Positions 1 to 64,000 of a stretch of DNA of 64,000 nt are shown in pieces. Within the stretch, counting starts at the first letter, position 1, and each line of letters begins with the position of its first letter. The notes beneath the pieces are model-generated. The model searched no databases and was not told the origin of the DNA. It saw nothing but the letters and a program-made list of their open reading frames with translations. The DNA is from Actinotalea solisilvae (GTDB lineage Bacteria; Actinomycetota; Actinomycetes; Actinomycetales; Cellulomonadaceae): contig NZ_JADDKQ010000003.1 of assembly GCF_016464425.1 (NCBI RefSeq), forward strand, positions 248,001 through 312,000, written 5' to 3'. The position numbers and the translations under genes were made by a program.

Positions 1-1
1 C

Positions 2-793
2 GGCACGCGCGCGCGGATCTGGCTGGTCGACGCCTTCGCGACGCGCCGCTTCACCGGGAACCCGGCCGCGGTGGTGCTGCTCGAGGAGTTCGCCGACGAC
101 GCGCTGCTCCAGGCCGTCGCGGCGGAGAACAACCTCGCCGAGACGGCGTTCCTCGTCCCGGGCGAGGACGGACGCCACCGGCTGCGCTGGTTCACGCCGG
201 TGGTCGAGGTGCCGCTGTGCGGGCACGCGACGCTCGCGTCGGGCGCCGTCGTGCTCGAGCGGCTCGAGCCGGGACGCGACGAGGTCGTGTTCGAGACCGC
301 GAGCGGCCCGCTCACCGTGGCGCGCGACGGCGACGGGTACCGGATGGACCTCCCCGCGCGGACCGTGACCCCCGTCCCGACGCCGCCCGCGCTCACCGCG
401 GCGCTCGGCGTCGCCCCGGTGGAGACCGCCGTCGACGGCGGCAACTACCTCGCCCTCCTCGCGACCGCGGACGACGTCCGGTCGCTCGTCCCCGACCTCG
501 CCGCGATCGCGCGGCTCGACCGGACCGGCGTCGTCGTCACCGCGGCCGGCGACGGGCCGTACGACCTGGTGAGCCGCTACTTCGCGCCGGCCAAGGGCGT
601 CCCGGAGGACCCGGTGACCGGAGGTGCGCACTGCGCGCTCGTGCCGTTCTGGGCGGCACGCACCGGCCGGGCCGAGCTCCTCGCACACCAGGCGTCGCGG
701 CGCGGGGGCGAGCTGCGCTGCCGCCTCGTCGGCGACCGCGTCCACCTGCACGGCGCGTGCGTCTTCTACCTCGAGGGCGAGATCCAGCTCTGA
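2..793 (+). CDS. PhzF-family isomerase/epimerase, 5' end cut by window
   Basis: This is a PhzF-like protein of the diaminopimelate-epimerase fold. The frame is open from base 2 and already reads DAFATRRFTGNPAAVV, the N-terminal family signature, so only a few residues are missing. ENNLAETAF carries the Glu that is catalytic in PhzF. EDPVTGGAHCALVPFW is the conserved C-terminal motif. About 264 residues are visible, close to the usual 260-300. In phenazine producers PhzF isomerises trans-2,3-dihydro-3-hydroxyanthranilate, but most homologues have no known substrate and no phenazine genes are nearby. The family is sure; the substrate is not. Confidence 0.9.
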   Translation, partial: GTRARIWLVDAFATRRFTGNPAAVVLLEEFADDALLQAVAAENNLAETAFLVPGEDGRHRLRWFTPVVEVPLCGHATLASGAVVLERLEPGRDEVVFETASGPLTVARDGDGYRMDLPARTVTPVPTPPALTAALGVAPVETAVDGGNYLALLATADDVRSLVPDLAAIARLDRTGVVVTAAGDGPYDLVSRYFAPAKGVPEDPVTGGAHCALVPFWAARTGRAELLAHQASRRGGELRCRLVGDRVHLHGACVFYLEGEIQL

Positions 794-805
794 TCGGTTC
801 TATTG

Positions 806-821
806 GCCCGCCGCCGCGGGC
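806..821. terminator. short GC hairpin after the PhzF-like gene
   Basis: GCCCGC-cgcc-GCGGGC, a 6-bp perfect stem, starts 13 bases after the stop codon. There is no T-run, so it is only a possible terminator. Confidence 0.35.
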
Positions 822-848
822 TCGGAGTGCTGGGGCGCCGCCCGCCAT

Positions 849-943
849 AGACGTGCGGCGCATGTGACGCGTGGGGCTGGTGCGACTCGTGCGAGCCCAC
901 CCACAGTCTCGTGAACCCCACCAGCACCATGCGCCGCACGTCT
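849..943 (-). repeat. palindromic intergenic repeat, copy 1
   Basis: Perfect 16-bp arms (849-864 and 928-943, AGACGTGCGGCGCATG and its complement) enclose about 63 bases that partly pair again inside. A second related element lies at 54916-55024. On the minus strand the two share the outer arm core and an inner block of the form CACCRGCCCCRYGCGTCAC. No gene fits here, and codon-like readings of the element are probably accidental. It looks like a dispersed REP- or MITE-like hairpin element. Confidence 0.75.
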
Positions 944-1049
944 GCTTCGACGAACGTCGTCCGGCCGGGCACTGGGCTCGCACGCGTCGGACCGCGCCCT
1001 GCGTGAATGGCGGAGCGCCGTCGCGTGAGGTCGGGGAGAATGGTCCGTC

Positions 1050-4000
1050 GTGAGCGAGGAGCCCCAGAGGTCGGCCGCGGACCGGTCCCGGTCCGGGCAG
1101 CGCCGACCCCGCGGGCGGCGCGGTCCGCGCCAGCCCGGCGCTGACGGCGCCCGCACCGACCGGCCCCGGGAAGGGACCGGCCCCCGGGCCGTGCACGACG
1201 CCGGCCGCGAGGCCGCCCGCCGCGCCCGCCGCGCCGAGGTGCGCCAGGGCGTCGTCGTGCCGCCGATCACCTACCCCGAGCAGCTGCCGGTCTCCGCGCG
1301 CCGCGAGGACATCGCGGCCGCGATCCGTGACCACCAGGTGGTGATCGTCGCGGGCGAGACCGGCTCGGGGAAGACGACGCAGCTGCCCAAGATCGCGCTC
1401 GAGCTCGGCCGCGGGCGTGCGGGTCAGATCGGCCACACGCAGCCCCGTCGGATCGCCGCGCGCTCGGTCGCCGAGCGCATCAGCGAGGAGATCACCGGCG
1501 GCTCGGGCGCGCTCGGGTCGATCGTCGGGTACCAGGTCCGCTTCACCGACCAGTCGTCGGAGGAGACGCTGGTCAAGGTCATGACCGACGGCATCCTGCT
1601 CGCGCAGATCCAGCGCGACCCGCAGCTGCTCGCCTACGACACCCTCATCATCGACGAGGCGCACGAGCGCTCGCTCAACATCGACTTCATCCTCGGCTAC
1701 CTCACGCGCCTGCTGCCGAGGCGCCCCGACCTCAAGGTCGTCATCACGTCGGCGACCATCGACTCGGCGCGGTTCGCGCGCCACTTCGCCGGCCCGCCGA
1801 CGCCCGAGCACCCCGACGGTGTCCCCGCGCCCGTGGTCGAGGTGAGCGGTCGCACCTACCCGGTCGAGGTCCGGTACCGCCCCCTGCGCCCCGACGACGA
1901 CGTCGCGCCCGGGGAGGACGACGACCTCGACCTGCCCGACGCCCCGCTCCGGCGCGCGCCCGGGCGCCGCTCCGACGTCGAGGAGCGCGACCTCATGACG
2001 GCGATCTGCGAGGCGGTCGACGAGCTGTGCGCCGAGGGGCCGGGCGACATCCTCGTGTTCCTCTCGGGCGAGCGCGAGATCCGCGACGCCGAGGACGCGC
2101 TGAGCAGCCACCTCGGCCCGCGCGCGCTGGGGAACGGTCCGGCGGTCCCCGGCTCGGTCGAGCTCCTCCCCCTCTACAGCCGCCTCTCCGCGGCCGAGCA
2201 GCACCGCGTGTTCGAGCCGCACCAGCACCGCCGCGTCGTGCTCTCGACCAACGTCGCCGAGACGTCGCTCACCGTGCCGGGCGTGCGCTACGTCGTCGAC
2301 CCTGGGACCGCGCGCATCTCGCGGTTCTCCAAGGCGACCAAGGTCCAGCGCCTGCCCATCGAGCCCATCTCCCGGGCGAGCGCCAACCAGCGCTCCGGGC
2401 GCTGCGGCCGCGTGGCCGACGGCATCGCGATCCGGCTCTACTCCGAGACCGACTTCGCGTCGCGGCCCGAGTTCACCGAGCCCGAGATCCTGCGGACGTC
2501 GCTCGCGTCGGTGATCCTCCAGATGGTCGCCGTGGGCGTCGCGTCCACGCCCGACGACGTCACGCAGTTCCCGTTCGTCGAGCCCCCGGACGTGCGCGCG
2601 GTGCGCGACGGCGTCCAGCTCCTCACCGAGCTCGGCGCGCTCACCCCTGCGGCCGAGGGCACGCGCCTCACGGAGACCGGGCGCGCGCTCGCGCTGCTGC
2701 CCATGGACCCGCGGCTCGCGCGCATGATCGTCGAGGGCGGCCGACGCGACGTCGCGCGCGAGGTCATGGTGGTCGCCGCCGCGCTGTCCATCCAGGACCC
2801 GCGCGAGCGCCCGGTCGAGCAGCGGCCCCAGGCCGACGCGCTGCACGCGCGCTTCGCCGACCCGACGTCGGACTTCCTCACGTACCTCAACCTGTGGACC
2901 TACCTGCGCGAGCAGCAGCGCGAGCTGTCGGGCAGCGCCTTCCGCCGGCTGTGCCGCGCCGAGCACCTCAACTACCTGCGCGTGCGCGAGTGGCAGGACG
3001 TCGTCGCGCAGCTGCGCGAGATGGCCAAGCCGCTGGGCATCGTCGTCCGGCCGCCCGTGAAGCCCGCCCCGCTGCCCGGGCGCGCCGCCACGACGTCGCA
3101 GCAGGCGAAGGTGGACGCGTCGCTGCGCGAGCGGCGGACCGGTGAGGCGCAGGCCGAAGGCCCTGCCGCGGAGACGGCGGAGTCCCTGCGTCTCGCGTGG
3201 GACGGCGACCGCATCCACCAGGCGCTGCTCGCGGGCCTGCTCTCGCAGGTCGGCATGCAGGAGGTCACCGAGGTCCGCGCGAACGCGCCCGTCAAGGGCC
3301 GCGAGGGCCGGGCGCAGCGGCGGCCGCAGGCGCGCAACGAGTACCTCGGCGCGCGCGGCGCGCGGTTCGCGATCTTCCCGGGCTCACCGCTGTCCCGGAA
3401 GCCCCCCGCGTGGATCATGGCCGGCGAGCTCGTCGAGACGTCCCGGCTGTGGGCGCGCGACGTCGCGCGCGTCCAGCCCGAGTGGGCCGAGGAGCTCGCG
3501 CCGCACCTGGTCAAGCGCACGTACTCCGAGCCCGCCTGGTCCACCAAGCAGGGCGCGGCCATGGCGACCGAGCGCGTGCTGCTCTACGGCGTGCCGATCG
3601 TCGCCGGGCGCCGCGTCCTCTACGCGAAGGTCGACCCCGATCACGCGCGCGAGCTCTTCCTGCGGCACGCGCTCGTCGAGGGCGAGTGGACCACGCACCA
3701 CGAGTTCTTCCACGCCAACCGGCGCCTGCTCGCCGAGGCCGAGCAGGTCGAGCACCGCTCGCGCCGCCGCGGGATCGTCGTCGACGACGACGCCCTGTTC
3801 GCCTTCTACGACGAGCGCGTCCCGGCCGACGTCGTCTCGGCGCGCCACTTCGACCAGTGGTGGAAGGGCGCGCGACGGCGCGACCCCGACCTGCTGACGT
3901 TCTCCATGAGCATGCTCGTCGGCGACGCCGAGGTCGACGAGGGGCAGTTCCCGTCGGTGTGGCCGCAGGCCGACCTGCGCCTGCCGCTGACCTACCAGTT

Positions 4001-5534
4001 CGAGCCGGGGACGGAGGCCGACGGCGTGACGGTGCACGTGCCCGTCCAGGTGCTGCCGCGCGTCCGGCCCGAGGGCTTCGACTGGCTCGTCCCCGGCCTG
4101 CACGAGGAGCTCGTCGTCGCGCTCGTGCGCGCGCTGCCCAAGCCCGTGCGCGTCCAGCTCGTCCCCGCGCCCGACGTCGCGCGGTCCGTCGTCGCGTGGC
4201 TGCGCACGACGCAGCCGTCGTGGGAGGACACCGTGCGCGCGGCCGACGCGGCGCCGTCGTTCACGCAGGTGCTGGGCCGCGCGGTGCGCGAGCTGCGCGG
4301 GGTCGACGTGCCCGACGACGCCTGGGACACGTCGCGCCTGCCCGCGCACCTGCGCATGCGCTTCCGGGTCGTCGAGCAGCGCGGGCGGTCCGCCGTCGTG
4401 CTCGAGGAGGGCTCGGACCTCCTCGCGCTCCAGCGCCGCCTCGCCGCGCGCTCGGAGGACGCCGTCCGCAGCGCTGTCCGCGACGCCGTCCGCCAGGCCG
4501 TCCGCGAGTCCGGTGCGGCCCCCGCCGCGGACGTCGCCACGACGTCGGGTCCGGGCGCGACCGACGCCCGGCACGCGCCGTCGTCCGCAGGGCCGCGCCC
4601 CGCCCCCGGCGCTGGGCTCGAGCGCACCGCTCTCACCACCTGGCCGGACGGCCTGCCCGAGGGGCGGCTCCCCGACGTCGTCAGTACGACGGCGGCCGGC
4701 GTGACCGTCCACGGATACCCCGCCCTCGTCGCGGGCGAGCGCGGGCGGGGCGGACGCCGGCCGGTGGACCTGCGGGTCCTCGCGACGGCGGCCGACCAGG
4801 CGCTCCGGCACCCCGCGGGCGTGCGGGAGCTGCTGCTCGGCGAGCTCGCGCTCGCGACGGGCCGCGTGACGAGCCGGTGGACCACGGCCGAGTCGCTCAC
4901 GCTCGCGGCGAGCCCGTACCCGACGACGGAGGCGCTCGTCGTCGACCTCCAGCGCGCGGCCGTCGACGCGCTCGCCGACGGGGCACCGGGCGCGGCGTCG
5001 GGCACCGCGGGGGTCCGCGACGCCGAGGCCTACGCCGCGCTGCGCGCGCACCTGTGCGACCGGCTCGAGGACCGCACGTACGCGGCCGCGCGCGACCTCG
5101 TCGCCGTCCTGGGCGCGGCCCGCGAGCTCGACGCCGAGCTCCGCGCCGCCACGAGCCTCGCGCTGCTGTCGACGGTCACGGACGTGCGCGCCCAGCTCGA
5201 CGCGCTCGTGCACGACGGGCTCGCGAGCGCGGCGGGCGCCGCGCGGCTGCCCCACCTCGTGCGGTACCTGCGCGCGGCGCGCCACCGCCTCGGCAAGGCG
5301 GCCGCGGACCCCGGCCGGGACCAGGCGCTCGCGTGGCAGGTCGCCGAGGTGCAGGACGCGTACGAGGACGCGCTCCGTGCCCTGCGCGCCGGATCGCCGG
5401 ACGCCGCCCGCGCCGCGCGGCTCGAGGAGGTGCGGTGGCTCGTCGAGGAGCTCCGGGTCAGCCTCTTCGCGCAGCAGCTGGGCACCGCCCAGCCCGTCTC
5501 GGCGAAGCGGATCCGGACGGTCCTCGCGGGCTGA
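1050..5534 (+). CDS. hrpA: ATP-dependent RNA helicase HrpA
   Basis: DEAH-box RNA helicase of 1494 residues, expected to unwind RNA using ATP in the cytoplasm. Walker A GETGSGKTT lies near residue 101, the DEAH box (IIDEAHERS) near 200, the SAT motif (ITSATID) about 30 residues later and motif VI (QRSGRCGR) near 447. The helicase-associated domain and a long DUF3418-type C-terminal half follow, with Ala-rich low-complexity stretches around 480-530 residues from the end. The length matches HrpA (about 1300-1500) and not the shorter HrpB. The first 60 residues are basic and Pro/Arg-rich. The GTG start is preceded by GAGAAT and 8 bases, so the mRNA may be leaderless. Confidence 0.96.
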   Translation: MSEEPQRSAADRSRSGQRRPRGRRGPRQPGADGARTDRPREGTGPRAVHDAGREAARRARRAEVRQGVVVPPITYPEQLPVSARREDIAAAIRDHQVVIVAGETGSGKTTQLPKIALELGRGRAGQIGHTQPRRIAARSVAERISEEITGGSGALGSIVGYQVRFTDQSSEETLVKVMTDGILLAQIQRDPQLLAYDTLIIDEAHERSLNIDFILGYLTRLLPRRPDLKVVITSATIDSARFARHFAGPPTPEHPDGVPAPVVEVSGRTYPVEVRYRPLRPDDDVAPGEDDDLDLPDAPLRRAPGRRSDVEERDLMTAICEAVDELCAEGPGDILVFLSGEREIRDAEDALSSHLGPRALGNGPAVPGSVELLPLYSRLSAAEQHRVFEPHQHRRVVLSTNVAETSLTVPGVRYVVDPGTARISRFSKATKVQRLPIEPISRASANQRSGRCGRVADGIAIRLYSETDFASRPEFTEPEILRTSLASVILQMVAVGVASTPDDVTQFPFVEPPDVRAVRDGVQLLTELGALTPAAEGTRLTETGRALALLPMDPRLARMIVEGGRRDVAREVMVVAAALSIQDPRERPVEQRPQADALHARFADPTSDFLTYLNLWTYLREQQRELSGSAFRRLCRAEHLNYLRVREWQDVVAQLREMAKPLGIVVRPPVKPAPLPGRAATTSQQAKVDASLRERRTGEAQAEGPAAETAESLRLAWDGDRIHQALLAGLLSQVGMQEVTEVRANAPVKGREGRAQRRPQARNEYLGARGARFAIFPGSPLSRKPPAWIMAGELVETSRLWARDVARVQPEWAEELAPHLVKRTYSEPAWSTKQGAAMATERVLLYGVPIVAGRRVLYAKVDPDHARELFLRHALVEGEWTTHHEFFHANRRLLAEAEQVEHRSRRRGIVVDDDALFAFYDERVPADVVSARHFDQWWKGARRRDPDLLTFSMSMLVGDAEVDEGQFPSVWPQADLRLPLTYQFEPGTEADGVTVHVPVQVLPRVRPEGFDWLVPGLHEELVVALVRALPKPVRVQLVPAPDVARSVVAWLRTTQPSWEDTVRAADAAPSFTQVLGRAVRELRGVDVPDDAWDTSRLPAHLRMRFRVVEQRGRSAVVLEEGSDLLALQRRLAARSEDAVRSAVRDAVRQAVRESGAAPAADVATTSGPGATDARHAPSSAGPRPAPGAGLERTALTTWPDGLPEGRLPDVVSTTAAGVTVHGYPALVAGERGRGGRRPVDLRVLATAADQALRHPAGVRELLLGELALATGRVTSRWTTAESLTLAASPYPTTEALVVDLQRAAVDALADGAPGAASGTAGVRDAEAYAALRAHLCDRLEDRTYAAARDLVAVLGAARELDAELRAATSLALLSTVTDVRAQLDALVHDGLASAAGAARLPHLVRYLRAARHRLGKAAADPGRDQALAWQVAEVQDAYEDALRALRAGSPDAARAARLEEVRWLVEELRVSLFAQQLGTAQPVSAKRIRTVLAG

Positions 5535-5646
5535 CCGCGGCTGCGGGCCGCGCTCGGGGCGCGGTCGGGGCGACGACGACGCCCGCCGCGGGAATCACCC
5601 GTGGTCTCACCCACTGCCGCACTCCCCCACGGACCGCCCAGGGCCC

Positions 5647-5659
5647 TACATTGACCCCC
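5647..5659 (+). promoter_or_regulatory. -10 box for a leaderless start
   Basis: TACATT followed by 7 bases and then ATG, with no ribosome binding site. This geometry puts the transcript start on or next to the start codon. The same layout recurs before several genes in this window. Confidence 0.55.
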
Positions 5660-5851
5660 ATGACGGACATCGACAGCGAGGTCACGCTCGCCCGAACCGC
5701 CCTGAGCGGCCCGGCGGCCGCTGCCGACCCCGAGCTGCTCGGCGCCGTGCGCAGCGGGCTCCTGTCCGTGCCGACCGAGCACGTCGAGCTGCGCGTCGCG
5801 CCCCCGGCCGACCCGGCGGGGCTCGCCGTCCGCCGCCGCGAGGCCGTCTGA
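5660..5851 (+). CDS. small hypothetical protein, 63 aa
   Basis: Encodes 63 residues starting MTDIDSEVTLARTALSG. It has no membrane segment, Cys pair or recognisable motif; the middle is Ala/Leu-rich and probably helical, and the C-terminus is basic (RRREAV). I do not recognise the family. Reasons to believe it is real: strong G/C at third positions, a well-placed -10 box 7 bases before the ATG, and a perfect hairpin terminator shortly after the stop. It stands alone between hrpA and the convergent ABC exporter genes. Confidence 0.6.
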   Translation: MTDIDSEVTLARTALSGPAAAADPELLGAVRSGLLSVPTEHVELRVAPPADPAGLAVRRREAV

Positions 5852-5878
5852 CCGCGGGCGCACGGCCCCACGCACGAC

Positions 5879-5910
5879 GACGGCCCGGGTCCCGCAGGAC
5901 CCGGGCCGTC
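5879..5910. terminator. bidirectional hairpin terminator
   Basis: A perfect 14-bp stem (GACGGCCCGGGTCC and complement) closes on a CGCA loop. It sits between the small plus-strand gene and the end of the minus-strand exporter operon, so it can serve both. Confidence 0.75.
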
Positions 5911-5929
5911 GCCGTGTCCGCCGCCGGGC

Positions 5930-6745
5930 TCAGCGTCGGGCGGAGCGCCGGAAGAGCACGACCGCGGCCGCACGCGCCACGACGAGGATCCCCACGCACC
6001 AGGCGAGCGCGACCCACGGGTCCGCGCCGGGCCAGCCGAGCAGCCACGCCCGCACGGTGTCGGTGACCGGCGTCACGGGCTGGTGCTCGGCGACCGCCTG
6101 GAGCACGGCCGGCATCGTGTCCGTCGGGACGAACGCGCTCGACAGGTACGGCAGGAACTGCAGCGTCATCGCGTACCCGCTCGCGGCCTCCGGGCTCGAC
6201 GCGACGAGGCCGAGGCACACCGCGACCCAGGTGAACGCGAGGACGTACAGCACGATCAGTCCCGCGACCCGCAGCCAGTCGCCCGGCCCCGCGGCCGCGC
6301 GGAAGCCGACGAGGTGCGCGAGGCCGACGACGAGCGTCGTCGCGAGGAGGTTGCGCGCGACGCCCGCGACCACGTGCCCCGTGAGGACGGCGGCCGGGTG
6401 CACCGGCGTCGTGCGCAGCCGCTCGACGAGGCCCTCGGTCATGTCCGCCGCGACCGTGACGGCCGTGCCGGCGGCACCGAAGCCCGCGCACAGCAGGACG
6501 ATGCCGGGCACGACGTAGTCGACGTACGCCGACCCCGTCTCGATCGCGCCGCCGAAGACGTATACGAAGAGCAGCAGCAGGATCACCGGCAGGGCGACGG
6601 ACAGGAACAGTGCGTCCGGCTCGCGCAGCGTGCGGCGCAGGCTGCGGCGCACCATCGCCGCGGTGTCGTGGACCGTCCAGCCGAGGCGCGGGCGCCAGGG
6701 CGCGGGCGCGGGAGCCGCGGTCGGAGGTGCGGCGAGCGTGGTCAT
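5930..6745 (-). CDS. ABC-2 type exporter permease, DrrB-like
   Basis: Membrane subunit of a drug/daunorubicin-type ABC exporter, 271 residues. A cytoplasmic N-terminus of about 45 residues contains the typical segment ending RRTLREPDALFLSV, followed by about six hydrophobic helices. This matches ABC2_membrane proteins in size and layout. Its ATG overlaps the stop codon of the ATPase gene by 4 bases, so the two are translationally coupled. The neighbouring divergent TetR gene suggests control by an exported compound. The substrate cannot be read from the sequence. Confidence 0.9.
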   Translation of the reverse strand: MTTLAAPPTAAPAPAPWRPRLGWTVHDTAAMVRRSLRRTLREPDALFLSVALPVILLLLFVYVFGGAIETGSAYVDYVVPGIVLLCAGFGAAGTAVTVAADMTEGLVERLRTTPVHPAAVLTGHVVAGVARNLLATTLVVGLAHLVGFRAAAGPGDWLRVAGLIVLYVLAFTWVAVCLGLVASSPEAASGYAMTLQFLPYLSSAFVPTDTMPAVLQAVAEHQPVTPVTDTVRAWLLGWPGADPWVALAWCVGILVVARAAAVVLFRRSARR

Positions 6746-7638
6746 GACGCCTCCTGGAGGGTGCGGTCGGCGGGCGCGGGCGCCCCGGTGAGCGTGAGGA
6801 AGACGTCGTCGAGCGTCGGGGCGCGGACCTCCCAGTGCTCGACCGCGAGCAGGCGCTCCTCGACGTCGGCCAGGATGCGCCGCACGTCCGCGACGGAGCC
6901 GTCCGTGCGCACCCGCTCCCGGCCGCCGTCCGCGAGCGTCAGCTCGACGTGCGCCTCGCCCACCTGGCGCTTGAGCGCGGCGGCGGTGCCCTCGGCGATG
7001 ACGCGCCCGTGGTCGAGCACCGCGACGCGGTCGGCGAGCTGGTCCGCCTCGTCGAGGTACTGCGTGGTGAGCAGCACGGTCGTCCCGTCGGCGACGACGT
7101 CACGGATGACCTGCCACAGGTCGTTGCGGCTGCGGGGGTCGAGGCCCGTCGTCGGCTCGTCGAGGACCATGAGCGCGGGCCGTCCGAGGAGGCCCGCGGC
7201 GAGGTCGAGACGACGGCGCATGCCGCCCGAGTACGTCCGCACGAGCCTGTCCCGGGCGTCGACGAGGTCGAAGAGCTCGAGCAGCTCGGCGCAGCGGCGG
7301 CGCGCCGCGCGGGGGTCGAGGTGCGCGACGCGGCCCATGAGCCGCAGGTTCTCCGCGCCCGTGAGCAGGGGGTCGAGCGCGGCGTACTGGCCGGTGAGGC
7401 CGATGCGGTGGCGGACGGCGGCCGCGTCGCGCGTGACGTCCAGCCCGTCGACGCGCACCGTCCCGGCGTCGGGACGGAGCAGCGTCGCGAGGACGTGGAC
7501 CGTCGTGGTCTTGCCGGCGCCGTTGGGCCCGAGCAGCGCGACCACCGAGCCCCGCTGGACCTGCAGGTCCATCCCGGCCAGCACCCGCGTCGGGCCGTAG
7601 GCCTTCTCGAGCCCGGCGATGTCGACCATCGTCGTCAT
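6742..7638 (-). CDS. ABC exporter ATPase, DrrA-like
   Basis: ATP-binding subunit paired with the permease that follows it, 298 residues. It carries Walker A GPNGAGKTTT near residues 36-45, the signature YSGGMRRRLDLA, and Walker B LMVLDEPTTGLD. The C-terminal extension of about 80 residues is typical of DrrA-type ATPases. The start used has AGGAGCCTCC just upstream; a second in-frame ATG lies three codons later. The promoter region is shared with the divergent tetR gene and contains the 17-bp palindrome described separately, so repression by TetR is likely. Confidence 0.93.
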   Translation of the reverse strand: MTTMVDIAGLEKAYGPTRVLAGMDLQVQRGSVVALLGPNGAGKTTTVHVLATLLRPDAGTVRVDGLDVTRDAAAVRHRIGLTGQYAALDPLLTGAENLRLMGRVAHLDPRAARRRCAELLELFDLVDARDRLVRTYSGGMRRRLDLAAGLLGRPALMVLDEPTTGLDPRSRNDLWQVIRDVVADGTTVLLTTQYLDEADQLADRVAVLDHGRVIAEGTAAALKRQVGEAHVELTLADGGRERVRTDGSVADVRRILADVEERLLAVEHWEVRAPTLDDVFLTLTGAPAPADRTLQEAS

Positions 7639-7650
7639 GGAGGCTCCTTC

Positions 7651-7693
7651 TGTGTATGGGGTACGCGATTAGTTGGTGTGTATGTTGTACACA
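7651..7693. promoter_or_regulatory. TetR operator: perfect palindrome plus degenerate copy
   Basis: TGTGTATGTTGTACACA at 7677-7693 is a perfect 6-5-6 palindrome. TGTGTATGGGGTACGCG at 7651-7667 repeats its left half and part of its right half 26 bp away. Both lie in the 85-bp gap between the exporter ATPase gene and tetR, where a TetR repressor would control itself and the exporter. The AT-rich stretch also holds plausible -10 boxes in both directions. Confidence 0.75.
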
Positions 7694-7723
7694 GATGCGC
7701 GGACGGGCGTCAAGGGAGGTCGG

Positions 7724-8884
7724 GTGAGCGGCACCGGGGACGGCGCGGCGGACGCGGGGCACGCGGAGGCGGCCGCGGCGCGCCGCGAGGCCGAGCTCCG
7801 GCGCGCCGACGAGGACAAGGCGGCACGAGCCGCGGCCAAGGAGGCGCAGCGGGCCGAGCGCGACGCCGCACGCGAGCAGCAGCGCCGCCAGGCCGAGCTC
7901 GAGCGCGCCGTGCGCGACGCGGAGCGGGAGGCGACCCGGGCGCAGCGCGAGGCCCGCCAGATCCTCCACGCGCGCGCGACCGCGGAGCAGGCCGGGCTCA
8001 CGGCCGCACCGCCCGCCGCGGACGCCCCGCTGCCGCCCGAGCTCGCCCTCCTGTGGCCCCGGCCCGCCGCGCCGCGCCGCGGACCGCGGCCGGGTCTCGA
8101 CCTCGACGCGATCGCGGCCGCGGGCGTCGCGCTCGCGGACGAGGAGGGGCTCGCCGCGGTCTCGATGGCGCGCGTCGCCGAGTCCCTCGGGGTGACGACG
8201 ATGGCCCTCTACCGCTACGTGCCGGGCAAGGACGACCTGCTCGCGCTCATGTACGACCTCGCGCTCGGCCCCGTGCCCGCGGGCCCGGCGCCACCGACCC
8301 CGCTGCGCGACCGGCTCGAGCAGTGGTGCCGGGACCAGCTGAGGACGCTGCACGTGCACCCCTGGCTCGCCGAGGTGCCCACGAGCCCGCGCCTCGGCCC
8401 GAACCAGCTGCGGTGGCTCGAGCGCGGGCTCGACGCGCTCGCCGACACCCCGCTGGACCCCGGCACGCGCACGGCGGTGGTCGGGGCCCTCTCGCTGCAC
8501 GTCCTCAGCGAGGGGCGGATCATCGCGGAGATGAGCCGGCAGCGGAGGCGCGCCGCGGCCCTCGCCGCCGGCCGGGACGCCGACGGCCCCGAGGTCGCGC
8601 ACCCCGCCCTGCTCGACTATGCCGGGCTGCTGCGGCGGCTCACGACGCCCGAGAGCCACCCCGCGATCGCCGCCTCGCTCGCCGCCGGCGGCTTCGACGA
8701 CCCGCGCCCCGACGACGACGACGGCGCCCCTGTGGACGGCGCGTCGCCTGGGGACGACGCCGACCTCGGGTCAGGGCTCGGCTTCATGCTGGACGGCATC
8801 GAGGCGCTCGTCCTCCGCGCGCAGCAGGCGCACGGCCCGACGGCGCGGGACCGCGGCCCGGCCGCGACGGAGGAGGACGCATGA
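7724..8884 (+). CDS. TetR-family repressor with long coiled-coil N-terminus
   Basis: TetR-type regulator of 386 residues, well above the usual 190-230. The HTH lies around residues 120-170, with a recognition region VTTMALYRYVPGKDDLL, and is followed by a TetR_C ligand domain. The first 100 or so residues are Ala/Arg/Glu-rich heptad-like sequence, probably coiled coil. The GTG at 7724 was chosen because GGGAGG lies 5 bases before it; an upstream in-frame start at 7673 would put the operator inside the gene. It is divergent from the exporter genes and overlaps the tag gene by 4 bases. Confidence 0.9.
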   Translation: MSGTGDGAADAGHAEAAAARREAELRRADEDKAARAAAKEAQRAERDAAREQQRRQAELERAVRDAEREATRAQREARQILHARATAEQAGLTAAPPAADAPLPPELALLWPRPAAPRRGPRPGLDLDAIAAAGVALADEEGLAAVSMARVAESLGVTTMALYRYVPGKDDLLALMYDLALGPVPAGPAPPTPLRDRLEQWCRDQLRTLHVHPWLAEVPTSPRLGPNQLRWLERGLDALADTPLDPGTRTAVVGALSLHVLSEGRIIAEMSRQRRRAAALAAGRDADGPEVAHPALLDYAGLLRRLTTPESHPAIAASLAAGGFDDPRPDDDDGAPVDGASPGDDADLGSGLGFMLDGIEALVLRAQQAHGPTARDRGPAATEEDA

Positions 8885-9429
8885 GGTGCTTCGGCGACGG
8901 GGACGCGCTCTACGAGGCGTACCACGACACCGAGTGGGGGGTGCCCGTGCGGGGGGAGGCCGAGCTGCTCGAGCGCTTCTGCCTCGAGGCCTTCCAGTCG
9001 GGCCTCGCGTGGATCACGATCCTGCGCAAGCGCCCCGCCTTCCGCGACGCGTTCGCGGGCTTCGACCCGGACGCGGTCGCGCGCTTCGACGACGACGACG
9101 TCGCCCGCCTGCTCGGCGACGCCGGCATCGTCCGCAACCGCGCCAAGATCGAGGCGAGCATCGCCAACGCGCGCGCGGTCGTCGGGCTGCGCGACGCGGG
9201 GCGCAGCCTCACCGAGCTCGTGTGGGCGCACGCGCCCTCGGAGCGCGTGCGCCGGCCGCGTGCGGCGACCTTCGCCGAGGTGCCGGCGACCACGCCCGAG
9301 TCGGCCGCGCTGGCGAAGAGCCTCAAGGCCGTCGGCTTCCGCTTCATCGGCCCGACGACGGCCTACGCGGCGATGCAGGCGTGCGGCCTCGTCGACGACC
9401 ACCTCGCGGGGTGCCCGGTCGTCGCCTGA
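8881..9429 (+). CDS. tag: DNA-3-methyladenine glycosylase I
   Basis: Removes 3-methyladenine from alkylated DNA, the first step of base-excision repair. The 182 residues include the Tag signature: MRCF with the Zn-ligand Cys3, YHDTEWG with the next ligand His, LEAFQSGLAWITILRKR, and the C-terminal DDHLAGC with the last His and Cys. The ATG overlaps the tetR stop by 4 bases, so it is probably co-translated with the repressor, although the two functions are not obviously linked. Confidence 0.95.
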   Translation: MRCFGDGDALYEAYHDTEWGVPVRGEAELLERFCLEAFQSGLAWITILRKRPAFRDAFAGFDPDAVARFDDDDVARLLGDAGIVRNRAKIEASIANARAVVGLRDAGRSLTELVWAHAPSERVRRPRAATFAEVPATTPESAALAKSLKAVGFRFIGPTTAYAAMQACGLVDDHLAGCPVVA

Positions 9430-9465
9430 GCACCCGCCCGCCGGGCGCTCTCCCGGGTCCGTCCT

Positions 9466-9477
9466 TACGCTCGCGAC
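9466..9477 (+). promoter_or_regulatory. -10 box for a leaderless start
   Basis: TACGCT, 6 bases, then ATG at 9478, with no Shine-Dalgarno sequence between. This is the leaderless layout seen at other genes here. Confidence 0.5.
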
Positions 9478-10656
9478 ATGGAACCCAGCCGCGCGCCGTC
9501 CCTCTGGACCGACAGCCTCGGGCGGGCTGCCGTGCGCTGCGCGCAGGTGCTCCTCGTGCTCGCGCTCGTCGCGTGCGCGGTGTGGGGGCTGCGCCAGCTC
9601 AAGCTCGTCGTCATCCCGGTGCTCATCGCCGCGATCGTCGCCGCCGCCGTCAGCCCGGTCGTGTCCTTCCTGCGTCGGCGCGGGCTGCCCGCGGCGGTGG
9701 CGACGTGGGCGGCCCTGCTCACCGGGATCGGCGCGCTGGCGGCGGTCCTCTGGCTGGTCGGGCGCGGCATCCGCAACGAGTGGGACGAGCTCCGCGCGTC
9801 GGCCGAGGCTGGGTTCGACGAGCTCCAGACCTTCCTCGCCGAGGGCCCGCTCGGGATCGACGAGCAGCAGATCAGCGCCGCGCGCGACCAGGCGCGCGAG
9901 CTGCTCGCGAGCGACGCGGTCCAGTCCGGGGCCGTCGCCGGCGCGAGCGCCGCCATCGAGGTCGTGGCCGGTGTGCTGCTCGGCGTCGTCGTGCTGTTCT
10001 TCCTGCTCAAGGACGGCCGCAGCATCTACGCGTTCTTCCTCCGGCCGCTCGCCGCCGGGCACGAGGAGCGCGCGTGGCGCATCGGGAACCGCTCCGTCGC
10101 GGTGCTGGGCGGCTACGTCCGGGGCACGGCGATCGTCGCGCTCGTGGACGCGGTCGTCATCGGGGTGGCGCTCGTCATCCTCGGCGTCCCGCTCGCGCTG
10201 CCGCTCGCGACCATCGTCTTCCTCGGCGCGTTCGTGCCGCTCATCGGCGCGACGCTCGCGGGCGTGCTCGCCGTCCTCGTCGCGCTCGTCGCGAACGGGC
10301 CGGTCACCGCGCTCATCGTGCTCGCGGTGGTCATCGCCGTGAACCAGCTCGAGGGCGACCTGCTGGCGCCCGTGGTCATCGGCAAGGCGCTCGCGCTGCA
10401 CCCGCTCGCGATCCTGCTCGCCCTCACGGCGGGCACGATCATCGCCGGCATCGTGGGCGCGCTGCTCTCCGTCCCGATCGCCGCCGTGGCGTGGGCGGTG
10501 GTCAAGGAGTGGCACGGGACGTCCGACGACGAACCGGCACCCGCCCGCCGCCTCCGGTGGCGGGCGTCCCGCGGCCGGCCCGGGGACCTCCGCGGCCAGG
10601 CCTTCGACCGGGCGAGCGCGCCCGGCCGCCGCACCGAGGAGGGGGACGCACCGTGA
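9478..10656 (+). CDS. AI-2E/PerM-family membrane permease
   Basis: Predicted integral membrane protein of 392 residues with the PerM (formerly UPF0118) layout. Two or three N-terminal helices come first, the second containing LKLVVIPVLIAAIVAAAVSP. A soluble stretch of about 100 residues follows, then a dense helical C-terminal half with the family-type segment NQLEGDLLAPVVIGKALALHPL. The last 50 residues are basic and disordered. Some relatives export AI-2 or act as Na+/H+ antiporters; the substrate here is unknown. The stop overlaps the start of the VOC gene by 4 bases (GTGA). Confidence 0.88.
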   Translation: MEPSRAPSLWTDSLGRAAVRCAQVLLVLALVACAVWGLRQLKLVVIPVLIAAIVAAAVSPVVSFLRRRGLPAAVATWAALLTGIGALAAVLWLVGRGIRNEWDELRASAEAGFDELQTFLAEGPLGIDEQQISAARDQARELLASDAVQSGAVAGASAAIEVVAGVLLGVVVLFFLLKDGRSIYAFFLRPLAAGHEERAWRIGNRSVAVLGGYVRGTAIVALVDAVVIGVALVILGVPLALPLATIVFLGAFVPLIGATLAGVLAVLVALVANGPVTALIVLAVVIAVNQLEGDLLAPVVIGKALALHPLAILLALTAGTIIAGIVGALLSVPIAAVAWAVVKEWHGTSDDEPAPARRLRWRASRGRPGDLRGQAFDRASAPGRRTEEGDAP

Positions 10657-11051
10657 CGCTGCGCTGGTACTCCGTCGTGGTCGAGGCACGCGACCACCGC
10701 GCGCTCGCGGCCTGGTGGGCCGAGGCGCTCGGGTGGGAGACCGCGTTCGCGACCGACGACGAGGTGGTGCTCGTGCCGCCGTGGGCGCGCGAGCTCGGGG
10801 GGACGCTGCCGTTCGAGCAGGTCCCGCCCGGCCTGGTCTTCGTGCCCGTCGAGCACGAGAAGACCGGCAAGAACCGGCTCCACCTCGACCTCGCGCCGCA
10901 CACGTCGCTCGACCGCGACGCCGAGATCGCCCGGCTCCTCGCGCTGGGCGCGACGCGGGTCGACGTCGGGCAGGGCCCGGACGCGACCTGGGACGTGCTC
11001 GCCGACCCCGACGGGAACGAGTTCTGCCTGCTCTCGTCGCGCGACCGGTAG
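10653..11051 (+). CDS. VOC/glyoxalase-like domain protein
   Basis: A single vicinal-oxygen-chelate domain of 132 residues, starting VTLRWYSVVVEARDHRALAAWW. HLDLAPHTSLDRDAEIARLLALGAT is cut here to its key parts: the pattern HLDLAP, the helix LLALGATR, and the end DPDGNEFCLL, all typical of the glyoxalase-like subgroup. The GTG start overlaps the permease stop, so the two genes are translationally coupled. VOC proteins bind metals or small ligands; no specific reaction can be assigned. Confidence 0.85.
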   Translation: MTLRWYSVVVEARDHRALAAWWAEALGWETAFATDDEVVLVPPWARELGGTLPFEQVPPGLVFVPVEHEKTGKNRLHLDLAPHTSLDRDAEIARLLALGATRVDVGQGPDATWDVLADPDGNEFCLLSSRDR

Positions 11052-11068
11052 CGACGACGCGGCGGACC

Positions 11069-11650
11069 TCAGTCGCCGTCGGCGAGCGCCGACGCCAGGC
11101 GGTCGAACCGCTCGGCCCACGCCTGCTTGAGGTCGGCGAGGCCGGCGTCGTCGGCCGTGCGGTGCTGGACGGACAGGCGCGTGCGGTCGCCCGACGCGCC
11201 GTGCACGTGCATCGTCACGCGGCTGCCGTCGGGCCACCCCCAGCGCAGTGAGCGCACCGCACGGGTGCTGCGGAGCTCGGGCTCGACGTCCAGCCAGCGC
11301 CGGCGCCGGTCAGGGTCAGTGAGCCAGGTCAGCGTGACGTCGGTCGGCACCGGGAGGGTGCGCGTGACGTTGGCCTCGAACGCGCCGTCGGGTCGCTGGC
11401 CGGGCCGGCGCAGACCGCGGGCCTGCTCGTAGCCCACCGTGACGGACTGGGCCCACCAGCCGTCGACGCCCTGGTCGACCAGCCAGGCCGCGATGGGGCC
11501 GTGCGCCCACGATGCGGCGCCGGCCTCGTCGAGCGCGGAGAACCAGTCCTCGCGCGTGCGACCGGTGCGCTGGAGCACGGCCTCGGCGCCCACGCTCGCC
11601 TCGTGCCTACGGACGGGGTCCTTGACCCTGCGGAGCGGCTCCTTGACCAT
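11069..11650 (-). CDS. SRPBCC/AHSA1-like protein with N-terminal DUF4287-like part
   Basis: 193 residues. The N-terminal 90 residues, containing DWFSALDEAGAASWAHGPIA and WWAQSVTVGYEQARGLR, resemble a domain found fused to START-like folds. The C-terminal half has the shape of an SRPBCC/Aha1-like domain (DVTLTWLTDP, RRWLDVEPELR, DGSRVTMHVHG, LKQAWAERFDRLASAL). Such proteins bind hydrophobic ligands or are of unknown role. TACCGT lies 5 bases before the ATG, so it may be leaderless. It is convergent with the VOC gene, with only 17 bases between. Confidence 0.75.
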   Translation of the reverse strand: MVKEPLRRVKDPVRRHEASVGAEAVLQRTGRTREDWFSALDEAGAASWAHGPIAAWLVDQGVDGWWAQSVTVGYEQARGLRRPGQRPDGAFEANVTRTLPVPTDVTLTWLTDPDRRRRWLDVEPELRSTRAVRSLRWGWPDGSRVTMHVHGASGDRTRLSVQHRTADDAGLADLKQAWAERFDRLASALADGD

Positions 11651-11680
11651 GCCTCACGGTAGCCCGCGACGCCCGGCGGG

Positions 11681-12931
11681 TCAGCGCGCGGCGGCCTCCT
11701 CCACGGCGAGCGCCCGGGCGGCGGCGGCGAGCGCGTCCACGACGTCGGCGTCGTGGAAGCGACGCTCGGTCGGCTCGACCCGGTCGACGAAGCGCTGGTA
11801 GACGACGGCGAGCCGCGCGGCCGCGACGGGGGCCAGCAGCCGCGCCGCACCCTCGGGGTCGCAGCCGGGCACGGCGCGACGCCACGCGTCCGACCAGTGG
11901 GCCCGGACCGCGGGCGCGTCCGCCGGCGGGACCGCGGCGAGGAACGCCTCGCGGTCGAGCATCGGGTGGCCCGTGGCGCTGTCCCCCCAGTCGAGGAGGG
12001 TCAGGGCGCCCGGCGTGCCGCGCACGTTGCCCGGGTGGGCGTCCCCGTGCACCAGCGTGTCCGGCAGGCCGCACGCGGTGACGGCCGCCCAGCGCTCGCC
12101 CAGGCCCGCGACGAGGCGGTCGAGGGCCGCCCGGTCGGCCGGCGGCAGCGCGGCGGCGCGGCGGGCGACGACGTCCGCCACCGCCGCGGTGAGGGGCTCG
12201 GCGCGCGCGGACGGCACCCCGGCCGCCTCGAGCTCGGCGGCGCGCCCGAGCCAGGCGCGCTGCACGCCGACGAGCAGGTCGACCGCCTCGAGCAGCACGG
12301 CCCGCGGGGCCTCGTACTGGTCCTCGCCCGGGACGGCGGCGAGCAGCACGCGCGGACCGTCGCGCCCGAGCAGCGTCGGGACCGGTCCGCCCTGGAGGCG
12401 CGCGAGCACGGCACCCTCGTGCGCGAAGAACGCGGGGACGACCTTGAGCCAGGCGGAGCCGCCGTCGTCGGTGGGCAGCTCCCAGAGCGAGGACAGGTTC
12501 CAGGTCCGGTCCTGCACGGGCGCGCCGGCGAGGCGCAGACCGTGGGTGCCGAGCACCTCGACCGCCCAGCGGAGGTCGGCCGCAGGTCCGCCCGGCCGGG
12601 CGTACGCGGGGCGCTCCGGCGCGTCCGCGAGCGCCCGGACGCGCAGCGCCTCGTCGAGCGGGGCCCGGAGCGGCACGCCCGCGGGCAGCGGCCCGCTCAC
12701 CTCGGCGAGGTAGGTGACCCCGCCGCCCTGGGGTCGGGCGAGCTCGGTGTCGAGCAGCCGGAGGACCGTGAGGTCGAGCCCGGTCGCGGCCCGGGCCGCG
12801 GCGACGACGGCGCGCGCGTCCTGCCACCAGGGCGTCGCCACCTCGATCTCGTCGAGCCGGCCGAGCAGCTCGCCGGCCGGCGTGACGAGGACGAGCGTCG
12901 CGCGGCGGGGCGGCGGGTCGTGGGCGGGCAC
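11681..12931 (-). CDS. APH-fold phosphotransferase with N-terminal extension
   Basis: A 416-residue kinase-like protein. The C-terminal two thirds carry the aminoglycoside-phosphotransferase fold: the Lys segment SAWLKVVPAFFAHEG, the Brenner motif LVHGDAHPGNV and the metal-binding LLDWGDSATG. About 120 residues precede it; their opening (RATLVLVTPAGELLGRLDEI, with PWWQDARAVVAAARAATGL) looks NUDIX-like but has no NUDIX box. Starting at GTG 12931 leaves 2 bases after the NUDIX gene, so the two probably share an mRNA. The substrate is unknown; resistance is not implied. Confidence 0.85.
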   Translation of the reverse strand: MPAHDPPPRRATLVLVTPAGELLGRLDEIEVATPWWQDARAVVAAARAATGLDLTVLRLLDTELARPQGGGVTYLAEVSGPLPAGVPLRAPLDEALRVRALADAPERPAYARPGGPAADLRWAVEVLGTHGLRLAGAPVQDRTWNLSSLWELPTDDGGSAWLKVVPAFFAHEGAVLARLQGGPVPTLLGRDGPRVLLAAVPGEDQYEAPRAVLLEAVDLLVGVQRAWLGRAAELEAAGVPSARAEPLTAAVADVVARRAAALPPADRAALDRLVAGLGERWAAVTACGLPDTLVHGDAHPGNVRGTPGALTLLDWGDSATGHPMLDREAFLAAVPPADAPAVRAHWSDAWRRAVPGCDPEGAARLLAPVAAARLAVVYQRFVDRVEPTERRFHDADVVDALAAAARALAVEEAAAR

Positions 12932-12933
12932 CG

Positions 12934-13377
12934 TCAGCGGAGCCCGCCGGGGGACGCCGCGCGCGCCGCGAGCGCCTCGACGATCGGGACGTCCGGGTCG
13001 AGCCACGGGACCGAGAGCCAGGCGCCGGCGTCGAGCCAGGTGACCGCGTCGTGCTCGACGAGCGGCTGGGGCTCGCCGGACGCGACCGTCGCGGCCCACA
13101 ACCGCATGACGTAGCCGTGCGTGATGGGCCAGCCGCCGTCGTGCGGGCCCGGGATCTCGGCGCCGACGCTGATGGTCACGCCGAGCTCCTCGCCGATCTC
13201 GCGGTGGAGCGCCTCGAGCGGCGTCTCCCCCGGGTCGACCTTGCCGCCCGGGAACTCCCACCGACCCGCCAGGGACAGGGGCTTGCTGCGCCGCGCCGAC
13301 AGCAGGCGTGCGGGTCGGTCGAGGTCGTCGACGAGGCCGACCGCCACGACGAGCACGGGAGGTCGGCGGCTCGTCAT
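12934..13377 (-). CDS. NUDIX hydrolase, MutT-like
   Basis: 147 residues with a complete NUDIX box, GGKVDPGETPLEALHREIGE followed by ELGV, at about residues 43-66. The preceding LSLAGRWEFPGG is the MutT-type strand and loop, suggesting hydrolysis of an oxidised or unusual nucleoside triphosphate such as 8-oxo-dGTP. ATG 13377 was chosen because it begins the family-typical strand VLVVAVGLV and is preceded by GAGAAT plus 6 bases, a leaderless layout. It is followed 2 bases later by the phosphotransferase gene. Confidence 0.9.
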   Translation of the reverse strand: MTSRRPPVLVVAVGLVDDLDRPARLLSARRSKPLSLAGRWEFPGGKVDPGETPLEALHREIGEELGVTISVGAEIPGPHDGGWPITHGYVMRLWAATVASGEPQPLVEHDAVTWLDAGAWLSVPWLDPDVPIVEALAARAASPGGLR

Positions 13378-13420
13378 GACCGGATTCTCCCAGACGGCGG
13401 CGGCCCGGCCGGGCACCCGC

Positions 13421-13984
13421 TCAGCTCGGCAGGTGCCAGGCGCCCTTCGCCGACGCCGCGAGCTGGGCAGCGACGTCCCGCACGTCCTCGCCCGAGCGGC
13501 GCACGAGGCGCGCGAGCCGGCCCGGGCCGTCGGACACCAGGACGTAGACATCGACGGTGCGCCCCGCGGCCGCCTCGGCCGTGACGAGGCGGTTGAGGCG
13601 GCAGCGCTCCTCGCCGCGCGGGTTCTGGCAGTCGCGGCGCGTGATGTCGCCGAGGCCGTGGCGCTCGCCGAAGGTCCGGGCGAGGTCGTCGGACGCGCCG
13701 ACGTAGCGCACGGTGCCGTGCGTGACCAGGGCGTACACACCTGGCGCGGCCGGGAGCTCGTGCTCCGGCTCGATGTGCCCGAACGGGCCGAGGGCCCAGG
13801 CGGGGTACCGCTGCTCGACGGCGGCCATGCCGGCGAGGGGCGAGTGCACGAGGACGGTGCCGTCCGCCTCCTGCTCGACGAAGAGGCGACCCGCGTGGCT
13901 CAGGACCCGGCGGTCGAGGACCAGGTGGTCCGGCGCCCAGTGCTCGTCGACCGCAGGTCGACCGCCCGGACGATCCACGCGCAC
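13421..13984 (-). CDS. GIY-YIG nuclease-domain protein
   Basis: 187 residues. The C-terminal half starts GVYALVTHGTVRYVGASDDL, a GIY-YIG core with its two aromatic strand motifs, followed by ITRRDC and RLNRLV with an Arg typical of the active-site helix. The N-terminal 75 residues are not recognised. Such stand-alone proteins are common in actinobacteria and have no agreed function. The GTG start has GGAGG 5 bases upstream. Confidence 0.8.
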   Translation of the reverse strand: MRVDRPGGRPAVDEHWAPDHLVLDRRVLSHAGRLFVEQEADGTVLVHSPLAGMAAVEQRYPAWALGPFGHIEPEHELPAAPGVYALVTHGTVRYVGASDDLARTFGERHGLGDITRRDCQNPRGEERCRLNRLVTAEAAAGRTVDVYVLVSDGPGRLARLVRRSGEDVRDVAAQLAASAKGAWHLPS

Positions 13985-14042
13985 CTGCCTCCGAGCGGGG
14001 CCCGACGGGCCGGAGATGTGTCCTCCGACATTACCCGGGCAG

Positions 14043-14071
14043 GGTGGCCGGTCCGAACCGGACCGGCCACC
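14043..14071 (-). terminator. strong hairpin after the LuxR-HTH gene
   Basis: A perfect 13-bp stem (GGTGGCCGGTCCG and complement) with a 3-base loop starts 46 bases past the stop of the LuxR-HTH gene on the minus strand. Confidence 0.75.
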
Positions 14072-14117
14072 ACCCCTGGACCCCGCGCGTGCTGGTGGAG
14101 CGGTGGTGCGCTGGTGG

Positions 14118-14360
14118 TCAGCGCAGGCCGATCTGGCGCGCGCACGCGACCGCGTCGGCCCGGGTCGAGACGCCGAGCTTCTTGTAGACGCTGCGGACCT
14201 GCGACTTCACGGTGTTGCGCGTGACGAAGAGCTTGGTCGCGATCTCCTCGAGCGTGACCGTCTCGTCCAGGTTGGAGAGGATCACGCGCTCGCGACGCGT
14301 GAGGGGCTCGGCGGTGCGCTGCGTCGGGACCGTACGGAGCTCGGTCGCTTCGATCGTCAT
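14118..14360 (-). CDS. stand-alone LuxR-type HTH regulator, 80 aa
   Basis: The protein is almost only a GerE/LuxR-type DNA-binding domain: PLTRRERVILSNL, TLEEIATKLFVTRNTVKSQV and RSVYKKLGVSTRADAV at residues 19-73. There is no receiver or ligand domain. Residues 11-16 read VPTQRT, a motif also present in two chemoreceptors and FliK in this window. GGAGG lies 5 bases before ATG 14360; a longer reading from 14510 would run through the repeats upstream and is unlikely. Its targets are unknown. Repeated TCGGGG(G)TGAA boxes upstream could be its own operators. Confidence 0.85.
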   Translation of the reverse strand: MTIEATELRTVPTQRTAEPLTRRERVILSNLDETVTLEEIATKLFVTRNTVKSQVRSVYKKLGVSTRADAVACARQIGLR

Positions 14361-14382
14361 GATGACCTCCAGGGGACGGTGC

Positions 14383-14462
14383 TCGGGGTGAAGCACCGGT
14401 TGTGCGGGTACACCTGGAGAGAGCGGGGACTTCACCCCCGATGACGCGGTTTTCACCCCCGA
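14383..14462 (-). promoter_or_regulatory. repeated TCGGGG(G)TGAA boxes upstream of the LuxR-HTH gene
   Basis: On the minus strand, TCGGGGGTGAA occurs at 14462-14452 and 14441-14431, exactly 21 bp (two helical turns) apart. A third, inverted copy with one G fewer reads on the plus strand at 14383-14392. They end about 20 bases before the gene, so they look like binding sites, perhaps for the protein itself. That role is inferred. Confidence 0.5.
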
Positions 14463-14476
14463 TTTCGCGGCCACGC

Positions 14477-14520
14477 GGTTGCGGGGGCGCGGTCCGGCCC
14501 GATAGGGCACCCCCGCGACC
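14477..14520 (-). terminator. imperfect hairpin between gcvH and the LuxR-HTH gene
   Basis: Arms 14477-14490 and 14507-14520 pair at 12 of 14 positions (core GCGGGGG/CCCCCGC). This is a possible end of the gcvPTH transcript, about 120 bases past gcvH. Confidence 0.45.
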
Positions 14521-14639
14521 GCATCGCCGCAGGTCAGCGGCCCGAGTGATCGACTACTGCCGCCGCCGCACGTTCACCCGATCGGAGTACGCGAGGGCGC
14601 CGCCCGCAGGGCTCGTCGACCCCGCCGCGGCGCGCCCCG

Positions 14640-15011
14640 TCACTCCCCGATGAGCTCGGCGTACTCCTGCGCGCTGAGCAGCGTCCCCGTCGCGACGACC
14701 TCGACGCGCAGCAGCCAGCCCCGGCCGTACGGGTCGGAGTTGACGAGGCTCGGGTCCGCGACCGCCTCGTCGTTGGTCTCGACGACCGTGCCCGTGACGG
14801 GCGAGTAGATCTCGGACACCGACTTCGTCGACTCGATCTCGCCGCACACCGACCCCGCGGTCACCTGGGACCCCACCTCGGGCAGCTCGAGGTAGACGAC
14901 GTCGCCCAGCGCGTCCGCCGCGTTGGCGGTGACGCCGATCGTCGCGGGGTCGCCCGTCGTCACCCACTCGTGCTCGGCGGTGTACTGCAGCTCGGTCGGG
15001 ATGGTGCTCAC
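14640..15011 (-). CDS. gcvH: glycine cleavage system H protein
   Basis: Lipoyl carrier of the glycine cleavage complex, 123 residues; it shuttles the aminomethyl group between the P, T and L proteins. [10 protein letters not shown] opens the domain. The segment [16 protein letters not shown] contains the lipoylated Lys in the normal ESTKSV setting. The GTG start has GGAG 5 bases upstream. It is last in the gcvP-gcvT-gcvH order, 70 bases after gcvT. Confidence 0.97.
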
Positions 15012-15081
15012 GGGGTCTCCTCGGTGGTGGTGCGGTGCTGCAGCGGTCGTCCGGCGGGGCCGGGTGGTCGGGTGGCGCGGG

Positions 15082-16361
15082 TCAGGCGCCGGCGCCGCGG
15101 TCGCGACGGTAGAACGGCAGGGCCACCACGCGCACGGGCTCGGCGCGCCCGCGCACGTCGACGGCGAGCTCCGTCCCGGGTGCGCTGACCTCGGGCGTCA
15201 CGTACGCCATGGCGATCGGGTGCCCGAGCGTGGGCGACGGCGCGCCCGACGTCACGTGCCCGACGACGGCCCCCCGCGGCGCGAGCACCGGGTGCCCGGG
15301 GCGCGCGGCGCGGCGCGAGAGGCCCTGGAGCCCGACGAGGACCCGGGCGGGGTCCGAGCCCGCGCGCGCGGCGAGCGGGCCCCGGCCCACGAAGTCGACC
15401 GGGGCGCCGTCGGCGTCCACCTTGTCCAGCCGGACGACGCGGCCGAGGCCGGCGTCGTGCGGCGTCGTCGTGACGTCGAGCTCGTTGCCGTAGAGCGGCA
15501 TGCCGGCCTCGAGGCGCAGGCTGTCACGTGCCGAGAGGCCGGCGGGCACGAGGCCCTGCGCCCCGCCGGTCGCCAGGACGGCGCGCCACAGGGCGCGCGC
15601 GTGCTCGGCCTCGACGAAGAGCTCGAAGCCGTCCTCGCCCGTGTACCCGGTGCGCGCCACGAACGCGGGGACGCCCGCGACGACCGCACGCGTGCCGGCG
15701 TAGTACTTGAGCCCGACGACGGCCGCGCGCTCGGCCTCGACCGGCACGAGCTCCGCGACGATGCTCTCCGCGGCGGGACCCTGGACCGCGATGAGCGCGG
15801 TGGCCTCCGACTCGTCGTGGACCTCGACCTCCGGTCCGGCGCAGCGCTCACGGAGCGCCTCGAGCACGACGCCCGCGTTGGACGCGTTCGCGACGACGAG
15901 CCAGGCGTCGTCGTCCGTGCGGTAGACGACGAGGTCGTCGAGGACGCCGCCGTCCGGCCGGCAGATCATCGTGTACCGCGCCCGGCCGACGGCCAGGCCC
16001 GAGAGGTTGCCCACGAGCGCGCGGTCGAGCGCCGCACCCGCGCCGGGCCCGGCGACGCGGATCTCACCCATGTGCGACAGGTCGAAGAGGCCCGCGGCCT
16101 CGCGCACCGCCCGGTGCTCCGCGAGGTCCGACGTGTACCGCAACGGCATCGACCAGCCCGCGAACGGCGTCATCGCCGCCCCGAGCGCGACGTGCTCGGC
16201 GTGCAGCGGACCGTGGCGTCCCGCGTCGGCGGGGTCCTCGGCGTGCGGCGTCCGCCGCGGGGTGCCGAACTCGTTGAGGCGCTCGGGGTGGGCGTGCTCG
16301 GTCGTCTGCTCGGTGGTCGTGCGCTCGGTGGCGGCGCGCTCGGCGTTGATGCGCTCGGTGT

Positions 16362-16365
<4 letters not shown>
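15082..16365 (-). CDS. gcvT: glycine cleavage system T protein (aminomethyltransferase)
   Basis: Transfers the one-carbon unit from H-protein-bound aminomethyl to tetrahydrofolate and releases ammonia. 427 residues. The GcvT core begins around residue 48 ([22 protein letters not shown]). [22 protein letters not shown] and [11 protein letters not shown] are family signatures. About 45 residues at the N-terminus are extra and Glu/Thr-rich. The GTG start overlaps the gcvP stop by 4 bases (GTGA). A longer reading from 16389 is possible but unnecessary. Confidence 0.96.
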
Positions 16366-19415
<3,050 letters not shown>

Positions 19416-19463
19416 GCTGGCGGCTCCGAGGACGTGCCCGGGCGGACCCGGACGGTGGCTGGG

Positions 19464-19670
19464 CCTCCCCGCTCTGTCATCGTGGGCCGGGGCCCTGACC
19501 TGAGAGTTTGACCGGCGTCCCGGAGGGACGCGCAGCGTGCACCGTCGGTGGACCGGCGGCGCCGGTCGCTTTCCAGAGTTGCCTCGCTGGGGCGGTACGT
19601 GGGCCTGAGAGATTCCCGGGGAGGGCCTTGCTCCTTCGGCGTCGCGACCTGGTCGCGAGCTCTCCCGCCG
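19464..19670 (-). promoter_or_regulatory. tandem glycine riboswitch
   Basis: Two glycine aptamers in series precede gcvP on the minus strand. Aptamer 1 (about 19670-19563) shows GCGGGAGAGC, CGCCGAAGGAGCAA, AATCTCTCAGG and AACTCTGGAAAG. Aptamer 2 (about 19562-19464) shows CAAACTCTCAGG and GACAGAGCGGGGAGG. These are the conserved gcvT-element blocks. Glycine binding normally switches the cleavage genes on. The 48 bases to the start codon form the expression platform. The 226 bases upstream, to galE, hold no gene and no feature that I recognise. Confidence 0.95.
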
Positions 19671-19896
19671 CAGCTCGAGCAGCGTGTTCGGTTGTGGTCC
19701 TGCTGCGTCGAGCATAGGTGCTGGGCGGGCGGGGCGGGGGCTGCGTCCACCGGCGGCGGTGGGACCGACGGGATCGCGCCCGCCGGTGCGTGGTGCGGCG
19801 CGCTACGTCGTCACCGACCCCGCCGGTCGGGCGGTGTCACCACGGGACCAAGCCCTGCGGGCACGCGAGGAGGGCGCGTCGCGACGCCCGTCGGCC

Positions 19897-20892
19897 TCAC
19901 ACGCCGAGACGCTCGCCGCGCACCTCGCGCCAGCGCAGCGCGTCGCCGATGGCGTCGCGCAGGGACAGCTCGGGCTTCCAGCCGAGGAGCTCGCGCGCGC
20001 GGTCGCTGGACGCCGCTCCGCCGACGACGTCGCCCTCCCGGCGCGGGCCGCGGACGACCTCGACGGGCTGCCCCACCACGTCGGCGAAGGCGTCCGCCAG
20101 CTCGAGGACGGTCGTCCCTGTCCCGGACCCGATGTTCACCGCGGTGAACGGTGAGGCGTCGTGGCAGACGTCGTCGAACGCCGCGAGCGCGAGGACGTGC
20201 GCCTGCGCGAGGTCCCACACGTGCACGTAGTCGCGGACGGGCGAGCCGTCGCGGGTCGGCCAGTCGGAGCCGTGCACGGTGAACGGCCGCCCTGCCTCGT
20301 GCGCGGCGAGCAGGCTGCCCAGGACGTGCGAGGGGTGAGCGACCTGGAGGCCCGTGCGCATCTGCGGGTCGGCGCCCACCGGGTTGAAGTAGCGCAGCGC
20401 GAGCGCGCGGACGGGGTGGGCGGCCACCACGTCCTGCAGCACCCGCTCGACCATCGCCTTCGAGACCGCGTACGGGCTGCGCGGGTCCAGCGGGGCCCGC
20501 TCGTCGACCACGAGCGACGGGCTCGCCGCGTAGACGGCGGCCGACGAGCTGAAGACGATGCGCGGGCACCCCACACCGACGAGCGCGTCGACGAGCTCGA
20601 TCGACCGCGTCACGTTCGCGCGGTAGTAGGCGAGCGGGTCGCTGACCGACTCGTGCACGACGGTCCGGGCCGCGCAGTGGACCACACCCTCGATGTCGGG
20701 GTGCTCGGTGAACACACGCTCGACCAGCGCGCGGTCGCCCACGTCGCCCTCGTACACGAGGCGCCCGCGCACGAACTCGCGCCGGCCGGTGCTGAAGTCG
20801 TCGAGGATCACGGGGGTCCAGCCCCGGTCCAGGCACGCCGAGGCGACCGTGCTGCCGATGTACCCGGCACCTCCGGTGATGACGACCTTCAT
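19897..20892 (-). CDS. galE: UDP-glucose 4-epimerase-like NAD-dependent epimerase
   Basis: Short-chain dehydrogenase-type sugar-nucleotide epimerase of 331 residues, GalE-like. It has the N-terminal NAD-binding TGGAGYIGS, HCAARTVVHESVSDP, the catalytic Ser (FSSSAAVY), YAVSK with the active-site Tyr and Lys, and RYFNPVGADP. GDVVGGAASSDRARELLGW near the end is typical of GalE. It would interconvert UDP-glucose and UDP-galactose for wall or exopolysaccharide sugars. ATG 20892 has GGAGGGGGC just upstream. It appears to be a single-gene unit. Confidence 0.9.
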   Translation of the reverse strand: MKVVITGGAGYIGSTVASACLDRGWTPVILDDFSTGRREFVRGRLVYEGDVGDRALVERVFTEHPDIEGVVHCAARTVVHESVSDPLAYYRANVTRSIELVDALVGVGCPRIVFSSSAAVYAASPSLVVDERAPLDPRSPYAVSKAMVERVLQDVVAAHPVRALALRYFNPVGADPQMRTGLQVAHPSHVLGSLLAAHEAGRPFTVHGSDWPTRDGSPVRDYVHVWDLAQAHVLALAAFDDVCHDASPFTAVNIGSGTGTTVLELADAFADVVGQPVEVVRGPRREGDVVGGAASSDRARELLGWKPELSLRDAIGDALRWREVRGERLGV

Positions 20893-21129
20893 CCCGCCCC
20901 CTCCACTCCGGACATCCTGGGGCATGCGACACCCCGCAGGTGCGATCTTCCACGCCCTCGTTCCGCCCGGGCATCCGTCCGGGGGGTGGTGCGGGGACCG
21001 CCGGGGTCCTGCTCGCGACGGAGACGGGCCGCCGAGCGGGCTCGCGGGCGTCGCGGCGACCTCGCGGCGCGGGACGGCTTCGCGCACGTCGCGGCGACGC
21101 CGCGACGCGTGGGCAGCGTGCGCGCGAGG

Positions 21130-22302
21130 TCAGGTGGTGAGGCGCGACTGCCAGGCGACGATGCGGTCGACGGCCTCGGCGACCACGTCGGGGGGCGAGG
21201 CGAACGCGAGACGCACCCAGCCGTCGCCGTCGACCGCGTCGAAGTCGGTGCCCGGGGTGAGCGCGACGCCCGCCTCGTCGAGCAGCCGCGCGCACCACGT
21301 GACGGAGTCGAGTCCCGAGTCCGAGACGTCGGCGTAGAGGTAGAAGGCGCCGTCGGGCGGGGCGACCTGCCGCCAGCCGAGCTCGGGGAGCCGGTCGAGC
21401 AGCAGCGAGCGCGACGCCGCGTAGACCGCGACCTCCGCCTCCGCGGCCGCGTAGCCCTCCGGCGTGAGCGCCGCGACCGCCGCGTGCTGGGCGAGGCCGG
21501 GCGGGCAGAGCGCGACGTTGCCGGCGAGCGCGTCCACGGGACCGACGAGGTCAGGCGGGAGCACGAGCCAGCCCAGCCGCCACCCCGTCATCGCCCAGTA
21601 CTTGGAGAACGAGGACACGACGACCGCGCCGGCATCCGTCGCCGCCGCCGCGGTCGCCGCCTCGGCCCCGTCGTACGTGATGCCGTGGTAGATCTCGTCG
21701 CTGATCAGCCGCACGTCGTACTCGGCGCACCAGGCGGTGAGCGCCGCGAGCTCCTGCGGGGTGAGCATCGTCCCCGTGGGGTTCGCGGGGCTCGCGGCGA
21801 CGACGCCGTCGAGCCCGCCGTCGTAGTAGGCCGCGGTGAGCTGCTCGACCGTCGGCTGGTAGCGGGTCGCCGGGCCGCACGCGAGCTCGACCACCTCGAG
21901 CCCGAGCGATCTCAGGATGTTCTTGTACGCCGGGTAGCCGGGCCGCGCGACGGCGACGCGGTCGCCCGGGTCGAACGCGCTGAGGAAGGCGAGCAGGAAG
22001 CCGCCCGAGGAGCCGGTGGTCACGGCGACGCGGGCGGGATCGAGGTCGACGTCGTACCAGCGGCCGTAGTGCTCCGCGATGGCGCGTCGGAGCCGCGGCA
22101 CGCCCACGGCCTCGGTGTACCCGACGTCGCCCGACGCCAGCAGGGCCGCGGCACGCTCGCGCACGACGGGCGAGGCGCCGTGCAGCGGCTGGCCAGCGCA
22201 CAGGTTGACGACCGACGCCCCCGCGTCACGCCGGGCGTTGGCGGCCGCGAGGACCTCCATCACGGCGAACGGCGGGACGAGCGAGCGGCGCGAGACCTTC
22301 AT
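21130..22302 (-). CDS. class I/II PLP aminotransferase
   Basis: Fold-type I aminotransferase of 390 residues. The PLP Lys lies in VVSSFSKYWAMTGWRLGW. ASPANPTGTMLTPQEL carries the conserved Asn-Pro, ISDEIYHGITYD the Asp that contacts the pyridine ring, and WVRLAFASP the substrate-carboxylate Arg. The GQP near residue 40 and overall length suit aspartate/aromatic or methionine-type aminotransferases; the substrate is not determined. CAGGAT plus 6 bases precedes the ATG, a leaderless layout. Confidence 0.9.
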   Translation of the reverse strand: MKVSRRSLVPPFAVMEVLAAANARRDAGASVVNLCAGQPLHGASPVVRERAAALLASGDVGYTEAVGVPRLRRAIAEHYGRWYDVDLDPARVAVTTGSSGGFLLAFLSAFDPGDRVAVARPGYPAYKNILRSLGLEVVELACGPATRYQPTVEQLTAAYYDGGLDGVVAASPANPTGTMLTPQELAALTAWCAEYDVRLISDEIYHGITYDGAEAATAAAATDAGAVVVSSFSKYWAMTGWRLGWLVLPPDLVGPVDALAGNVALCPPGLAQHAAVAALTPEGYAAAEAEVAVYAASRSLLLDRLPELGWRQVAPPDGAFYLYADVSDSGLDSVTWCARLLDEAGVALTPGTDFDAVDGDGWVRLAFASPPDVVAEAVDRIVAWQSRLTT

Positions 22303-22370
22303 CCGGCCATCCTGCCCCGACGCTCCGGCCGCGTGTGCCGGGCGGCGTCGGCCCGACGACCGGGTGGGGC

Positions 22371-22796
22371 TCAGCCGAAGTCGAGGATGTCGCTGAGCCA
22401 GGACTCCTTCTTCTTGCGGTACGGCTGGTTGCGCGGGTCGCGGCGCGGGTCGTAGTCACGCCGGTCGTCACGGCGGTCGTCACGCCGGTCGTCACGGTAG
22501 CCGCGGCGCTCGTCGCCGTACCCGGACGACGGGGTGTCGTACGGCTGCGCCGGGTAGGGCGCGGGAGCGGCGGGCTCCGCGCGGTACGGCTGCGGCGGGT
22601 ACTGGCCGGACGCCGGCGACACCGGCGGGGCCGCCGAGGCGGGGGCGGCGGGCGCGACCTCCGCCGCGGCGCGGTCGAGGATCTTGTCGAGCTCACCGCG
22701 GTCGAGCCAGATGCCGCGACACGTCGGGCAGTAGTCGATCTCGACCCCCTGCCGCTCGGACATGACCAGGTCGACGCCGTCGATCGGGCACTTCAT
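22371..22796 (-). CDS. TFIIB-type zinc-ribbon protein with charged tail
   Basis: 141 residues. The first 40 form a zf-TFIIB ribbon: MKCPIDGVDLVMSERQ, then DYCPTCRGIWLDRGELDKIL, with Cys3, Cys23 and Cys26 visible as metal ligands. The remainder is low complexity: a Pro/Ala/Tyr-rich part followed by a tract of (R)RDDRRDD repeats and a basic end RKKKESWLSDILDFG. The charged repeats explain the repeated CGGTCGTCAC units in the DNA at 22450-22500. Such proteins are common in actinobacteria and are of unknown role. Confidence 0.85.
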   Translation of the reverse strand: MKCPIDGVDLVMSERQGVEIDYCPTCRGIWLDRGELDKILDRAAAEVAPAAPASAAPPVSPASGQYPPQPYRAEPAAPAPYPAQPYDTPSSGYGDERRGYRDDRRDDRRDDRRDYDPRRDPRNQPYRKKKESWLSDILDFG

Positions 22797-22866
22797 GGCA
22801 GCTCCTCCGCTCGTGGTGCGATCTCCCACACAACGCCGGGGGGCGCCCCGAAGTGCCCGACCGGCA

Positions 22867-23424
22867 TCACGACTGCGACGCGTCCTGCGGGGGTCGGCCC
22901 TCGGCGAGCGCGGCCCGCACGTGGGCCACGATCCCGTCGACGGCGGCCTCGACCTCCGCGAGCGTCGTCTCGAAGCCCGACTCCTCGCCGTACCAGGGGT
23001 CGTCGACGTCGAGCACGTGCTCGGGACCGTCCGTCGGGGCCGCGGGGTCGAAGCTGCGGAACATGCGGATGCGGTCGGTCAGCCCGGCGTCACCCCGCGC
23101 GAGCCGGCGCAGCGCGGCCGCGTGCGTCGCCGTCATCGGGAGCACGAGGTCGCGCGCCGCGAGGTCGACGGCGTCGACCCGACGGGCGCGGTGCTCCGGC
23201 ACCTCGTAGCCGTGGGCGGCGAGCACCCGCCGCGCGCGCGGGTCGATCGGCCGGCCGTGCTCCTCGTCGCTCGTGCCGGTCGAGTCGACGTCGACGACGT
23301 CGGCCAGGCCGGCCTCGGCGAGCCGCGCGCGCAGCACGACCTCGGCCATCGGCGAGCGGCAGATGTTGCCCGTGCAGACGGTCATGACGCGGTAGGTCGG
23401 GCGGTGCGGGGCGGGGCGGGTCAC
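22867..23424 (-). CDS. low-molecular-weight protein tyrosine phosphatase
   Basis: 185 residues. The phosphate-binding loop VCTGNICRSPMAE has the CX5RS signature near residues 16-24, and the general-acid Asp is in DVDDPWYGEE. In actinobacteria such enzymes (PtpA-like) dephosphorylate tyrosine in proteins or low-molecular-weight substrates. GTG 23424 was chosen because CACGAT lies 6 bases upstream; an in-frame ATG further in, just before TVCTGNICRS, is the alternative. Confidence 0.92.
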   Translation of the reverse strand: MTRPAPHRPTYRVMTVCTGNICRSPMAEVVLRARLAEAGLADVVDVDSTGTSDEEHGRPIDPRARRVLAAHGYEVPEHRARRVDAVDLAARDLVLPMTATHAAALRRLARGDAGLTDRIRMFRSFDPAAPTDGPEHVLDVDDPWYGEESGFETTLAEVEAAVDGIVAHVRAALAEGRPPQDASQS

Positions 23425-23472
23425 GCCGTCATCGTGCCCCACCGCAGCCGCTGCGGGCGGCAGCGCGAGCCC

Positions 23473-23485
23473 TAGAGTGCAGCCC
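23473..23485 (+). promoter_or_regulatory. -10 box for a leaderless start
   Basis: TAGAGT, 7 bases, then ATG at 23486. No ribosome binding site is present. Confidence 0.55.
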
Positions 23486-23923
23486 ATGACGACGGACGAC
23501 CGCCCCGCCAAGGAGCCGTGGGCGGTGAGCTTCGGGCTGCTCGGCGTCGTCGCCGGGTGCCTCGTGACGGCGCTCGTGCTCATGGCCCTCGTGTACACGG
23601 TGCTCTCGGCGGCGCCGGCGGGCGAGCTCGAGGCCGCCGGGGTCGAGGCGGCTCCCGGACGGTTGGCCGTGCTCATCGGCGGCTTCGCCGCGATCGCCAT
23701 CCTCGTCGTGGGCCCGACGCTCGCGTTCGGGGTGGGCTGGCTGCTCCGGCGGGTGCGCGCCCAGTCGCTGCACGTCATCGCCTTCGCCGCGCTGGGCGCC
23801 GTCGTCGGCGCGGTCGGCGGGTTCGTGCTCGGCGGGCCGACGTTCGCCAACCTCCTCGGCGGGATGCTCGGCGTCGCCGCGGCGGCGGGCCGCGCGGCCC
23901 TCGTCCCGTTCGCACGGGTCTGA
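23486..23923 (+). CDS. small hypothetical membrane protein, 145 aa
   Basis: 145 residues with four predicted membrane helices: about 14-38 (LLGVVAGCLVTALVLMALVY), 58-80, 92-112 and a Gly-rich helix near 115-130. A basic turn LLRRVRAQ lies between the second and third, which sets the likely orientation. I recognise no family. The ATG is preceded by a well-placed -10 box; an overlapping GTG at 23477 would sit inside that box. Confidence 0.6.
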   Translation: MTTDDRPAKEPWAVSFGLLGVVAGCLVTALVLMALVYTVLSAAPAGELEAAGVEAAPGRLAVLIGGFAAIAILVVGPTLAFGVGWLLRRVRAQSLHVIAFAALGAVVGAVGGFVLGGPTFANLLGGMLGVAAAAGRAALVPFARV

Positions 23924-24242
23924 CCTCGCCCCGGGCGGGGCCCGGGCACGGGACAGCCCGTGGGTTACCGGTCGGGACGACCGGCGCGCCGTGCTGGACG
24001 ATGCACGGCCCCCACGGGCTGCGGTGACTGCCGGGTCTCGCTGCCGCTCGGCGGCTCGGGACCGGAGGCAATCCGTCCGATGTGCTCGGGCGACTAGCGG
24101 ACAGCCACCTCACGCGTCCGAAGAGAAATCATCTTCTGGACCACCTCCTCTCCCGTGTGCCTCGACGGTACGTCCGGCCCCGCGGGGATGCCAAGCGGTA
24201 TTTCGCGGGCCGGCCGCACCCGGCTCGTGCCGCCCGCGGGCC
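23924..24242. other. intergenic region without a recognisable gene
   Basis: About 320 bases upstream of the promoter for the GGDEF-EAL gene. Codon bias is absent. An A/T-rich patch near 24118-24140 (containing AGAGAAATCATCTTC) stands out in the GC-rich background. I see no RNA gene, and no terminator after 23923 beyond loose GGGCGGGGCCC-type pairing. Confidence 0.5.
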
Positions 24243-24269
24243 TCAACGCCCGGGGGATCGGGCCGATAT
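24243..24269 (+). promoter_or_regulatory. sigma-28-type (FliA/WhiG) promoter for the GGDEF-EAL gene
   Basis: TCAA, 15 bp, GCCGATAT. This is the closest match in the window to the FliA/WhiG consensus TAAA-N15-GCCGATAA. It ends 45 bases before the ATG of the GGDEF-EAL gene. Confidence 0.75.
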
Positions 24270-24314
24270 ACCTGGCGACGTCCGACGTGGCCGGACCGGA
24301 GCAGAGGGGGCACG

Positions 24315-27080
24315 ATGCGCGCCGAGCGGCTGCCTGCTGCCGTGCTGCTCGCCGGCGCGCTCGCGGTGCTCGTCTTCCTCGTCGCCCCCGTGGGCTCGCC
24401 CGCGCAGGTCGCCGCGTTCCTCGCACCCTTCGTCGCGACGACGGCGCTGCTCGGCGCACGCGCGTGGCGCGCGCGCGGACCGCACCGCCGGGCGCTCCAG
24501 CTGCTGTGGTTCGGCTCGGCGGCGTACCTCGTCGGGATGGGGACGTGGTACCTCGCGCCGGTGGTGCTCGGCGTGACGCTCGACTTCCCGACCGTGCTCG
24601 ACGGCGTCTTCTTCGTCTCCTTCGGCGTCTACACCGCGTTCCTCACCGTCGTCCTGCGCCACCGTGCGCCGGACCGGCGGGCCGAGAGCCGGATCGCCGC
24701 CACCGACTCGCTCATCCTCACGTGCGCCGCCTCGGCGGCCGTCTGGGTGCTGCAGATCGAGCCGGGCATCCACACCCAGGCGCCCGTCATGGCGCGCGCC
24801 GTGGCGCTCGTCTACCCGGCGGCGAACGTCGTGATCTTCGCGCTCGCCGCGCGGCTCGCCGTCTCCGGCCGCCTCCTCGCGAGCGCGCCCGGCGCGCTCC
24901 TCCTGGCGTGGATCGGGTTCGAGCTCGCCGGGGACGTCTTCTACGGCACGCAGGTCACCAACGGCACGTTCGAGCACGGCGGGCCCCTGACGGTGACGTG
25001 GCTCGTGTCCTACAGCGCGCTCGCGGCCCTCGCGGTCCACCCGCGCCTGCCCGCGCTGCTGCGCGGCGCCCGCGGGCGCGACGACGTCGTCGTGGGCGAG
25101 CGTGCGGTCTGGGTGAGGTACGTCCGGCACGGGCTGCTGCTCGGGGCGACGCTCGTCCCCCTCGCGCTCATCGCGCTGAGCCCCGACGCCGGCCCGGGGC
25201 TGCTCGTGCTCGCGTGCGTGACGTTCGTGCTGGTCATCGTCCGGGTGCAGCTCCTCTCGGGCGACCTCGGGGACCAGCGCCGGCTCACGGCCGAGCAGCG
25301 GCGCCTGCTCGACCGCGTCGAGGCGCAGAACCTGGAGCTCGCGAGGTACGCCGCGATCGTCGACTCGACCGACGACTCCGTGCTCACGGTGACCCTCGAC
25401 GGCCTCATCGCCACGTGGAACCCGGGCGCCACCCGCCTCTACGGGTACACCGCCGAGGAGGCCGTCGGCGGGCCGTCGAGCGTCCTCGTGCACGACCGCG
25501 ACGCCGAGGCCTTCACGCAGGCCTTCACGCAGACGCTCGCGACGGGCCACGCGCGGATCGAGGCGCTCGCCCTGCGGCGCGACGGCACGACGGTCGAGAT
25601 CCTCTGCACCCTCTCGGTCATCCGCGACGCCGACGGCGAGCCCGCGGGGGTCGTGGGCATCGCGCGCGACATCACGGACCGCAAGGCCGCCGAGGCGCAG
25701 CTGCGCGAGCACGCGCTCGAGATGCGCCGCCAGGCGTTCCAGGACCCCCTCACGGGCCTGGGCAACCGCGCGCTGTTCACCCAGCGCGTCGCCGAGCTCA
25801 CCGACCCGGCGGCGGGCCTCGACCTGCGCGAGATCGCCGTCATCATGCTCGACCTCGACGACTTCAAGGTCGTCAACGACTCCCTCGGCCACGAGGCCGG
25901 CGACGCGCTCCTCACCGCCGCCGCGCGCCGCCTGGGGGACATCGTCGGCGAGCGCGGCACGGTGACCCGGCTCGGCGGCGACGAGTTCACGGTCATCCTG
26001 CCCCGGGGCGGGGAGGCGGCGGGGGTCGCCCTCGGCACCGAGGTGCTCGAGGCGTTCGCGCACGACTTCCAGGTGCTCGGCCTGGCGCTGCGCACCGCGA
26101 CGAGCGTGGGCGTCACCACGGGCGCGGCCGGCGCCGACGCCGGCTCCCTGCTCCGCAGCGCGGACCTCGCCATGTACGCGGCCAAGGCCGCGGGGAAGGG
26201 CACGCTGCGCGTCTACCAGGAGGGCCTGCTGCACCAGGCGCACGAGCGCCTCCAGCTCGAGAACCACCTGCGCCACGCGGTGCAGCGGGGCGAGCTCGCG
26301 CTCGAGTACCAGCCGATCGTCGACGCCGGGACCGGCGCCGTCGTCGGGCTCGAGGCGCTCGCGCGGTGGCACCACCCGCGCTGGGGCGCGGTCTCGCCCG
26401 GCGCGTTCATCCCGGTCGCCGAGGCGAGCGGGACCATCGTGGTCATCGGCGAGTGGGTGCTGCGCACCGCGTGCCGCGAGGCCGCGGCGTTCGCGGTGAC
26501 GCACGGGCGGCCCGTCGGCATCTCGGTCAACGTCTCGGTGCGGCAGCTGCAGGCCGACGGGTTCCGGGCGGTCGTCGAGGACGCCCTCGCCGAGGCCGGC
26601 CTCGCGCCCGAGCTCCTCACGCTCGAGGTGACCGAGAGCCTGTTCATGTCCGACGACCCGCGGTCCGCGGTCGTGCTCGACGAGCTGCACGCCCTCGGCG
26701 TCGAGCTGTCCGTCGACGACTTCGGCACCGGGCACTCCTCCCTCGCGCGCCTGCGTCTCCTGCCCGTGTCCGAGCTCAAGGTCGACCGGTCGTTCGTCAG
26801 CGCGATCGGCGAGGACGGCGAGTGCGGGCCGATCATCACGGCCGTCGTCGCGATGGCCCGGGCGCTCGACCTCTCGGTCGTCGCCGAGGGCGTGGAGACG
26901 GCCGTCCAGCTCACCGCCCTGCGGCGCGCGGGGTGCGACCGCATCCAGGGCTTCCACATCGCGCGGCCCATGCCGGCGGCGGGCCTCGCGACGCTGCCGC
27001 GCACGCTCGGGTCGCCGTCGACGGTGGTGCACGTCCCGACGCCCGCGCGACGCACGGGCACGCGCGTCCCCACGGCCTGA
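24315..27080 (+). CDS. membrane PAS-GGDEF-EAL c-di-GMP turnover protein
   Basis: 921 residues. About eight or nine membrane helices fill the first 320 residues. A PAS domain follows near 344-460 (AAIVDSTDDSVLTVTLDG, ending VVGIARDITDRKAAE). The GGDEF domain has an intact active site (RLGGDEFTVIL, near 555), and the EAL domain has an intact EAL (VVGLEALARWHHP, near 679) and DDFGTGHSSL. Both synthesis and breakdown of c-di-GMP look possible; which dominates cannot be told. Its sigma-28-type promoter places it in the motility regulon, and a c-di-GMP riboswitch lies 2 kb downstream. Confidence 0.95.
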   Translation: MRAERLPAAVLLAGALAVLVFLVAPVGSPAQVAAFLAPFVATTALLGARAWRARGPHRRALQLLWFGSAAYLVGMGTWYLAPVVLGVTLDFPTVLDGVFFVSFGVYTAFLTVVLRHRAPDRRAESRIAATDSLILTCAASAAVWVLQIEPGIHTQAPVMARAVALVYPAANVVIFALAARLAVSGRLLASAPGALLLAWIGFELAGDVFYGTQVTNGTFEHGGPLTVTWLVSYSALAALAVHPRLPALLRGARGRDDVVVGERAVWVRYVRHGLLLGATLVPLALIALSPDAGPGLLVLACVTFVLVIVRVQLLSGDLGDQRRLTAEQRRLLDRVEAQNLELARYAAIVDSTDDSVLTVTLDGLIATWNPGATRLYGYTAEEAVGGPSSVLVHDRDAEAFTQAFTQTLATGHARIEALALRRDGTTVEILCTLSVIRDADGEPAGVVGIARDITDRKAAEAQLREHALEMRRQAFQDPLTGLGNRALFTQRVAELTDPAAGLDLREIAVIMLDLDDFKVVNDSLGHEAGDALLTAAARRLGDIVGERGTVTRLGGDEFTVILPRGGEAAGVALGTEVLEAFAHDFQVLGLALRTATSVGVTTGAAGADAGSLLRSADLAMYAAKAAGKGTLRVYQEGLLHQAHERLQLENHLRHAVQRGELALEYQPIVDAGTGAVVGLEALARWHHPRWGAVSPGAFIPVAEASGTIVVIGEWVLRTACREAAAFAVTHGRPVGISVNVSVRQLQADGFRAVVEDALAEAGLAPELLTLEVTESLFMSDDPRSAVVLDELHALGVELSVDDFGTGHSSLARLRLLPVSELKVDRSFVSAIGEDGECGPIITAVVAMARALDLSVVAEGVETAVQLTALRRAGCDRIQGFHIARPMPAAGLATLPRTLGSPSTVVHVPTPARRTGTRVPTA

Positions 27081-27185
27081 CGGCGCACCCGGGCGGCGGC
27101 GCCCCGGGCCTGCGTGCGTCGGCCGCCCCGGCTAGGGTGCGGAGCCGGCGGGGCCGCCCCGCCGCGTCGCGACCGGGGAGGGACC

Positions 27186-28859
27186 ATGAGGACGACACGC
27201 GCCGCCGCGGGCCTCGTCGCCCTCGCCCTCACGCTCCTGGCCTGCACGCCGCTCGAGCCCGACGGCGAGCGCTCGACGAGCGCACCCACGCCGACCCCGA
27301 CGCCCGAGGTCGCCGTCGCCGCCGAGGTGCGCCTGCCCGACGCGGCCACGACGGTGCTCGACAGCCCGGACCCCGTCGCGCGCGCCGTGGCGGTCAGCGA
27401 GGCGCTCTTCGCGAGCGCGCCCGTCGTGGTGCTCGCCCCGGCCGACGACGTCGCCGCGCAGGTCCGCGCCGCCGCGCTGGCCGTCTCGCTCGGCGCGCCG
27501 CTCCTGCTCGCGGGCCCCGACGACACCGTCGGCGGCGAGGTCGAGCGCCTCGACGCCGCGGCCGTCCTCGCGGTGGGGGTGCCGGGCGGGCTCGAGACCG
27601 ACGCGGACGTGGTCGACGCGCCCGAGGACCCCGAGGCGCTCGCCGCGGTCCTGCGCCTCGACCCCCTCGCGGCGCCCGTGACCGCACCCGGGGGCGAGGT
27701 GGCGGCGGTCGCCGCGCTCGACGCGTCGACCCTGCCGGCCGCGCCGAGCGACGCCGACGACGCCGGCGGGGCGACCACAGAGCCCGAGGAGCCCGACGAG
27801 GGCGCGCTGCCGCTCACCTCGCGGCCCGAGCCGCCGTCGGGCGGGCTCGTGCTCACCACGGGGGACGCGGGCGACGTCGCCGCGGTCGCGACCGCACGCG
27901 CGGCCGGCGTGCCGGTGCTCGCCGTGCCCGGGGGCGACCCGCGCGTGGGCAGCGCGACCGTGCAGGCGGTCGCCGCCGCCGCGCCCACCGCCGTCGTCGC
28001 GCTGGGCGCCGCCTTCGGGACCCCTGAGGACCTCGGCTGGCGGGTGACGACGGCCGCGACGGGCGTCGAGCTCCCGGGCGGGGGGCAGACGCTCTTCCCG
28101 GGTCGCCGGCTCGTGGCCCTCTACGGGACGCCGACGTTCCCGGCGCTCGGCGTGCTCGGCGAGACGGACCTCGCCGGGAGCATCGCCAAGGCGCACGCGC
28201 TCGCCGGCTCCTACCAGCCGCTGACGGGCGACCTGGTGGTGCCCGCGTTCGAGATCATCGTGACGATCGCCTCGGCCGGTGCGGGCGCCGACGGGAACTA
28301 CTCGAACGAGCTGCCGGTCGAGTCGTTCGTGCCCTGGGTCGAGGCCGCGCGGGACGCCGGGATCTACGTGGTCCTCGACCTCCAGCCCGGGCGGACCGAC
28401 TTCCTCAGCCAGGCGACGATCTACGAGCCGCTGCTGCGGTACCCGAACGTGGGCCTCGCCCTGGACCCCGAGTGGCGTCTCGCGCCCGACCAGGTGCACC
28501 TGCGCCAGATCGGGTCGGTGCACGCCTCCGAGATCAACGCCGTCTCGACGTGGCTCGCGGACCTCACGCGGACGCACGCCCTGCCGCAGAAGCTCTTCGT
28601 CCTGCACCAGTTCAGCCACCGGATGATCGCGGACCGCGCGCTCGTGGACACCAGCCGACCCGAGCTCGCGACGATGATCCACGTCGACGGCCAGGGCAGC
28701 CAGGGCGCCAAGGCGGGTACGTGGGCCTCGCTGCTGCAGGGCGCGCCGCCGGGCCTCGCGTGGGGCTGGAAGAACTTCATCGACGAGGACGTGCCGATGC
28801 TCACGCCGCCCGAGACCTACGCGGTGCAGCCGGTGCCGGAGCTCGTCACGTACCAGTGA
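27186..28859 (+). CDS. cell-surface lipoprotein with CW-binding-2-like repeats
   Basis: 557 residues. The lipoprotein signal peptide ends LTLLAC at about residue 20, followed by a Thr/Pro linker. Residues about 60-330 alternate strand and helix with short runs such as VVVLAPADD and GAPLLLAGPDD, resembling cell-wall-binding repeat 2 domains. The C-terminal 220 residues (from FPGRRLVALYG) look like a glycoside-hydrolase-type barrel (LPVESFVPWVEAARDAGIYVVLD, VGLALDPEWRL), but no catalytic pair can be named. TAGGGT at 27133 is a likely -10, and GGGGAGGGACC precedes the ATG. Confidence 0.75.
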   Translation: MRTTRAAAGLVALALTLLACTPLEPDGERSTSAPTPTPTPEVAVAAEVRLPDAATTVLDSPDPVARAVAVSEALFASAPVVVLAPADDVAAQVRAAALAVSLGAPLLLAGPDDTVGGEVERLDAAAVLAVGVPGGLETDADVVDAPEDPEALAAVLRLDPLAAPVTAPGGEVAAVAALDASTLPAAPSDADDAGGATTEPEEPDEGALPLTSRPEPPSGGLVLTTGDAGDVAAVATARAAGVPVLAVPGGDPRVGSATVQAVAAAAPTAVVALGAAFGTPEDLGWRVTTAATGVELPGGGQTLFPGRRLVALYGTPTFPALGVLGETDLAGSIAKAHALAGSYQPLTGDLVVPAFEIIVTIASAGAGADGNYSNELPVESFVPWVEAARDAGIYVVLDLQPGRTDFLSQATIYEPLLRYPNVGLALDPEWRLAPDQVHLRQIGSVHASEINAVSTWLADLTRTHALPQKLFVLHQFSHRMIADRALVDTSRPELATMIHVDGQGSQGAKAGTWASLLQGAPPGLAWGWKNFIDEDVPMLTPPETYAVQPVPELVTYQ

Positions 28860-28905
28860 CCGCCCGGCCGGGCCGGACGCGACCGGGCCGGACCCGGCGC
28901 TGAGG

Positions 28906-29067
28906 TCAGACCGCGCGCAGGAGCTGCGTCGGCAGCACCGCGTTGAAGCACGCGCGCTCGCCGGCCATCGCGGCCCAGCGGGCCAGGACCTGCGGGGGGA
29001 CCGTCATGGTGCTCGCGGAGTCCTCGACGGAGGTCGAGACGGACGCGGAGTTGCCGAGGTCGCTCAT
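28906..29067 (-). CDS. orphan 53-aa protein under a c-di-GMP riboswitch
   Basis: MSDLGNSASVSTSVEDSAST is the start; the rest has a helix-like MTVPPQVLARWAAMAGERAC and ends VLPTQLLRAV. It has one Cys and no signal peptide or membrane helix. I do not recognise the family. It is believed real because nearly every codon ends in G or C and because its ATG lies about 15 bases after a clear c-di-GMP-I aptamer, with AGCAGG as a weak ribosome site. It is convergent with the lipoprotein gene (46-base GC-rich gap). Confidence 0.75.
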   Translation of the reverse strand: MSDLGNSASVSTSVEDSASTMTVPPQVLARWAAMAGERACFNAVLPTQLLRAV

Positions 29068-29081
29068 GGGGGCCTGCTCTC

Positions 29082-29164
29082 GTTCGGTGGCCCGGCTGAC
29101 CTCGAGGGTCCCGTGGCTTTGCGTCCCCGCCTCGCGACGGGTTTGCCTTTTTCGCTGACGTGAC
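29082..29164 (-). promoter_or_regulatory. class I c-di-GMP riboswitch (GEMM-I)
   Basis: Read on the minus strand, the blocks match the GEMM-I aptamer in order. GGCAAACCCGTC is followed by a GCGA tetraloop closing the first stem; next come GGGACGCAAAGCCACGGG, CAGCCGGGCCACCGA and the downstream gene. A -10 box TAGAGT lies at 29171-29166, putting the RNA start just before the aptamer. The only gene downstream is the 53-residue ORF. Whether binding turns it on or off cannot be told: no T-rich terminator is visible between aptamer and start, so translation control is more likely. Confidence 0.95.
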
Positions 29165-29339
29165 GACTCTAACGGGGAGCCTCGCCGTGGCCGAGGGCCT
29201 CTGCGGGCCACCACCCGTTCGGGCGAGCGCTTTCACCCGCTGCGTCCCGCGTGCCGACGTGCGCCGCGGGCCGCTCTCGCCCTCGCGGCGGGACACGCAG
29301 CCCGACACGTCGCGGGCCTCGTCGGCAGTGCGGTTCGCC

Positions 29340-29366
29340 TCACAACCGGCGTGGGGCGGCCGATCC
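29340..29366 (+). promoter_or_regulatory. sigma-28-type promoter for the M15 peptidase gene
   Basis: TCAC, 15 bp, GCCGATCC. The stretch CTCACAACCGGCGT and the following GGGCGGCCGATC are nearly identical to the cheB promoter on the other strand. Confidence 0.8.
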
Positions 29367-29394
29367 GACGGACGACCCGGCAGAAGGAGCACGT

Positions 29395-30036
29395 GTGGAC
29401 GGCGTCGCGGCGGTCAGCCAGCGCATCGGGGAGATCGAGGGTCGCCTCGCGCTCCTCGGCTTCGCGCGCGCCTCGGCGTCGGGCGTGCTGGGCGGCGGTC
29501 CGGCGCCGGCGGTCGCGACGACCGGCATCGCGTCGGCCGGCGGCGCGTCGGCCGACTTCGCGTCCGCCCTCGCGACCGAGGTCGCGAGCACCGCCACCAC
29601 GGCCGACGTCGGCTCCGGCAAGGCGCTCGTCGACGCCAAGGGCGTGCCGATCGAGCTCAAGCAGTACGGCAACGGCAAGGTCCCCGCCGCGGCGCTCAGC
29701 CCCGTCGCCGGGACGAGCCACACGCTCTGGACCCCCGCCGCACGCTCGCTCGAGGCGCTGCGCGACGCGGCCGCCGCCGACGGCGTGACGATCGGGATGA
29801 CCGACTCCTACCGGACGTACGCGTCGCAGGTCGACCTCGCCGAGCGCAAGGGCCTGTACTCGCAGGGCGGCCTCGCCGCCGCGCCGGGCACGAGCATGCA
29901 CGGCTGGGGCATGGCCGTGGACCTGTCGCTCGACGCGCGCGCCCAGGCGTGGATGCGCGAGCACGCCGGCGCGTACGGCTTCGTCGAGGACACGCCGCGC
30001 GAGCCGTGGCACTGGGGCTACCACCCCACCCACTGA
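29395..30036 (+). CDS. VanY-like M15 D-Ala-D-Ala carboxypeptidase, flagellum-linked
   Basis: 213 residues. The C-terminal domain has the zinc-peptidase motifs of the VanY/M15 family: SYRTYASQVDLAERKG, SMHGWGMAVDLSLD with His and Asp ligands, and PWHWGYHP with the last His. The first 20 residues, VDGVAAVSQRIGEIEGRLAL, are like the N-termini of actinobacterial flagellar wall hydrolases, and no normal signal peptide is seen. With its sigma-28-type promoter, it probably opens peptidoglycan for the flagellar rod, a FlgJ-like role (inferred). AAGGAGC lies 4 bases before GTG 29395. Confidence 0.85.
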   Translation: MDGVAAVSQRIGEIEGRLALLGFARASASGVLGGGPAPAVATTGIASAGGASADFASALATEVASTATTADVGSGKALVDAKGVPIELKQYGNGKVPAAALSPVAGTSHTLWTPAARSLEALRDAAAADGVTIGMTDSYRTYASQVDLAERKGLYSQGGLAAAPGTSMHGWGMAVDLSLDARAQAWMREHAGAYGFVEDTPREPWHWGYHPTH

Positions 30037-30057
30037 CGCACCCGGTCGCCGGCGCGC

Positions 30058-30105
30058 GGACGCCGAGGTCGCTGGTGACCTGGGAGACCAGCGACCTCGG
30101 CGTCC
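30058..30105. terminator. strong bidirectional hairpin terminator
   Basis: A perfect 19-bp stem (30058-30076 with 30087-30105; core GACGCCGAGGTCGCTGGT) and a 10-base loop lie between the convergent M15 peptidase gene and the end of the che operon. Confidence 0.85.
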
Positions 30106-30130
30106 GTGCGGGGGAGCGCCGCGCGGGTGG

Positions 30131-30619
30131 TCAGATGACCATGACCGACAGGGAGCCCGTGCCGTAGCCGGCGATGGTGAGCTCCATGTCGACGCGCGGG
30201 ACGTAGGCGAGGAGCCACCGCTGGATGTCGGCGGCCAGCGCCTCGCGCGGCGCGTACGCCTCGTAGAGCCGCACGTGGGGAGCGTCGTCCTTGTTGAAGA
30301 GCGACGCCATGATGTTGAGGATCTCGGCCGCGTTGTCGTAGAGCGCGGGCGTGATCATGCCCTTCTCGACGGCGTCGGCGGCGCCGGCCGCCGGCATGAG
30401 GGCGATCGCCGCGCCGCTGTGGGCCGTGAGCGAGAGGTCCATGAGGACGATGGCGCGCAGGGCGAGCTGGTCGTCGACGTACGCGGCCACGGTCGCGCCC
30501 GCCGGCACGCGCGTGTCGACCGGCGGCGTGCCGACCTGGGCCTCGACGTCGCGGCCGAGCAGGCCCTCGAGGAGCTCGCGGACCTCGAGGGCGGCCGGCA
30601 GGGGGCTCTTGGCGTTCAT
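30131..30619 (-). CDS. CheC/CheX-like protein of unknown function
   Basis: 162 residues, last gene of the cheB operon. YDNAAEILNIMASLFN contains Glu99 and Asn102 in the ExxN arrangement that dephosphorylates CheY-P in CheC and CheX, at the same residue numbers as in the CheX of this operon. The rest (ATVAAYVDDQLALRAIVLMD, SGAAIALMP) fits the alternating strands of that fold. Overall similarity is weak, so this is an inference. The ATG overlaps the upstream cheY stop by 4 bases. A second CheY-P phosphatase or a CheD/FliY-like role is possible. Confidence 0.6.
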   Translation of the reverse strand: MNAKSPLPAALEVRELLEGLLGRDVEAQVGTPPVDTRVPAGATVAAYVDDQLALRAIVLMDLSLTAHSGAAIALMPAAGAADAVEKGMITPALYDNAAEILNIMASLFNKDDAPHVRLYEAYAPREALAADIQRWLLAYVPRVDMELTIAGYGTGSLSVMVI

Positions 30620-30975
30620 GCGAGGAACGGCTCGATCGTGTCGCGGAAGGTGTCCGCGGTGAAGGGCTTCGCGATGAGGAAGAGCGCGCCCTCGGCCTCG
30701 GCCTGCTCGCGCATCTCCGTCGAGCCCTCTGACGTCACGAACCCGAACGGCGTCTCGATGCCCTCCCGGCGCATCGCGCGCAGGAAGTCGATGCCGGTCA
30801 TCTCGGGCATGTTCCAGTCGGACAGGACGAGGTCCGGGTCCTCCTGGCGCACGATCTCCAGGCCCGCGGCGCCGTCGGGCGCCTCGGTGACCTCCCAGTC
30901 GAAACCTGCCTGGCGCAGGGTGCGGACGACGATCTGGCGCATGACGCGGCTGTCGTCGGCGACGAGGACTCTCAT
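30616..30975 (-). CDS. cheY: CheY-like single-domain response regulator (second)
   Basis: 119 residues, receiver domain only. The acidic pair is in VLVADDSRVMR, phospho-Asp53 in LVLSDWNMPEMTG, the Thr/Ser switch in FVTSEGS and the Lys in IAKPFT. All active-site residues are present. ATG 30975 is preceded by GAGGTGG. It lies 61 bases after cheX and overlaps the next gene by 4 bases. With the other CheY 500 bases away, one may bind the motor and the other act as phosphate sink or control something else. Confidence 0.93.
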   Translation of the reverse strand: MRVLVADDSRVMRQIVVRTLRQAGFDWEVTEAPDGAAGLEIVRQEDPDLVLSDWNMPEMTGIDFLRAMRREGIETPFGFVTSEGSTEMREQAEAEGALFLIAKPFTADTFRDTIEPFLA

Positions 30976-31036
30976 CGGTACCACCTCGGTCGTACGGGGA
31001 ACACAGGATCGGTCGGGGGCGTCGGGGTCGTGCGCG

Positions 31037-31507
31037 TCACCGGATGCTCCACAGGCTGAGCACCAGGAGCCGGCCGCGCCAGTCGAGCGTCAGGCGGTGC
31101 AGCAGCTCGCCGACGTCGCCGCGCGGCTCGGTGCGGTCGACGACGGGCAGGCCGAGCGCGTGCGGGTCGACGACGAGCGCCTTGACGTTGCCGCCGACGA
31201 CGTTCGCGACCTCGCCCAGCGCGTCGACCAGGTCGGCGTCGGACACGTCGTCGTCGGCCTCGAGACCGAGCAGGGCGCGCGCGAGGTCCTCGGCGGTCGC
31301 CTCCTCGGTGCTCAGCAGCACGCGGCCCGCGGCCGGGCCGTGCACGTCGACCCACGCGTGGATCTCGCGCCCGAGCGCGGGGACGGGCCCGTCCCAGGGG
31401 CGCAGCGTCCCGGGCTCGGAGTCCACCATGGACGCGAAGAGGTCCTCCGCGATGCTGAGGACGGGGTCCGTGCCCCCGAAGGCCTCGATGTCGACGGCGG
31501 CGCTCAT
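31037..31507 (-). CDS. cheX: CheX-like CheY-P phosphatase
   Basis: 156 residues. DVSDADLVDALGEVANVVGG has Glu99 and Asn102 in the ExxN catalytic pattern, followed about 20 residues later by the conserved Pro (LGLPVV). The C-terminus WRGRLLVLSLWSI forms the last strands. It is expected to strip phosphate from CheY-P in the cytoplasm, ending the signal. The ATG overlaps the upstream cheY stop by 4 bases. Similarity is by motif and context more than by whole-length identity. Confidence 0.8.
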   Translation of the reverse strand: MSAAVDIEAFGGTDPVLSIAEDLFASMVDSEPGTLRPWDGPVPALGREIHAWVDVHGPAAGRVLLSTEEATAEDLARALLGLEADDDVSDADLVDALGEVANVVGGNVKALVVDPHALGLPVVDRTEPRGDVGELLHRLTLDWRGRLLVLSLWSIR

Positions 31508-31887
31508 GCGATCTCCTCCTGCTGGACCAGCCCGAGGAGCTGGAGCTTGTCCCTGATGGCGTCCGCCGTGAACGGCTTGATGACGTACTCGTGCGCGCCG
31601 GCGGCGAGGGCACGGACGATCTGCCCGTGCTCGCTCTCGGTCGTCACCATCATGAGCGTGACGTCGCGCCACGCGCGGTTCGCGCGCACCGCACCGACGA
31701 ACTCGAGCCCGTCCATGACGGGCATGTTCCAGTCGATGCAGCACAGGTCCACGACGGTCCCGGACTCGAGGACGTCGAGCGCCGCGCGCCCGTCCCCGGC
31801 CTCGATCGTCTCGAACCCGAGCGGGTGGAGCGTGCTCGCGACGATCCGCCGCATGACGCGCGAGTCGTCGATCACCAGTGCCTTCAT
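31504..31887 (-). CDS. cheY: CheY-like single-domain response regulator (first)
   Basis: 127 residues. ALVIDDSRVMRR gives the acidic pair, phospho-Asp52 is in CCIDWNMPVMDG, the Thr is in MMVTTES and the Lys in YVIKPFTAD. All signalling residues are intact. It overlaps cheR upstream and cheX downstream by 4 bases each, so expression of the phosphorylated signal and its phosphatase is tightly coupled. Confidence 0.94.
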   Translation of the reverse strand: MKALVIDDSRVMRRIVASTLHPLGFETIEAGDGRAALDVLESGTVVDLCCIDWNMPVMDGLEFVGAVRANRAWRDVTLMMVTTESEHGQIVRALAAGAHEYVIKPFTADAIRDKLQLLGLVQQEEIA

Positions 31888-32723
31888 GCTGCCCTCCGTG
31901 CGGCCAGCCGGTAGACGGAGCTGCGCCCGACCGGCACCCGCTCCCACCCGTCGTCGATGCCGATGGTCGTCTCGGCGGCGCCGAGCAGCAGGTAGCCGCC
32001 CGGTCGCACGACCTGCTGCACGCGGCGCAGGACGTCGCGCTTGGTGGCCAGGTCGAAGTAGATGAGCACGTTGCGCAGGAACACGATGTCGAAGGGACCG
32101 CCGAGCGGCGGCGCCTCGAGCAGGTTGTGCTTCGCGAACGTCACGGCCTGCCGCAGGGGCGCGGCGACCTCCCAGTCGGCCCCCGAGCGCGTGAAGTGCT
32201 TGACGAGCATCGGTGCGGGCAGGCCGCGGTTCACCTCGAGCTGGCTGTACCGGCCCGTGCGCGCGCGGTCGACCATCTGCTGCGAGAGGTCGGTCGCGAC
32301 GATCCGCAGCGACGTCTGCGGGACGAGGTCGGCGAGCGCCATCGCGATGGAGTAGGGCTCCTGCCCGCTCGAGCACGCCGCGGACCAGATCCGCAGCGGG
32401 CCGGCGCCGAACGCGCCGCGCGCCTCGAGGAGCTCGGGCACCACGTGGTTCGCGAGCGCCTGGAACGGCTGGGCGTCGCGGAACCACGACGTCTCGTTGG
32501 TCGTGAGTGCCTCGACGACCTGCTCGACGGCGGCCGGCTGGGCGAGCGGCGGCGCGGCGCGCACCGAGCGGACGAACGCGTCGACGTCGGGCAGGCCCGC
32601 GGCGCGCGCGAGCGGCAGCAGGCGGCTCTCGACGAGGTACTCCTTGCCGGCCTCGAGCTGGATGGCGCTGCGGCGGCGCACGACGTCGGCGACCCAGGCG
32701 AAGGAGTCGGGTGCGAGGCTCAT
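31884..32723 (-). CDS. cheR: chemotaxis protein methyltransferase CheR
   Basis: Methylates glutamates of chemoreceptors using S-adenosylmethionine. 279 residues. The N-terminal domain contains TTNETSWFRD; the SAM-binding part has IWSAACSSGQEPYSIAM and VATDLSQQMVDRAR; FDIVFLRNVLIYFD and GGYLLLGAAET complete the fold. No C-terminal TPR extension is present. It overlaps cheB and cheY by 4 bases on each side. Confidence 0.96.
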   Translation of the reverse strand: MSLAPDSFAWVADVVRRRSAIQLEAGKEYLVESRLLPLARAAGLPDVDAFVRSVRAAPPLAQPAAVEQVVEALTTNETSWFRDAQPFQALANHVVPELLEARGAFGAGPLRIWSAACSSGQEPYSIAMALADLVPQTSLRIVATDLSQQMVDRARTGRYSQLEVNRGLPAPMLVKHFTRSGADWEVAAPLRQAVTFAKHNLLEAPPLGGPFDIVFLRNVLIYFDLATKRDVLRRVQQVVRPGGYLLLGAAETTIGIDDGWERVPVGRSSVYRLAARRAA

Positions 32724-33865
32724 CGGCCCGCCCCGGCGGCGTGCAGGTCGCCCGCGGCGGTGCGCGCGAGCAGGGTCGCGGCGATCTCCTCGACGGGCAT
32801 GACGGCGTGCGCGAGCCCCGCGCCCGCGACCGCGCCCGGCATGCCCCAGACGACGCTGGACGCCTCGTCCTGCACGACGACGTGGCCACCCGCGCCGACG
32901 ACCGCCTCGCAGCCCGCGCGGCCGTCCGAGCCCATGCCCGTGAGGACCACGGTGAGCAGGTCGCCGCCGTAGACGGCGACCGCGGAGCGGAGCATGACGT
33001 CGACCGCGGGGCGGCAGAAGTTCACGGGCGGGCCCTGGTGCAGGCGCGTGCGCGCACCCGACGGCGCGGGGACGAGCTCGAGGTGCTGGTCGCCGGGTGC
33101 GATGTAGACGGTGCCGGGCGCGAGGGTCTCGCCGTCGCCGGCCTCGACGACCGTGCTGGGGCCGAGGCGGTCCAGGCGCGCCGCGAGCTGCCGCGTGAAG
33201 ACGGGCGGCATGTGCTGGACGACGACCATCGGTACCGGGAGCGCGGTCGGCATCGCGCCGAGCAGGCGCGAGAGGGCCTCGGGCCCGCCCGTCGACGAGC
33301 CGAGGACGACGGCGCGCACGGGCCGGCGCGGGCCCTCGGGGCGCGGGCGCAGCCGGACGGGGGTGCGGCCCGCGGCCGGACGGACGGCGGCCGGGGCGCC
33401 GGGGGCGGCGGTCGCCGCCGCGCCGGACGCGGGCACTGGGCCGCGCAGGCCGCCGGGCCGCGGGACGAGCGCCTTGATGCGGGGCACGAGGTCGGACGCG
33501 ACGCGCGCGAGCGACTCCTGCACGCTGCCGACGTTCGCGGGCTTGGTGACGTAGTCCGTCGCGCCCGCGGCGAGCGCGTCGAGCGTCGCGACGGCGCCGC
33601 GCTCGGTGAGCGTCGAGAACATGATGATCGGCATGCGGTGGCCGGCCTTGCGCAGCGCGCGCACCGCGTCGAGGCCGTCCATGACGGGCATCTCGATGTC
33701 CATCGTCACGAGGTCGGGCGCGAGCTGCTCGACCTTGCCCACCGCGATCTGACCGTTCGCGGCGATGCCGACGACCTCGATCGCCGGGTCGGCCGAGAGC
33801 ACGTCGGTGACCAGCCGGCGGACGACGACGGAGTCGTCGACCACCAGGACCCTGATCGGTGCCAC
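32720..33865 (-). CDS. cheB: chemotaxis response regulator-methylesterase CheB
   Basis: 381 residues. The receiver domain (VLVVDDSVVVRR, phospho-Asp56 in VTMDIEMPVMDG, KPANVG) is joined by an Ala/Pro/Arg linker (about 135-183) to the esterase domain. Its triad is visible: Ser191 in VLGSSTGGPEAL, His in VVVQHMPPVFT and Asp in GMGSDGRAG. It removes receptor methyl groups during adaptation. It is first in an operon of six genes, with a sigma-28-type promoter 55-81 bases upstream of the start. Confidence 0.97.
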   Translation of the reverse strand: MAPIRVLVVDDSVVVRRLVTDVLSADPAIEVVGIAANGQIAVGKVEQLAPDLVTMDIEMPVMDGLDAVRALRKAGHRMPIIMFSTLTERGAVATLDALAAGATDYVTKPANVGSVQESLARVASDLVPRIKALVPRPGGLRGPVPASGAAATAAPGAPAAVRPAAGRTPVRLRPRPEGPRRPVRAVVLGSSTGGPEALSRLLGAMPTALPVPMVVVQHMPPVFTRQLAARLDRLGPSTVVEAGDGETLAPGTVYIAPGDQHLELVPAPSGARTRLHQGPPVNFCRPAVDVMLRSAVAVYGGDLLTVVLTGMGSDGRAGCEAVVGAGGHVVVQDEASSVVWGMPGAVAGAGLAHAVMPVEEIAATLLARTAAGDLHAAGAGR

Positions 33866-33919
33866 GCGTGTCCTCCGCTCGTCGCCACTCCTCGGCAGGG
33901 ACCTCCCGCGCCGGGTTCC

Positions 33920-33946
33920 AGATCGGCCGCCCGACGCCGGTTGTGA
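33920..33946 (-). promoter_or_regulatory. sigma-28-type promoter for the cheB operon
   Basis: TCAC, 15 bp, GCCGATCT on the minus strand. It is nearly identical to the M15 peptidase promoter over CTCACAACCGGCGT and the -10 region. Confidence 0.8.
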
Positions 33947-33958
33947 GCGTCGGGCGGC
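33926..33958 (-). terminator. hairpin overlapping the cheB promoter
   Basis: Perfect 12-bp arms (GCCGCCCGACGC at 33926-33937, complement at 33947-33958) enclose a 9-base loop that contains the promoter's -35 TCAC. As RNA from the receptor gene upstream it would form a terminator; as DNA it is a palindrome centred on the promoter. Confidence 0.55.
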
Positions 33959-33980
33959 GGGTTCAGCAGGTGAAAGCGGC

Positions 33981-33997
33981 GACCCGCCGAGCGGGTC
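33981..33997 (-). terminator. short hairpin after the receptor gene
   Basis: GACCCGC-cga-GCGGGTC, 21 bases past the stop of the 637-residue receptor gene. There is no T-run. Together with the next hairpin it may end the cheA transcript. Confidence 0.5.
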
Positions 33998-34017
33998 GGC
34001 CGACGTCGACGCGCGCG

Positions 34018-35931
34018 TCAGTACGTGAAGGTCGCGACGCGGGCGCGCAGCTCGGCCGCCATCGCGGCGAGCTCGGCGACCGACGTCTGGAGCTGCGTGA
34101 GCACCTGGCTCGCGCCCGCCGACGCGGTCGCGACGCCCGTGATGTTCTGCGCGATCTCGCCCGAGCCCGCCGCGACCTCCTCGACGCCGCGGCTCATCTC
34201 GCTCGTCGTGGCCTGCTGCTCCTCGACCGCCGAGGCGATCGTCGACTGGAAGTCGCTGATGCGCCCGATGACGCCCGTGATCTCGCCGATCGCAGTGACC
34301 GCTGACGCGGTCATCGCCTGGTTCGCGCTGATGCGCGCGGCGATGTCCTCGGCGGCGCGCGCGGACTCGCGCGCGAGCTCCTTGACCTCGCCCGCGACGA
34401 CCGCGAACCCGCGGCCCGCCTCGCCCGCGCGGGCGGCCTCGATGGTCGCGTTGAGCGCGAGGAGGTTGGTCTGCTCGGCGATGCCGGTGATCACGCGGAC
34501 GACCGTGCCGATCTCCTCGGCGCTCCGCCCCAGCGCGCTCACCGCCTCCGCCGTGGTCCGCGACTGCTCGGCCCCGCGCTCCGCGACGCCCGCGGCCTCG
34601 GCGGCGTTCTGCGCGATCTCCTGGATCGACGCGCCCATCTGCTGCGCGCCGCCCGCGACGGCCCGGACGTTCTGGCTGACCTCCTCGGCGGCCGCCGCGA
34701 CGACGCCGGCCTGGACCGCCGTCTCCTCGGACGAGGCGGTGACCTGGGCGCCCGCGGCGGACATCTCCTCGCTCGCCTGCGCGAGCGTCGTCGCGGCATC
34801 GGCGACCTGCGCGAGCGTCTCGCGCAGCGCGGCCTGGGCGGTCGCGAGGGAGCGCGCCATCTCGCCGAGCTCGTCCCGGCTCGTGACGTCGGCCTCGACC
34901 GTGAGGTCGCCCGCCGCCATCGCGTCGAGCGAGGCGCGCACCCGGGCGACCGAGCGGCGGACCTGGGCCGCCGTGAGCAGGCCGAGCCCCACGAGCACGA
35001 CGAGCGCGAGCGCGATCGTCACGCGCATCGTCGTCCGGGACGACGCCGCCTGCGTCTCCGCCTGCGCCGCCGCCTCGTCCATGAGCCGGGTGACGTCGTC
35101 GGTCGCGGCGTCGAGGTACCGCGTGTACTCGATGGTGATGGGCTCGAGCCGCCCGCCGAGGAGGCGCGCGTACTCGGTGCGGTCGTCGTCGAGCGCGGGG
35201 CGCAGCAGCTCGTCGTCGCGCACCGCGGTCCAGCGGGCCTGCGCGTCGACGAACTCGTCGAAGCCCTCGAGCGCGATCCCGCTGCCCTGGACGTGCGCGA
35301 TGTCGGCGGCGATCTGCTCGTCGTTCGTGCCCATCCGGTTGGTGAAGGGCTGCTTGGTGCCGGGCAGCTCGTGCGCGGCGATCTGCGCGAGGATCGTCAC
35401 GGCCTCGGCCTGGTTCTCGCGCAGCCGGCTGAGCGGCGCCGCGGCGTCCTCCTGCAGGCGCGCGAGCCCGGCGGTGTTCTCCGCCATGGCCTCCATGCCG
35501 GTGACGACGCCCATGCCGAGGCCGCCGCAGGCGAGGACCGCGACGGCGACGAGCACGAGGATCTTGGTCCGGACCGAGCGGTCCGCGTACCAGCCGAGCC
35601 CGCGGCGGCGCGGGGCGCCGGGCCGCGCGACCACCGCCGTCGCCGACGCGCCGTCGGCGGGTCCGTCGTCGTGCCCGCCGTCGCCGGGCGTGGTGTCGCC
35701 GGGCGCGGCGTCGTCGAGCGCGACGTCAGCGGGCCCTGCGACGACCGAGCGCTGCGTGGGGACGTCGTCGAGGAGGTCCGGCGCGCCGTCGGGCGCGGTG
35801 CCGTCCCGCTCGAGCAGGGCGACGGAGGGCGGGGCGGTGGCGGGGTCGGGTACGGGGGTGTCCCGGCGCGGTGCACGGCTCCGCCCCCCGGGCACGGGCA
35901 GTGCACGGAGCGCGGTGAACGGCGAACGCAT
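34018..35931 (-). CDS. methyl-accepting chemotaxis protein, long cytoplasmic N-terminus
   Basis: 637 residues. An unusual Pro/Asp-rich N-terminal tail of about 118 residues carries VPTQRS at 57-62. A membrane helix near 122-143, an extracellular four-helix-type ligand domain of about 165 residues, a second helix near 308-330 and a HAMP domain ([25 protein letters not shown]) follow. The signalling domain has the hairpin tip [41 protein letters not shown], cited here in part. It ends RVATFTY. It is the last gene of cheA-cheW-mcp-mcp. The ligand is unknown. Confidence 0.95.
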
Positions 35932-35998
35932 CGGGACTCCTCCTCGAGCCTGGTGGTGGCGCGACGGCCGGCGCGGTGGCGCCGGCCGTCGCGGTCGG

Positions 35999-37726
35999 TC
36001 AGTAGGTGAACGCCCCGACGCGGGTGCGCAGGTCGGCCGCCATCTCGGCGAGCTCGGCGATGGACGTCTGCACCTGGCCCAGCACCTCGGTCGACGACGA
36101 CGCGGCGGACGCGACGCCCGTGATGTTCACGGCGATCTCGCTCGACCCGGTCGCGGCCTCCTGCACGCCGCGGCTCATCTCGTTGGTCGTCGCGGTCTGC
36201 TCCTCGACGGCGCTCGCGATGGTGAGCTGGTAGTCGTTGATCGACGCGATGATCTGCGAGATCTCGCTGATCGCGGCGACGGCCGTCGTCGTGTCGGTCT
36301 GGATCGCCTCGACCCGTCGCGCGATGTCCTCCGTCGCCCGCGCCGTCTCCTGCGCGAGGTCCTTGACCTCGCCCGCCACGACCGCGAACCCCTTGCCCGC
36401 CTCGCCGGCGCGCGCGGCCTCGATGGTCGCGTTGAGCGCGAGGAGGTTGGTCTGCTCGGCGATCGACGTGATGACCTTGACCACGTTGCCGATCTCCTGC
36501 GAGGACGTGCCGAGCTTCGCGACGGACGACGTCGTCGTCTGGGCGACGTCGGTCGCCCGCGCCGCGACCTTGGCGGCCTCGGTCGCGTTCTGGGCGATCT
36601 CGCGGATCGAGGCGCCCATCTGCTCGGCGCCGGCCGCGACGGCCTGGACGTTGCGCGAGACCTGCTCGGCCGCGGCGGCGACGACGCCGGCCTGGACGCT
36701 GGTCTCCTCGGAGCCCGCGGCGACCTGCGCCCCGGCGGCCGACATCTCCTCGCTCGCGGCGGCGATCGTGCCCGACGCCTCGGCGACCTGCGCGAGCGTG
36801 CCGCGCAGGCTCTCCTGGGCGGTGGCGAGCGCGGCGGCCATGCGGCCGATCTCGTCGGCGCTCGTCACGGAGGCGGGGACGGTGAGGTCGCCCTCGGCCA
36901 TCGCGTCGAGCGAGCGCTCGACCTGGCCCAGCGAGCCGCGGATCGAGCGCGCCGTGACGATGCCGAGCGCGATCGACAGCAGCAGGCCGACGCCGAGCAC
37001 GGCGAACGTGACGGTCCTGGCGCGCGCGGCCTCGGCCTGGGCGGCCGACGCGATGCCCCCGACGTACTCGGTCGTACCGGCCTCGACCGTCTCGAGGTCG
37101 GCGACGAAGGCGTCGATCAGCGGCTGGCCGGAGGCCAGGCGGCGCTCCTCGTAACGGGCGCGGTTGTCGTCGAGGGCAGCGGGCAGCAGCTGGGTGTCGC
37201 GGACGTCCTTCCACTCCTCCCAGTGCTCGACGAAGGAGGTCCACTCCGGCGCGAGGCCGGTGAGCACCACGTTCAGCCGGTCGATCGGCGCCTGGATGTC
37301 GGCGTCGGTCTCGACGATCTTCTGGGCCCACGCCTGGCGCTCCTCGTCCGTCGCCGCCGCGGCGACCTGGGCGATGAGCATGCGCGCCTTGATCTCCTCC
37401 TGGTGGACGACCGCGAGGTCCGTGATCGTGCTGGCCTGGAGGTCGGCGAGGGTCTGTGTGTCCTCGGCCACGCCCTCGAGGTTGACCGTGCTCACGACGG
37501 CGCCGGCGACGGCCGTGAAGGCCATGACGCCGAGCGTCCCGAGGATCTTGGTCATGACGCCGCGGTCGGCGAAGAGCCGACGACGGCGCCCGCCCGTCGC
37601 TGGCGTGCCGGCCGCCGGTCCCGACGGCCCGGTGGGCACGGCGGAGGCCGAGCGCTGCGTGGGCACGGCGGGCAGGGCGCCGGTGCGCGCCTGCGGGGCG
37701 GCCGGGCGCTGGAGGGTCGTGGACAT
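35999..37726 (-). CDS. methyl-accepting chemotaxis protein, second of pair
   Basis: 575 residues. The short cytoplasmic N-terminus carries VPTQRS at 21-26, then a membrane helix near 60-82, an extracellular helical domain, a second helix near 250-270, HAMP ([25 protein letters not shown]) and the signalling domain with the usual tip [19 protein letters not shown]. It ends RVGAFTY, like its neighbour. The two receptors are close relatives in the cytoplasmic half, suggesting tandem duplication, but differ in the sensing domain. It lies 45 bases after cheW. Confidence 0.95.
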
Positions 37727-37771
37727 GCGGTGCTCCTCGTGAGCGGGGGGCTGGTGGCGGGGGGCGGAGGG

Positions 37772-38191
37772 TCAGGCGGCGACGGCGCGGTCGACGTCGA
37801 GCGCCAGCAGGAGGCGGTCGTCGAGCTTGTAGGCGCCGAGGATGAGGTCGCGGAGGCCGGGCGCGAGGGTGTCCGGCGGCGCCTCGAAGCGGTCGTCGTC
37901 GACGTGCAGGACGTCGCCGATCTCGTCGACGAGCAGGCTCACCGGTTCCCCGCCGACCTGGACGACGACCATCATCGGGTCGGCGTCGCGCGCGAGCGGG
38001 GGCATGCCGAGCGCGACCCGCAGGTCGACGGTGAGCACGACCTGCCCGCGCAGGTTGACCAGGCCGGCGACGCCGGCCGGGGCGAGCGGCACCGCGGTGC
38101 GGGGCTGCGAGCGCAGCGCCTCCTGCACGTGCCGGACGTCGACGGCGTAGTGCGCGCCGGCGAGGACGAAGGTCGCGAGCTGGCGGCTCAT
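37772..38191 (-). CDS. cheW: chemotaxis adaptor CheW
   Basis: Couples receptors to CheA at the membrane array. 139 residues forming one CheW domain: LATFVLAGAHYAVDVRHVQE, AGLVNLRGQVVLTVDLR and VSLLVDEIGDVLHVDDD. The conserved N-L-R-G turn is intact. The ATG overlaps the cheA stop by 4 bases. Confidence 0.96.
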   Translation of the reverse strand: MSRQLATFVLAGAHYAVDVRHVQEALRSQPRTAVPLAPAGVAGLVNLRGQVVLTVDLRVALGMPPLARDADPMMVVVQVGGEPVSLLVDEIGDVLHVDDDRFEAPPDTLAPGLRDLILGAYKLDDRLLLALDVDRAVAA

Positions 38192-40689
38192 CGGGCACCT
38201 CCCACGAGAGCGGTGAGATCACGCAGTTCGAGGTCGGCGTCGAGGACCGAGCCCTCGTCGTCCGACTCGTCGGCGTAGAACAGCGGGTCCGCGGCCGCGA
38301 CCGCGGCCCGGATGTCGAGCAGCTCGGTGACGCGGTCCTTGAGGACGGTCGAGCCGACGATGCCGTGGTCGCCCAGGTCGCTGTGCGCCGTGACGTCGTC
38401 GTCGACGATGTCGACGATCTGGTCCACGACGACGGCGACGCTGCGGCCGCGGCGCGAGGAGACGACGACGGTGAGCTCGTCGCGCTCCTGGGCGAGCGTC
38501 CCGAGCATCCGGTCGAGCCGGACCACGGGGGTGATCGAGCCGCGGTACTGGAGCACCTCGCGCCCGCCCACGTGCTCGAGCAGCGTCGCCGGGAGCTTCT
38601 CCAGCCGCGTGACCGACGCGAGCGGGATCGCGACGCGGCGGCCGTCCCCGATGCCCGCGACGAGCACCTGGACGGTCTCGCGCAGCTCGGTGCGGTCCTC
38701 GGCTGAGCGTGCACGCTCGAGCTCGCCGCGGTCCCCGGCCATCGCGCGGCGGCCGATCGCCTGGACGTCGAGGATGAGCGAGACGCGGCCGTCGCCGAGC
38801 AGGGTCGCGCCGGCGTAGAGGCCGATCGCCTTGAGCCGGCCGGAGAGCGGCTTGACGACGATCTCCTCGGTGTTGAGCACGCGGTCGACGAGCAGGCCGA
38901 AGCGGCGGCTGTCGGCCTGCAGGACGGCGATGACGGCGCCCGCCCGGTCGGACGGCACCTCGGCGCCGAAGACCTCGCGCAGCTCGACGAGCGGGAGCAG
39001 CTCGCCGCGCAGGCGGTAGACCGGGGCCGAGCGCACGTACTCGACCGCGCCCGACGTCTGCGCGTCGAGGGCGACCAGCTCGAGCAGGCTCACCTGCGGG
39101 ATCGCGTACAGCTCGCCGTCGCAGGCCACCGTGAGCGCGGGCATGATCGCGAGCGTCAGCGGGATGCGCAGGCGCCACGTGGTGCCCGTGCCGAGCTCGG
39201 ACTCGACGTCGACGGTGCCGCCGATCGCCTCGATCCGGGTGCGCACGACGTCCATGCCGACGCCGCGGCCCGACACGTTCGTCACGGCCTCGGCGGTCGA
39301 GAAGCCGGGCAGGAAGAGCAGCTGGAGCAGGTCCGCGGGCGCCATGGCCGCGACCTGCTCGGGCGTGCGCAGCCCGCGCTCGACGGCCTTGGCCGCGACG
39401 CGGTCCACGTCGATGCCCGCGCCGTCGTCGACGATGTCGACGACGACCTGACCGCCCGAGTGGGACGCGCGCAGCGACAGCAGGCCCTGAGCGGGCTTGC
39501 CCGCGGCGGCGCGGCGCTCGGCGGTCTCGATGCCGTGGTCGACCGCGTTGCGGATGAGGTGGGTCAGCGGGTCCTTGATGGCCTCGAGGAGGCTGCGGTC
39601 GAGCTCGGTGTCGCCGCCGACCATCTCGAGGCGCACCTGCTTGTCGCAGGCGGCCGCGAGGTCGCGGACCATGCGCGGGACCTTCGACCACACGTGCTCG
39701 ATGGGCTGCATGCGCGTCTTCATGACGCCCTCCTGCAGCTCCGAGGCGATGAGGCTGAGGCGCTGCGAGGCGCGCACGAGGTCGACGTCGGCCGTCGCGC
39801 CCGCGAGGCGCGAGATGGCGTTGCGCGCGAGGACGAGCTCGCCGACCTGGCGCATGAGCGCGTCGAGCAGGCCGACGTCGACGCGGATCGAGCCGTCCGC
39901 GGCGGTCCGGGCCGCGCCGGTCTCGCCCGGCTCGGGCGACGGCCGGGACCCGGCCGGCGGCCCGACCGCCGCAGCGGGGGCGGCCGGGGGTGCGGCGGGG
40001 GCGGGGGCGGGGGCGGGGATGGCGGCCTCCGGTGTCGGGGCGGGAGCCGGCGGCTCCGCGGCGGGAGCGGCGGGCGGCGCGCTCGGGGCGGCCGGCGCCT
40101 TCTTCGCGCGGATCGTGCGCGAGCGCGGCCGGGGGGCGGCCTCCGTGACGACGGCGGGCTCGGCGACGACGCCGGCGGCCACGAGCTCGGCCGGCGCGTC
40201 GGCCGCCTTCTCGGCGCTCGCCGGCGGCGCGGTGCGCTGCGCGGGGACGACGGCCTCCGTCGCCTCGGTGGTCGCGAGGGTGGCCGGCTCGGCGACGTCG
40301 GCCGTGCCGTCGAGCACCGCCTGGATGCGCGCGACGACGGGCGCGACGTCGACGTCGCCCTCGCCCTGCTGCGTCTCGATCCGGCGCAGGATGTCGCGCA
40401 CGACGTCGACCATCTCGAGCAGGACGTCCGTCGTCCGTTGGTCCATGGCGCGGACGCCGTCGCGCAGGTCGACGAGGAGGTTCTCGCCCGCGTGGGTCAC
40501 GCGCTCCAGCGCGGTGAACGCGAGGAAGCCGCTCGTGCCCTTGATCGTGTGGATCGTGCGGAAGATGCTGCTCAGCAGCTCGCGCGAGCCCGGCGCCGCC
40601 TCGAGCGCGACCAGGTCCGAGTCCAGCTGGTCGAGGTTCTCGTGGCTCTCGACCAGGAACTCGTGGACGATCTCGTCCAGGTCCTCCAC
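38188..40689 (-). CDS. cheA: chemotaxis histidine kinase CheA, no P2 domain, two CheW-like domains
   Basis: 833 residues. Hpt domain 1-105 with phospho-His47 in FRTIHTIKGTSGF. About 130-275 is an Ala/Pro-rich linker where the CheY-binding P2 domain is expected; it holds VPAQRT at 148-153. Dimerisation follows (LLDALMRQVGELVLARN), then the ATPase with HLIRNAVDHGIE, VDDGAGID and GRGVGMDVVRTRIEA. Two CheW-like domains close the protein, the first with VYRLRGELLPLV and the second with VLQYRGSITPVV. GTG 40689 has GGAGGGC 3 bases before it; the longer frame to 40782 would include the promoter. Confidence 0.95.
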   Translation of the reverse strand: MEDLDEIVHEFLVESHENLDQLDSDLVALEAAPGSRELLSSIFRTIHTIKGTSGFLAFTALERVTHAGENLLVDLRDGVRAMDQRTTDVLLEMVDVVRDILRRIETQQGEGDVDVAPVVARIQAVLDGTADVAEPATLATTEATEAVVPAQRTAPPASAEKAADAPAELVAAGVVAEPAVVTEAAPRPRSRTIRAKKAPAAPSAPPAAPAAEPPAPAPTPEAAIPAPAPAPAAPPAAPAAAVGPPAGSRPSPEPGETGAARTAADGSIRVDVGLLDALMRQVGELVLARNAISRLAGATADVDLVRASQRLSLIASELQEGVMKTRMQPIEHVWSKVPRMVRDLAAACDKQVRLEMVGGDTELDRSLLEAIKDPLTHLIRNAVDHGIETAERRAAAGKPAQGLLSLRASHSGGQVVVDIVDDGAGIDVDRVAAKAVERGLRTPEQVAAMAPADLLQLLFLPGFSTAEAVTNVSGRGVGMDVVRTRIEAIGGTVDVESELGTGTTWRLRIPLTLAIMPALTVACDGELYAIPQVSLLELVALDAQTSGAVEYVRSAPVYRLRGELLPLVELREVFGAEVPSDRAGAVIAVLQADSRRFGLLVDRVLNTEEIVVKPLSGRLKAIGLYAGATLLGDGRVSLILDVQAIGRRAMAGDRGELERARSAEDRTELRETVQVLVAGIGDGRRVAIPLASVTRLEKLPATLLEHVGGREVLQYRGSITPVVRLDRMLGTLAQERDELTVVVSSRRGRSVAVVVDQIVDIVDDDVTAHSDLGDHGIVGSTVLKDRVTELLDIRAAVAAADPLFYADESDDEGSVLDADLELRDLTALVGGAR

Positions 40690-40737
40690 TGCGCCCTCCG
40701 TGGCTCCCGGGGCGGGTCCGTCCGCCCTTCGACCCCC

Positions 40738-40764
40738 TGATCGGCGGTCGCAGGGGACTTGTGA
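40738..40764 (-). promoter_or_regulatory. sigma-28-type promoter for the cheA operon
   Basis: TCAC, 15 bp, GCCGATCA on the minus strand, 49 bases before the cheA start. Confidence 0.8.
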
Positions 40765-40838
40765 GCGTCCGCGGCGGCGCACGGTGACCCGGGGGCGGGT
40801 GATCTCTCGGCCGCCCGGGGCGTGTCGGCGGTCGGTCC

Positions 40839-40850
40839 TACGGTGGGTCC
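40839..40850 (+). promoter_or_regulatory. -10 box for a leaderless start
   Basis: TACGGT, 6 bases, then GTG at 40851; no Shine-Dalgarno sequence. Confidence 0.5.
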
Positions 40851-41936
40851 GTGGTCGAGACGGTGAGCCTGCGGCGCCTCAACCGCACGCTGCTCGAGCG
40901 CCAGCACCTCGCGGCCCCCTCGACGGCGGGCGTCGAGCAGGTCGTCCGCGACCTCGTCGCCGTCCAGGCGCAGGAGCCGAACTGGGCGGTCGTCGGCCTG
41001 TGCACCCGCGTCGCGGGCCTCACGGCCGCGGGCGTCGGGCGAGCGGTCGAGGCGCGCGGGCTCGTCCGGTCCCCGCTCCTGCGGGGGACCCAGCACCTGC
41101 TCGCCGCGGACGACTACCCCTGGCTGCGCCCGACGATCCACCCCGTGCTCGAGCGCCTCGTGCGCTCGCCCTACTACGCCGAGCAGACGACCGGCATCGG
41201 GGCTGACGTCCTCGTCGCGGACGCGCTCGCCGTGCTGGGCGACCGGACGGTCCCGCGCCGGGAGCTCGGCGCGGCGCTCGCGGCGCGCCACCCCGGACGG
41301 CGGGCGGCGGTGCTCGCGGCAGCCGTCGAGGCGCACCTGCCGGTCGTGCACGACCCGGCGACGTCGGCCTGGGGGTCGTGGTGGAGCCGGCGGTCGATCG
41401 CGGTGACGCACGCGCCCGCGTGGCTCGGCGCACCCATGGCCGCGCCGGACGTGCCGCGGCTCGTGCGCCGCTACCTCGCGGCGTTCGGCCCCGCGGGCGT
41501 CATGGACGTGCAGGCGTGGTCGGGCCTCACGCGCCTGCGGCCGGTGCTCGACGCGATGCGTGCCGACCTGCGCGTGCTGCGCGGTCCCGACGGCGCGGAG
41601 CTGTTCGACCTGCCCGGCGCCACGCTCGCGGACGAGGACGCGCCCGCGCCGGTGCGCTTCCTCGCGGCGTTCGACAACGCGGTCCTCGGCCACCGCGACC
41701 GTGCGCGCATCCTGCCCGAGGAGGTGCGGCGCGCCGTCATGCCCGGGTACTCGATGGTCCACGCGACGGTCCTCGTCGACGGCTTCGTGGCCGCGACGTG
41801 GGAGCTCGCCGACGGCGACGTCGTCGTGCACCCGCAGCGGCCCCTCACGCGCGCCGAGCGCGACGAGGTCCTCGCGGAGGGCGGGCGGGCGCGGGAGCTC
41901 GTCGGCCTGCCCGACGGCGACGTCGTGCTGCGCTGA
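40851..41936 (+). CDS. winged-helix DNA-binding domain protein (HTH_42/DUF1006 type)
   Basis: 361 residues of the AlkX/YcaQ-like winged-helix family. VETVSLRRLNRTLLERQHL opens the protein, VQAQEPNWAVVGLCTRV and VRSPLLRGTQHLLAADDY are the conserved N-terminal motifs, and the later part has AWSGLTRLRPVL and FDNAVLGHRDRARIL. Relatives include DNA glycosylases that open interstrand cross-links, but most actinobacterial members are uncharacterised. It is on the plus strand, divergent from cheA and 16 bases short of csrA, so it interrupts the motility genes and is probably unrelated to them. Confidence 0.85.
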   Translation: MVETVSLRRLNRTLLERQHLAAPSTAGVEQVVRDLVAVQAQEPNWAVVGLCTRVAGLTAAGVGRAVEARGLVRSPLLRGTQHLLAADDYPWLRPTIHPVLERLVRSPYYAEQTTGIGADVLVADALAVLGDRTVPRRELGAALAARHPGRRAAVLAAAVEAHLPVVHDPATSAWGSWWSRRSIAVTHAPAWLGAPMAAPDVPRLVRRYLAAFGPAGVMDVQAWSGLTRLRPVLDAMRADLRVLRGPDGAELFDLPGATLADEDAPAPVRFLAAFDNAVLGHRDRARILPEEVRRAVMPGYSMVHATVLVDGFVAATWELADGDVVVHPQRPLTRAERDEVLAEGGRARELVGLPDGDVVLR

Positions 41937-41952
41937 GGAGTGTGCCGGCGCG

Positions 41953-42195
41953 TCAGTCCGTCGGCGTCGGGGGGCGGAGCGCCTTGAGCGCCGCCTCGGC
42001 GGCGTCGTCGGACGAGCGCGCCGCCTCGAGGTTCGCGTTCGTGACCGCCTCGAGCACCTCGGCCCGGTTGACGCGGACGTGGCGGGGGGCGTCGATGCCG
42101 ATCCGCACGCCGTCGCTGCGCACGTCGATGATGGTGATGACGATGTCGTCGCCGATCACCAGGCGTTCGCCGACGCGGCGACTCAGGACGAGCAT
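41953..42195 (-). CDS. csrA: carbon storage regulator CsrA
   Basis: RNA-binding translational regulator, 80 residues. MLVLSRRVGERLVIGDDIVI and GVRIGIDAPRHVRVNRAEV are the conserved dimer strands, with the basic edge (Arg near 44-47) intact. In Gram-positives CsrA represses flagellin translation and is countered by FliW; no fliW gene is in this window. The tail of about 20 residues is Ala/Pro-rich. The -10 box TACTCT lies 6 bases before the ATG, so its own mRNA is probably leaderless, separate from the flhA operon. Confidence 0.95.
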   Translation of the reverse strand: MLVLSRRVGERLVIGDDIVITIIDVRSDGVRIGIDAPRHVRVNRAEVLEAVTNANLEAARSSDDAAEAALKALRPPTPTD

Positions 42196-42207
42196 GGAGC
42201 GAGAGTA
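42196..42207 (-). promoter_or_regulatory. -10 box for leaderless csrA
   Basis: TACTCT at 42207-42202 and then 6 bases to the ATG on the minus strand, in the 37-bp gap after the FlhF-like gene. Confidence 0.5.
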
Positions 42208-42232
42208 GTCGCTCCTCCCGCCGGGCCTCGCG

Positions 42233-43480
42233 TCAGTCCCAGCTGGCGTCCTCCGCGAGCCGCTCGCTGAGCACGGCGGCCCAGACGACGGGCGACACGG
42301 GCAGGCCGTCGACCCACCCGACCGGGACGCCCAGGTTGAGCACCGCGCCCGGCGACTGCGCGTGGAACGTCCCCATGGCCGCGACGGCGTCGAACGGCCG
42401 GCGCGCGCCGACCTCCCGCAGCCAGCGTCGCGTCTCGGCGACGCGCCGGCCGGCGTCGACCGCGGCCCAGCACTGGTCGGGCGCGAGGGCCTCGAGCAGG
42501 TCGGCGGCCGCCGCGCCGCCGTCGGCGTCGACGCCGACCGCGACGAGGGTCGCGCCCTCGCCCGCGCGCGAGCGCAGCCGCGCGGCCGCGGCGGCGGTCT
42601 GGACGCGCCGCCCGTGCCCCGGGACGGGCCCCAGGTCCCCGGCGACGACGACGTCGTGCGGGTCGATGCCCGCGCGGTAGGCCATCTGCATCGCGGTGCG
42701 CAGCGCGGCGTCGGGCTCGCCCACCACCGCGACGACCCCCGCGTCCAGGCGCAGCACGGGCCCGGCGGGGAACCGGCGGACGAGCCGCGACAGGGGCACG
42801 GGCGCGCGCAGGTCGCCGAGGCCGGCGAGCAGCGCGGCCGGCAGCCCGAGCTCGAGCAGGGCGCCGACCGTCGCCCCGTGGGGCTCGGGCTGCTCGGGCT
42901 GCTCGGGCCGGGCGTCCGGCTCGCGCGGGGCGGTCGCGACGACGGGCCCGGCGGCGGGCCGGACGACGAGGTCGCCCGTCGCCTCGCCCGCCGCGGCGTC
43001 GTCCTGCGGGCCGACGAGCTGACCGAGGGACTCGAGGACCTCGGCGAACGTCGGCCCGGTCGTCGAGATCTCGGGCACGGGAGGCGCGTCGGCCTCCTCG
43101 GCGTCAGGCGCGGGCTGGGCCGGGGCGGGGGCGGCCGCGTCCCGCGCGGGCGCAGGAGCACTGCCGCCGCCCGGGGCCGCCCCGCCCAGGACCTCGGCGT
43201 CCTCGGCGGCGTCGGCCGCGGCGAGGAGCGCCTCGATGCCCGCGGGCCTGCCGCCGGCGGGAGCCCCGGACGCGCGGCGCTCGTGCAGGCGTCGACCGGG
43301 GTGCACGGGGTCGGGCACCTCGACGGTGAGCTCGTAGTGCTCCTTGGCGAAGAACCCGCCGATGCCGCCCGTGCGGATGCGCTCGGCCTTGACGATGCGT
43401 GCGCCCGGGCCCATCTCGGCCTTGACGCGCAGCATCAGCGAGCGCAGGTCCTCACCGTCAAGCAGCAATCGCGTGGGCAT
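42233..43480 (-). CDS. FlhF-like protein with degenerate GTPase site
   Basis: 415 residues in the usual flhA-flhF position, overlapping flhA by 23 bases. Residues 1-55 resemble the FlhF B domain (LRVKAEMGPGARIVKAERI). A Pro/Ala-rich linker runs to about 200. The C-terminal part follows the SRP-GTPase layout (ALLELGLPAALLAGL as the N helices; GVPVGWVDGLPVSPV as the closing strand). However, the P-loop position reads GEPDAALRT at 254-262, without the Lys-Thr, and no TKxD or DTAGR motif is seen. It probably neither binds nor hydrolyses GTP. A role in flagellar placement is inferred. Confidence 0.75.
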   Translation of the reverse strand: MPTRLLLDGEDLRSLMLRVKAEMGPGARIVKAERIRTGGIGGFFAKEHYELTVEVPDPVHPGRRLHERRASGAPAGGRPAGIEALLAAADAAEDAEVLGGAAPGGGSAPAPARDAAAPAPAQPAPDAEEADAPPVPEISTTGPTFAEVLESLGQLVGPQDDAAAGEATGDLVVRPAAGPVVATAPREPDARPEQPEQPEPHGATVGALLELGLPAALLAGLGDLRAPVPLSRLVRRFPAGPVLRLDAGVVAVVGEPDAALRTAMQMAYRAGIDPHDVVVAGDLGPVPGHGRRVQTAAAAARLRSRAGEGATLVAVGVDADGGAAAADLLEALAPDQCWAAVDAGRRVAETRRWLREVGARRPFDAVAAMGTFHAQSPGAVLNLGVPVGWVDGLPVSPVVWAAVLSERLAEDASWD

Positions 43481-45518
43481 CCCTGACCACCCCCACGGTC
43501 TCGATCTGCAGGCCCGCCCCGGTCACCTCGCTGTAGGACAGCACCGCGAGGCGGGGGAGCGCCAGCGCCACCGTACGGCGCAGCGCGGGTCGCAGGGCGG
43601 GGGCGCACACGACGACGGCCTCGCGGCCGCTCGCCTCGCCCTGCACGACGACGCCGCGCAGGTCGGCGAGCATGCGCTCGAGGCGGTTCGGGTCGACGAG
43701 CAGGTGGCTGCCGTTCTCCCCCGGCCGGACGGACTCGACGAGCTGCTGCTCGAGCGAGGGGTCGAGCGTGACGACGCGCAGCACGCCGTCGTGCGCGTAG
43801 GGCGCGGCGAGCGCGGGGCCGAGCGCGCCGCGGGCGGCCTCGACGAGGCTTTCGGGGTCGGTGCTGACCTTGGCGCGCAGCGTGAGGCCCTCGTAGATGC
43901 GGGAGAGGTCCCGCACGGCGACCTGCTCCGCGAGCAGGCCCTGGAGCACGCGCTGGATCTCGCCGAGCGTCAGGAGGTTGGGCACGAGCTCGTCGACGAC
44001 GGACGGGTTGACCTGCTTGACCCCCTCGGTGAGCACGCGCACGTCCTCGCGCGACAGCAGCCGCGGCGCGTTGGCGTCGATGATCGCGCCGAGGTGCGTG
44101 ATGAGGACGGACACGCGGTCGACCACGGTCGCGCCGACCATCTCGGCCGCGTGGCGCAGCTCGGTCGGGATCCACTTGCCGGGCAGGCCGAACACGGGCT
44201 CGACCACAGCGGTGCCGCCGATGCCCTCGAGGTTGTCGCCGAGCGCGAGCAGGCGACCGCCGGGCGCCTCGCCGCGGCCCACCTCGACGCCCGCGATGCG
44301 CACGACGTAGGTGGAGCGCGGCAGGTCCACCGAGTCGCGCGTCCGCACGGGCGGGACGACGAAGCCCAGCTCCATCGCGACCTTGCGGCGCAGCCCGCGC
44401 ACCCGCGCGAGGAGGTCCTGGTCGGTGCCCGAGCCGACCATGTCCACGAGGTCGGGGGCGAGCAGGATCTCGATCGCGTGCACGCGCATCTGCTCGATGA
44501 GCGCCTCGGGCGTGTCCGCCTGGGCGGGTCGCGTCGGGTCGACGGTGTCGACGTCGGTGCCGGCGGCCGCGGCGGCCTCCTCGGAGACCTTGATCCGCCA
44601 CGCACCGAGCAGCAGGAGCGCGCCGACGAGGATGAACGGGACCTTGGGCAGGCCGGGGATGAGCGCGAGCGCGATGGCCGCGGCGCCGGAGATCTGCAGC
44701 GCGGTGCGCGACTGCGTGAGCTGCTGGCCGGCCGCCGTGCCCATGTCGGCCTCGGCCGTGGCGCGCGTGACGATGAGGCCCGTGGAGACGGACATGAGCA
44801 GCGCGGGGATCTGCGTGACCAGGCCGTCGCCGATGGTCAGGAGGCTGAAGCGCTCGAGCGCCTCGCCCGCGGACATGCCCATCTGGAGCATCCCGACGGC
44901 GAAGCCGCCGAGGAGGTTGATGACCGTGATGATGATGCCCGCGATCGCGTCGCCCTTGACGAACTTCGAGCCGCCGTCCATCGCGCCGTAGAAGTCGGCC
45001 TCGGCCGCGACGTCGGCGCGCCGCTTGCGCGCCGTGTCCTCGTCGATGAGGCCGGAGTTGAGGTCGGCGTCGATCGCCATCTGCTTGCCGGGCATCGCGT
45101 CGAGCGTGAACCGCGCGCCGACCTCGGCGACGCGGCCGGCACCGTTGGTGATGACCGCGAACTGGATGACGACGAGGATGAGGAAGATCACCAGGCCGAT
45201 GACGAGCGAGCCGCCCACGACGAAGTGGCCGAACGCGTCGATGACCTGGCCCGCGTAGCCGTCGCGCAGGACGAGGCGCGTCGAGGCGACGTTGAGCCCG
45301 AGCCGGAAGAGCGTGAGGACCAGGAGCAGCGACGGGAAGACCGAGAAGTCGAGCGGCCGCTTGACGTACATGCTCGTGAGCAGCACCACGAGCGAGATCG
45401 TGATGTTGAGCACGATGAGCAGGTCGAGCACCGCGGCCGGCAGCGGCACCACGAGGAGCAGGACGATGCCGACGACGCCGACCGGCACGCCCAGCTGGAG
45501 CAGCTGCTTGCCCTTCAT
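43458..45518 (-). CDS. flhA: flagellar export gate protein FlhA
   Basis: 686 residues. Eight membrane helices lie in the first 330 residues, with the FHIPEP-region signature NGAGRVAEVGARFTLDAMPG and KQMAIDADLNSGLI. The cytoplasmic domain follows a linker near 335-360. It forms the nonameric ring that receives export cargo and couples proton flow to secretion. It begins 79 bases after flhB, with GGGAG 5 bases before the ATG. Confidence 0.97.
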   Translation of the reverse strand: MKGKQLLQLGVPVGVVGIVLLLVVPLPAAVLDLLIVLNITISLVVLLTSMYVKRPLDFSVFPSLLLVLTLFRLGLNVASTRLVLRDGYAGQVIDAFGHFVVGGSLVIGLVIFLILVVIQFAVITNGAGRVAEVGARFTLDAMPGKQMAIDADLNSGLIDEDTARKRRADVAAEADFYGAMDGGSKFVKGDAIAGIIITVINLLGGFAVGMLQMGMSAGEALERFSLLTIGDGLVTQIPALLMSVSTGLIVTRATAEADMGTAAGQQLTQSRTALQISGAAAIALALIPGLPKVPFILVGALLLLGAWRIKVSEEAAAAAGTDVDTVDPTRPAQADTPEALIEQMRVHAIEILLAPDLVDMVGSGTDQDLLARVRGLRRKVAMELGFVVPPVRTRDSVDLPRSTYVVRIAGVEVGRGEAPGGRLLALGDNLEGIGGTAVVEPVFGLPGKWIPTELRHAAEMVGATVVDRVSVLITHLGAIIDANAPRLLSREDVRVLTEGVKQVNPSVVDELVPNLLTLGEIQRVLQGLLAEQVAVRDLSRIYEGLTLRAKVSTDPESLVEAARGALGPALAAPYAHDGVLRVVTLDPSLEQQLVESVRPGENGSHLLVDPNRLERMLADLRGVVVQGEASGREAVVVCAPALRPALRRTVALALPRLAVLSYSEVTGAGLQIETVGVVRDAHAIAA

Positions 45519-45597
45519 CGGTGGTCTCCCTTGCTGGTGGTGACAGTGGTGGTGGTGCGTGCGTCGGTGCTGCGGGTGACGGGAGAGCCGGCGGCCG

Positions 45598-46701
45598 TCA
45601 TGCGGCCTCCAGGCGGCTCGGCCCGCCCGGCGGGCGGTGCGTGCCGGCCGCGGAGCCGCGGCGGCGCAGGGCCATGACGAAGGCGAGCACCTTCGCGACG
45701 GCGACGAAGAGGTGGGCCGGGACCTCCTGGCCCAGCTCGCACGCGGCGTGGAGCGCGCGCGCGAGCGGGACGTCCTCGACCATCGGGACGCGCTTGTCGC
45801 CCGCGGCCGCGCGGATGCGGGCGGCCACGTGGCCGGCGCCCTTCGCGACGACGCGCGGTGCGCCCTTGCCGGGCTCGTACCGCAGCGCGACGGCGACGTG
45901 CGTGGGGTTGACGAGGACGACGTCGGCCGTGGCGACCTCGGCGATCATGCGGTTGCGGCTCATCGCGAGCTGCTTGGACCGGATCGCGCCCTTGAGCTGC
46001 GGGTCGCCCTCGGACTGCTTGTTCTCGTCCTTGATCTCCTTCTTCGACATCCGCGTCTTCTTGCGGTTGCGCCGCATGATCACGAGCACGTCGAGCGCCG
46101 CGAGCACGAGGCCCGCGACGACCGCGGTCCGCAGGACGTCGGCGACGCCGCCGCCCGCCGCGTCGAGGATCTGGCTGAGCGAGTGCGAGCCCGAGCCCAG
46201 GAGGAGCGGGACGAGGCCCTGGACGACGGACGCGAGGACGAGGCCGATGACCGCCGTCTTGAGCGCGGCCTTGACGCCGTTCCAGCCGGCCTGCGGGCCG
46301 AACGTGTTCTTCAGGCCCGCGGCGAGGTTGAACTGCTTGAAGGTCGGCTTGAGCTTCTTCGCCGAGACGTGGATGCCGCCCTGCGCGGCGGACGCGACGA
46401 CGGCGGCCAGGACGACGACCACGAGCAGCGGCGCGAGGGTGCGCAGCACCGAGGACATGCCGTCCCAGAGCGCGGCGACGGCGACGTCCGGGCTGGGGTT
46501 CGCGGCGACGTCGCGCACGAGAGTGAGCTGGTCGACCGCCGCACCCGAGCCGGCCGTGAGCACCATGGGCAGCACGAGGGCGCCGACGCCGATGCCGAGC
46601 CAGGCCGAGACGTCCTGCGAGCGCTGGAGCGCGCCGTCGCGGCGCAGCTCCTTCATGCGCTTCGGGGTGGCCTTCTCGGTCCGCTCCTCGCCGCCGCTCA
46701 T
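45598..46701 (-). CDS. flhB: flagellar export switch protein FlhB
   Basis: 367 residues with the GEERTEKATPKRMKELRRDG start, four membrane helices, and the autocleavage motif NPTH at 265-268 (VVLVNPTHVAVALRY). Cleavage there normally switches export from rod/hook to filament proteins. The C-terminal 40 residues beyond the core are Arg/Gly/Pro-rich. The ATG overlaps the fliR stop by 4 bases. Confidence 0.97.
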   Translation of the reverse strand: MSGGEERTEKATPKRMKELRRDGALQRSQDVSAWLGIGVGALVLPMVLTAGSGAAVDQLTLVRDVAANPSPDVAVAALWDGMSSVLRTLAPLLVVVVLAAVVASAAQGGIHVSAKKLKPTFKQFNLAAGLKNTFGPQAGWNGVKAALKTAVIGLVLASVVQGLVPLLLGSGSHSLSQILDAAGGGVADVLRTAVVAGLVLAALDVLVIMRRNRKKTRMSKKEIKDENKQSEGDPQLKGAIRSKQLAMSRNRMIAEVATADVVLVNPTHVAVALRYEPGKGAPRVVAKGAGHVAARIRAAAGDKRVPMVEDVPLARALHAACELGQEVPAHLFVAVAKVLAFVMALRRRGSAAGTHRPPGGPSRLEAA

Positions 46702-47480
46702 CGGGCGACCTGCCCGACCTGGGACACCGCCGTGTCGGTGAGCGCCGCGATCACGGTGGGCAGCGCGAGGTAGGCGGTGACGCCGAGCCCGAGCGTGAGC
46801 AGGATCTTCAGCGGGAAGCCGAGGGCGAAGGCGTTGAGCGCGGGCGCGACGCGCGTGAGCAGGCCCAGGCCGACGTCGGCGAGGAACAGCACGGCGATGA
46901 GCGGCCCGGCGACCTGGAGCGAGGCGAGGAACATGTCGGTGAGACCGCCCACGAGCGTCTCGCCCATGACCGTGAGGTCGAGCGGCGTGCCGAGCGGCAG
47001 CGCGTCGAAGCTCCGGACCAGGCCGCCGATGACGACCTGGTAGGCGTCCGACGCGAAGAGCAGGACGATCGCGGTGAGCTGGTAGAGCTTCGCGAACTGC
47101 GCGCCGTTGGTCATGCTCATCGGGTCGAACGCCTGCGCGAGCTGGAAGCCGCCGAAGAGGTCGATGAGGTTGCCGGCCGCCTGCACCGCGGAGAAGACGA
47201 GGAGCACGAGGAAGCCCAGCGCGAGGCCGATGAGCGCCTGGAGCAGGACGTCGCCGACGAACTGCGCGGTGCCGGACGCGATCGACGTCCCGAGCGTGGG
47301 ACCCGCGGCCTCGGCCGCGCGGGGCGCGGCGAGGAGCCCGAGACCGACCGCGAGCATCGCCTTGACCTGGCCCGGGATCGCGCGGTGCGAGAAGGGCGGT
47401 GCGACGACGAGGAACGCGGCGATGCGGACGCCGGCGAGCATGACGACCTCGAGGGTCGCCAGCGGCAGGGTGAGGCCCAC
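46698..47480 (-). CDS. fliR: flagellar export protein FliR
   Basis: 260 residues with six membrane helices; VVAPPFSHRAIPGQVKAMLAVGL is the typical first loop. A core part of the FliPQR export channel. It starts 3 bases after the fliQ stop. Confidence 0.96.
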   Translation of the reverse strand: MGLTLPLATLEVVMLAGVRIAAFLVVAPPFSHRAIPGQVKAMLAVGLGLLAAPRAAEAAGPTLGTSIASGTAQFVGDVLLQALIGLALGFLVLLVFSAVQAAGNLIDLFGGFQLAQAFDPMSMTNGAQFAKLYQLTAIVLLFASDAYQVVIGGLVRSFDALPLGTPLDLTVMGETLVGGLTDMFLASLQVAGPLIAVLFLADVGLGLLTRVAPALNAFALGFPLKILLTLGLGVTAYLALPTVIAALTDTAVSQVGQVAR

Positions 47481-47483
47481 GGC

Positions 47484-47756
47484 TCAGCCCCCGAGGAGCG
47501 ACGGGATGCGCTCGAAGATCTCGTGGGTGAACGTCACCGTCTCGGAGATCATCCAGTGCCCGGCGACCAGCAGCGCGACCGCGACGGCGAGCGCCTTGGG
47601 CACGAAGCTGAGCGTCACCTCCTGGATCTGCGTGATCGACTGCAGGAGCGAGACCGCGAACCCGACGACGAGCGCGGTGATGAGGACGGGCGCGCAGAGC
47701 TTGCCCGCGAGGAGCAGCGCCTGCATGCCGATGTCGAGGACCTCGTTGGGGTTCAC
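47484..47756 (-). CDS. fliQ: flagellar export protein FliQ
   Basis: 90 residues with two membrane helices and the conserved SLLQSITQIQEVTLSFVPK loop between them. The GTG start overlaps the fliP stop by 4 bases (GTGA), which fixes it. Confidence 0.97.
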   Translation of the reverse strand: MNPNEVLDIGMQALLLAGKLCAPVLITALVVGFAVSLLQSITQIQEVTLSFVPKALAVAVALLVAGHWMISETVTFTHEIFERIPSLLGG

Positions 47757-48601
47757 CCGTAGCTCCCCACGAGCGCCGTGACGATGAGCCCCCAGCCGTC
47801 CACCAGGACGAAGAGGAGGAGCTTGAAGGGCAGCGACACCATGACGGGCGGCAGCATCATCATGCCCATCGACATGAGCGACGCCGAGACGACGAGGTCG
47901 ATGACGAGGAACGGCACGAAGACGACGAACCCGATGATGAAGGCCGACCGGAGCTCGGAGAGCATGAAGGCCGGGATGAGCGTGGTCATCGGCACGGTCT
48001 CGGGGGACTCGGGGTTGACCTGGTCCGCGGCGCGCGTGACGAGCGCGAGGTCCTCCTGGCGCGTCTGGCCGAGCATGAACTCGCGCAGGGGTCCGGTGCC
48101 CGCGTCGACGGCCTGCGTGAAGGTCAGGGTCCCGTCGAGGTAGGGCTGGAGGCCGACGTCGTTCAGCTCGCCGAGCACCGGCGCCATGATGAAGAGGCTG
48201 AGGAAGAGCGCGAGGCCCGCGAGCACCTGGTTGGGCGGCACGCCCTGGAGGCCGAGCGCGTTCCGGGTCAGGGCGAGGACCACGAAGATCTTCGTGAAGC
48301 TCGTCATCATGAGCAGGAGCGACGGGGCGACCGAGAGCAGCGTGATCGTCAGCAGGACGACGATCGAGCTGTCGGGCGTGCCGTCGATGCCGTTGATGTC
48401 GATGCCGACGGTCGGGCCGTCGGTCGGCGCGGTCGGCGCCACGGGTGCCGCCGGGTCGACGGGCGGCGTCGGCGCGGCGTGCGCGCCCGACGCGAGCGCG
48501 ATCGACAGGACCGCCAGCAGCGCCAGGAGCAGGGCGACGGCGAGGACGCGCGCGCTCCGGCTCGTGCCGGCCGCGCGGGGCCCGGTGGTGGTGAGGCTCA
48601 A
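47753..48601 (-). CDS. fliP: flagellar export protein FliP
   Basis: 282 residues. An N-terminal signal peptide (LAVALLLALLAVLSIALASG, cut near AHA) is followed by an acidic Pro/Thr-rich stretch, then the core: SFTKIFVVLALTRNALGLQG, PPNQVLAGLALFLSLFIM and four helices ending DGWGLIVTALVGSYG. The TTG at 48601 shares bases with the fliO stop (TTGA), in keeping with the coupled starts of this operon; a longer reading to 48646 is possible. Confidence 0.93.
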   Translation of the reverse strand: MSLTTTGPRAAGTSRSARVLAVALLLALLAVLSIALASGAHAAPTPPVDPAAPVAPTAPTDGPTVGIDINGIDGTPDSSIVVLLTITLLSVAPSLLLMMTSFTKIFVVLALTRNALGLQGVPPNQVLAGLALFLSLFIMAPVLGELNDVGLQPYLDGTLTFTQAVDAGTGPLREFMLGQTRQEDLALVTRAADQVNPESPETVPMTTLIPAFMLSELRSAFIIGFVVFVPFLVIDLVVSASLMSMGMMMLPPVMVSLPFKLLLFVLVDGWGLIVTALVGSYG

Positions 48602-49107
48602 CGCCGGATGGTCCGTTCCTGCACCGCAACCACCGCCTGGCGCCACGTCGCGGCGTCCAGGATCGATCCCTCGAGAGGGTTGCGGGGCGTGGGGACCGCG
48701 GGCATCCGTGCCGCGGGGGTCGACAGGGGGGTGACGTCGTCGGCGCGGACGTCGCGCAGGTCGTCCGGCACGACGGCGTCGGCGACGACGGCCTCGAGCT
48801 CGGCGGGGTCGAGGGCGACACGGTCGCGCACGGCCTCGGGCTCGGGGGCGGGCGGCTCGACCTCGGTGAGGAGGTTGACCCCGTGCTCGCTCACGCCGAG
48901 GAGCAGCCGGCGGCCGCCGATCTCGACGAGCGCGACGCCCGTCCGGCCGCCGAGCGACTGCTTCGCGACGACGCTCAGCGCGGCCTGGCGCGAGCGGCGG
49001 ACGGTGCCGGTGCCGGCGGCCCGGCGCCCGAGGAACCAGAGCACGCCCAGCACGCAGGCCAGCGCGAGGAGCACGCGCAGGCCGAGCACGAGCGTCGAGG
49101 AGTCCAT
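48598..49107 (-). CDS. fliO: flagellar biosynthesis protein FliO
   Basis: 169 residues. One N-terminal membrane helix (LVLGLRVLLALACVLGVLWF) and a small cytoplasmic domain LSVVAKQSLGGRTGVALVEIG with LLLGVSEHGVNLL are typical of FliO, which helps assemble FliP. The tail contains VPTPRN, a weak relative of the VPTQR motif discussed in the findings. The ATG shares one base with the fliN stop (TGATG). Confidence 0.88.
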   Translation of the reverse strand: MDSSTLVLGLRVLLALACVLGVLWFLGRRAAGTGTVRRSRQAALSVVAKQSLGGRTGVALVEIGGRRLLLGVSEHGVNLLTEVEPPAPEPEAVRDRVALDPAELEAVVADAVVPDDLRDVRADDVTPLSTPAARMPAVPTPRNPLEGSILDAATWRQAVVAVQERTIRR

Positions 49108-49880
49108 CAGGCGCCCGGCTCCGTGGAGACGATCTCGGTGATGCGGATGCCGTAGTGCTCGTCGACGACGACGACCTCGCCGCGCGCGACGAGCCGGCCG
49201 TTGACCATGACGTCGGCCGGCGAGCCGGCCTCGCGGTCGAGCTCGAGGACCGTGCCGGGCACGAGCTCGAGGACCTGACGCACGGGCATCCGGGTGCGGC
49301 CGATCTCCGCGGTGAGCGTCATCTCGACGTGCTGCAGCAGGCGCATCGTGGCCTCGCGGCTCTCGGTGCGCGTCGTCGAGGACGCGACCGGCGAGGCGCC
49401 GCGCTGCTGGGGCACGCGGTCCGCGGCGCGCAGGCGGATCCCGGCCCACGCCTGCGGCCCGGCCGGGCCGGCCAGCGCGAACACGACGACGTCGTCCTCG
49501 GCGAGCGAGCCACCGAGCGGGGCGACCGTCGCGGTCTCGAGGACGCCCGGGCCGAGCACGGCGACGGCACCCTCGAGCGCGGGCCGCAGCGCGTCGGCGA
49601 GCGAGACGCCCGCCCCCGCACCGGCGAGCGCCTCGGCGACCGCGGCGTCGGCGACGACGACGAGCTCGGCGCTCGTCGCGCCGACGAAACCGGCGCGCAC
49701 GGCCTGCGCGTCCGGCGCGGGGCCGGCGGTGGGGTCGTGCACGGTGACCTCGAGCGTCGCGGTCGAGGGCAGCAGGCGCGCGAGCTCGGTGGCGACCGTG
49801 TGCGCGGTCGCGAGGAGGTCGGCGTCGTGCCGCGCGGCGACCGCGGGCGTGACGGGAAGGCTGACGGGCAGAGACGTCAT
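49107..49880 (-). CDS. fliN: flagellar switch protein FliN with large N-terminal domain
   Basis: 257 residues, about twice a minimal FliN. The C-terminal 75 residues are the SpoA domain (MTLTAEIGRTRMPVRQVLEL, GSPADVMVNGRLVARGEVVV, YGIRITEIVS). The N-terminal 165 residues (LLATAHTVATELARLLPS, LADALRPALEGAVAVLG, DDVVVFALAG) look like a CheC/FliY-type alpha-beta domain but lack an obvious ExxN site. Its role could be C-ring stability or CheY binding (inferred). It overlaps fliM by 4 bases. Confidence 0.92.
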   Translation of the reverse strand: MTSLPVSLPVTPAVAARHDADLLATAHTVATELARLLPSTATLEVTVHDPTAGPAPDAQAVRAGFVGATSAELVVVADAAVAEALAGAGAGVSLADALRPALEGAVAVLGPGVLETATVAPLGGSLAEDDVVVFALAGPAGPQAWAGIRLRAADRVPQQRGASPVASSTTRTESREATMRLLQHVEMTLTAEIGRTRMPVRQVLELVPGTVLELDREAGSPADVMVNGRLVARGEVVVVDEHYGIRITEIVSTEPGA

Positions 49881-50824
49881 CGGGTGCTCTCCTCGGAGGT
49901 GACGACCAGGCAGGCGAGGCGGGAGCCGTTGCTCCCGAGGGCGGCGCGGGCCATGACGACGTCGTCGACGACGACGTCCATCGGGGTCCCGACGCGGTGG
50001 TCGAGCGGCAGGAGGTCGCCGACCGCGAGGTCGGCGAGCCGGGCGGGGGTGACGGTCACGGGCGCGAGGCGGACCGAGACGCCCACGGGGACCTCGTTCA
50101 CCTGGGCGGCGAGGCGGCCGACGGCGGCCTCGTGCTCGCGCACCTCGTCCACCGAGCGCCGGACCGTCGCGTCGCCGTCGCGCAGCGGCGCGAGCAGCAC
50201 GTCGGCGGGGAACATGAGCGTGGCGGTGCTCGTGTGCTCGCCCGCGAGGAGCTCGAAGGTCGCGACGAGGACCGGGTCCGACGCGGCGGCGGCCTGGACG
50301 AACTGCGGGCTGTACTGCACCGACCGGACGCTCGCGTCGAGCGGGCAGATCGACGTGAACGCGTAGGCGAGGTCGCCGAGCGAGACCTGGACGAGGTCGC
50401 GCACCAGGCGCCACTCGATGTCGGTGAGCTCGCGCTCGCTGTCCGCGAGGACGATGCCCGGCCCGCCGAGCAGGTAGTCGACCCAGAGCATCGTCGTGTC
50501 CGTGGGCAGCTGCACGACGGCGGTCGCCCGCGCCTGCTCGAGCGTGCACAGGATCATCGCCGTCGGCGCCGGGAGCGAGCGCACGTACTCGTCGTACGAG
50601 TGCAGCTGCACCGAGACGAGCGTGGCCTGGGCGACCACGCGCAGGCGCGAGGTGAGCAGCGTGCTGGCCTGGCGCGCGTAGGTCTCGAAGGCCATCTCGA
50701 GCGCCCGGCCGTGCTCGCGGGCAAGCGTCATCGGGCGGCGGAAGTCGTAGAGCTCGGGCGTGCGCGTCGGGGCACCGCCCGCGCGTCGCGCGGAGGTCGT
50801 CGTCGCTGCGTCCTGGACCGTCAC
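49877..50824 (-). CDS. fliM: flagellar motor switch protein FliM
   Basis: 315 residues. YDFRRPMTLAREHGRALEM begins the conserved middle domain, LLGGPGIVLADSERELTDIE carries the family GG motif, and the SpoA domain lies at the end (DLLPLDHRVGTPMDVVVDD). The N-terminal CheY-binding EIDALL-type peptide of most FliM proteins is absent. GTG 50824 was chosen because the sigma-28-type -10 box GCCGATGT ends 7 bases upstream, implying a leaderless mRNA; the in-frame GTG at 50851 lies between -35 and -10. Confidence 0.92.
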   Translation of the reverse strand: MTVQDAATTTSARRAGGAPTRTPELYDFRRPMTLAREHGRALEMAFETYARQASTLLTSRLRVVAQATLVSVQLHSYDEYVRSLPAPTAMILCTLEQARATAVVQLPTDTTMLWVDYLLGGPGIVLADSERELTDIEWRLVRDLVQVSLGDLAYAFTSICPLDASVRSVQYSPQFVQAAAASDPVLVATFELLAGEHTSTATLMFPADVLLAPLRDGDATVRRSVDEVREHEAAVGRLAAQVNEVPVGVSVRLAPVTVTPARLADLAVGDLLPLDHRVGTPMDVVVDDVVMARAALGSNGSRLACLVVTSEESTR

Positions 50825-50831
50825 GCGGGCA

Positions 50832-50858
50832 ACATCGGCCGGGGTCGGCACCTCATGA
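50832..50858 (-). promoter_or_regulatory. sigma-28-type promoter for fliM, leaderless layout
   Basis: TCAT, 15 bp, GCCGATGT on the minus strand, then 7 bases and GTG. It would drive fliM-fliN-fliO-fliP-fliQ-fliR and downstream genes. Confidence 0.65.
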
Positions 50859-51013
50859 GGAATCGGCGCGCGACGTCGTGCCTGCCGGCACGCGACCGGC
50901 GTGTCGCCGGGGTGTCGCGGTGGTCGTGCCCCGGCCGCCGTCGTGGCGCCCGGGTGAGGTGGCGCCCTCCATGGCGCCGTGAACCCGCCGGCCTCCGTGC
51001 CGGCTCCGTGCTG

Positions 51014-51032
51014 GCCCGCCGGGTCGGCGGGC
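51014..51032 (-). terminator. hairpin after fliL
   Basis: GCCCGCC, 5-base loop, GGCGGGC, 6 bases past the fliL stop. It separates flbD-motAB-fliL from the fliM promoter. Confidence 0.6.
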
Positions 51033-51037
51033 GGACG

Positions 51038-51565
51038 TCACTGGGTGACGTAGTCGGTCAGGTAGACGTCCATCACCTCGCCGTGGTAGGCCTCCTCGAG
51101 CTGGTGGCGCAGCTCGGCCTTGAGGGCGTCGCGGCCCTCGGCCGACGACACCTCCTCGACCGTGCGGCCCGAGAACAGCGCGATCGCGAGGTCCAGCGCG
51201 TGCGCCGAGGACACCTCCTCGTGCACGTCCTTCGTGAGCTGGAGCGCGATGCCCAGGCGCAGGTAGTGCCCGCCCGCGAGGTTGATGCTCACGGCCTCGA
51301 CCGTGAGCACCTCGCCCGGCTCGGGCTCGGGCTCGACCGGCTCGGCCGCCGCGTCGGCCGGGGCGGCGCCGGGCCCCATGAGGAGGTACCAGGCGGCGCC
51401 GCCGCCGAGCGCGAGCACGACGACGAGCAGGACGACGACGAGCTTCTTCCGGCCCTTCTTCGCCGGCGGCTCCTCGGCGGCCGCCGAGGACCCGAGGCCC
51501 GCGGACGTCTTGCCCGAGGCCCCGATGGTCGGCTTGGACGCGATGATGCGCTGTTCGGTCGGCAT
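51038..51565 (-). CDS. fliL: flagellar basal body-associated protein FliL
   Basis: 175 residues: a cytoplasmic basic N-terminus (MPTEQRIIASKPTIGASG), one membrane helix (LVVVLLVVVLALGGGAAWYL), an acidic Pro-rich linker and the periplasm-side FliL domain (VSINLAGGHYLRLGIALQL, ending YLTDYVTQ). It rings the stators and supports torque. It starts 3 bases after motB. Confidence 0.94.
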   Translation of the reverse strand: MPTEQRIIASKPTIGASGKTSAGLGSSAAAEEPPAKKGRKKLVVVLLVVVLALGGGAAWYLLMGPGAAPADAAAEPVEPEPEPGEVLTVEAVSINLAGGHYLRLGIALQLTKDVHEEVSSAHALDLAIALFSGRTVEEVSSAEGRDALKAELRHQLEEAYHGEVMDVYLTDYVTQ

Positions 51566-51568
51566 GTC

Positions 51569-52450
51569 TTACCCCTGGTTCGCTGCGGCGAGGGACGGCA
51601 GGAGGGCGCGGACGTCCTCCGGGACGGAGCTGAGGACCACGAGGTCCACGCGGCGGTTCGCCTCGATCGGGTCGACGCCGGGGTCGTCGATCGGGCGGGC
51701 CTCGCCGAAGCCCACGGCCGCGATGCGGTGCGGCGCGATGCCGCCCACCTCCACGAGCCGGCGGAGCACCTGGGTCGCCCGGTCGGACGACAGCTCCCAG
51801 TTGGTCGGGTACCGGCCGGAGACCGGGATGGCGTTGGTGTGGCCCTCGACGGACAGCTCGTCGGGCAGGCCGGCGAGCACGGGCGCCGTCGTGTCGATGA
51901 TCCGCTGCGCCGTCGCGGTGAGCTCGGCGCTCGCGGCGCTGAAGAAGACGTCGTCGGCCACCATGCCGACCACGAGGCCGCGCTCGGTGATGCGGAAGCG
52001 GACGCGGTCCGCGAGGCCCTCGGGCGCGAGCGCGGCCGCGATCTGCTGCGCGACGGCGTCGAGCCGCTGGTACTCGACACTCGCGGCGGCCGCGCGCTGC
52101 TCGTCCTCGGTGAGCTCCTTCGACGGGCCCTGGATCTGCTCGGCCTCGATGCCCGCCTCCGAGCGCAGGTCCGGCGTGATCTGGAACGCCTCGACGCCCG
52201 TGAGGGCGCCGTTGCTGCCCTCGAGCGCGACCGGCGCCGCGTGGCCGAAGCCGACCGCGAGCGACTGGCGCAGCTGCTCGAACTTGACCTGGTCGACCTG
52301 GCTCACGGCGTAGAGCACGATGAACAGGCCGACGAGCACGGTCATCATGTCCGCGTAGCTGACGGCCCACCGCTCGTGGTTCTCGTGCTCCTCCTCGTGG
52401 GCCGTGCGGGACTTCCGCCCGTGACCCCCGGAGCCGTGGCCCGCGCTCAT
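51569..52450 (-). CDS. motB: motor stator protein MotB
   Basis: 293 residues. The single helix AVSYADMMTVLVGLFIVLYA carries the ion-carrying Asp34; Gln/Arg-rich plug and linker follow, then the OmpA-type peptidoglycan-binding domain (LSVEGHTNAIPV, NWELSSDRATQVLRRL, EANRRVDLVVL). It anchors the stator to the wall. The N-terminus is His/Gly-rich. The ion used, H+ or Na+, is not settled by these residues. The ATG overlaps the motA stop by 4 bases. Confidence 0.96.
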   Translation of the reverse strand: MSAGHGSGGHGRKSRTAHEEEHENHERWAVSYADMMTVLVGLFIVLYAVSQVDQVKFEQLRQSLAVGFGHAAPVALEGSNGALTGVEAFQITPDLRSEAGIEAEQIQGPSKELTEDEQRAAAASVEYQRLDAVAQQIAAALAPEGLADRVRFRITERGLVVGMVADDVFFSAASAELTATAQRIIDTTAPVLAGLPDELSVEGHTNAIPVSGRYPTNWELSSDRATQVLRRLVEVGGIAPHRIAAVGFGEARPIDDPGVDPIEANRRVDLVVLSSVPEDVRALLPSLAAANQG

Positions 52451-53238
52451 GCTGCGGCCTTCTTGCCGGCCTTGCCCTCCGCGGGCGGCTCGGAGCCGGG
52501 CGGCATGAGGCTGCGCAGGCGCTGGCCCACGAGGCGCGGGTTGGCGCCGGACTGGATCGCGAGCAGGCCCTCGACCGCGAGCTCCATGTGCGCGGCCTCG
52601 AGCTCGGAGGCGCGGTTGACGCGCGCGCCGAGCGGGAGCCACACGAGGTTGGCCGAGAGCAGGCCCCACAGGGTCGCGACGAACGCCGCGGCGATCATGT
52701 GGCCGAGCTCGTCGGGGTTGGAGAGGTTCTCGAGCACGTGGACGAGCGAGACGACCGTGCCGATGATGCCGATGGTCGGCGCGTAGCCGCCCATGTTGTT
52801 GAACACCTTGGCGGTGCTCTTGTCCTGGGCCTTCTTGCTGGCGATCCGGTCCTCGAGCATCTCGCGCAGGTCGTCCGGGTCGGTGCCGTCGATCGCGGCC
52901 TGCAGGCCCGAGCGCAGGAAGGGGTTCTCGACGGTGCGGGCCGCGTCCTCGAGCGAGAGCAGGCCCTCGCGGCGCGCGCGGTCGGCGAGGCCGACGACGA
53001 CCTCGACCGTGGTGTCGAGGTCGGGGCGCTTGAACGTGACCCAGTCCTTGAGCGTCTTGAACGCGTGCAGGAAGTCCTTGAGCGTCGTCGAGGCGAGGCC
53101 GGCGCCGATCGTGCCGCCGATGACGAGGATCATCGGGGCCGGCAGGACCACCGACATCGGGCTCGAGCCCTCGAGGAAGATCGAGAGCAGGACCATCGAG
53201 AACGCGAAGGCGATGCCTCCGAGGGTTGCCGGATCCAT
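52447..53238 (-). CDS. motA: motor stator protein MotA
   Basis: 263 residues with four membrane helices, two at each end of a cytoplasmic loop. ALEEDAARTVENPF-type loop sequence (SLEDAARTVENPFLRSGLQA) and GGYAPTIGIIGTVVSLVHVLEN match the MotA/PomA family. The tail GSEPPAEGKAGKKAAA is basic. The ATG shares a base with the flbD stop. Confidence 0.96.
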   Translation of the reverse strand: MDPATLGGIAFAFSMVLLSIFLEGSSPMSVVLPAPMILVIGGTIGAGLASTTLKDFLHAFKTLKDWVTFKRPDLDTTVEVVVGLADRARREGLLSLEDAARTVENPFLRSGLQAAIDGTDPDDLREMLEDRIASKKAQDKSTAKVFNNMGGYAPTIGIIGTVVSLVHVLENLSNPDELGHMIAAAFVATLWGLLSANLVWLPLGARVNRASELEAAHMELAVEGLLAIQSGANPRLVGQRLRSLMPPGSEPPAEGKAGKKAAA

Positions 53239-53516
53239 CAGTCGACCTCCGGGACTGCCGTGAGGGGGCGCGGCTGCTGGCGCAGCTCGGTGACGGGAGC
53301 CAGCTCGTCGCTCTCGCGGGAGTAGTCGAGGGTCGCGGCGGCCACGCGGGCGCGGTAGCGCACGACGAGGTCGGTGATCTCCTCGAGCGACTCGGTGACG
53401 ATGTACTTCGTCCCGTCGATGAGCGTGAGGATCGTGTCCGGCGTGCTCTCGACGCGCTGGAGCAGGTCGGGGTTCACCGCGAAGCGCGGTCCGTTGAGTC
53501 GCGTGACGACGATCAT
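53238..53516 (-). CDS. flbD: flagellar FlbD-family protein
   Basis: 92 residues; MIVVTRLNGPRFAVNPDLLQ and DTILTLIDGTKYIVTESLEE are the FlbD (SwrD-like) core. In Bacillus, SwrD raises motor torque, in keeping with its place before motAB. About 25 extra residues follow the core. It is the first gene of flbD-motA-motB-fliL. The start at 53516 follows family length; the longer frame to 53555 is less likely. Confidence 0.93.
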   Translation of the reverse strand: MIVVTRLNGPRFAVNPDLLQRVESTPDTILTLIDGTKYIVTESLEEITDLVVRYRARVAAATLDYSRESDELAPVTELRQQPRPLTAVPEVD

Positions 53517-53571
53517 GGCTGTTCCATCCCTGGTGATGCCTCGGGGCCCGTCCATGAGCCCTGCCCCGTAC

Positions 53572-53597
53572 TCATCGGCCGATCGCGCCCGATGTGA
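53572..53597 (-). promoter_or_regulatory. sigma-28-type promoter for flbD-motAB-fliL
   Basis: TCAC, 14 bp (or CTCA, 15 bp), GCCGATGA on the minus strand, 56 bases before the flbD start and just after the receptor gene stop. Confidence 0.65.
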
Positions 53598-53621
53598 GGC
53601 TTCCGGTGCGGGTGAGCCGCC

Positions 53622-54794
53622 TCAGACCTTGATCGTCGAGACGAGCGAGAAGAGCTCGGCGGAGAGCTCGCGCATCTGCTGCGCGGCCTGGTCGGCCGAG
53701 CGCGCGCCCTCCTGGGCCTCGCGCGCGGCGGAGCGCACGGAGCCGATGGAGCCCGCGATGTCGGCGGAGCCGCCCGCGGCGCCGGCGACGGCGTGCGCCA
53801 TCTGCGCGGTCGTCGCCGACTGCTGCTCGACCGCGGCGGAGATGCTCGTCTGGTACTCCGCGATGGTCCGGATGACGTCGGTCACCGTGGTGAGCTCGCC
53901 GACCGCCTGCGTCGTGCGGTCCTGGATCGCGCCGATCTGCGCGGTGATCTGCTCGGTCGCCCGCGCGGTCTCCTGCGCGAGCTCCTTGACCTCGCCGGCG
54001 ACGACCGCGAAGCCCTTGCCCGCCTCGCCCGCGCGCGCGGCCTCGATGGTCGCGTTGAGCGCGAGCAGGTTGGTCTGCGCCGCGATCGAGGTGATGAGGT
54101 TGATGACCTGGCCGATCTCGGCGCTCGCGTCCCCGAGCCGACCGACCGTCGCGTGCGCGGCGGCGGCGGCGTGGACGGCGTCGGCGGCGATGGTCGCGGC
54201 CTGCGCGGCGTTGCGGGAGATCTCGTCGATCGCCTGGCGCATCTCGCCGGTGCCCGCGGCGACCGTCTGCGCGTCGGCGGTCACGCCGCGCGCGGTGGTG
54301 TCGACGAGGTCGAGCTCGCGCGCCGTCGTGTCGGCCGCGCCGGTCATCGTGCGGCTCACGGCGGCGAGGTCGTCGGCCGCCTCCTGGAGGGCGCTCGCAC
54401 CCGTGCGCAGGCCGTGGACGGTGGTGGCCATCCAGTCGACCGTGCCGTTGAGCGCGTTCCCCATCATCCCGAGCTCGTCGTTGCTCAGCTCCTCGAGCCG
54501 GCCGCTGAGGTCGCCCGAGTGGACCTGGGCGAGGAACGCGCCCGTGCGCTGGAGCGGGCGGGTCACGCTCACCTGGGCCCAGACGGCGAACAGCAGGGCG
54601 GGGGCGAGCACGACGAACGGGACCCAGACGAGCCAGGAGAGCGAGTCGAGCGTCGCCGCCGCGGCCGTCGCGTCACCCGCGGCGAGCTGCGACGACGCAC
54701 GCGTGGTCGAGGTGCGCGCCAGCACGCACACGGCGACGAGCGCCGCGAGCGGGATGAGGACACCCAGGCGGGCCTTGGTGCGGTTGCTGATCAC
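53622..54794 (-). CDS. methyl-accepting chemotaxis protein with minimal outside loop
   Basis: 390 residues. Two membrane helices (about 10-28 and 56-80) are separated by only about 28 residues, so there is no real external ligand domain. A HAMP-like segment ([23 protein letters not shown]) and the standard signalling domain ([20 protein letters not shown] and on) follow. It may sense internal or membrane signals, or act as an accessory receptor. It lies between flgE and flbD with its own promoter. GTG 54794 has GGAG 5 bases before it; the longer frame would cross the promoter and repeat. Confidence 0.92.
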
Positions 54795-54825
54795 GGTGCT
54801 CCAGTCGTCGGTCCGGTCGGCACAC

Positions 54826-54852
54826 CCATCGGCCGACCGGCCGCGATCCTGA
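54826..54852 (-). promoter_or_regulatory. sigma-28-type promoter for the third receptor gene
   Basis: TCAG, 15 bp, GCCGATGG on the minus strand, 32 bases before the GTG start. Confidence 0.7.
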
Positions 54853-54915
54853 GCGGACCGCGACCCGGTGCGCGGCGCCCCCGGGATGGCGGCGCCCCGC
54901 CGTCCGCGTCGTCCC

Positions 54916-55024
54916 CCGGTCGGGATGTGCGGCGCACGGTGCCGGAGTGACGCACGGGGCCGGTGTGGCGGGCCGCCGACCCCCAGGGGCATCACGAGCA
55001 CCGCGCGCCGCACGTCCCGACCGG
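54916..55024 (-). repeat. palindromic intergenic repeat, copy 2
   Basis: Arms of 27 bp (54916-54942 and 54998-55024) pair at 25 positions, and the two differences still allow G-U pairs in RNA. The arm core GTGCGGCGC and the inner block CACCGGCCCCGTGCGTCAC match copy 1 at 849-943. It sits between flgE and the receptor gene. Confidence 0.75.
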
Positions 55025-55062
55025 ACCGGCGGCCCGCGGCGTGCGCGCCGGCGGGCGCAGAC

Positions 55063-55118
55063 GCCGACCGGGGCGGACCTGGGCACGCAGCGCGTGGCCT
55101 GGTCCGCCCCCGGTCGGC
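55063..55118 (-). terminator. hairpin after flgE
   Basis: GCCGACCGGGGCGGACC (55063-55079) pairs with 55101-55118 with one bulge; the loop is 21 bases. It begins 16 bases after the flgE stop and probably ends the flgB-to-flgE transcript. Confidence 0.65.
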
Positions 55119-55134
55119 AGTGGGGTCGGTCGCG

Positions 55135-56313
55135 TCAGCGCTTGAGGTTGACGAGCTCCTGGAGCATCTCGTCCGACGTCGTGATGACGCGGCTGTTCGC
55201 CTGGAAGCCGCGCTGGGCGATGATCAGGCTCGTGAACTCGGCCGAGAGGTCGACGTTCGACATCTCGAGCGTGCCGCCCGAGAGCGCGCCGCGGCCGCCG
55301 GTGCCCGCGGCGCCGACCTGCGCGTCGCCCGAGTTGACCGTGGTCCGGTAGAGCGAGCCGCCCGCCTTCTCCAGACCCGCGGGGTTGGTGAACGTCGCGA
55401 GCGCGACGCGGCCGAGCGGCTGCTTGAGGCCGTTGCTGAACGAGCCGAGCAGGGTGCCGTCCGCGTTGATCATGAAGGACTGGAGCGTCCCGGCCGAGCG
55501 GCCGTCCTGCGACGACGCCTCGACCGTGGTGAGGCCCGCGTAGCCCGTGAGCGTGCCGAGCTGGACGGTCACCGGGCCGGCCGTGAGCGTGCCGCCCGCG
55601 GTGAGCGCACCGCTCGCGTCGAACGTCACGGTGCCCGCGCCGACCGCGGCGCCGTCGCGCGTGGCGGCGACGTCCCAGCCGGTGGCGGTCTTGGTGAACG
55701 CGAGGTTGAGCGACGAGGCGGTGCCGTCGGGGGCGTGCACCTCGATCTGGCGGTTGAGCACCGTGCCGAGAACGGCGTCCGACGGCAGGTTGCCCTCGAA
55801 GGTCGCCGCGCGGGTCTCGCTCGCGCCCATGAGCGTCGCGATGGGCAGGCGGATGTCGGTGAGCGGGCCGTTGACGTCGATGGTGCCGTCGGCCGCGGCG
55901 GCCCAGCCCTGGACGAGCGCGCCGTCGGGCGTGACGAGCTGGCCGGTCGCGTCGAAGTCGAACGCGCCCGCGCGGGAGAAGAACTGCTCGTTGCCCTTGC
56001 CGACGACGAAGAAGCCGTCGCCCGAGATCATCATGTCCGTCGAGCGGTTGGTGAGCTGGGCCGCGCCCTGCTGGAAGTTGGTCGTGATGCCCGCGACGCG
56101 GACGCCGAGGCCGACCTGCGCGGGGTTGGTGCCGCCGACGCCCTCCTGCGGGCCGCCCGCGTTGGACAGCACCTGGGACAGGGTGTCCTGGAACTGCGCC
56201 TGCGAGGCCTTGAAGCCGGTCGTGTTGACGTTGGCGATGTTGTTGCCGGTGACGTCGAGCATGGTCTGGTGGGCGCGGAGGCCGCTGATGCCGGAGAAGA
56301 GCGAGCGGAGCAT
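55135..56313 (-). CDS. flgE: flagellar hook protein FlgE
   Basis: 392 residues. [20 protein letters not shown] and [21 protein letters not shown] are the N-terminal rod/hook motifs; the C-terminal motif is [20 protein letters not shown] followed by [20 protein letters not shown]. It forms the hook outside the wall. The middle domain is Thr/Gly/Ala-rich. It comes 32 bases after flgD, its scaffold. Confidence 0.97.
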
Positions 56314-56345
56314 GTCAGTTCCCTTCGGGTGTGGTCGCGGCCTGG

Positions 56346-56831
56346 TCAGGCAGCAGAGCCGGCCGACGCGTCGGCGGAGGTCGTGGGGGTGGTGGAGGTC
56401 GAGGTCGAGCGGACGAGGGTCACGCCGTCGAGCGGCACCTGGGTGCCGTTGACCGTGATCATGGGGACCGGCCCGGCGAAGGACACGGACTCGGCGACGC
56501 CGGTGCGCGCGGTGCCGTCGGCGTCGGCGTAGCCGATCTGCTGGCCGACCATGCCGCCCGCGGCGATGCGCATCTGGAGGCTGAAGCTCTCGCGCGACGT
56601 CTCGGCCATCGCGGAGAGCTGCTCCATCGAGGCGAGCTGGGTCGACTGCGCCATCATCTCGGTGGTGTCCATCGGGGACGACGGGTCCTGGTTGCGCAGC
56701 TGCGCCACGAGGAGGGCCAGGAAGACCTCCTGGTCCATCTCCTTCTTCGCGGTCGACGTGGTGCCGGTCGCGTGCACGCTCGTGCTCGCGGCCGCGGGTG
56801 CCGTCGCGGCACCGGTCATCGGGATGTCCAT
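56346..56831 (-). CDS. flgD: flagellar hook-capping protein FlgD
   Basis: 161 residues, shorter than the enterobacterial protein (about 230). The conserved part is EVFLALLVAQLRNQDPSSPM with DTTEMMAQSTQLASMEQL, followed by MVGQQIGYAD. The C-terminal Ig-like domain seems reduced. It caps the growing hook for FlgE addition. It starts 9 bases after fliK. Confidence 0.93.
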   Translation of the reverse strand: MDIPMTGAATAPAAASTSVHATGTTSTAKKEMDQEVFLALLVAQLRNQDPSSPMDTTEMMAQSTQLASMEQLSAMAETSRESFSLQMRIAAGGMVGQQIGYADADGTARTGVAESVSFAGPVPMITVNGTQVPLDGVTLVRSTSTSTTPTTSADASAGSAA

Positions 56832-56840
56832 GGGGTCCTC

Positions 56841-58280
56841 TCAGACGACGAGGTCGAGGCCGCGCAGGGCGGTCCGGTGGTCGGTGGGGGCGGCGGTGTC
56901 GGCGGGGGCGCCGCCCGACCCGGCGGCCGACGGCGTGCCCGGGGCGCGCGAGCCGTCGTGGCGGCCGTCGCCGGGCTGACCGGCCTGACCGGGCGCACCC
57001 TGACGGCCCTGGGCCGCGCCGTCCTGGGTGCGCGCGCCGAGCGCGAGGTCGGACGGCAGGCCCGCCGCGACGAGGTCGCGACGCAGGTCCGGCAGCGCCG
57101 CGCGGAGCGCGTCACGCGCGGCATCCGTCACGCCGAGCAGCTCGACCCGCACGCCGTCCTTCGCGATGTGGGCGACGACCCGCACGGGTCCGATCGAGTC
57201 GGGCTCGACGCGCAGGACCATGACGTGCTCCCCGAGCGGCGCGGTGCGCAGGCTCACCAGGCGCGTGCCGAGCTGGGTCGCGAGCACCGGGACCTCCGCG
57301 GGCGCTGTGCGCTGCGTGGGCACGACGTCGGCCGGGCGCCCGGTGGGCGAGGCGGGCGCGGTCGCCGCGGTGGCGGCGGTGGCCACGCCCGGCGCCTCCG
57401 CGGTGCCGGACGCGCCGGACGAGGAGGCGGCGGACCCTGCCGGCGCAGCCGACGTCGCGTCGGGTCGGGCGGACTCGGCCGGCGCGTCGGCCGTCGCGGC
57501 CGTGGCCGCGGGGTCCGTGGCCGCGGCGACGGCGGGCACGGGCGGTCCGCCCGGCGTCGCAGCCGCCGCTCCGGCGACCGTGGTCACCCCGGTCGGCGTC
57601 GCGGCCGGACCCGTGGTCGGCGTCGTCGTGGTCGCCGGGTCGCCCGTCGCGGGCGTCAGCGCGGCGGTCGCCTCGGCGACGGCGAGCGCGGCGTCGAGCG
57701 GGTCGGTGCTCGGCGCCGCGCCCGCGGCACCGGCCGCGCCACCCGCGAGCGCCTGCATCGCGGCGAGCACGACCTGCTCGACGGTGAGCGCGACGGGCGT
57801 CGCCGCAGCGGCGGCCGGGTCGGTGGTCGCACCGGTCTCCCCGGGCGCCCCCTCGGTCGCGCCACCGGTCGTCGTGCCGGTCGCCGTGCCGTCCGCCGTG
57901 CCGGCCAAGGTGCCGGTCGAGGCGCCGGTCGAGCTGCTGGTCGCCGTGCCGGTCGACGTGCCGGACGCGGTGCTGCCCGACGTGCCGTCCGACGCGCCGG
58001 TCCCCGCCGCGGTCGCGGGGCGGGACGTGGTGCCGGACGCGGCGTGGTCGTCGCGGCCCGTCGCGCCGGCCGTCGCCGTCGGGCGGGTGTCGGACGCGCC
58101 GCGCGTGCGGTCGGCCGTGCTGCGGGCGCGGGCGGCGTCGTCGGCGCGGGCCTGGCGACCGGCGGCGTCGAGCGTCCGCGCGAAGGCGTCGGCATCGGGC
58201 GCGTGACGGCGGTCCGCGGCGTCCGGGCGCTCGGCGCGGGGCCGCGACGCGGCCGGGACGGGGAGCGTGCTGACGGTCAT
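56841..58280 (-). CDS. fliK: flagellar hook-length control protein FliK
   Basis: 479 residues. The first 310 are Ala/Thr/Gly-rich low-complexity sequence, including a run of TG-type repeats (ASGTSTGTATSSSTG and on) near 95-140. The Flg_hook domain is near 330-430 (LVSLRTAPLGEHVMVLRVEP, VELLGVTDAARDALRAALPD). VPTQRT at 320-325 lies just before it. FliK is a secreted ruler that triggers the FlhB switch. The ATG overlaps the fliJ stop by 4 bases. The assignment rests on the C-terminal domain and position. Confidence 0.88.
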   Translation of the reverse strand: MTVSTLPVPAASRPRAERPDAADRRHAPDADAFARTLDAAGRQARADDAARARSTADRTRGASDTRPTATAGATGRDDHAASGTTSRPATAAGTGASDGTSGSTASGTSTGTATSSSTGASTGTLAGTADGTATGTTTGGATEGAPGETGATTDPAAAAATPVALTVEQVVLAAMQALAGGAAGAAGAAPSTDPLDAALAVAEATAALTPATGDPATTTTPTTGPAATPTGVTTVAGAAAATPGGPPVPAVAAATDPAATAATADAPAESARPDATSAAPAGSAASSSGASGTAEAPGVATAATAATAPASPTGRPADVVPTQRTAPAEVPVLATQLGTRLVSLRTAPLGEHVMVLRVEPDSIGPVRVVAHIAKDGVRVELLGVTDAARDALRAALPDLRRDLVAAGLPSDLALGARTQDGAAQGRQGAPGQAGQPGDGRHDGSRAPGTPSAAGSGGAPADTAAPTDHRTALRGLDLVV

Positions 58281-58720
58281 CGGGTCTCCTCCACGAGGTC
58301 GGCACCGGGCGCGCGGCGGCGCGCGGCCGCCTCGTCCAGCACGAGCTGCTCGAGGCGCAGCTCCTCGGCGACGAGCGCGGCCTGGTGGCGCTCCTCGAGC
58401 TTGCGGATCATGAGGGCGCGGGCACGCGCGTCGCTCCACTCGCCGGTCGCGCGGCGCACGCGGAAGTCCACGACGTCGCGCGCGGCGATCGCCTCGGCGA
58501 GCATGCCCGTCGCCGCGGCGCGCGCGGCGACGGCCGCCTGCCACGACAGGTCGTCGGCACGCTCGGGCAGGTCGGTGCCCGCGAGCGCACGGGCGGTGGC
58601 CTCCTCGCGGCGCTGGGCCGCGGTGAGGGACGCGTTCTCGCGCGCGAGGTGCGCCGCGGCCTGCTCCTCCTGCATGCCGCGCAGGCGCAGCAGGCCGGCG
58701 AGGCGGAACGGGGCGGCCAT
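58277..58720 (-). CDS. fliJ: flagellar export chaperone FliJ
   Basis: 147 residues, almost entirely charged helix (FRLAGLLRLRGMQEEQAAAH, then Ala/Arg/Glu-rich coiled coil with KLEERHQAALVAEEL), as in FliJ, the central stalk of the FliI hexamer. Sequence identity is always low in this family; position between fliI and fliK supports it. The ATG shares a base with the fliI stop. Confidence 0.85.
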   Translation of the reverse strand: MAAPFRLAGLLRLRGMQEEQAAAHLARENASLTAAQRREEATARALAGTDLPERADDLSWQAAVAARAAATGMLAEAIAARDVVDFRVRRATGEWSDARARALMIRKLEERHQAALVAEELRLEQLVLDEAAARRRAPGADLVEETR

Positions 58721-60033
58721 CAGCGGGCTCCCATCTGCTGCACGAGGGCGCCGAGACGCTGCCAGGAGTCGCCGGCCGGGGCCGCCTCGTCCATGGCCTG
58801 GCGCAGGAACGCGTCGATGGCGTCGGCGTGCGCGACGGCGGCGTCCACGAGCGGGTTCGAGCCCGCGGCGTACGCGCCGACGTCGATGAGGTCCTGCGCC
58901 CGCCGCCGCGCGGCGAGGACCTGGCGCAGCCGGGTCGCGAGCGCCTGCTGGTCCTTGCCGGTCACCCGGCTCGCGACGCGGGACACGGACCCGAGCACGT
59001 CGATGCTCGGGAAGTGCCCGGCGACCGCGAGGTCCCGGGTGAGGACGACGTGGCCGTCGAGGATCGAGCGCGCCGCGTCGGCGATGGGCTCGTTGTGGTC
59101 GTCGCCGTCCACGAGGACCGTGTAGATGCCGGTCACCGAGCCGCGCTCGTCCGTGCCCGCGCGCTCGAGGAGCTGGGCGAGCAGCGAGAAGGTCGACGGC
59201 GGGTAGCCGCGCGTCGCGGGCGGCTCGCCGACCGACAGTCCGATCTCGCGCTGGGCCATGGCGACGCGCGTGAGCGAGTCCATCATGAGGACGACGTCGG
59301 CGCCCTCGGCCCGGAAGGACTCCGCGATCCGCGTCGCGACGAAGGCCGCGCGGAGCCGGACCAGCGGCGGCTCGTCCGACGTCGCGACGACGACGACGCT
59401 GCGCGCGAGGCCCTCGGGCCCGAGGTCGTCCTCGAGGAACTCGCGGACCTCACGGCCGCGCTCGCCCACGAGCGCGATGACCGAGACCTGCGCCTCCGTG
59501 CCGCGGGCGACCATCGAGAGCAGGCTCGACTTGCCGACGCCCGAGCCCGCGAACAGCCCGAGACGCTGACCGCGGCCCGCGGTGACGAGGGTGTCGAGGG
59601 CGCGCACGCCGAGTGCGAGCGGCTGGTCGACGCGCGCGCGGCCGAGCGCCGACGGCGCCTGCCCGCTCACGGGCTCCCGCCGCGCGTCCACCAGCGGGCC
59701 CTTGCCGTCGACCGGGCGGCCGAGGCCGTCGAGGACGCGGCCGAGGAGGCTCGGGCCGGTGGGCGCGGTGAGGGGGCGGCCGGTGCTGCGCACGGGCATG
59801 CCCGTGCGCAGGCCGTGGAGCGGCCCGAGCGGCATGCACCGCAGGGTCCGCTGCGTCACGGCGACGACCTCGGCCGTCGTGGTGCCGTCGATGACGAGCA
59901 GGTCGCCGACCGCGCCGCGCAGGCCGGCCACGTCGACCGAGAGGCCGACGACGGCGTCGACGGTGCCGACGGGCTGGGGCGCGGCGACGTCGAGCGCCCG
60001 GCGCAGGCGCTCGTCCGCGAGCAGCGCGGTCAC
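58720..60033 (-). CDS. fliI: flagellum-specific ATPase FliI
   Basis: 437 residues. Walker A GSGVGKS at 163-169 (LGLFAGSGVGKSSLLSM), Walker B in VVLMMDSLTRVAMAQREI and GLSVGEPPATRGYPPSTFSL are typical of FliI. It powers the first step of flagellar export at the membrane gate. GTG 60033 overlaps the fliH stop by 4 bases. Confidence 0.97.
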   Translation of the reverse strand: MTALLADERLRRALDVAAPQPVGTVDAVVGLSVDVAGLRGAVGDLLVIDGTTTAEVVAVTQRTLRCMPLGPLHGLRTGMPVRSTGRPLTAPTGPSLLGRVLDGLGRPVDGKGPLVDARREPVSGQAPSALGRARVDQPLALGVRALDTLVTAGRGQRLGLFAGSGVGKSSLLSMVARGTEAQVSVIALVGERGREVREFLEDDLGPEGLARSVVVVATSDEPPLVRLRAAFVATRIAESFRAEGADVVLMMDSLTRVAMAQREIGLSVGEPPATRGYPPSTFSLLAQLLERAGTDERGSVTGIYTVLVDGDDHNEPIADAARSILDGHVVLTRDLAVAGHFPSIDVLGSVSRVASRVTGKDQQALATRLRQVLAARRRAQDLIDVGAYAAGSNPLVDAAVAHADAIDAFLRQAMDEAAPAGDSWQRLGALVQQMGAR

Positions 60034-60698
60034 GGTGCGACCTCGCCGGACTCGTCGCCGAGGAGCGCGGCGCGGGCGCGGTCGAGCGCGCCGCCGATCT
60101 GCGCGTCGAGGAAGCCGGTCGGGTGCTCGCTGATCGCGTCGCCCGGGCCGAGGCGCGGGTCCGCGACGAGCCGCACGCCGTCGGGCACGAGCCCTGGGTG
60201 CGCGGCGAGCTCGGCCTCGACGGCCGCGAGGTCGGCGGGGTGCAGGCGGATCGTGTGCACGCCCAGGTCGAGCGGCAGGGCGAGCGCACGCGCGAGCACG
60301 CCGCGCGCGGACCGCGGGCCGGGCGCGAGCTCGCCGGCGAGCACGGCCTCGGCGAGCGCGAGCGCGGCCTCGTGGACCGTGCGGCGGGCGTCGTCGAGGA
60401 CCGGCACGGTGCGCGACGAGGCGGCGACGGCGGCGCGCGCGAGCACCTGGAGCGCGTCCGCGAGGGCGGCCTCGCGTGCGGCCTCGGCGCGCACGGCGGC
60501 CTCCTCGTGGCGACGGGCCTGGGCCTCGGCCGCCTCGGCGGCGGCGCGCGCACCCGCCGCCCAGCCGGCCGCGTAGCCGGCCGTGCGGGCGCGCTCGGCC
60601 TCGGCCGTGGCGGCCTGCGTGGGGACGGGTGCGAGCGCGACGGCCCGGAAGGCCACGGGCGCGGCGGGTGCCGCGGCGAGGGCGGGCTCAGGCGACAT
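60030..60698 (-). CDS. fliH: flagellar assembly protein FliH
   Basis: 222 residues. A middle Ala/Arg/Glu coiled coil (about 30-90) is followed by a V-ATPase E-subunit-like domain (LPLDLGVHTIRLHPADLAAV, DPRLGPGDAISEHPTGFLDA, cited up to its key part). It binds FliI and restrains it. VPTQAA at 25-30 resembles the VPTQR motif of other motility proteins here. It overlaps fliG by 11 bases. Confidence 0.9.
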   Translation of the reverse strand: MSPEPALAAAPAAPVAFRAVALAPVPTQAATAEAERARTAGYAAGWAAGARAAAEAAEAQARRHEEAAVRAEAAREAALADALQVLARAAVAASSRTVPVLDDARRTVHEAALALAEAVLAGELAPGPRSARGVLARALALPLDLGVHTIRLHPADLAAVEAELAAHPGLVPDGVRLVADPRLGPGDAISEHPTGFLDAQIGGALDRARAALLGDESGEVAP

Positions 60699-61701
60699 AC
60701 TCGTCCTCGCCGTCCCGTCGGATGACGATCTGGCCGCTCTCCTCGAGGCGGCGGATCACCTGGACGACGGCGGCGCGCGCGTCCTCGACCATCGAGAGCC
60801 GGACCGGGCCGAGCAGCTCGATCTCCTCGGCCAGGTTCTCGGCGGCCCGCTCGGAGAGGTTGCGCAGGATCTTCTCGCGCACCTCGTCGCTGACGCCCTT
60901 GAGCGCCGTCGCGAGCGACGCCATCTCCACGCCGCGCATGACGAGCTGGATCGCACGGTCCTCGAGCAGCACGATGTCGCCGAAGACGAACATGCGGCTG
61001 CGGACCTCCTCGGCGAGCGCCTGGTCGCGCTCCTCGAGGCCCTCGAGGATGGCCTTCTCGGTCGTCGGGTCCGCGCGGTTGATGATCTCGACGAGCGGCT
61101 GGACGCCGCCGACGGCCGAGAGCTCCTGGGGCGTGAGGACGGCGGACGCCTTGCGCTGGAGGCTCTCGGCGACGAGCTGGACGACGTCGGGCGACGCGCG
61201 CTCCATGAGCGCGATCCGGTGCGCGACGTCCGCCTGCACCGCGGCCGGCAGGCCCGCCATGATCGCGGACGCGTGCTCGGCGCGCAGGTGCGCGAGGACG
61301 AGCGCGACCGTCTGCGGGTGCTCGCCGGTGAGGAGCGACACGACCTGCCGCGCGTCGGCGTACTGGAGGAACTCGAACGGCTGGCCCTGGAGCGACGTCG
61401 CGAGGCGCTCGAGCATGCCCGCGGCGCGCTCGCGCCCGACCGACGCCTCGAGGAGCTGCTGCGCGAGCCCGAGCCCGCCGCGGCTCGAGGCCCCGGTGCC
61501 CGAGATCGACGCGGCGTGGAACTCCTCGAGCACGCCGTCGGCGACGGACGCGTCGACGCGCTCGAGGCGCGCGATCTCGGCCGTGAGCTCCTCGATCTCG
61601 GCGTCGTCGAACTGCGCCATGACGCGCGCGGCCTGCTCCTTGCCGAGCTGGATGAGCATGAGGGCGGCCTTCTGCCGGCCCGTGAGGACCTGGGTCGCCA
61701 T
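60688..61701 (-). CDS. fliG: flagellar motor switch protein FliG
   Basis: 337 residues. LTGRQKAALMLIQLGKEQAA opens the protein. The middle domain includes EHPQTVALVLAHL with the EHPQ motif, and the C-terminal torque domain has MFVFGDIVLLEDRAIQLVMR and LSERAAENLAEEIELLGPVR with its charged helix. It couples the stator to the C-ring. ATG 61701 shares a base with the fliF stop; GTG 61704 is equally possible and adds one residue. Confidence 0.97.
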   Translation of the reverse strand: MATQVLTGRQKAALMLIQLGKEQAARVMAQFDDAEIEELTAEIARLERVDASVADGVLEEFHAASISGTGASSRGGLGLAQQLLEASVGRERAAGMLERLATSLQGQPFEFLQYADARQVVSLLTGEHPQTVALVLAHLRAEHASAIMAGLPAAVQADVAHRIALMERASPDVVQLVAESLQRKASAVLTPQELSAVGGVQPLVEIINRADPTTEKAILEGLEERDQALAEEVRSRMFVFGDIVLLEDRAIQLVMRGVEMASLATALKGVSDEVREKILRNLSERAAENLAEEIELLGPVRLSMVEDARAAVVQVIRRLEESGQIVIRRDGEDEYVA

Positions 61702-63278
61702 CACCGGCGTCCGCCCACGAGCCAGCCGCGCAGCACCTCGGCCACCTCGGCCGGCTGGTCGGCCGCGAGGGCCATGACGTCGTCACGCTTCGCCGCGAGC
61801 TCGGCCTTGGCCGGGTCCTCGGCGGGCGGGAGGGCGAACGCGGGCGTGGGCGCCGGCTCGATGACCTCGCGCTGGGCGGCCTCGACGAGCTCGATCTGCC
61901 CGAGGTCGATCGACTCGCGCCGCGCCTTCTTGCTGCGGCGTGCGCCGAGCACCCCGGCGACGACGAGCAGGAGGAGGACGGCGCCGGCGATCGCGGCCTG
62001 CTTGACGAGGTCGGCCTGCTCGGCCGCCTTCTCGTCGGCCTCGGCGGCGGCGAGCGCCTCCTGGGCCGCCTCGGCGGTCGTGGTGTCGAACGCCATCCGC
62101 GACACCGAGACGACGTCGCCCCGGGCCGCGTCGATGCCGGCGGCCGCGACGACGGTCTGCTCGAGGTCGGCCATGTCGAGCGCGGCGCCCGCGTCGGCCG
62201 AGACGACCACCGAGACCGACTGGCGGCGCACGGCGCCGGGCGTCGAGGTGACCTGCTCGGTGACCTTGTTGACCGTGTTGTTCACGGTCGAGCTCTCCTT
62301 GCTGTACGCGCCGGTCGGGTCGTCCTCGGTCGCCGGGACCCCGTCGGGGCCGAGGATGCCGGTCGCGGACTCCGCACCACCCGTGTAGGTCTCGGTGGTC
62401 GTCGCCGCGTTGAGCGGCGGGGTCCCCTCGGCGGGCGTGTAGGTCTCGGACGTCCGGGCGAGCTGGTCGTAGTCGAGGTCGGCCGTCACCGTGACGACGG
62501 CGTTGCCGACGCCGACGACCCGCTCGAGCATCGACTGCACGTTGCCCGCGACGCGCGCCTCGTACTCGGCCGTCTGGCCGCCCTGCAGCCCGCCGGCCTG
62601 GACCCCGCCGACCGCGGAGAGCACCTTGCCGTCCGCGTCGATGACGGCGACGTCGGTCGGGGACATGCCCTCGATGCCGGCCGAGACGAGGTGGACGATC
62701 GACTGGACCTTGTCGCTGTCGAGCGTCTGGCCGGCCTGCGTCTTGATGAACACCGACGCGGTCGGGTCCGCGGTCTCGGAGACGAACACCGTCTCCTCGG
62801 GGAGCGCGAGGCGGACCGTCGCGGTCTCGACGCCGCTCATCGACCCGATCGTCCGGGCGAGCTCGCCCTCGAGCGCGCGCTGGTAGGTGACCTGCTGCTG
62901 GAACTCGGACGACGTCATGCCCATGTCGTCGAGCAGCGAGTAGCCCGCGCCGTCGGACGCCGTCGGCAGCCCGGCGGCCGCGACCGCGAGGCGCATGGGG
63001 TAGACCTCGTCGGCGGGCACGAGGACGGTCGAGCCGCCGTCGGTGAGCTCGTACGCGACGCCCTCGGTGTCGAGCTGGTCGACGATCGCGCTCGCGTCGC
63101 TCGCGGCGAGGCCCGTGAAGAGCGGCGTCATCGTGGGGCGGCTCAGCCAGGTCGAGAGCGCGAACGCGCCGAGGACGAGCACGGCGACGCCGATGAGGGT
63201 GAGCGTGCGCTGGGCGAGGCTGAACTCGCGCACGGTGGTCTGGAGGCGGCCGACGAGGCCGGTGATCTGGGCGGGCAT
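61701..63278 (-). CDS. fliF: flagellar MS-ring protein FliF
   Basis: 525 residues. Two membrane helices flank the large extracellular part: about 25-47 (TLIGVAVLVLGAFALSTWLS) and about 430-450 (AAIAGAVLLLLVVAGVLGAR). The ring-building motifs YSLLDDMGMTSSEFQQQV and YQRALEGELARTI are YscJ-like. The cytoplasmic tail ends EVAEVLRGWLVGGRR, which binds FliG. It is the platform on which the motor is built. The ATG shares a base with the fliE stop. Confidence 0.97.
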   Translation of the reverse strand: MPAQITGLVGRLQTTVREFSLAQRTLTLIGVAVLVLGAFALSTWLSRPTMTPLFTGLAASDASAIVDQLDTEGVAYELTDGGSTVLVPADEVYPMRLAVAAAGLPTASDGAGYSLLDDMGMTSSEFQQQVTYQRALEGELARTIGSMSGVETATVRLALPEETVFVSETADPTASVFIKTQAGQTLDSDKVQSIVHLVSAGIEGMSPTDVAVIDADGKVLSAVGGVQAGGLQGGQTAEYEARVAGNVQSMLERVVGVGNAVVTVTADLDYDQLARTSETYTPAEGTPPLNAATTTETYTGGAESATGILGPDGVPATEDDPTGAYSKESSTVNNTVNKVTEQVTSTPGAVRRQSVSVVVSADAGAALDMADLEQTVVAAAGIDAARGDVVSVSRMAFDTTTAEAAQEALAAAEADEKAAEQADLVKQAAIAGAVLLLLVVAGVLGARRSKKARRESIDLGQIELVEAAQREVIEPAPTPAFALPPAEDPAKAELAAKRDDVMALAADQPAEVAEVLRGWLVGGRR

Positions 63279-63616
63279 CAGGCCTGCATCCTCATGATCT
63301 CGCTGAAGGCCTCGACGGCCTTGTTCCGGAGGGCGGCGGTGAGCTCGAGCGCGACGGACGCCTGCGTCGAGGCGATGGTGTAGTCGTGCACGTCGTCGAG
63401 GTCACCGGTGACGGCGGCCACGCCGAGCGCCTTCGACGTCGACTGCATCGCCTGGAGCTGGTCGATGGAGCCGGTGAGCGTCGCGCCGAAGACGGCGCCG
63501 CTGCCGGGGACGCCCGGGACGCCGGCGGCACCCGCGGCGCCGCCGAGCCCGGTCGTGGGGGACAGCGCGCCGAGCAGGCCCGCGGGGGTCATGCCCCCGA
63601 TCGCCTCGATGCTCAT
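63278..63616 (-). CDS. fliE: flagellar hook-basal body protein FliE
   Basis: 112 residues. A Gly/Ala/Pro-rich N-terminus is followed by the family core LDDVHDYTIASTQASVALEL and KAVEAFSEIMRMQA. It joins the MS ring to the rod. The ATG shares a base with the flgC stop. Confidence 0.95.
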   Translation of the reverse strand: MSIEAIGGMTPAGLLGALSPTTGLGGAAGAAGVPGVPGSGAVFGATLTGSIDQLQAMQSTSKALGVAAVTGDLDDVHDYTIASTQASVALELTAALRNKAVEAFSEIMRMQA

Positions 63617-64000
63617 CAGCCACGTCCGATCTGCAGCGCTGCGGTGTAGGTCTCCTTGGCCCGGTCGACCACCGCGGCGTTCGCCTGGTAGCCGCGCTGG
63701 GCCATGATCAGCTGGGTCATCTGGCTCGACATGTCGATGTCGGGGTAGCGCACGTAGCCCTCGTCGTCCGCGAGCGGGTTGCCGGGCTCGTAGACCATGC
63801 GGCCCTCGGCGCTGCCGAACTCGACGCCCTTGACGCGCACGCCACCGTCGCCGCTCTCGATGGACTGGGCGACGACGTACCGGGCCCGGAAGGCCTCCTC
63901 GTCGGTGCCGCGCACGGTGTTGAGGTTCGCGAGGTTGTCGCTGATGGCGTCGAGCCACGTGCGGTAGGTGGTCATGCCGCTGCCGGCGACGCCGATCGCC
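63616..64000 (-). CDS. flgC: flagellar rod protein FlgC, 5' end cut by window
   Basis: At least 127 residues are visible. Upstream of the first in-frame Met at 63975 the frame stays open to the window edge and reads AIGVAGSG before MTTYRTWLDAISDNLANLNT, which is the normal FlgC N-terminus, so the true start lies outside. The C-terminal rod motif is MSSQMTQLIMAQRGYQANAA. flgB is expected just beyond the window. Confidence 0.96.
   Translation of the reverse strand, partial: AIGVAGSGMTTYRTWLDAISDNLANLNTVRGTDEEAFRARYVVAQSIESGDGGVRVKGVEFGSAEGRMVYEPGNPLADDEGYVRYPDIDMSSQMTQLIMAQRGYQANAAVVDRAKETYTAALQIGRG

Follow-up and report, generated by a model that had tools for sequence, protein, structure and literature searches.

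A c-di-GMP-I riboswitch adjoins a conserved gene for an orphan small protein in Actinotalea solisilvae and other Cellulomonadaceae

The minus strand of the analysed window (the whole 64,000-nucleotide stretch of Actinotalea solisilvae DNA) carries a c-di-GMP-I aptamer (29082–29156, −) and, 14 nt past its end, the ATG (29067) of a small gene of 53 codons plus a stop codon that ends at 28906 (28906–29067, −). The 3′ neighbour of this open reading frame (ORF) is a convergent gene (27186–28856, +) coding for a 557-aa protein with no Pfam match, and its 5′ neighbour is a divergent VanY-type gene. The ORF thus stands alone on its strand, with no same-strand partner gene in the window. A PAS-GGDEF-EAL gene that a preliminary description of the region had placed nearby is confirmed at 24249–27077 (+). 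The window also contains Rfam matches to the Ms_IGR-5 small RNA (23948–24158, −; 68.6 bits), which was also found at loci L029, L031, and L032, and to the glycine riboswitch (19583–19677, −; 59.5 bits).

A cmscan search of the whole window identified RF03167 (c-di-GMP-I-GGC, clan CL00126) as the best-scoring Rfam model for the aptamer, with a match at 29156–29082 (−) of 68.4 bits (E 4.7e-14; gathering score, 59) that spans model positions 1–80 of 80. The c-di-GMP-I model of the clan (RF01051) matched the same place with 63.5 bits against a cut-off of 35 and has six places in the host genome, the window aptamer among them. Covariance models thus pick up, with two scores above cut-off, what the preliminary description had recognized as GEMM-I blocks in order on the minus strand, and the block order was borne out by the sequence and the model alignment. 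Furthermore, the window aptamer has G, A, and C at the places that, in our mapping on the alignment, match G20, A47, and C92, the ligand-contact bases reported for Vc2 (PMC4744006). The base after GACGC is A in the window (GACGCAAAGCC), unlike the G of the RF03167 model (GACGCGAA). This G is probably the base that gives the c-di-GMP-I-GGC variant its name; because the window carries A, we treat its aptamer as an ordinary c-di-GMP-I aptamer and not as a member of the variant. In its covariance match, block order, ligand-contact bases, and position in the leader of a same-strand gene, it resembles the c-di-GMP-I (GEMM-I) class, and its ligand is most likely c-di-GMP. The targets of this class are, as a rule, recognizable motility, surface, or c-di-GMP genes, whereas the window aptamer precedes a stand-alone gene for an orphan small protein and no recognizable gene of these kinds.

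Of the other five aptamers in the host genome, two lie in front of bldC-type genes and one each in front of an EAL-type gene, a 31-codon ORF with another gene after it, and a gene for a secreted-looking protein; all but the bldC copies were judged by eye. The EAL-type gene (L001, G000:C4:18241) is a 284-aa phosphodiesterase-like frame, again by eye, and could be part of a feedback loop. The arrangement of an aptamer, a 30–31-codon ORF (MSSTLP...), and another gene about 100 nt on occurs in two genomes (L002 and L129, in G000 and G011).

The composition and variation of the 53-codon ORF fit a coding sequence under partial constraint. Its G+C content at codon positions 1, 2, and 3 is 0.63, 0.57, and 0.98, and the 14-codon core of the 19 Actinotalea genes has 597, 242, and 939 differences at these positions and a pN/pS of 0.50. 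Calculated over the whole gene, pN/pS rises to 0.91 in Actinotalea, and 16 members of the largest genus give 0.66; therefore, constraint is clear in the C-terminal half only, and the N-terminal half is barely constrained. The structure past its stop codon has a z of −0.74, and we claim no terminator there.

The aptamer and the small gene are conserved as a pair, and this conservation marks the ORF as real. The window protein alone retrieved a match in 16 of the 19 genomes of the genus, including those of relatives such as Actinotalea ferrariae, Actinotalea sp. K2, Cellulomonas carbonis, and Cellulomonas sp. APG4. All 16 genomes (the window's and 15 others) also have the aptamer, and the start codon lies 11–16 nt past it at the 16 Actinotalea loci. 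A 16-row profile extended the matches to 27 of the 221 genomes of the family. Diverged members of the small gene were found by reading the loci behind other aptamers, and a 34-row profile, whose rows we picked after this reading, matched 106 of the 221 genomes and 6 of the 25 genera. One of these matches (G146) consists of 23 residues inside a long frame and was judged a chance match, which leaves 105 genomes in 5 genera. The RF03167 aptamer is present in 116 of the 221 family genomes, and these include all 105 with the small gene. The remaining 11 genomes have the aptamer and no profile match, and one of them (G094) has a member of the small gene identified by reading (L173). The adjacency comparison took in 68 of the 105 genomes having both elements, and in every one of the 68 the aptamer and the small gene lay side by side, sharing contig and strand. 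Their spacing was 8–25 nt in 62 of these genomes and between −34 and 53 nt in the other six, the value of −34 being a profile match that runs into the aptamer. Similarly, the aptamer adjoined 43 of the 44 loci found through the protein when searched for by pattern, and the 44th by its listed places. The aptamer pattern applied when loci were read missed L070, L086, L101, L108, L109, L112, L116, L121, L124, L126, and L132, covered only L162–L166 of L161–L172, and left out L137, L144, and L151.

Beyond the family, the 34-row profile matched 22 of the 396 genomes of the order, 6 of them outside the family. These six (E 2.9e-5 to 9.5e-4) are partial matches, five inside frames of 288–493 aa and one with an internal stop, and were judged chance matches. 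A tblastn search of phages and plasmids gave no match at E 1. The preliminary description had proposed a small orphan gene as the target of the riboswitch and had named a covariance match and conservation of the ORF behind the aptamer in related genomes as its tests; the covariance match and the retention of the ORF in that position, in the genus and in the family, support this proposal.

Members of the small-protein group are 38–66 residues long, and the 34 aligned sequences all have Met1 and a C-terminal PxQ motif with invariant Pro and Gln. AlphaFold2 modelled the window protein as one helix (residues 25–42), with mean pLDDT values of 90 and 85 for residues 21–40 and of 54–73 elsewhere. Neither Pfam nor NCBIfam has a family for the window protein or its 34 relatives. 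A single NCBIfam match of one member (E 0.069) and five matches to solved structures in a search up to E 10 (best E 3.3) were ignored. A C-terminal Trp is missing in two genomes (G003 and G010) and in genus g18. An Ala-Ala C-terminal end is a signal for Clp proteases, and 30 of 60 distinct sequences end this way, compared with 10 of 442 (2.3%) other genes from the same stretches; a terminal Ala is found in 40 of the 60 versus 13.8% of the 442. Because the sequences are related, the Ala-Ala excess does not amount to 30 separate events. Only 3 of the 19 Actinotalea proteins have the Ala-Ala end, and the window protein is without it. The counts made on leaders (109 leaders read, promoter set of 67, folding, and tails) scored a small gene only if [VLIF]PxQ occurred within its last 25 residues, so PxQ is present by construction in those sets; independent support for the motif comes from the 16 sequences that were retrieved by protein similarity. 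Our preferred reading of the product is a cytoplasmic regulatory microprotein.

The leader of the small gene looks short and conserved. The transcript likely begins at GUC (29157–29159, −), which probably provides the 5′ strand of the outer P1 pairs, and GTCAGCGA was frequent at this place among 109 leaders read. Sequence and leader comparison place a sigma-70-like −10 hexamer, TAGAGT, at 29166–29171 (−). In 62 of 67 small-gene leaders, TAnnnT lies 5–8 nt upstream of a GTCAGCG-type start, with rough control rates of 0.000 for the small gene and 0.004 for bldC. Sequence and leader comparison also point to a likely activator site at 29211–29238 (−), where GGGTGAAA ... GGGTGG form a direct repeat with a 22-bp period. 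A GGGTGAA box is found 89–94 nt upstream of GGCAAACC in 53 of the 67 small-gene leaders, as opposed to 0–2 of 67 when seven shifted control intervals were counted, and within 160 nt in 1 of 29 bldC leaders. The box is repeated 22–23 bp on in 17 of 23 leaders (19 from Actinotalea, 3 from genus g18, and 1 other). CGGGTGAAW has a single occurrence in the window, and the GGGTGAA repeat has 10 places in the genome versus 1 for the reversed pattern. GGGTGAA also precedes the aptamers of L001, L002, and L004. The conservation of the box in 53 of 67 leaders suggests that an activator works the small-gene promoter across genera.

In appearance, the small-gene promoter is sigma-70-like rather than sigma-28-like and carries the conserved GGGTGAA box. 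The preliminary description had placed sigma-28-type promoters on both sides of the locus. The plus strand has CTCACAA-N12-GGCCGATC (29339–29365, +), a sigma-28-like stretch that faces the divergent VanY-type gene. On the riboswitch strand, a search for the sigma-28 motif at spacings of 11–17 nt gave no match, and TAGAGT is found there. A companion pattern for the opposite strand used spacings of 8–14 nt, which is too short for the window's own stretch and makes its zero count uninformative.

The position of the aptamer in this leader is consistent with control of translation. GAGAG (29077–29081, −), a putative part of the ribosome-binding stretch, adjoins the 3′ side of P1. Because the transcript appears to start near the aptamer, P1 abuts the ribosome-binding stretch, and the 14 nt between aptamer and start codon are too short for a terminator, control at the level of translation is the most economical interpretation. 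When leaders were folded with the aptamer enforced, access to the start codon did not shift in a consistent direction: it went up in 13 and down in 19 of 59 small-gene leaders and up in 2 and down in 8 of 24 bldC leaders.

On balance, we regard it as probable that the locus encodes a monocistronic, translation-gated regulatory microprotein that serves as a general c-di-GMP output of the Cellulomonadaceae. A short transcript would be made from the sigma-70-type promoter, probably aided by an activator that binds the GGGTGAA box, and would have its 5′ end almost exactly at the c-di-GMP-I aptamer. Binding of c-di-GMP would close P1, which borders on the ribosome-binding stretch with its 3′ side, and this closure would alter translation of the sole gene on the transcript. 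The 53-residue protein, rather than any downstream gene, would be the regulated output. The protein is most likely cytoplasmic and may act through protein–protein contacts, docking on a partner protein with its single helix and C-terminal PxQ tail. The Ala-Ala end of many relatives hints at fast proteolysis, in which case the level of the protein would track c-di-GMP quickly.

The genes around the pair bear on another reading, in which the small protein serves motility as a dedicated effector, modulating flagella or chemotaxis. At the Actinotalea loci (about 3 kb each), the convergent gene lies beside the pair in 18 of 19 cases. A VanY-type neighbour, present in 17 of the 19, and a CheX-type gene, also present in 14 of 19, speak for such a role. 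FlhA, which we found in 114 of the 221 family genomes, also favours it: 79 genomes have the pair and FlhA, 26 the pair without FlhA, 35 FlhA without the pair, and 81 neither, which is a strong family-wide association (odds ratio 7.0, p 1.9e-11) when related genomes are counted as independent. However, inside the largest genus the pair and FlhA are not associated (51/23/6/1, p 0.67), and FlhA is absent from 26 of the 105 genomes with the pair, some of them fragmented assemblies and several of them one-contig. Strict dependence of the pair on flagella is lacking. For example, an Actinotalea genome that is 99% complete in 6 contigs (G017) has no FlhA match and keeps the pair after its flagellar genes have gone; the 14 kb around the pair retain the convergent gene and none of the window's VanY, CheX, CheY, CheR, CheB, FlhA, or GGDEF-EAL genes. 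The shorter locus of G012 resembles it, with the convergent gene beside the pair and no FlhA. A third genome (G004), a fragmented assembly, has no FlhA match, yet it retains the VanY and CheX genes.

Outside the genus, 0 of 11 loci (about 10.5 kb each) have VanY, Che, FlhA, or convergent neighbours, and one of them has a distant GGDEF-EAL match (33% identity). Two loci of genus g18 have the pair between topoisomerase-type and principal-sigma-type genes, as judged by eye. The vicinity of the pair to chemotaxis genes is thus an Actinotalea trait. The preliminary description had assigned the peptide to the motility programme; with 26 of 105 pair genomes lacking FlhA and no flagellar-side neighbours shared by the 11 outside-genus loci, this assignment is unsupported, and we consider a dedicated motility effector unlikely.

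A candidate partner is BldC. Genes of the bldC type lie directly behind c-di-GMP-I aptamers at two host loci (L005, G000:C31:55992, and L006, G000:C12:330647), at L061, L088, and L104, and at others. One host copy matches PDB 6ama (8.4e-25), and the other has MerR-type helix-turn-helix matches. In the 28 genomes where bldC was read behind an aptamer, the small gene is present in 28 of 28 (by reading in G094). The two proteins also share a short likeness, VPPQVLARWA in the peptide and VDPKTVTRWA in BldC, whose ungapped score of 30.9 exceeds 200 of 200 column shuffles (13.9 ± 2.8); 7 of 2127 windows taken from other proteins scored as high or higher. This comparison was chosen after the likeness had been noticed in the sequences, which counts against it. 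Furthermore, the C-terminal [VLI]PxQ that the small protein and BldC have in common is found in 21 of 23 distinct BldC proteins and in 2 of 442 other genes. The interface residues of BldC include Phe21, Val23, and Trp31 (PMC5859096), and by our placing Val23 and Trp31 appear to fall in the VDPKTVTRWA stretch.

These features would suit a microprotein that acts on BldC, its VPPQVLARWA helix mimicking VDPKTVTRWA and capping BldC oligomers on DNA, although we hold this to be distinctly improbable. The hhalign comparison was not significant (probability 1.6%, P 0.03), so homology to BldC was rejected and the likeness kept as a lead. The Trp of the likened stretch is missing in G003, G010, and genus g18. 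A winged helix-turn-helix, as in BldC (6ama, 6amk), is absent from the small protein; with no Pfam match in the window protein or its 34 relatives, it does not qualify as a member of the BldC family. The link between the microprotein and BldC is only a lead.

The short ORF could also be a leader peptide serving a downstream gene, or the RNA itself could be the functional product. This reading gains some footing from other families of the order, where short ORFs follow the aptamer, and from the freely varying N-terminal half of the small protein. At three loci of family f6 (L131, L133, and L138) and two of family f9 (L141 and L156), the aptamer is followed by an ORF of 20–36 codons that overlaps or abuts the next gene, which is response-regulator-like or of another type, and the arrangement looks like a translational-coupling leader. 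These ORFs resemble the window ORF in their shortness and in their similar distance behind the aptamer, but they overlap or closely precede the next gene, whereas the window ORF has no same-strand follower and its next gene is convergent. The neighbours differ between genera while the pair stays, and in-frame length changes, invariant residues, and the third-position excess in the core favour a protein. In some relatives, a same-strand gene follows, by estimate, about 125–130 nt past the small gene (L097 and L105) or about 380 nt past it (L120), and an operon is therefore possible at these loci. Overall, we give the leader-peptide or functional-RNA reading little chance. Finally, a chance ORF behind a genuine aptamer, as its small size and lack of a known family might suggest, deserves next to no credence for a frame that 16 of 19 genomes of the genus and 106 of 221 of the family keep at a fixed place behind the aptamer.

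The bldC genes behind the same type of aptamer have implications of their own. Targeted searches of titles and abstracts in the openly accessible literature showed no report of the aptamer–microprotein pair or of bldC under a riboswitch. The most far-reaching possibility, which we regard as a long shot, is a twin circuit in the Cellulomonadaceae in which one aptamer gates BldC and another gates a microprotein that imitates the interface helix and tail of BldC and limits its oligomers on DNA. If true, it would contain a microprotein that inhibits a transcription factor under riboswitch control, the first that we know of. c-di-GMP is reported to bind BldD (PMC4151990), and if the aptamer controls bldC, the signal would reach the Bld regulators by a second path.

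Returning to the favoured reading of a stand-alone microprotein as a c-di-GMP output, the pair is kept in about 100 related soil bacteria, with or without flagella, and the tiny protein therefore looks like a real answer to c-di-GMP. Because the aptamer already gives the input, one small deletion could show the use that is made of the signal. A conserved orphan microprotein as the target of a riboswitch points at an unknown step in the c-di-GMP signalling of Actinobacteria.
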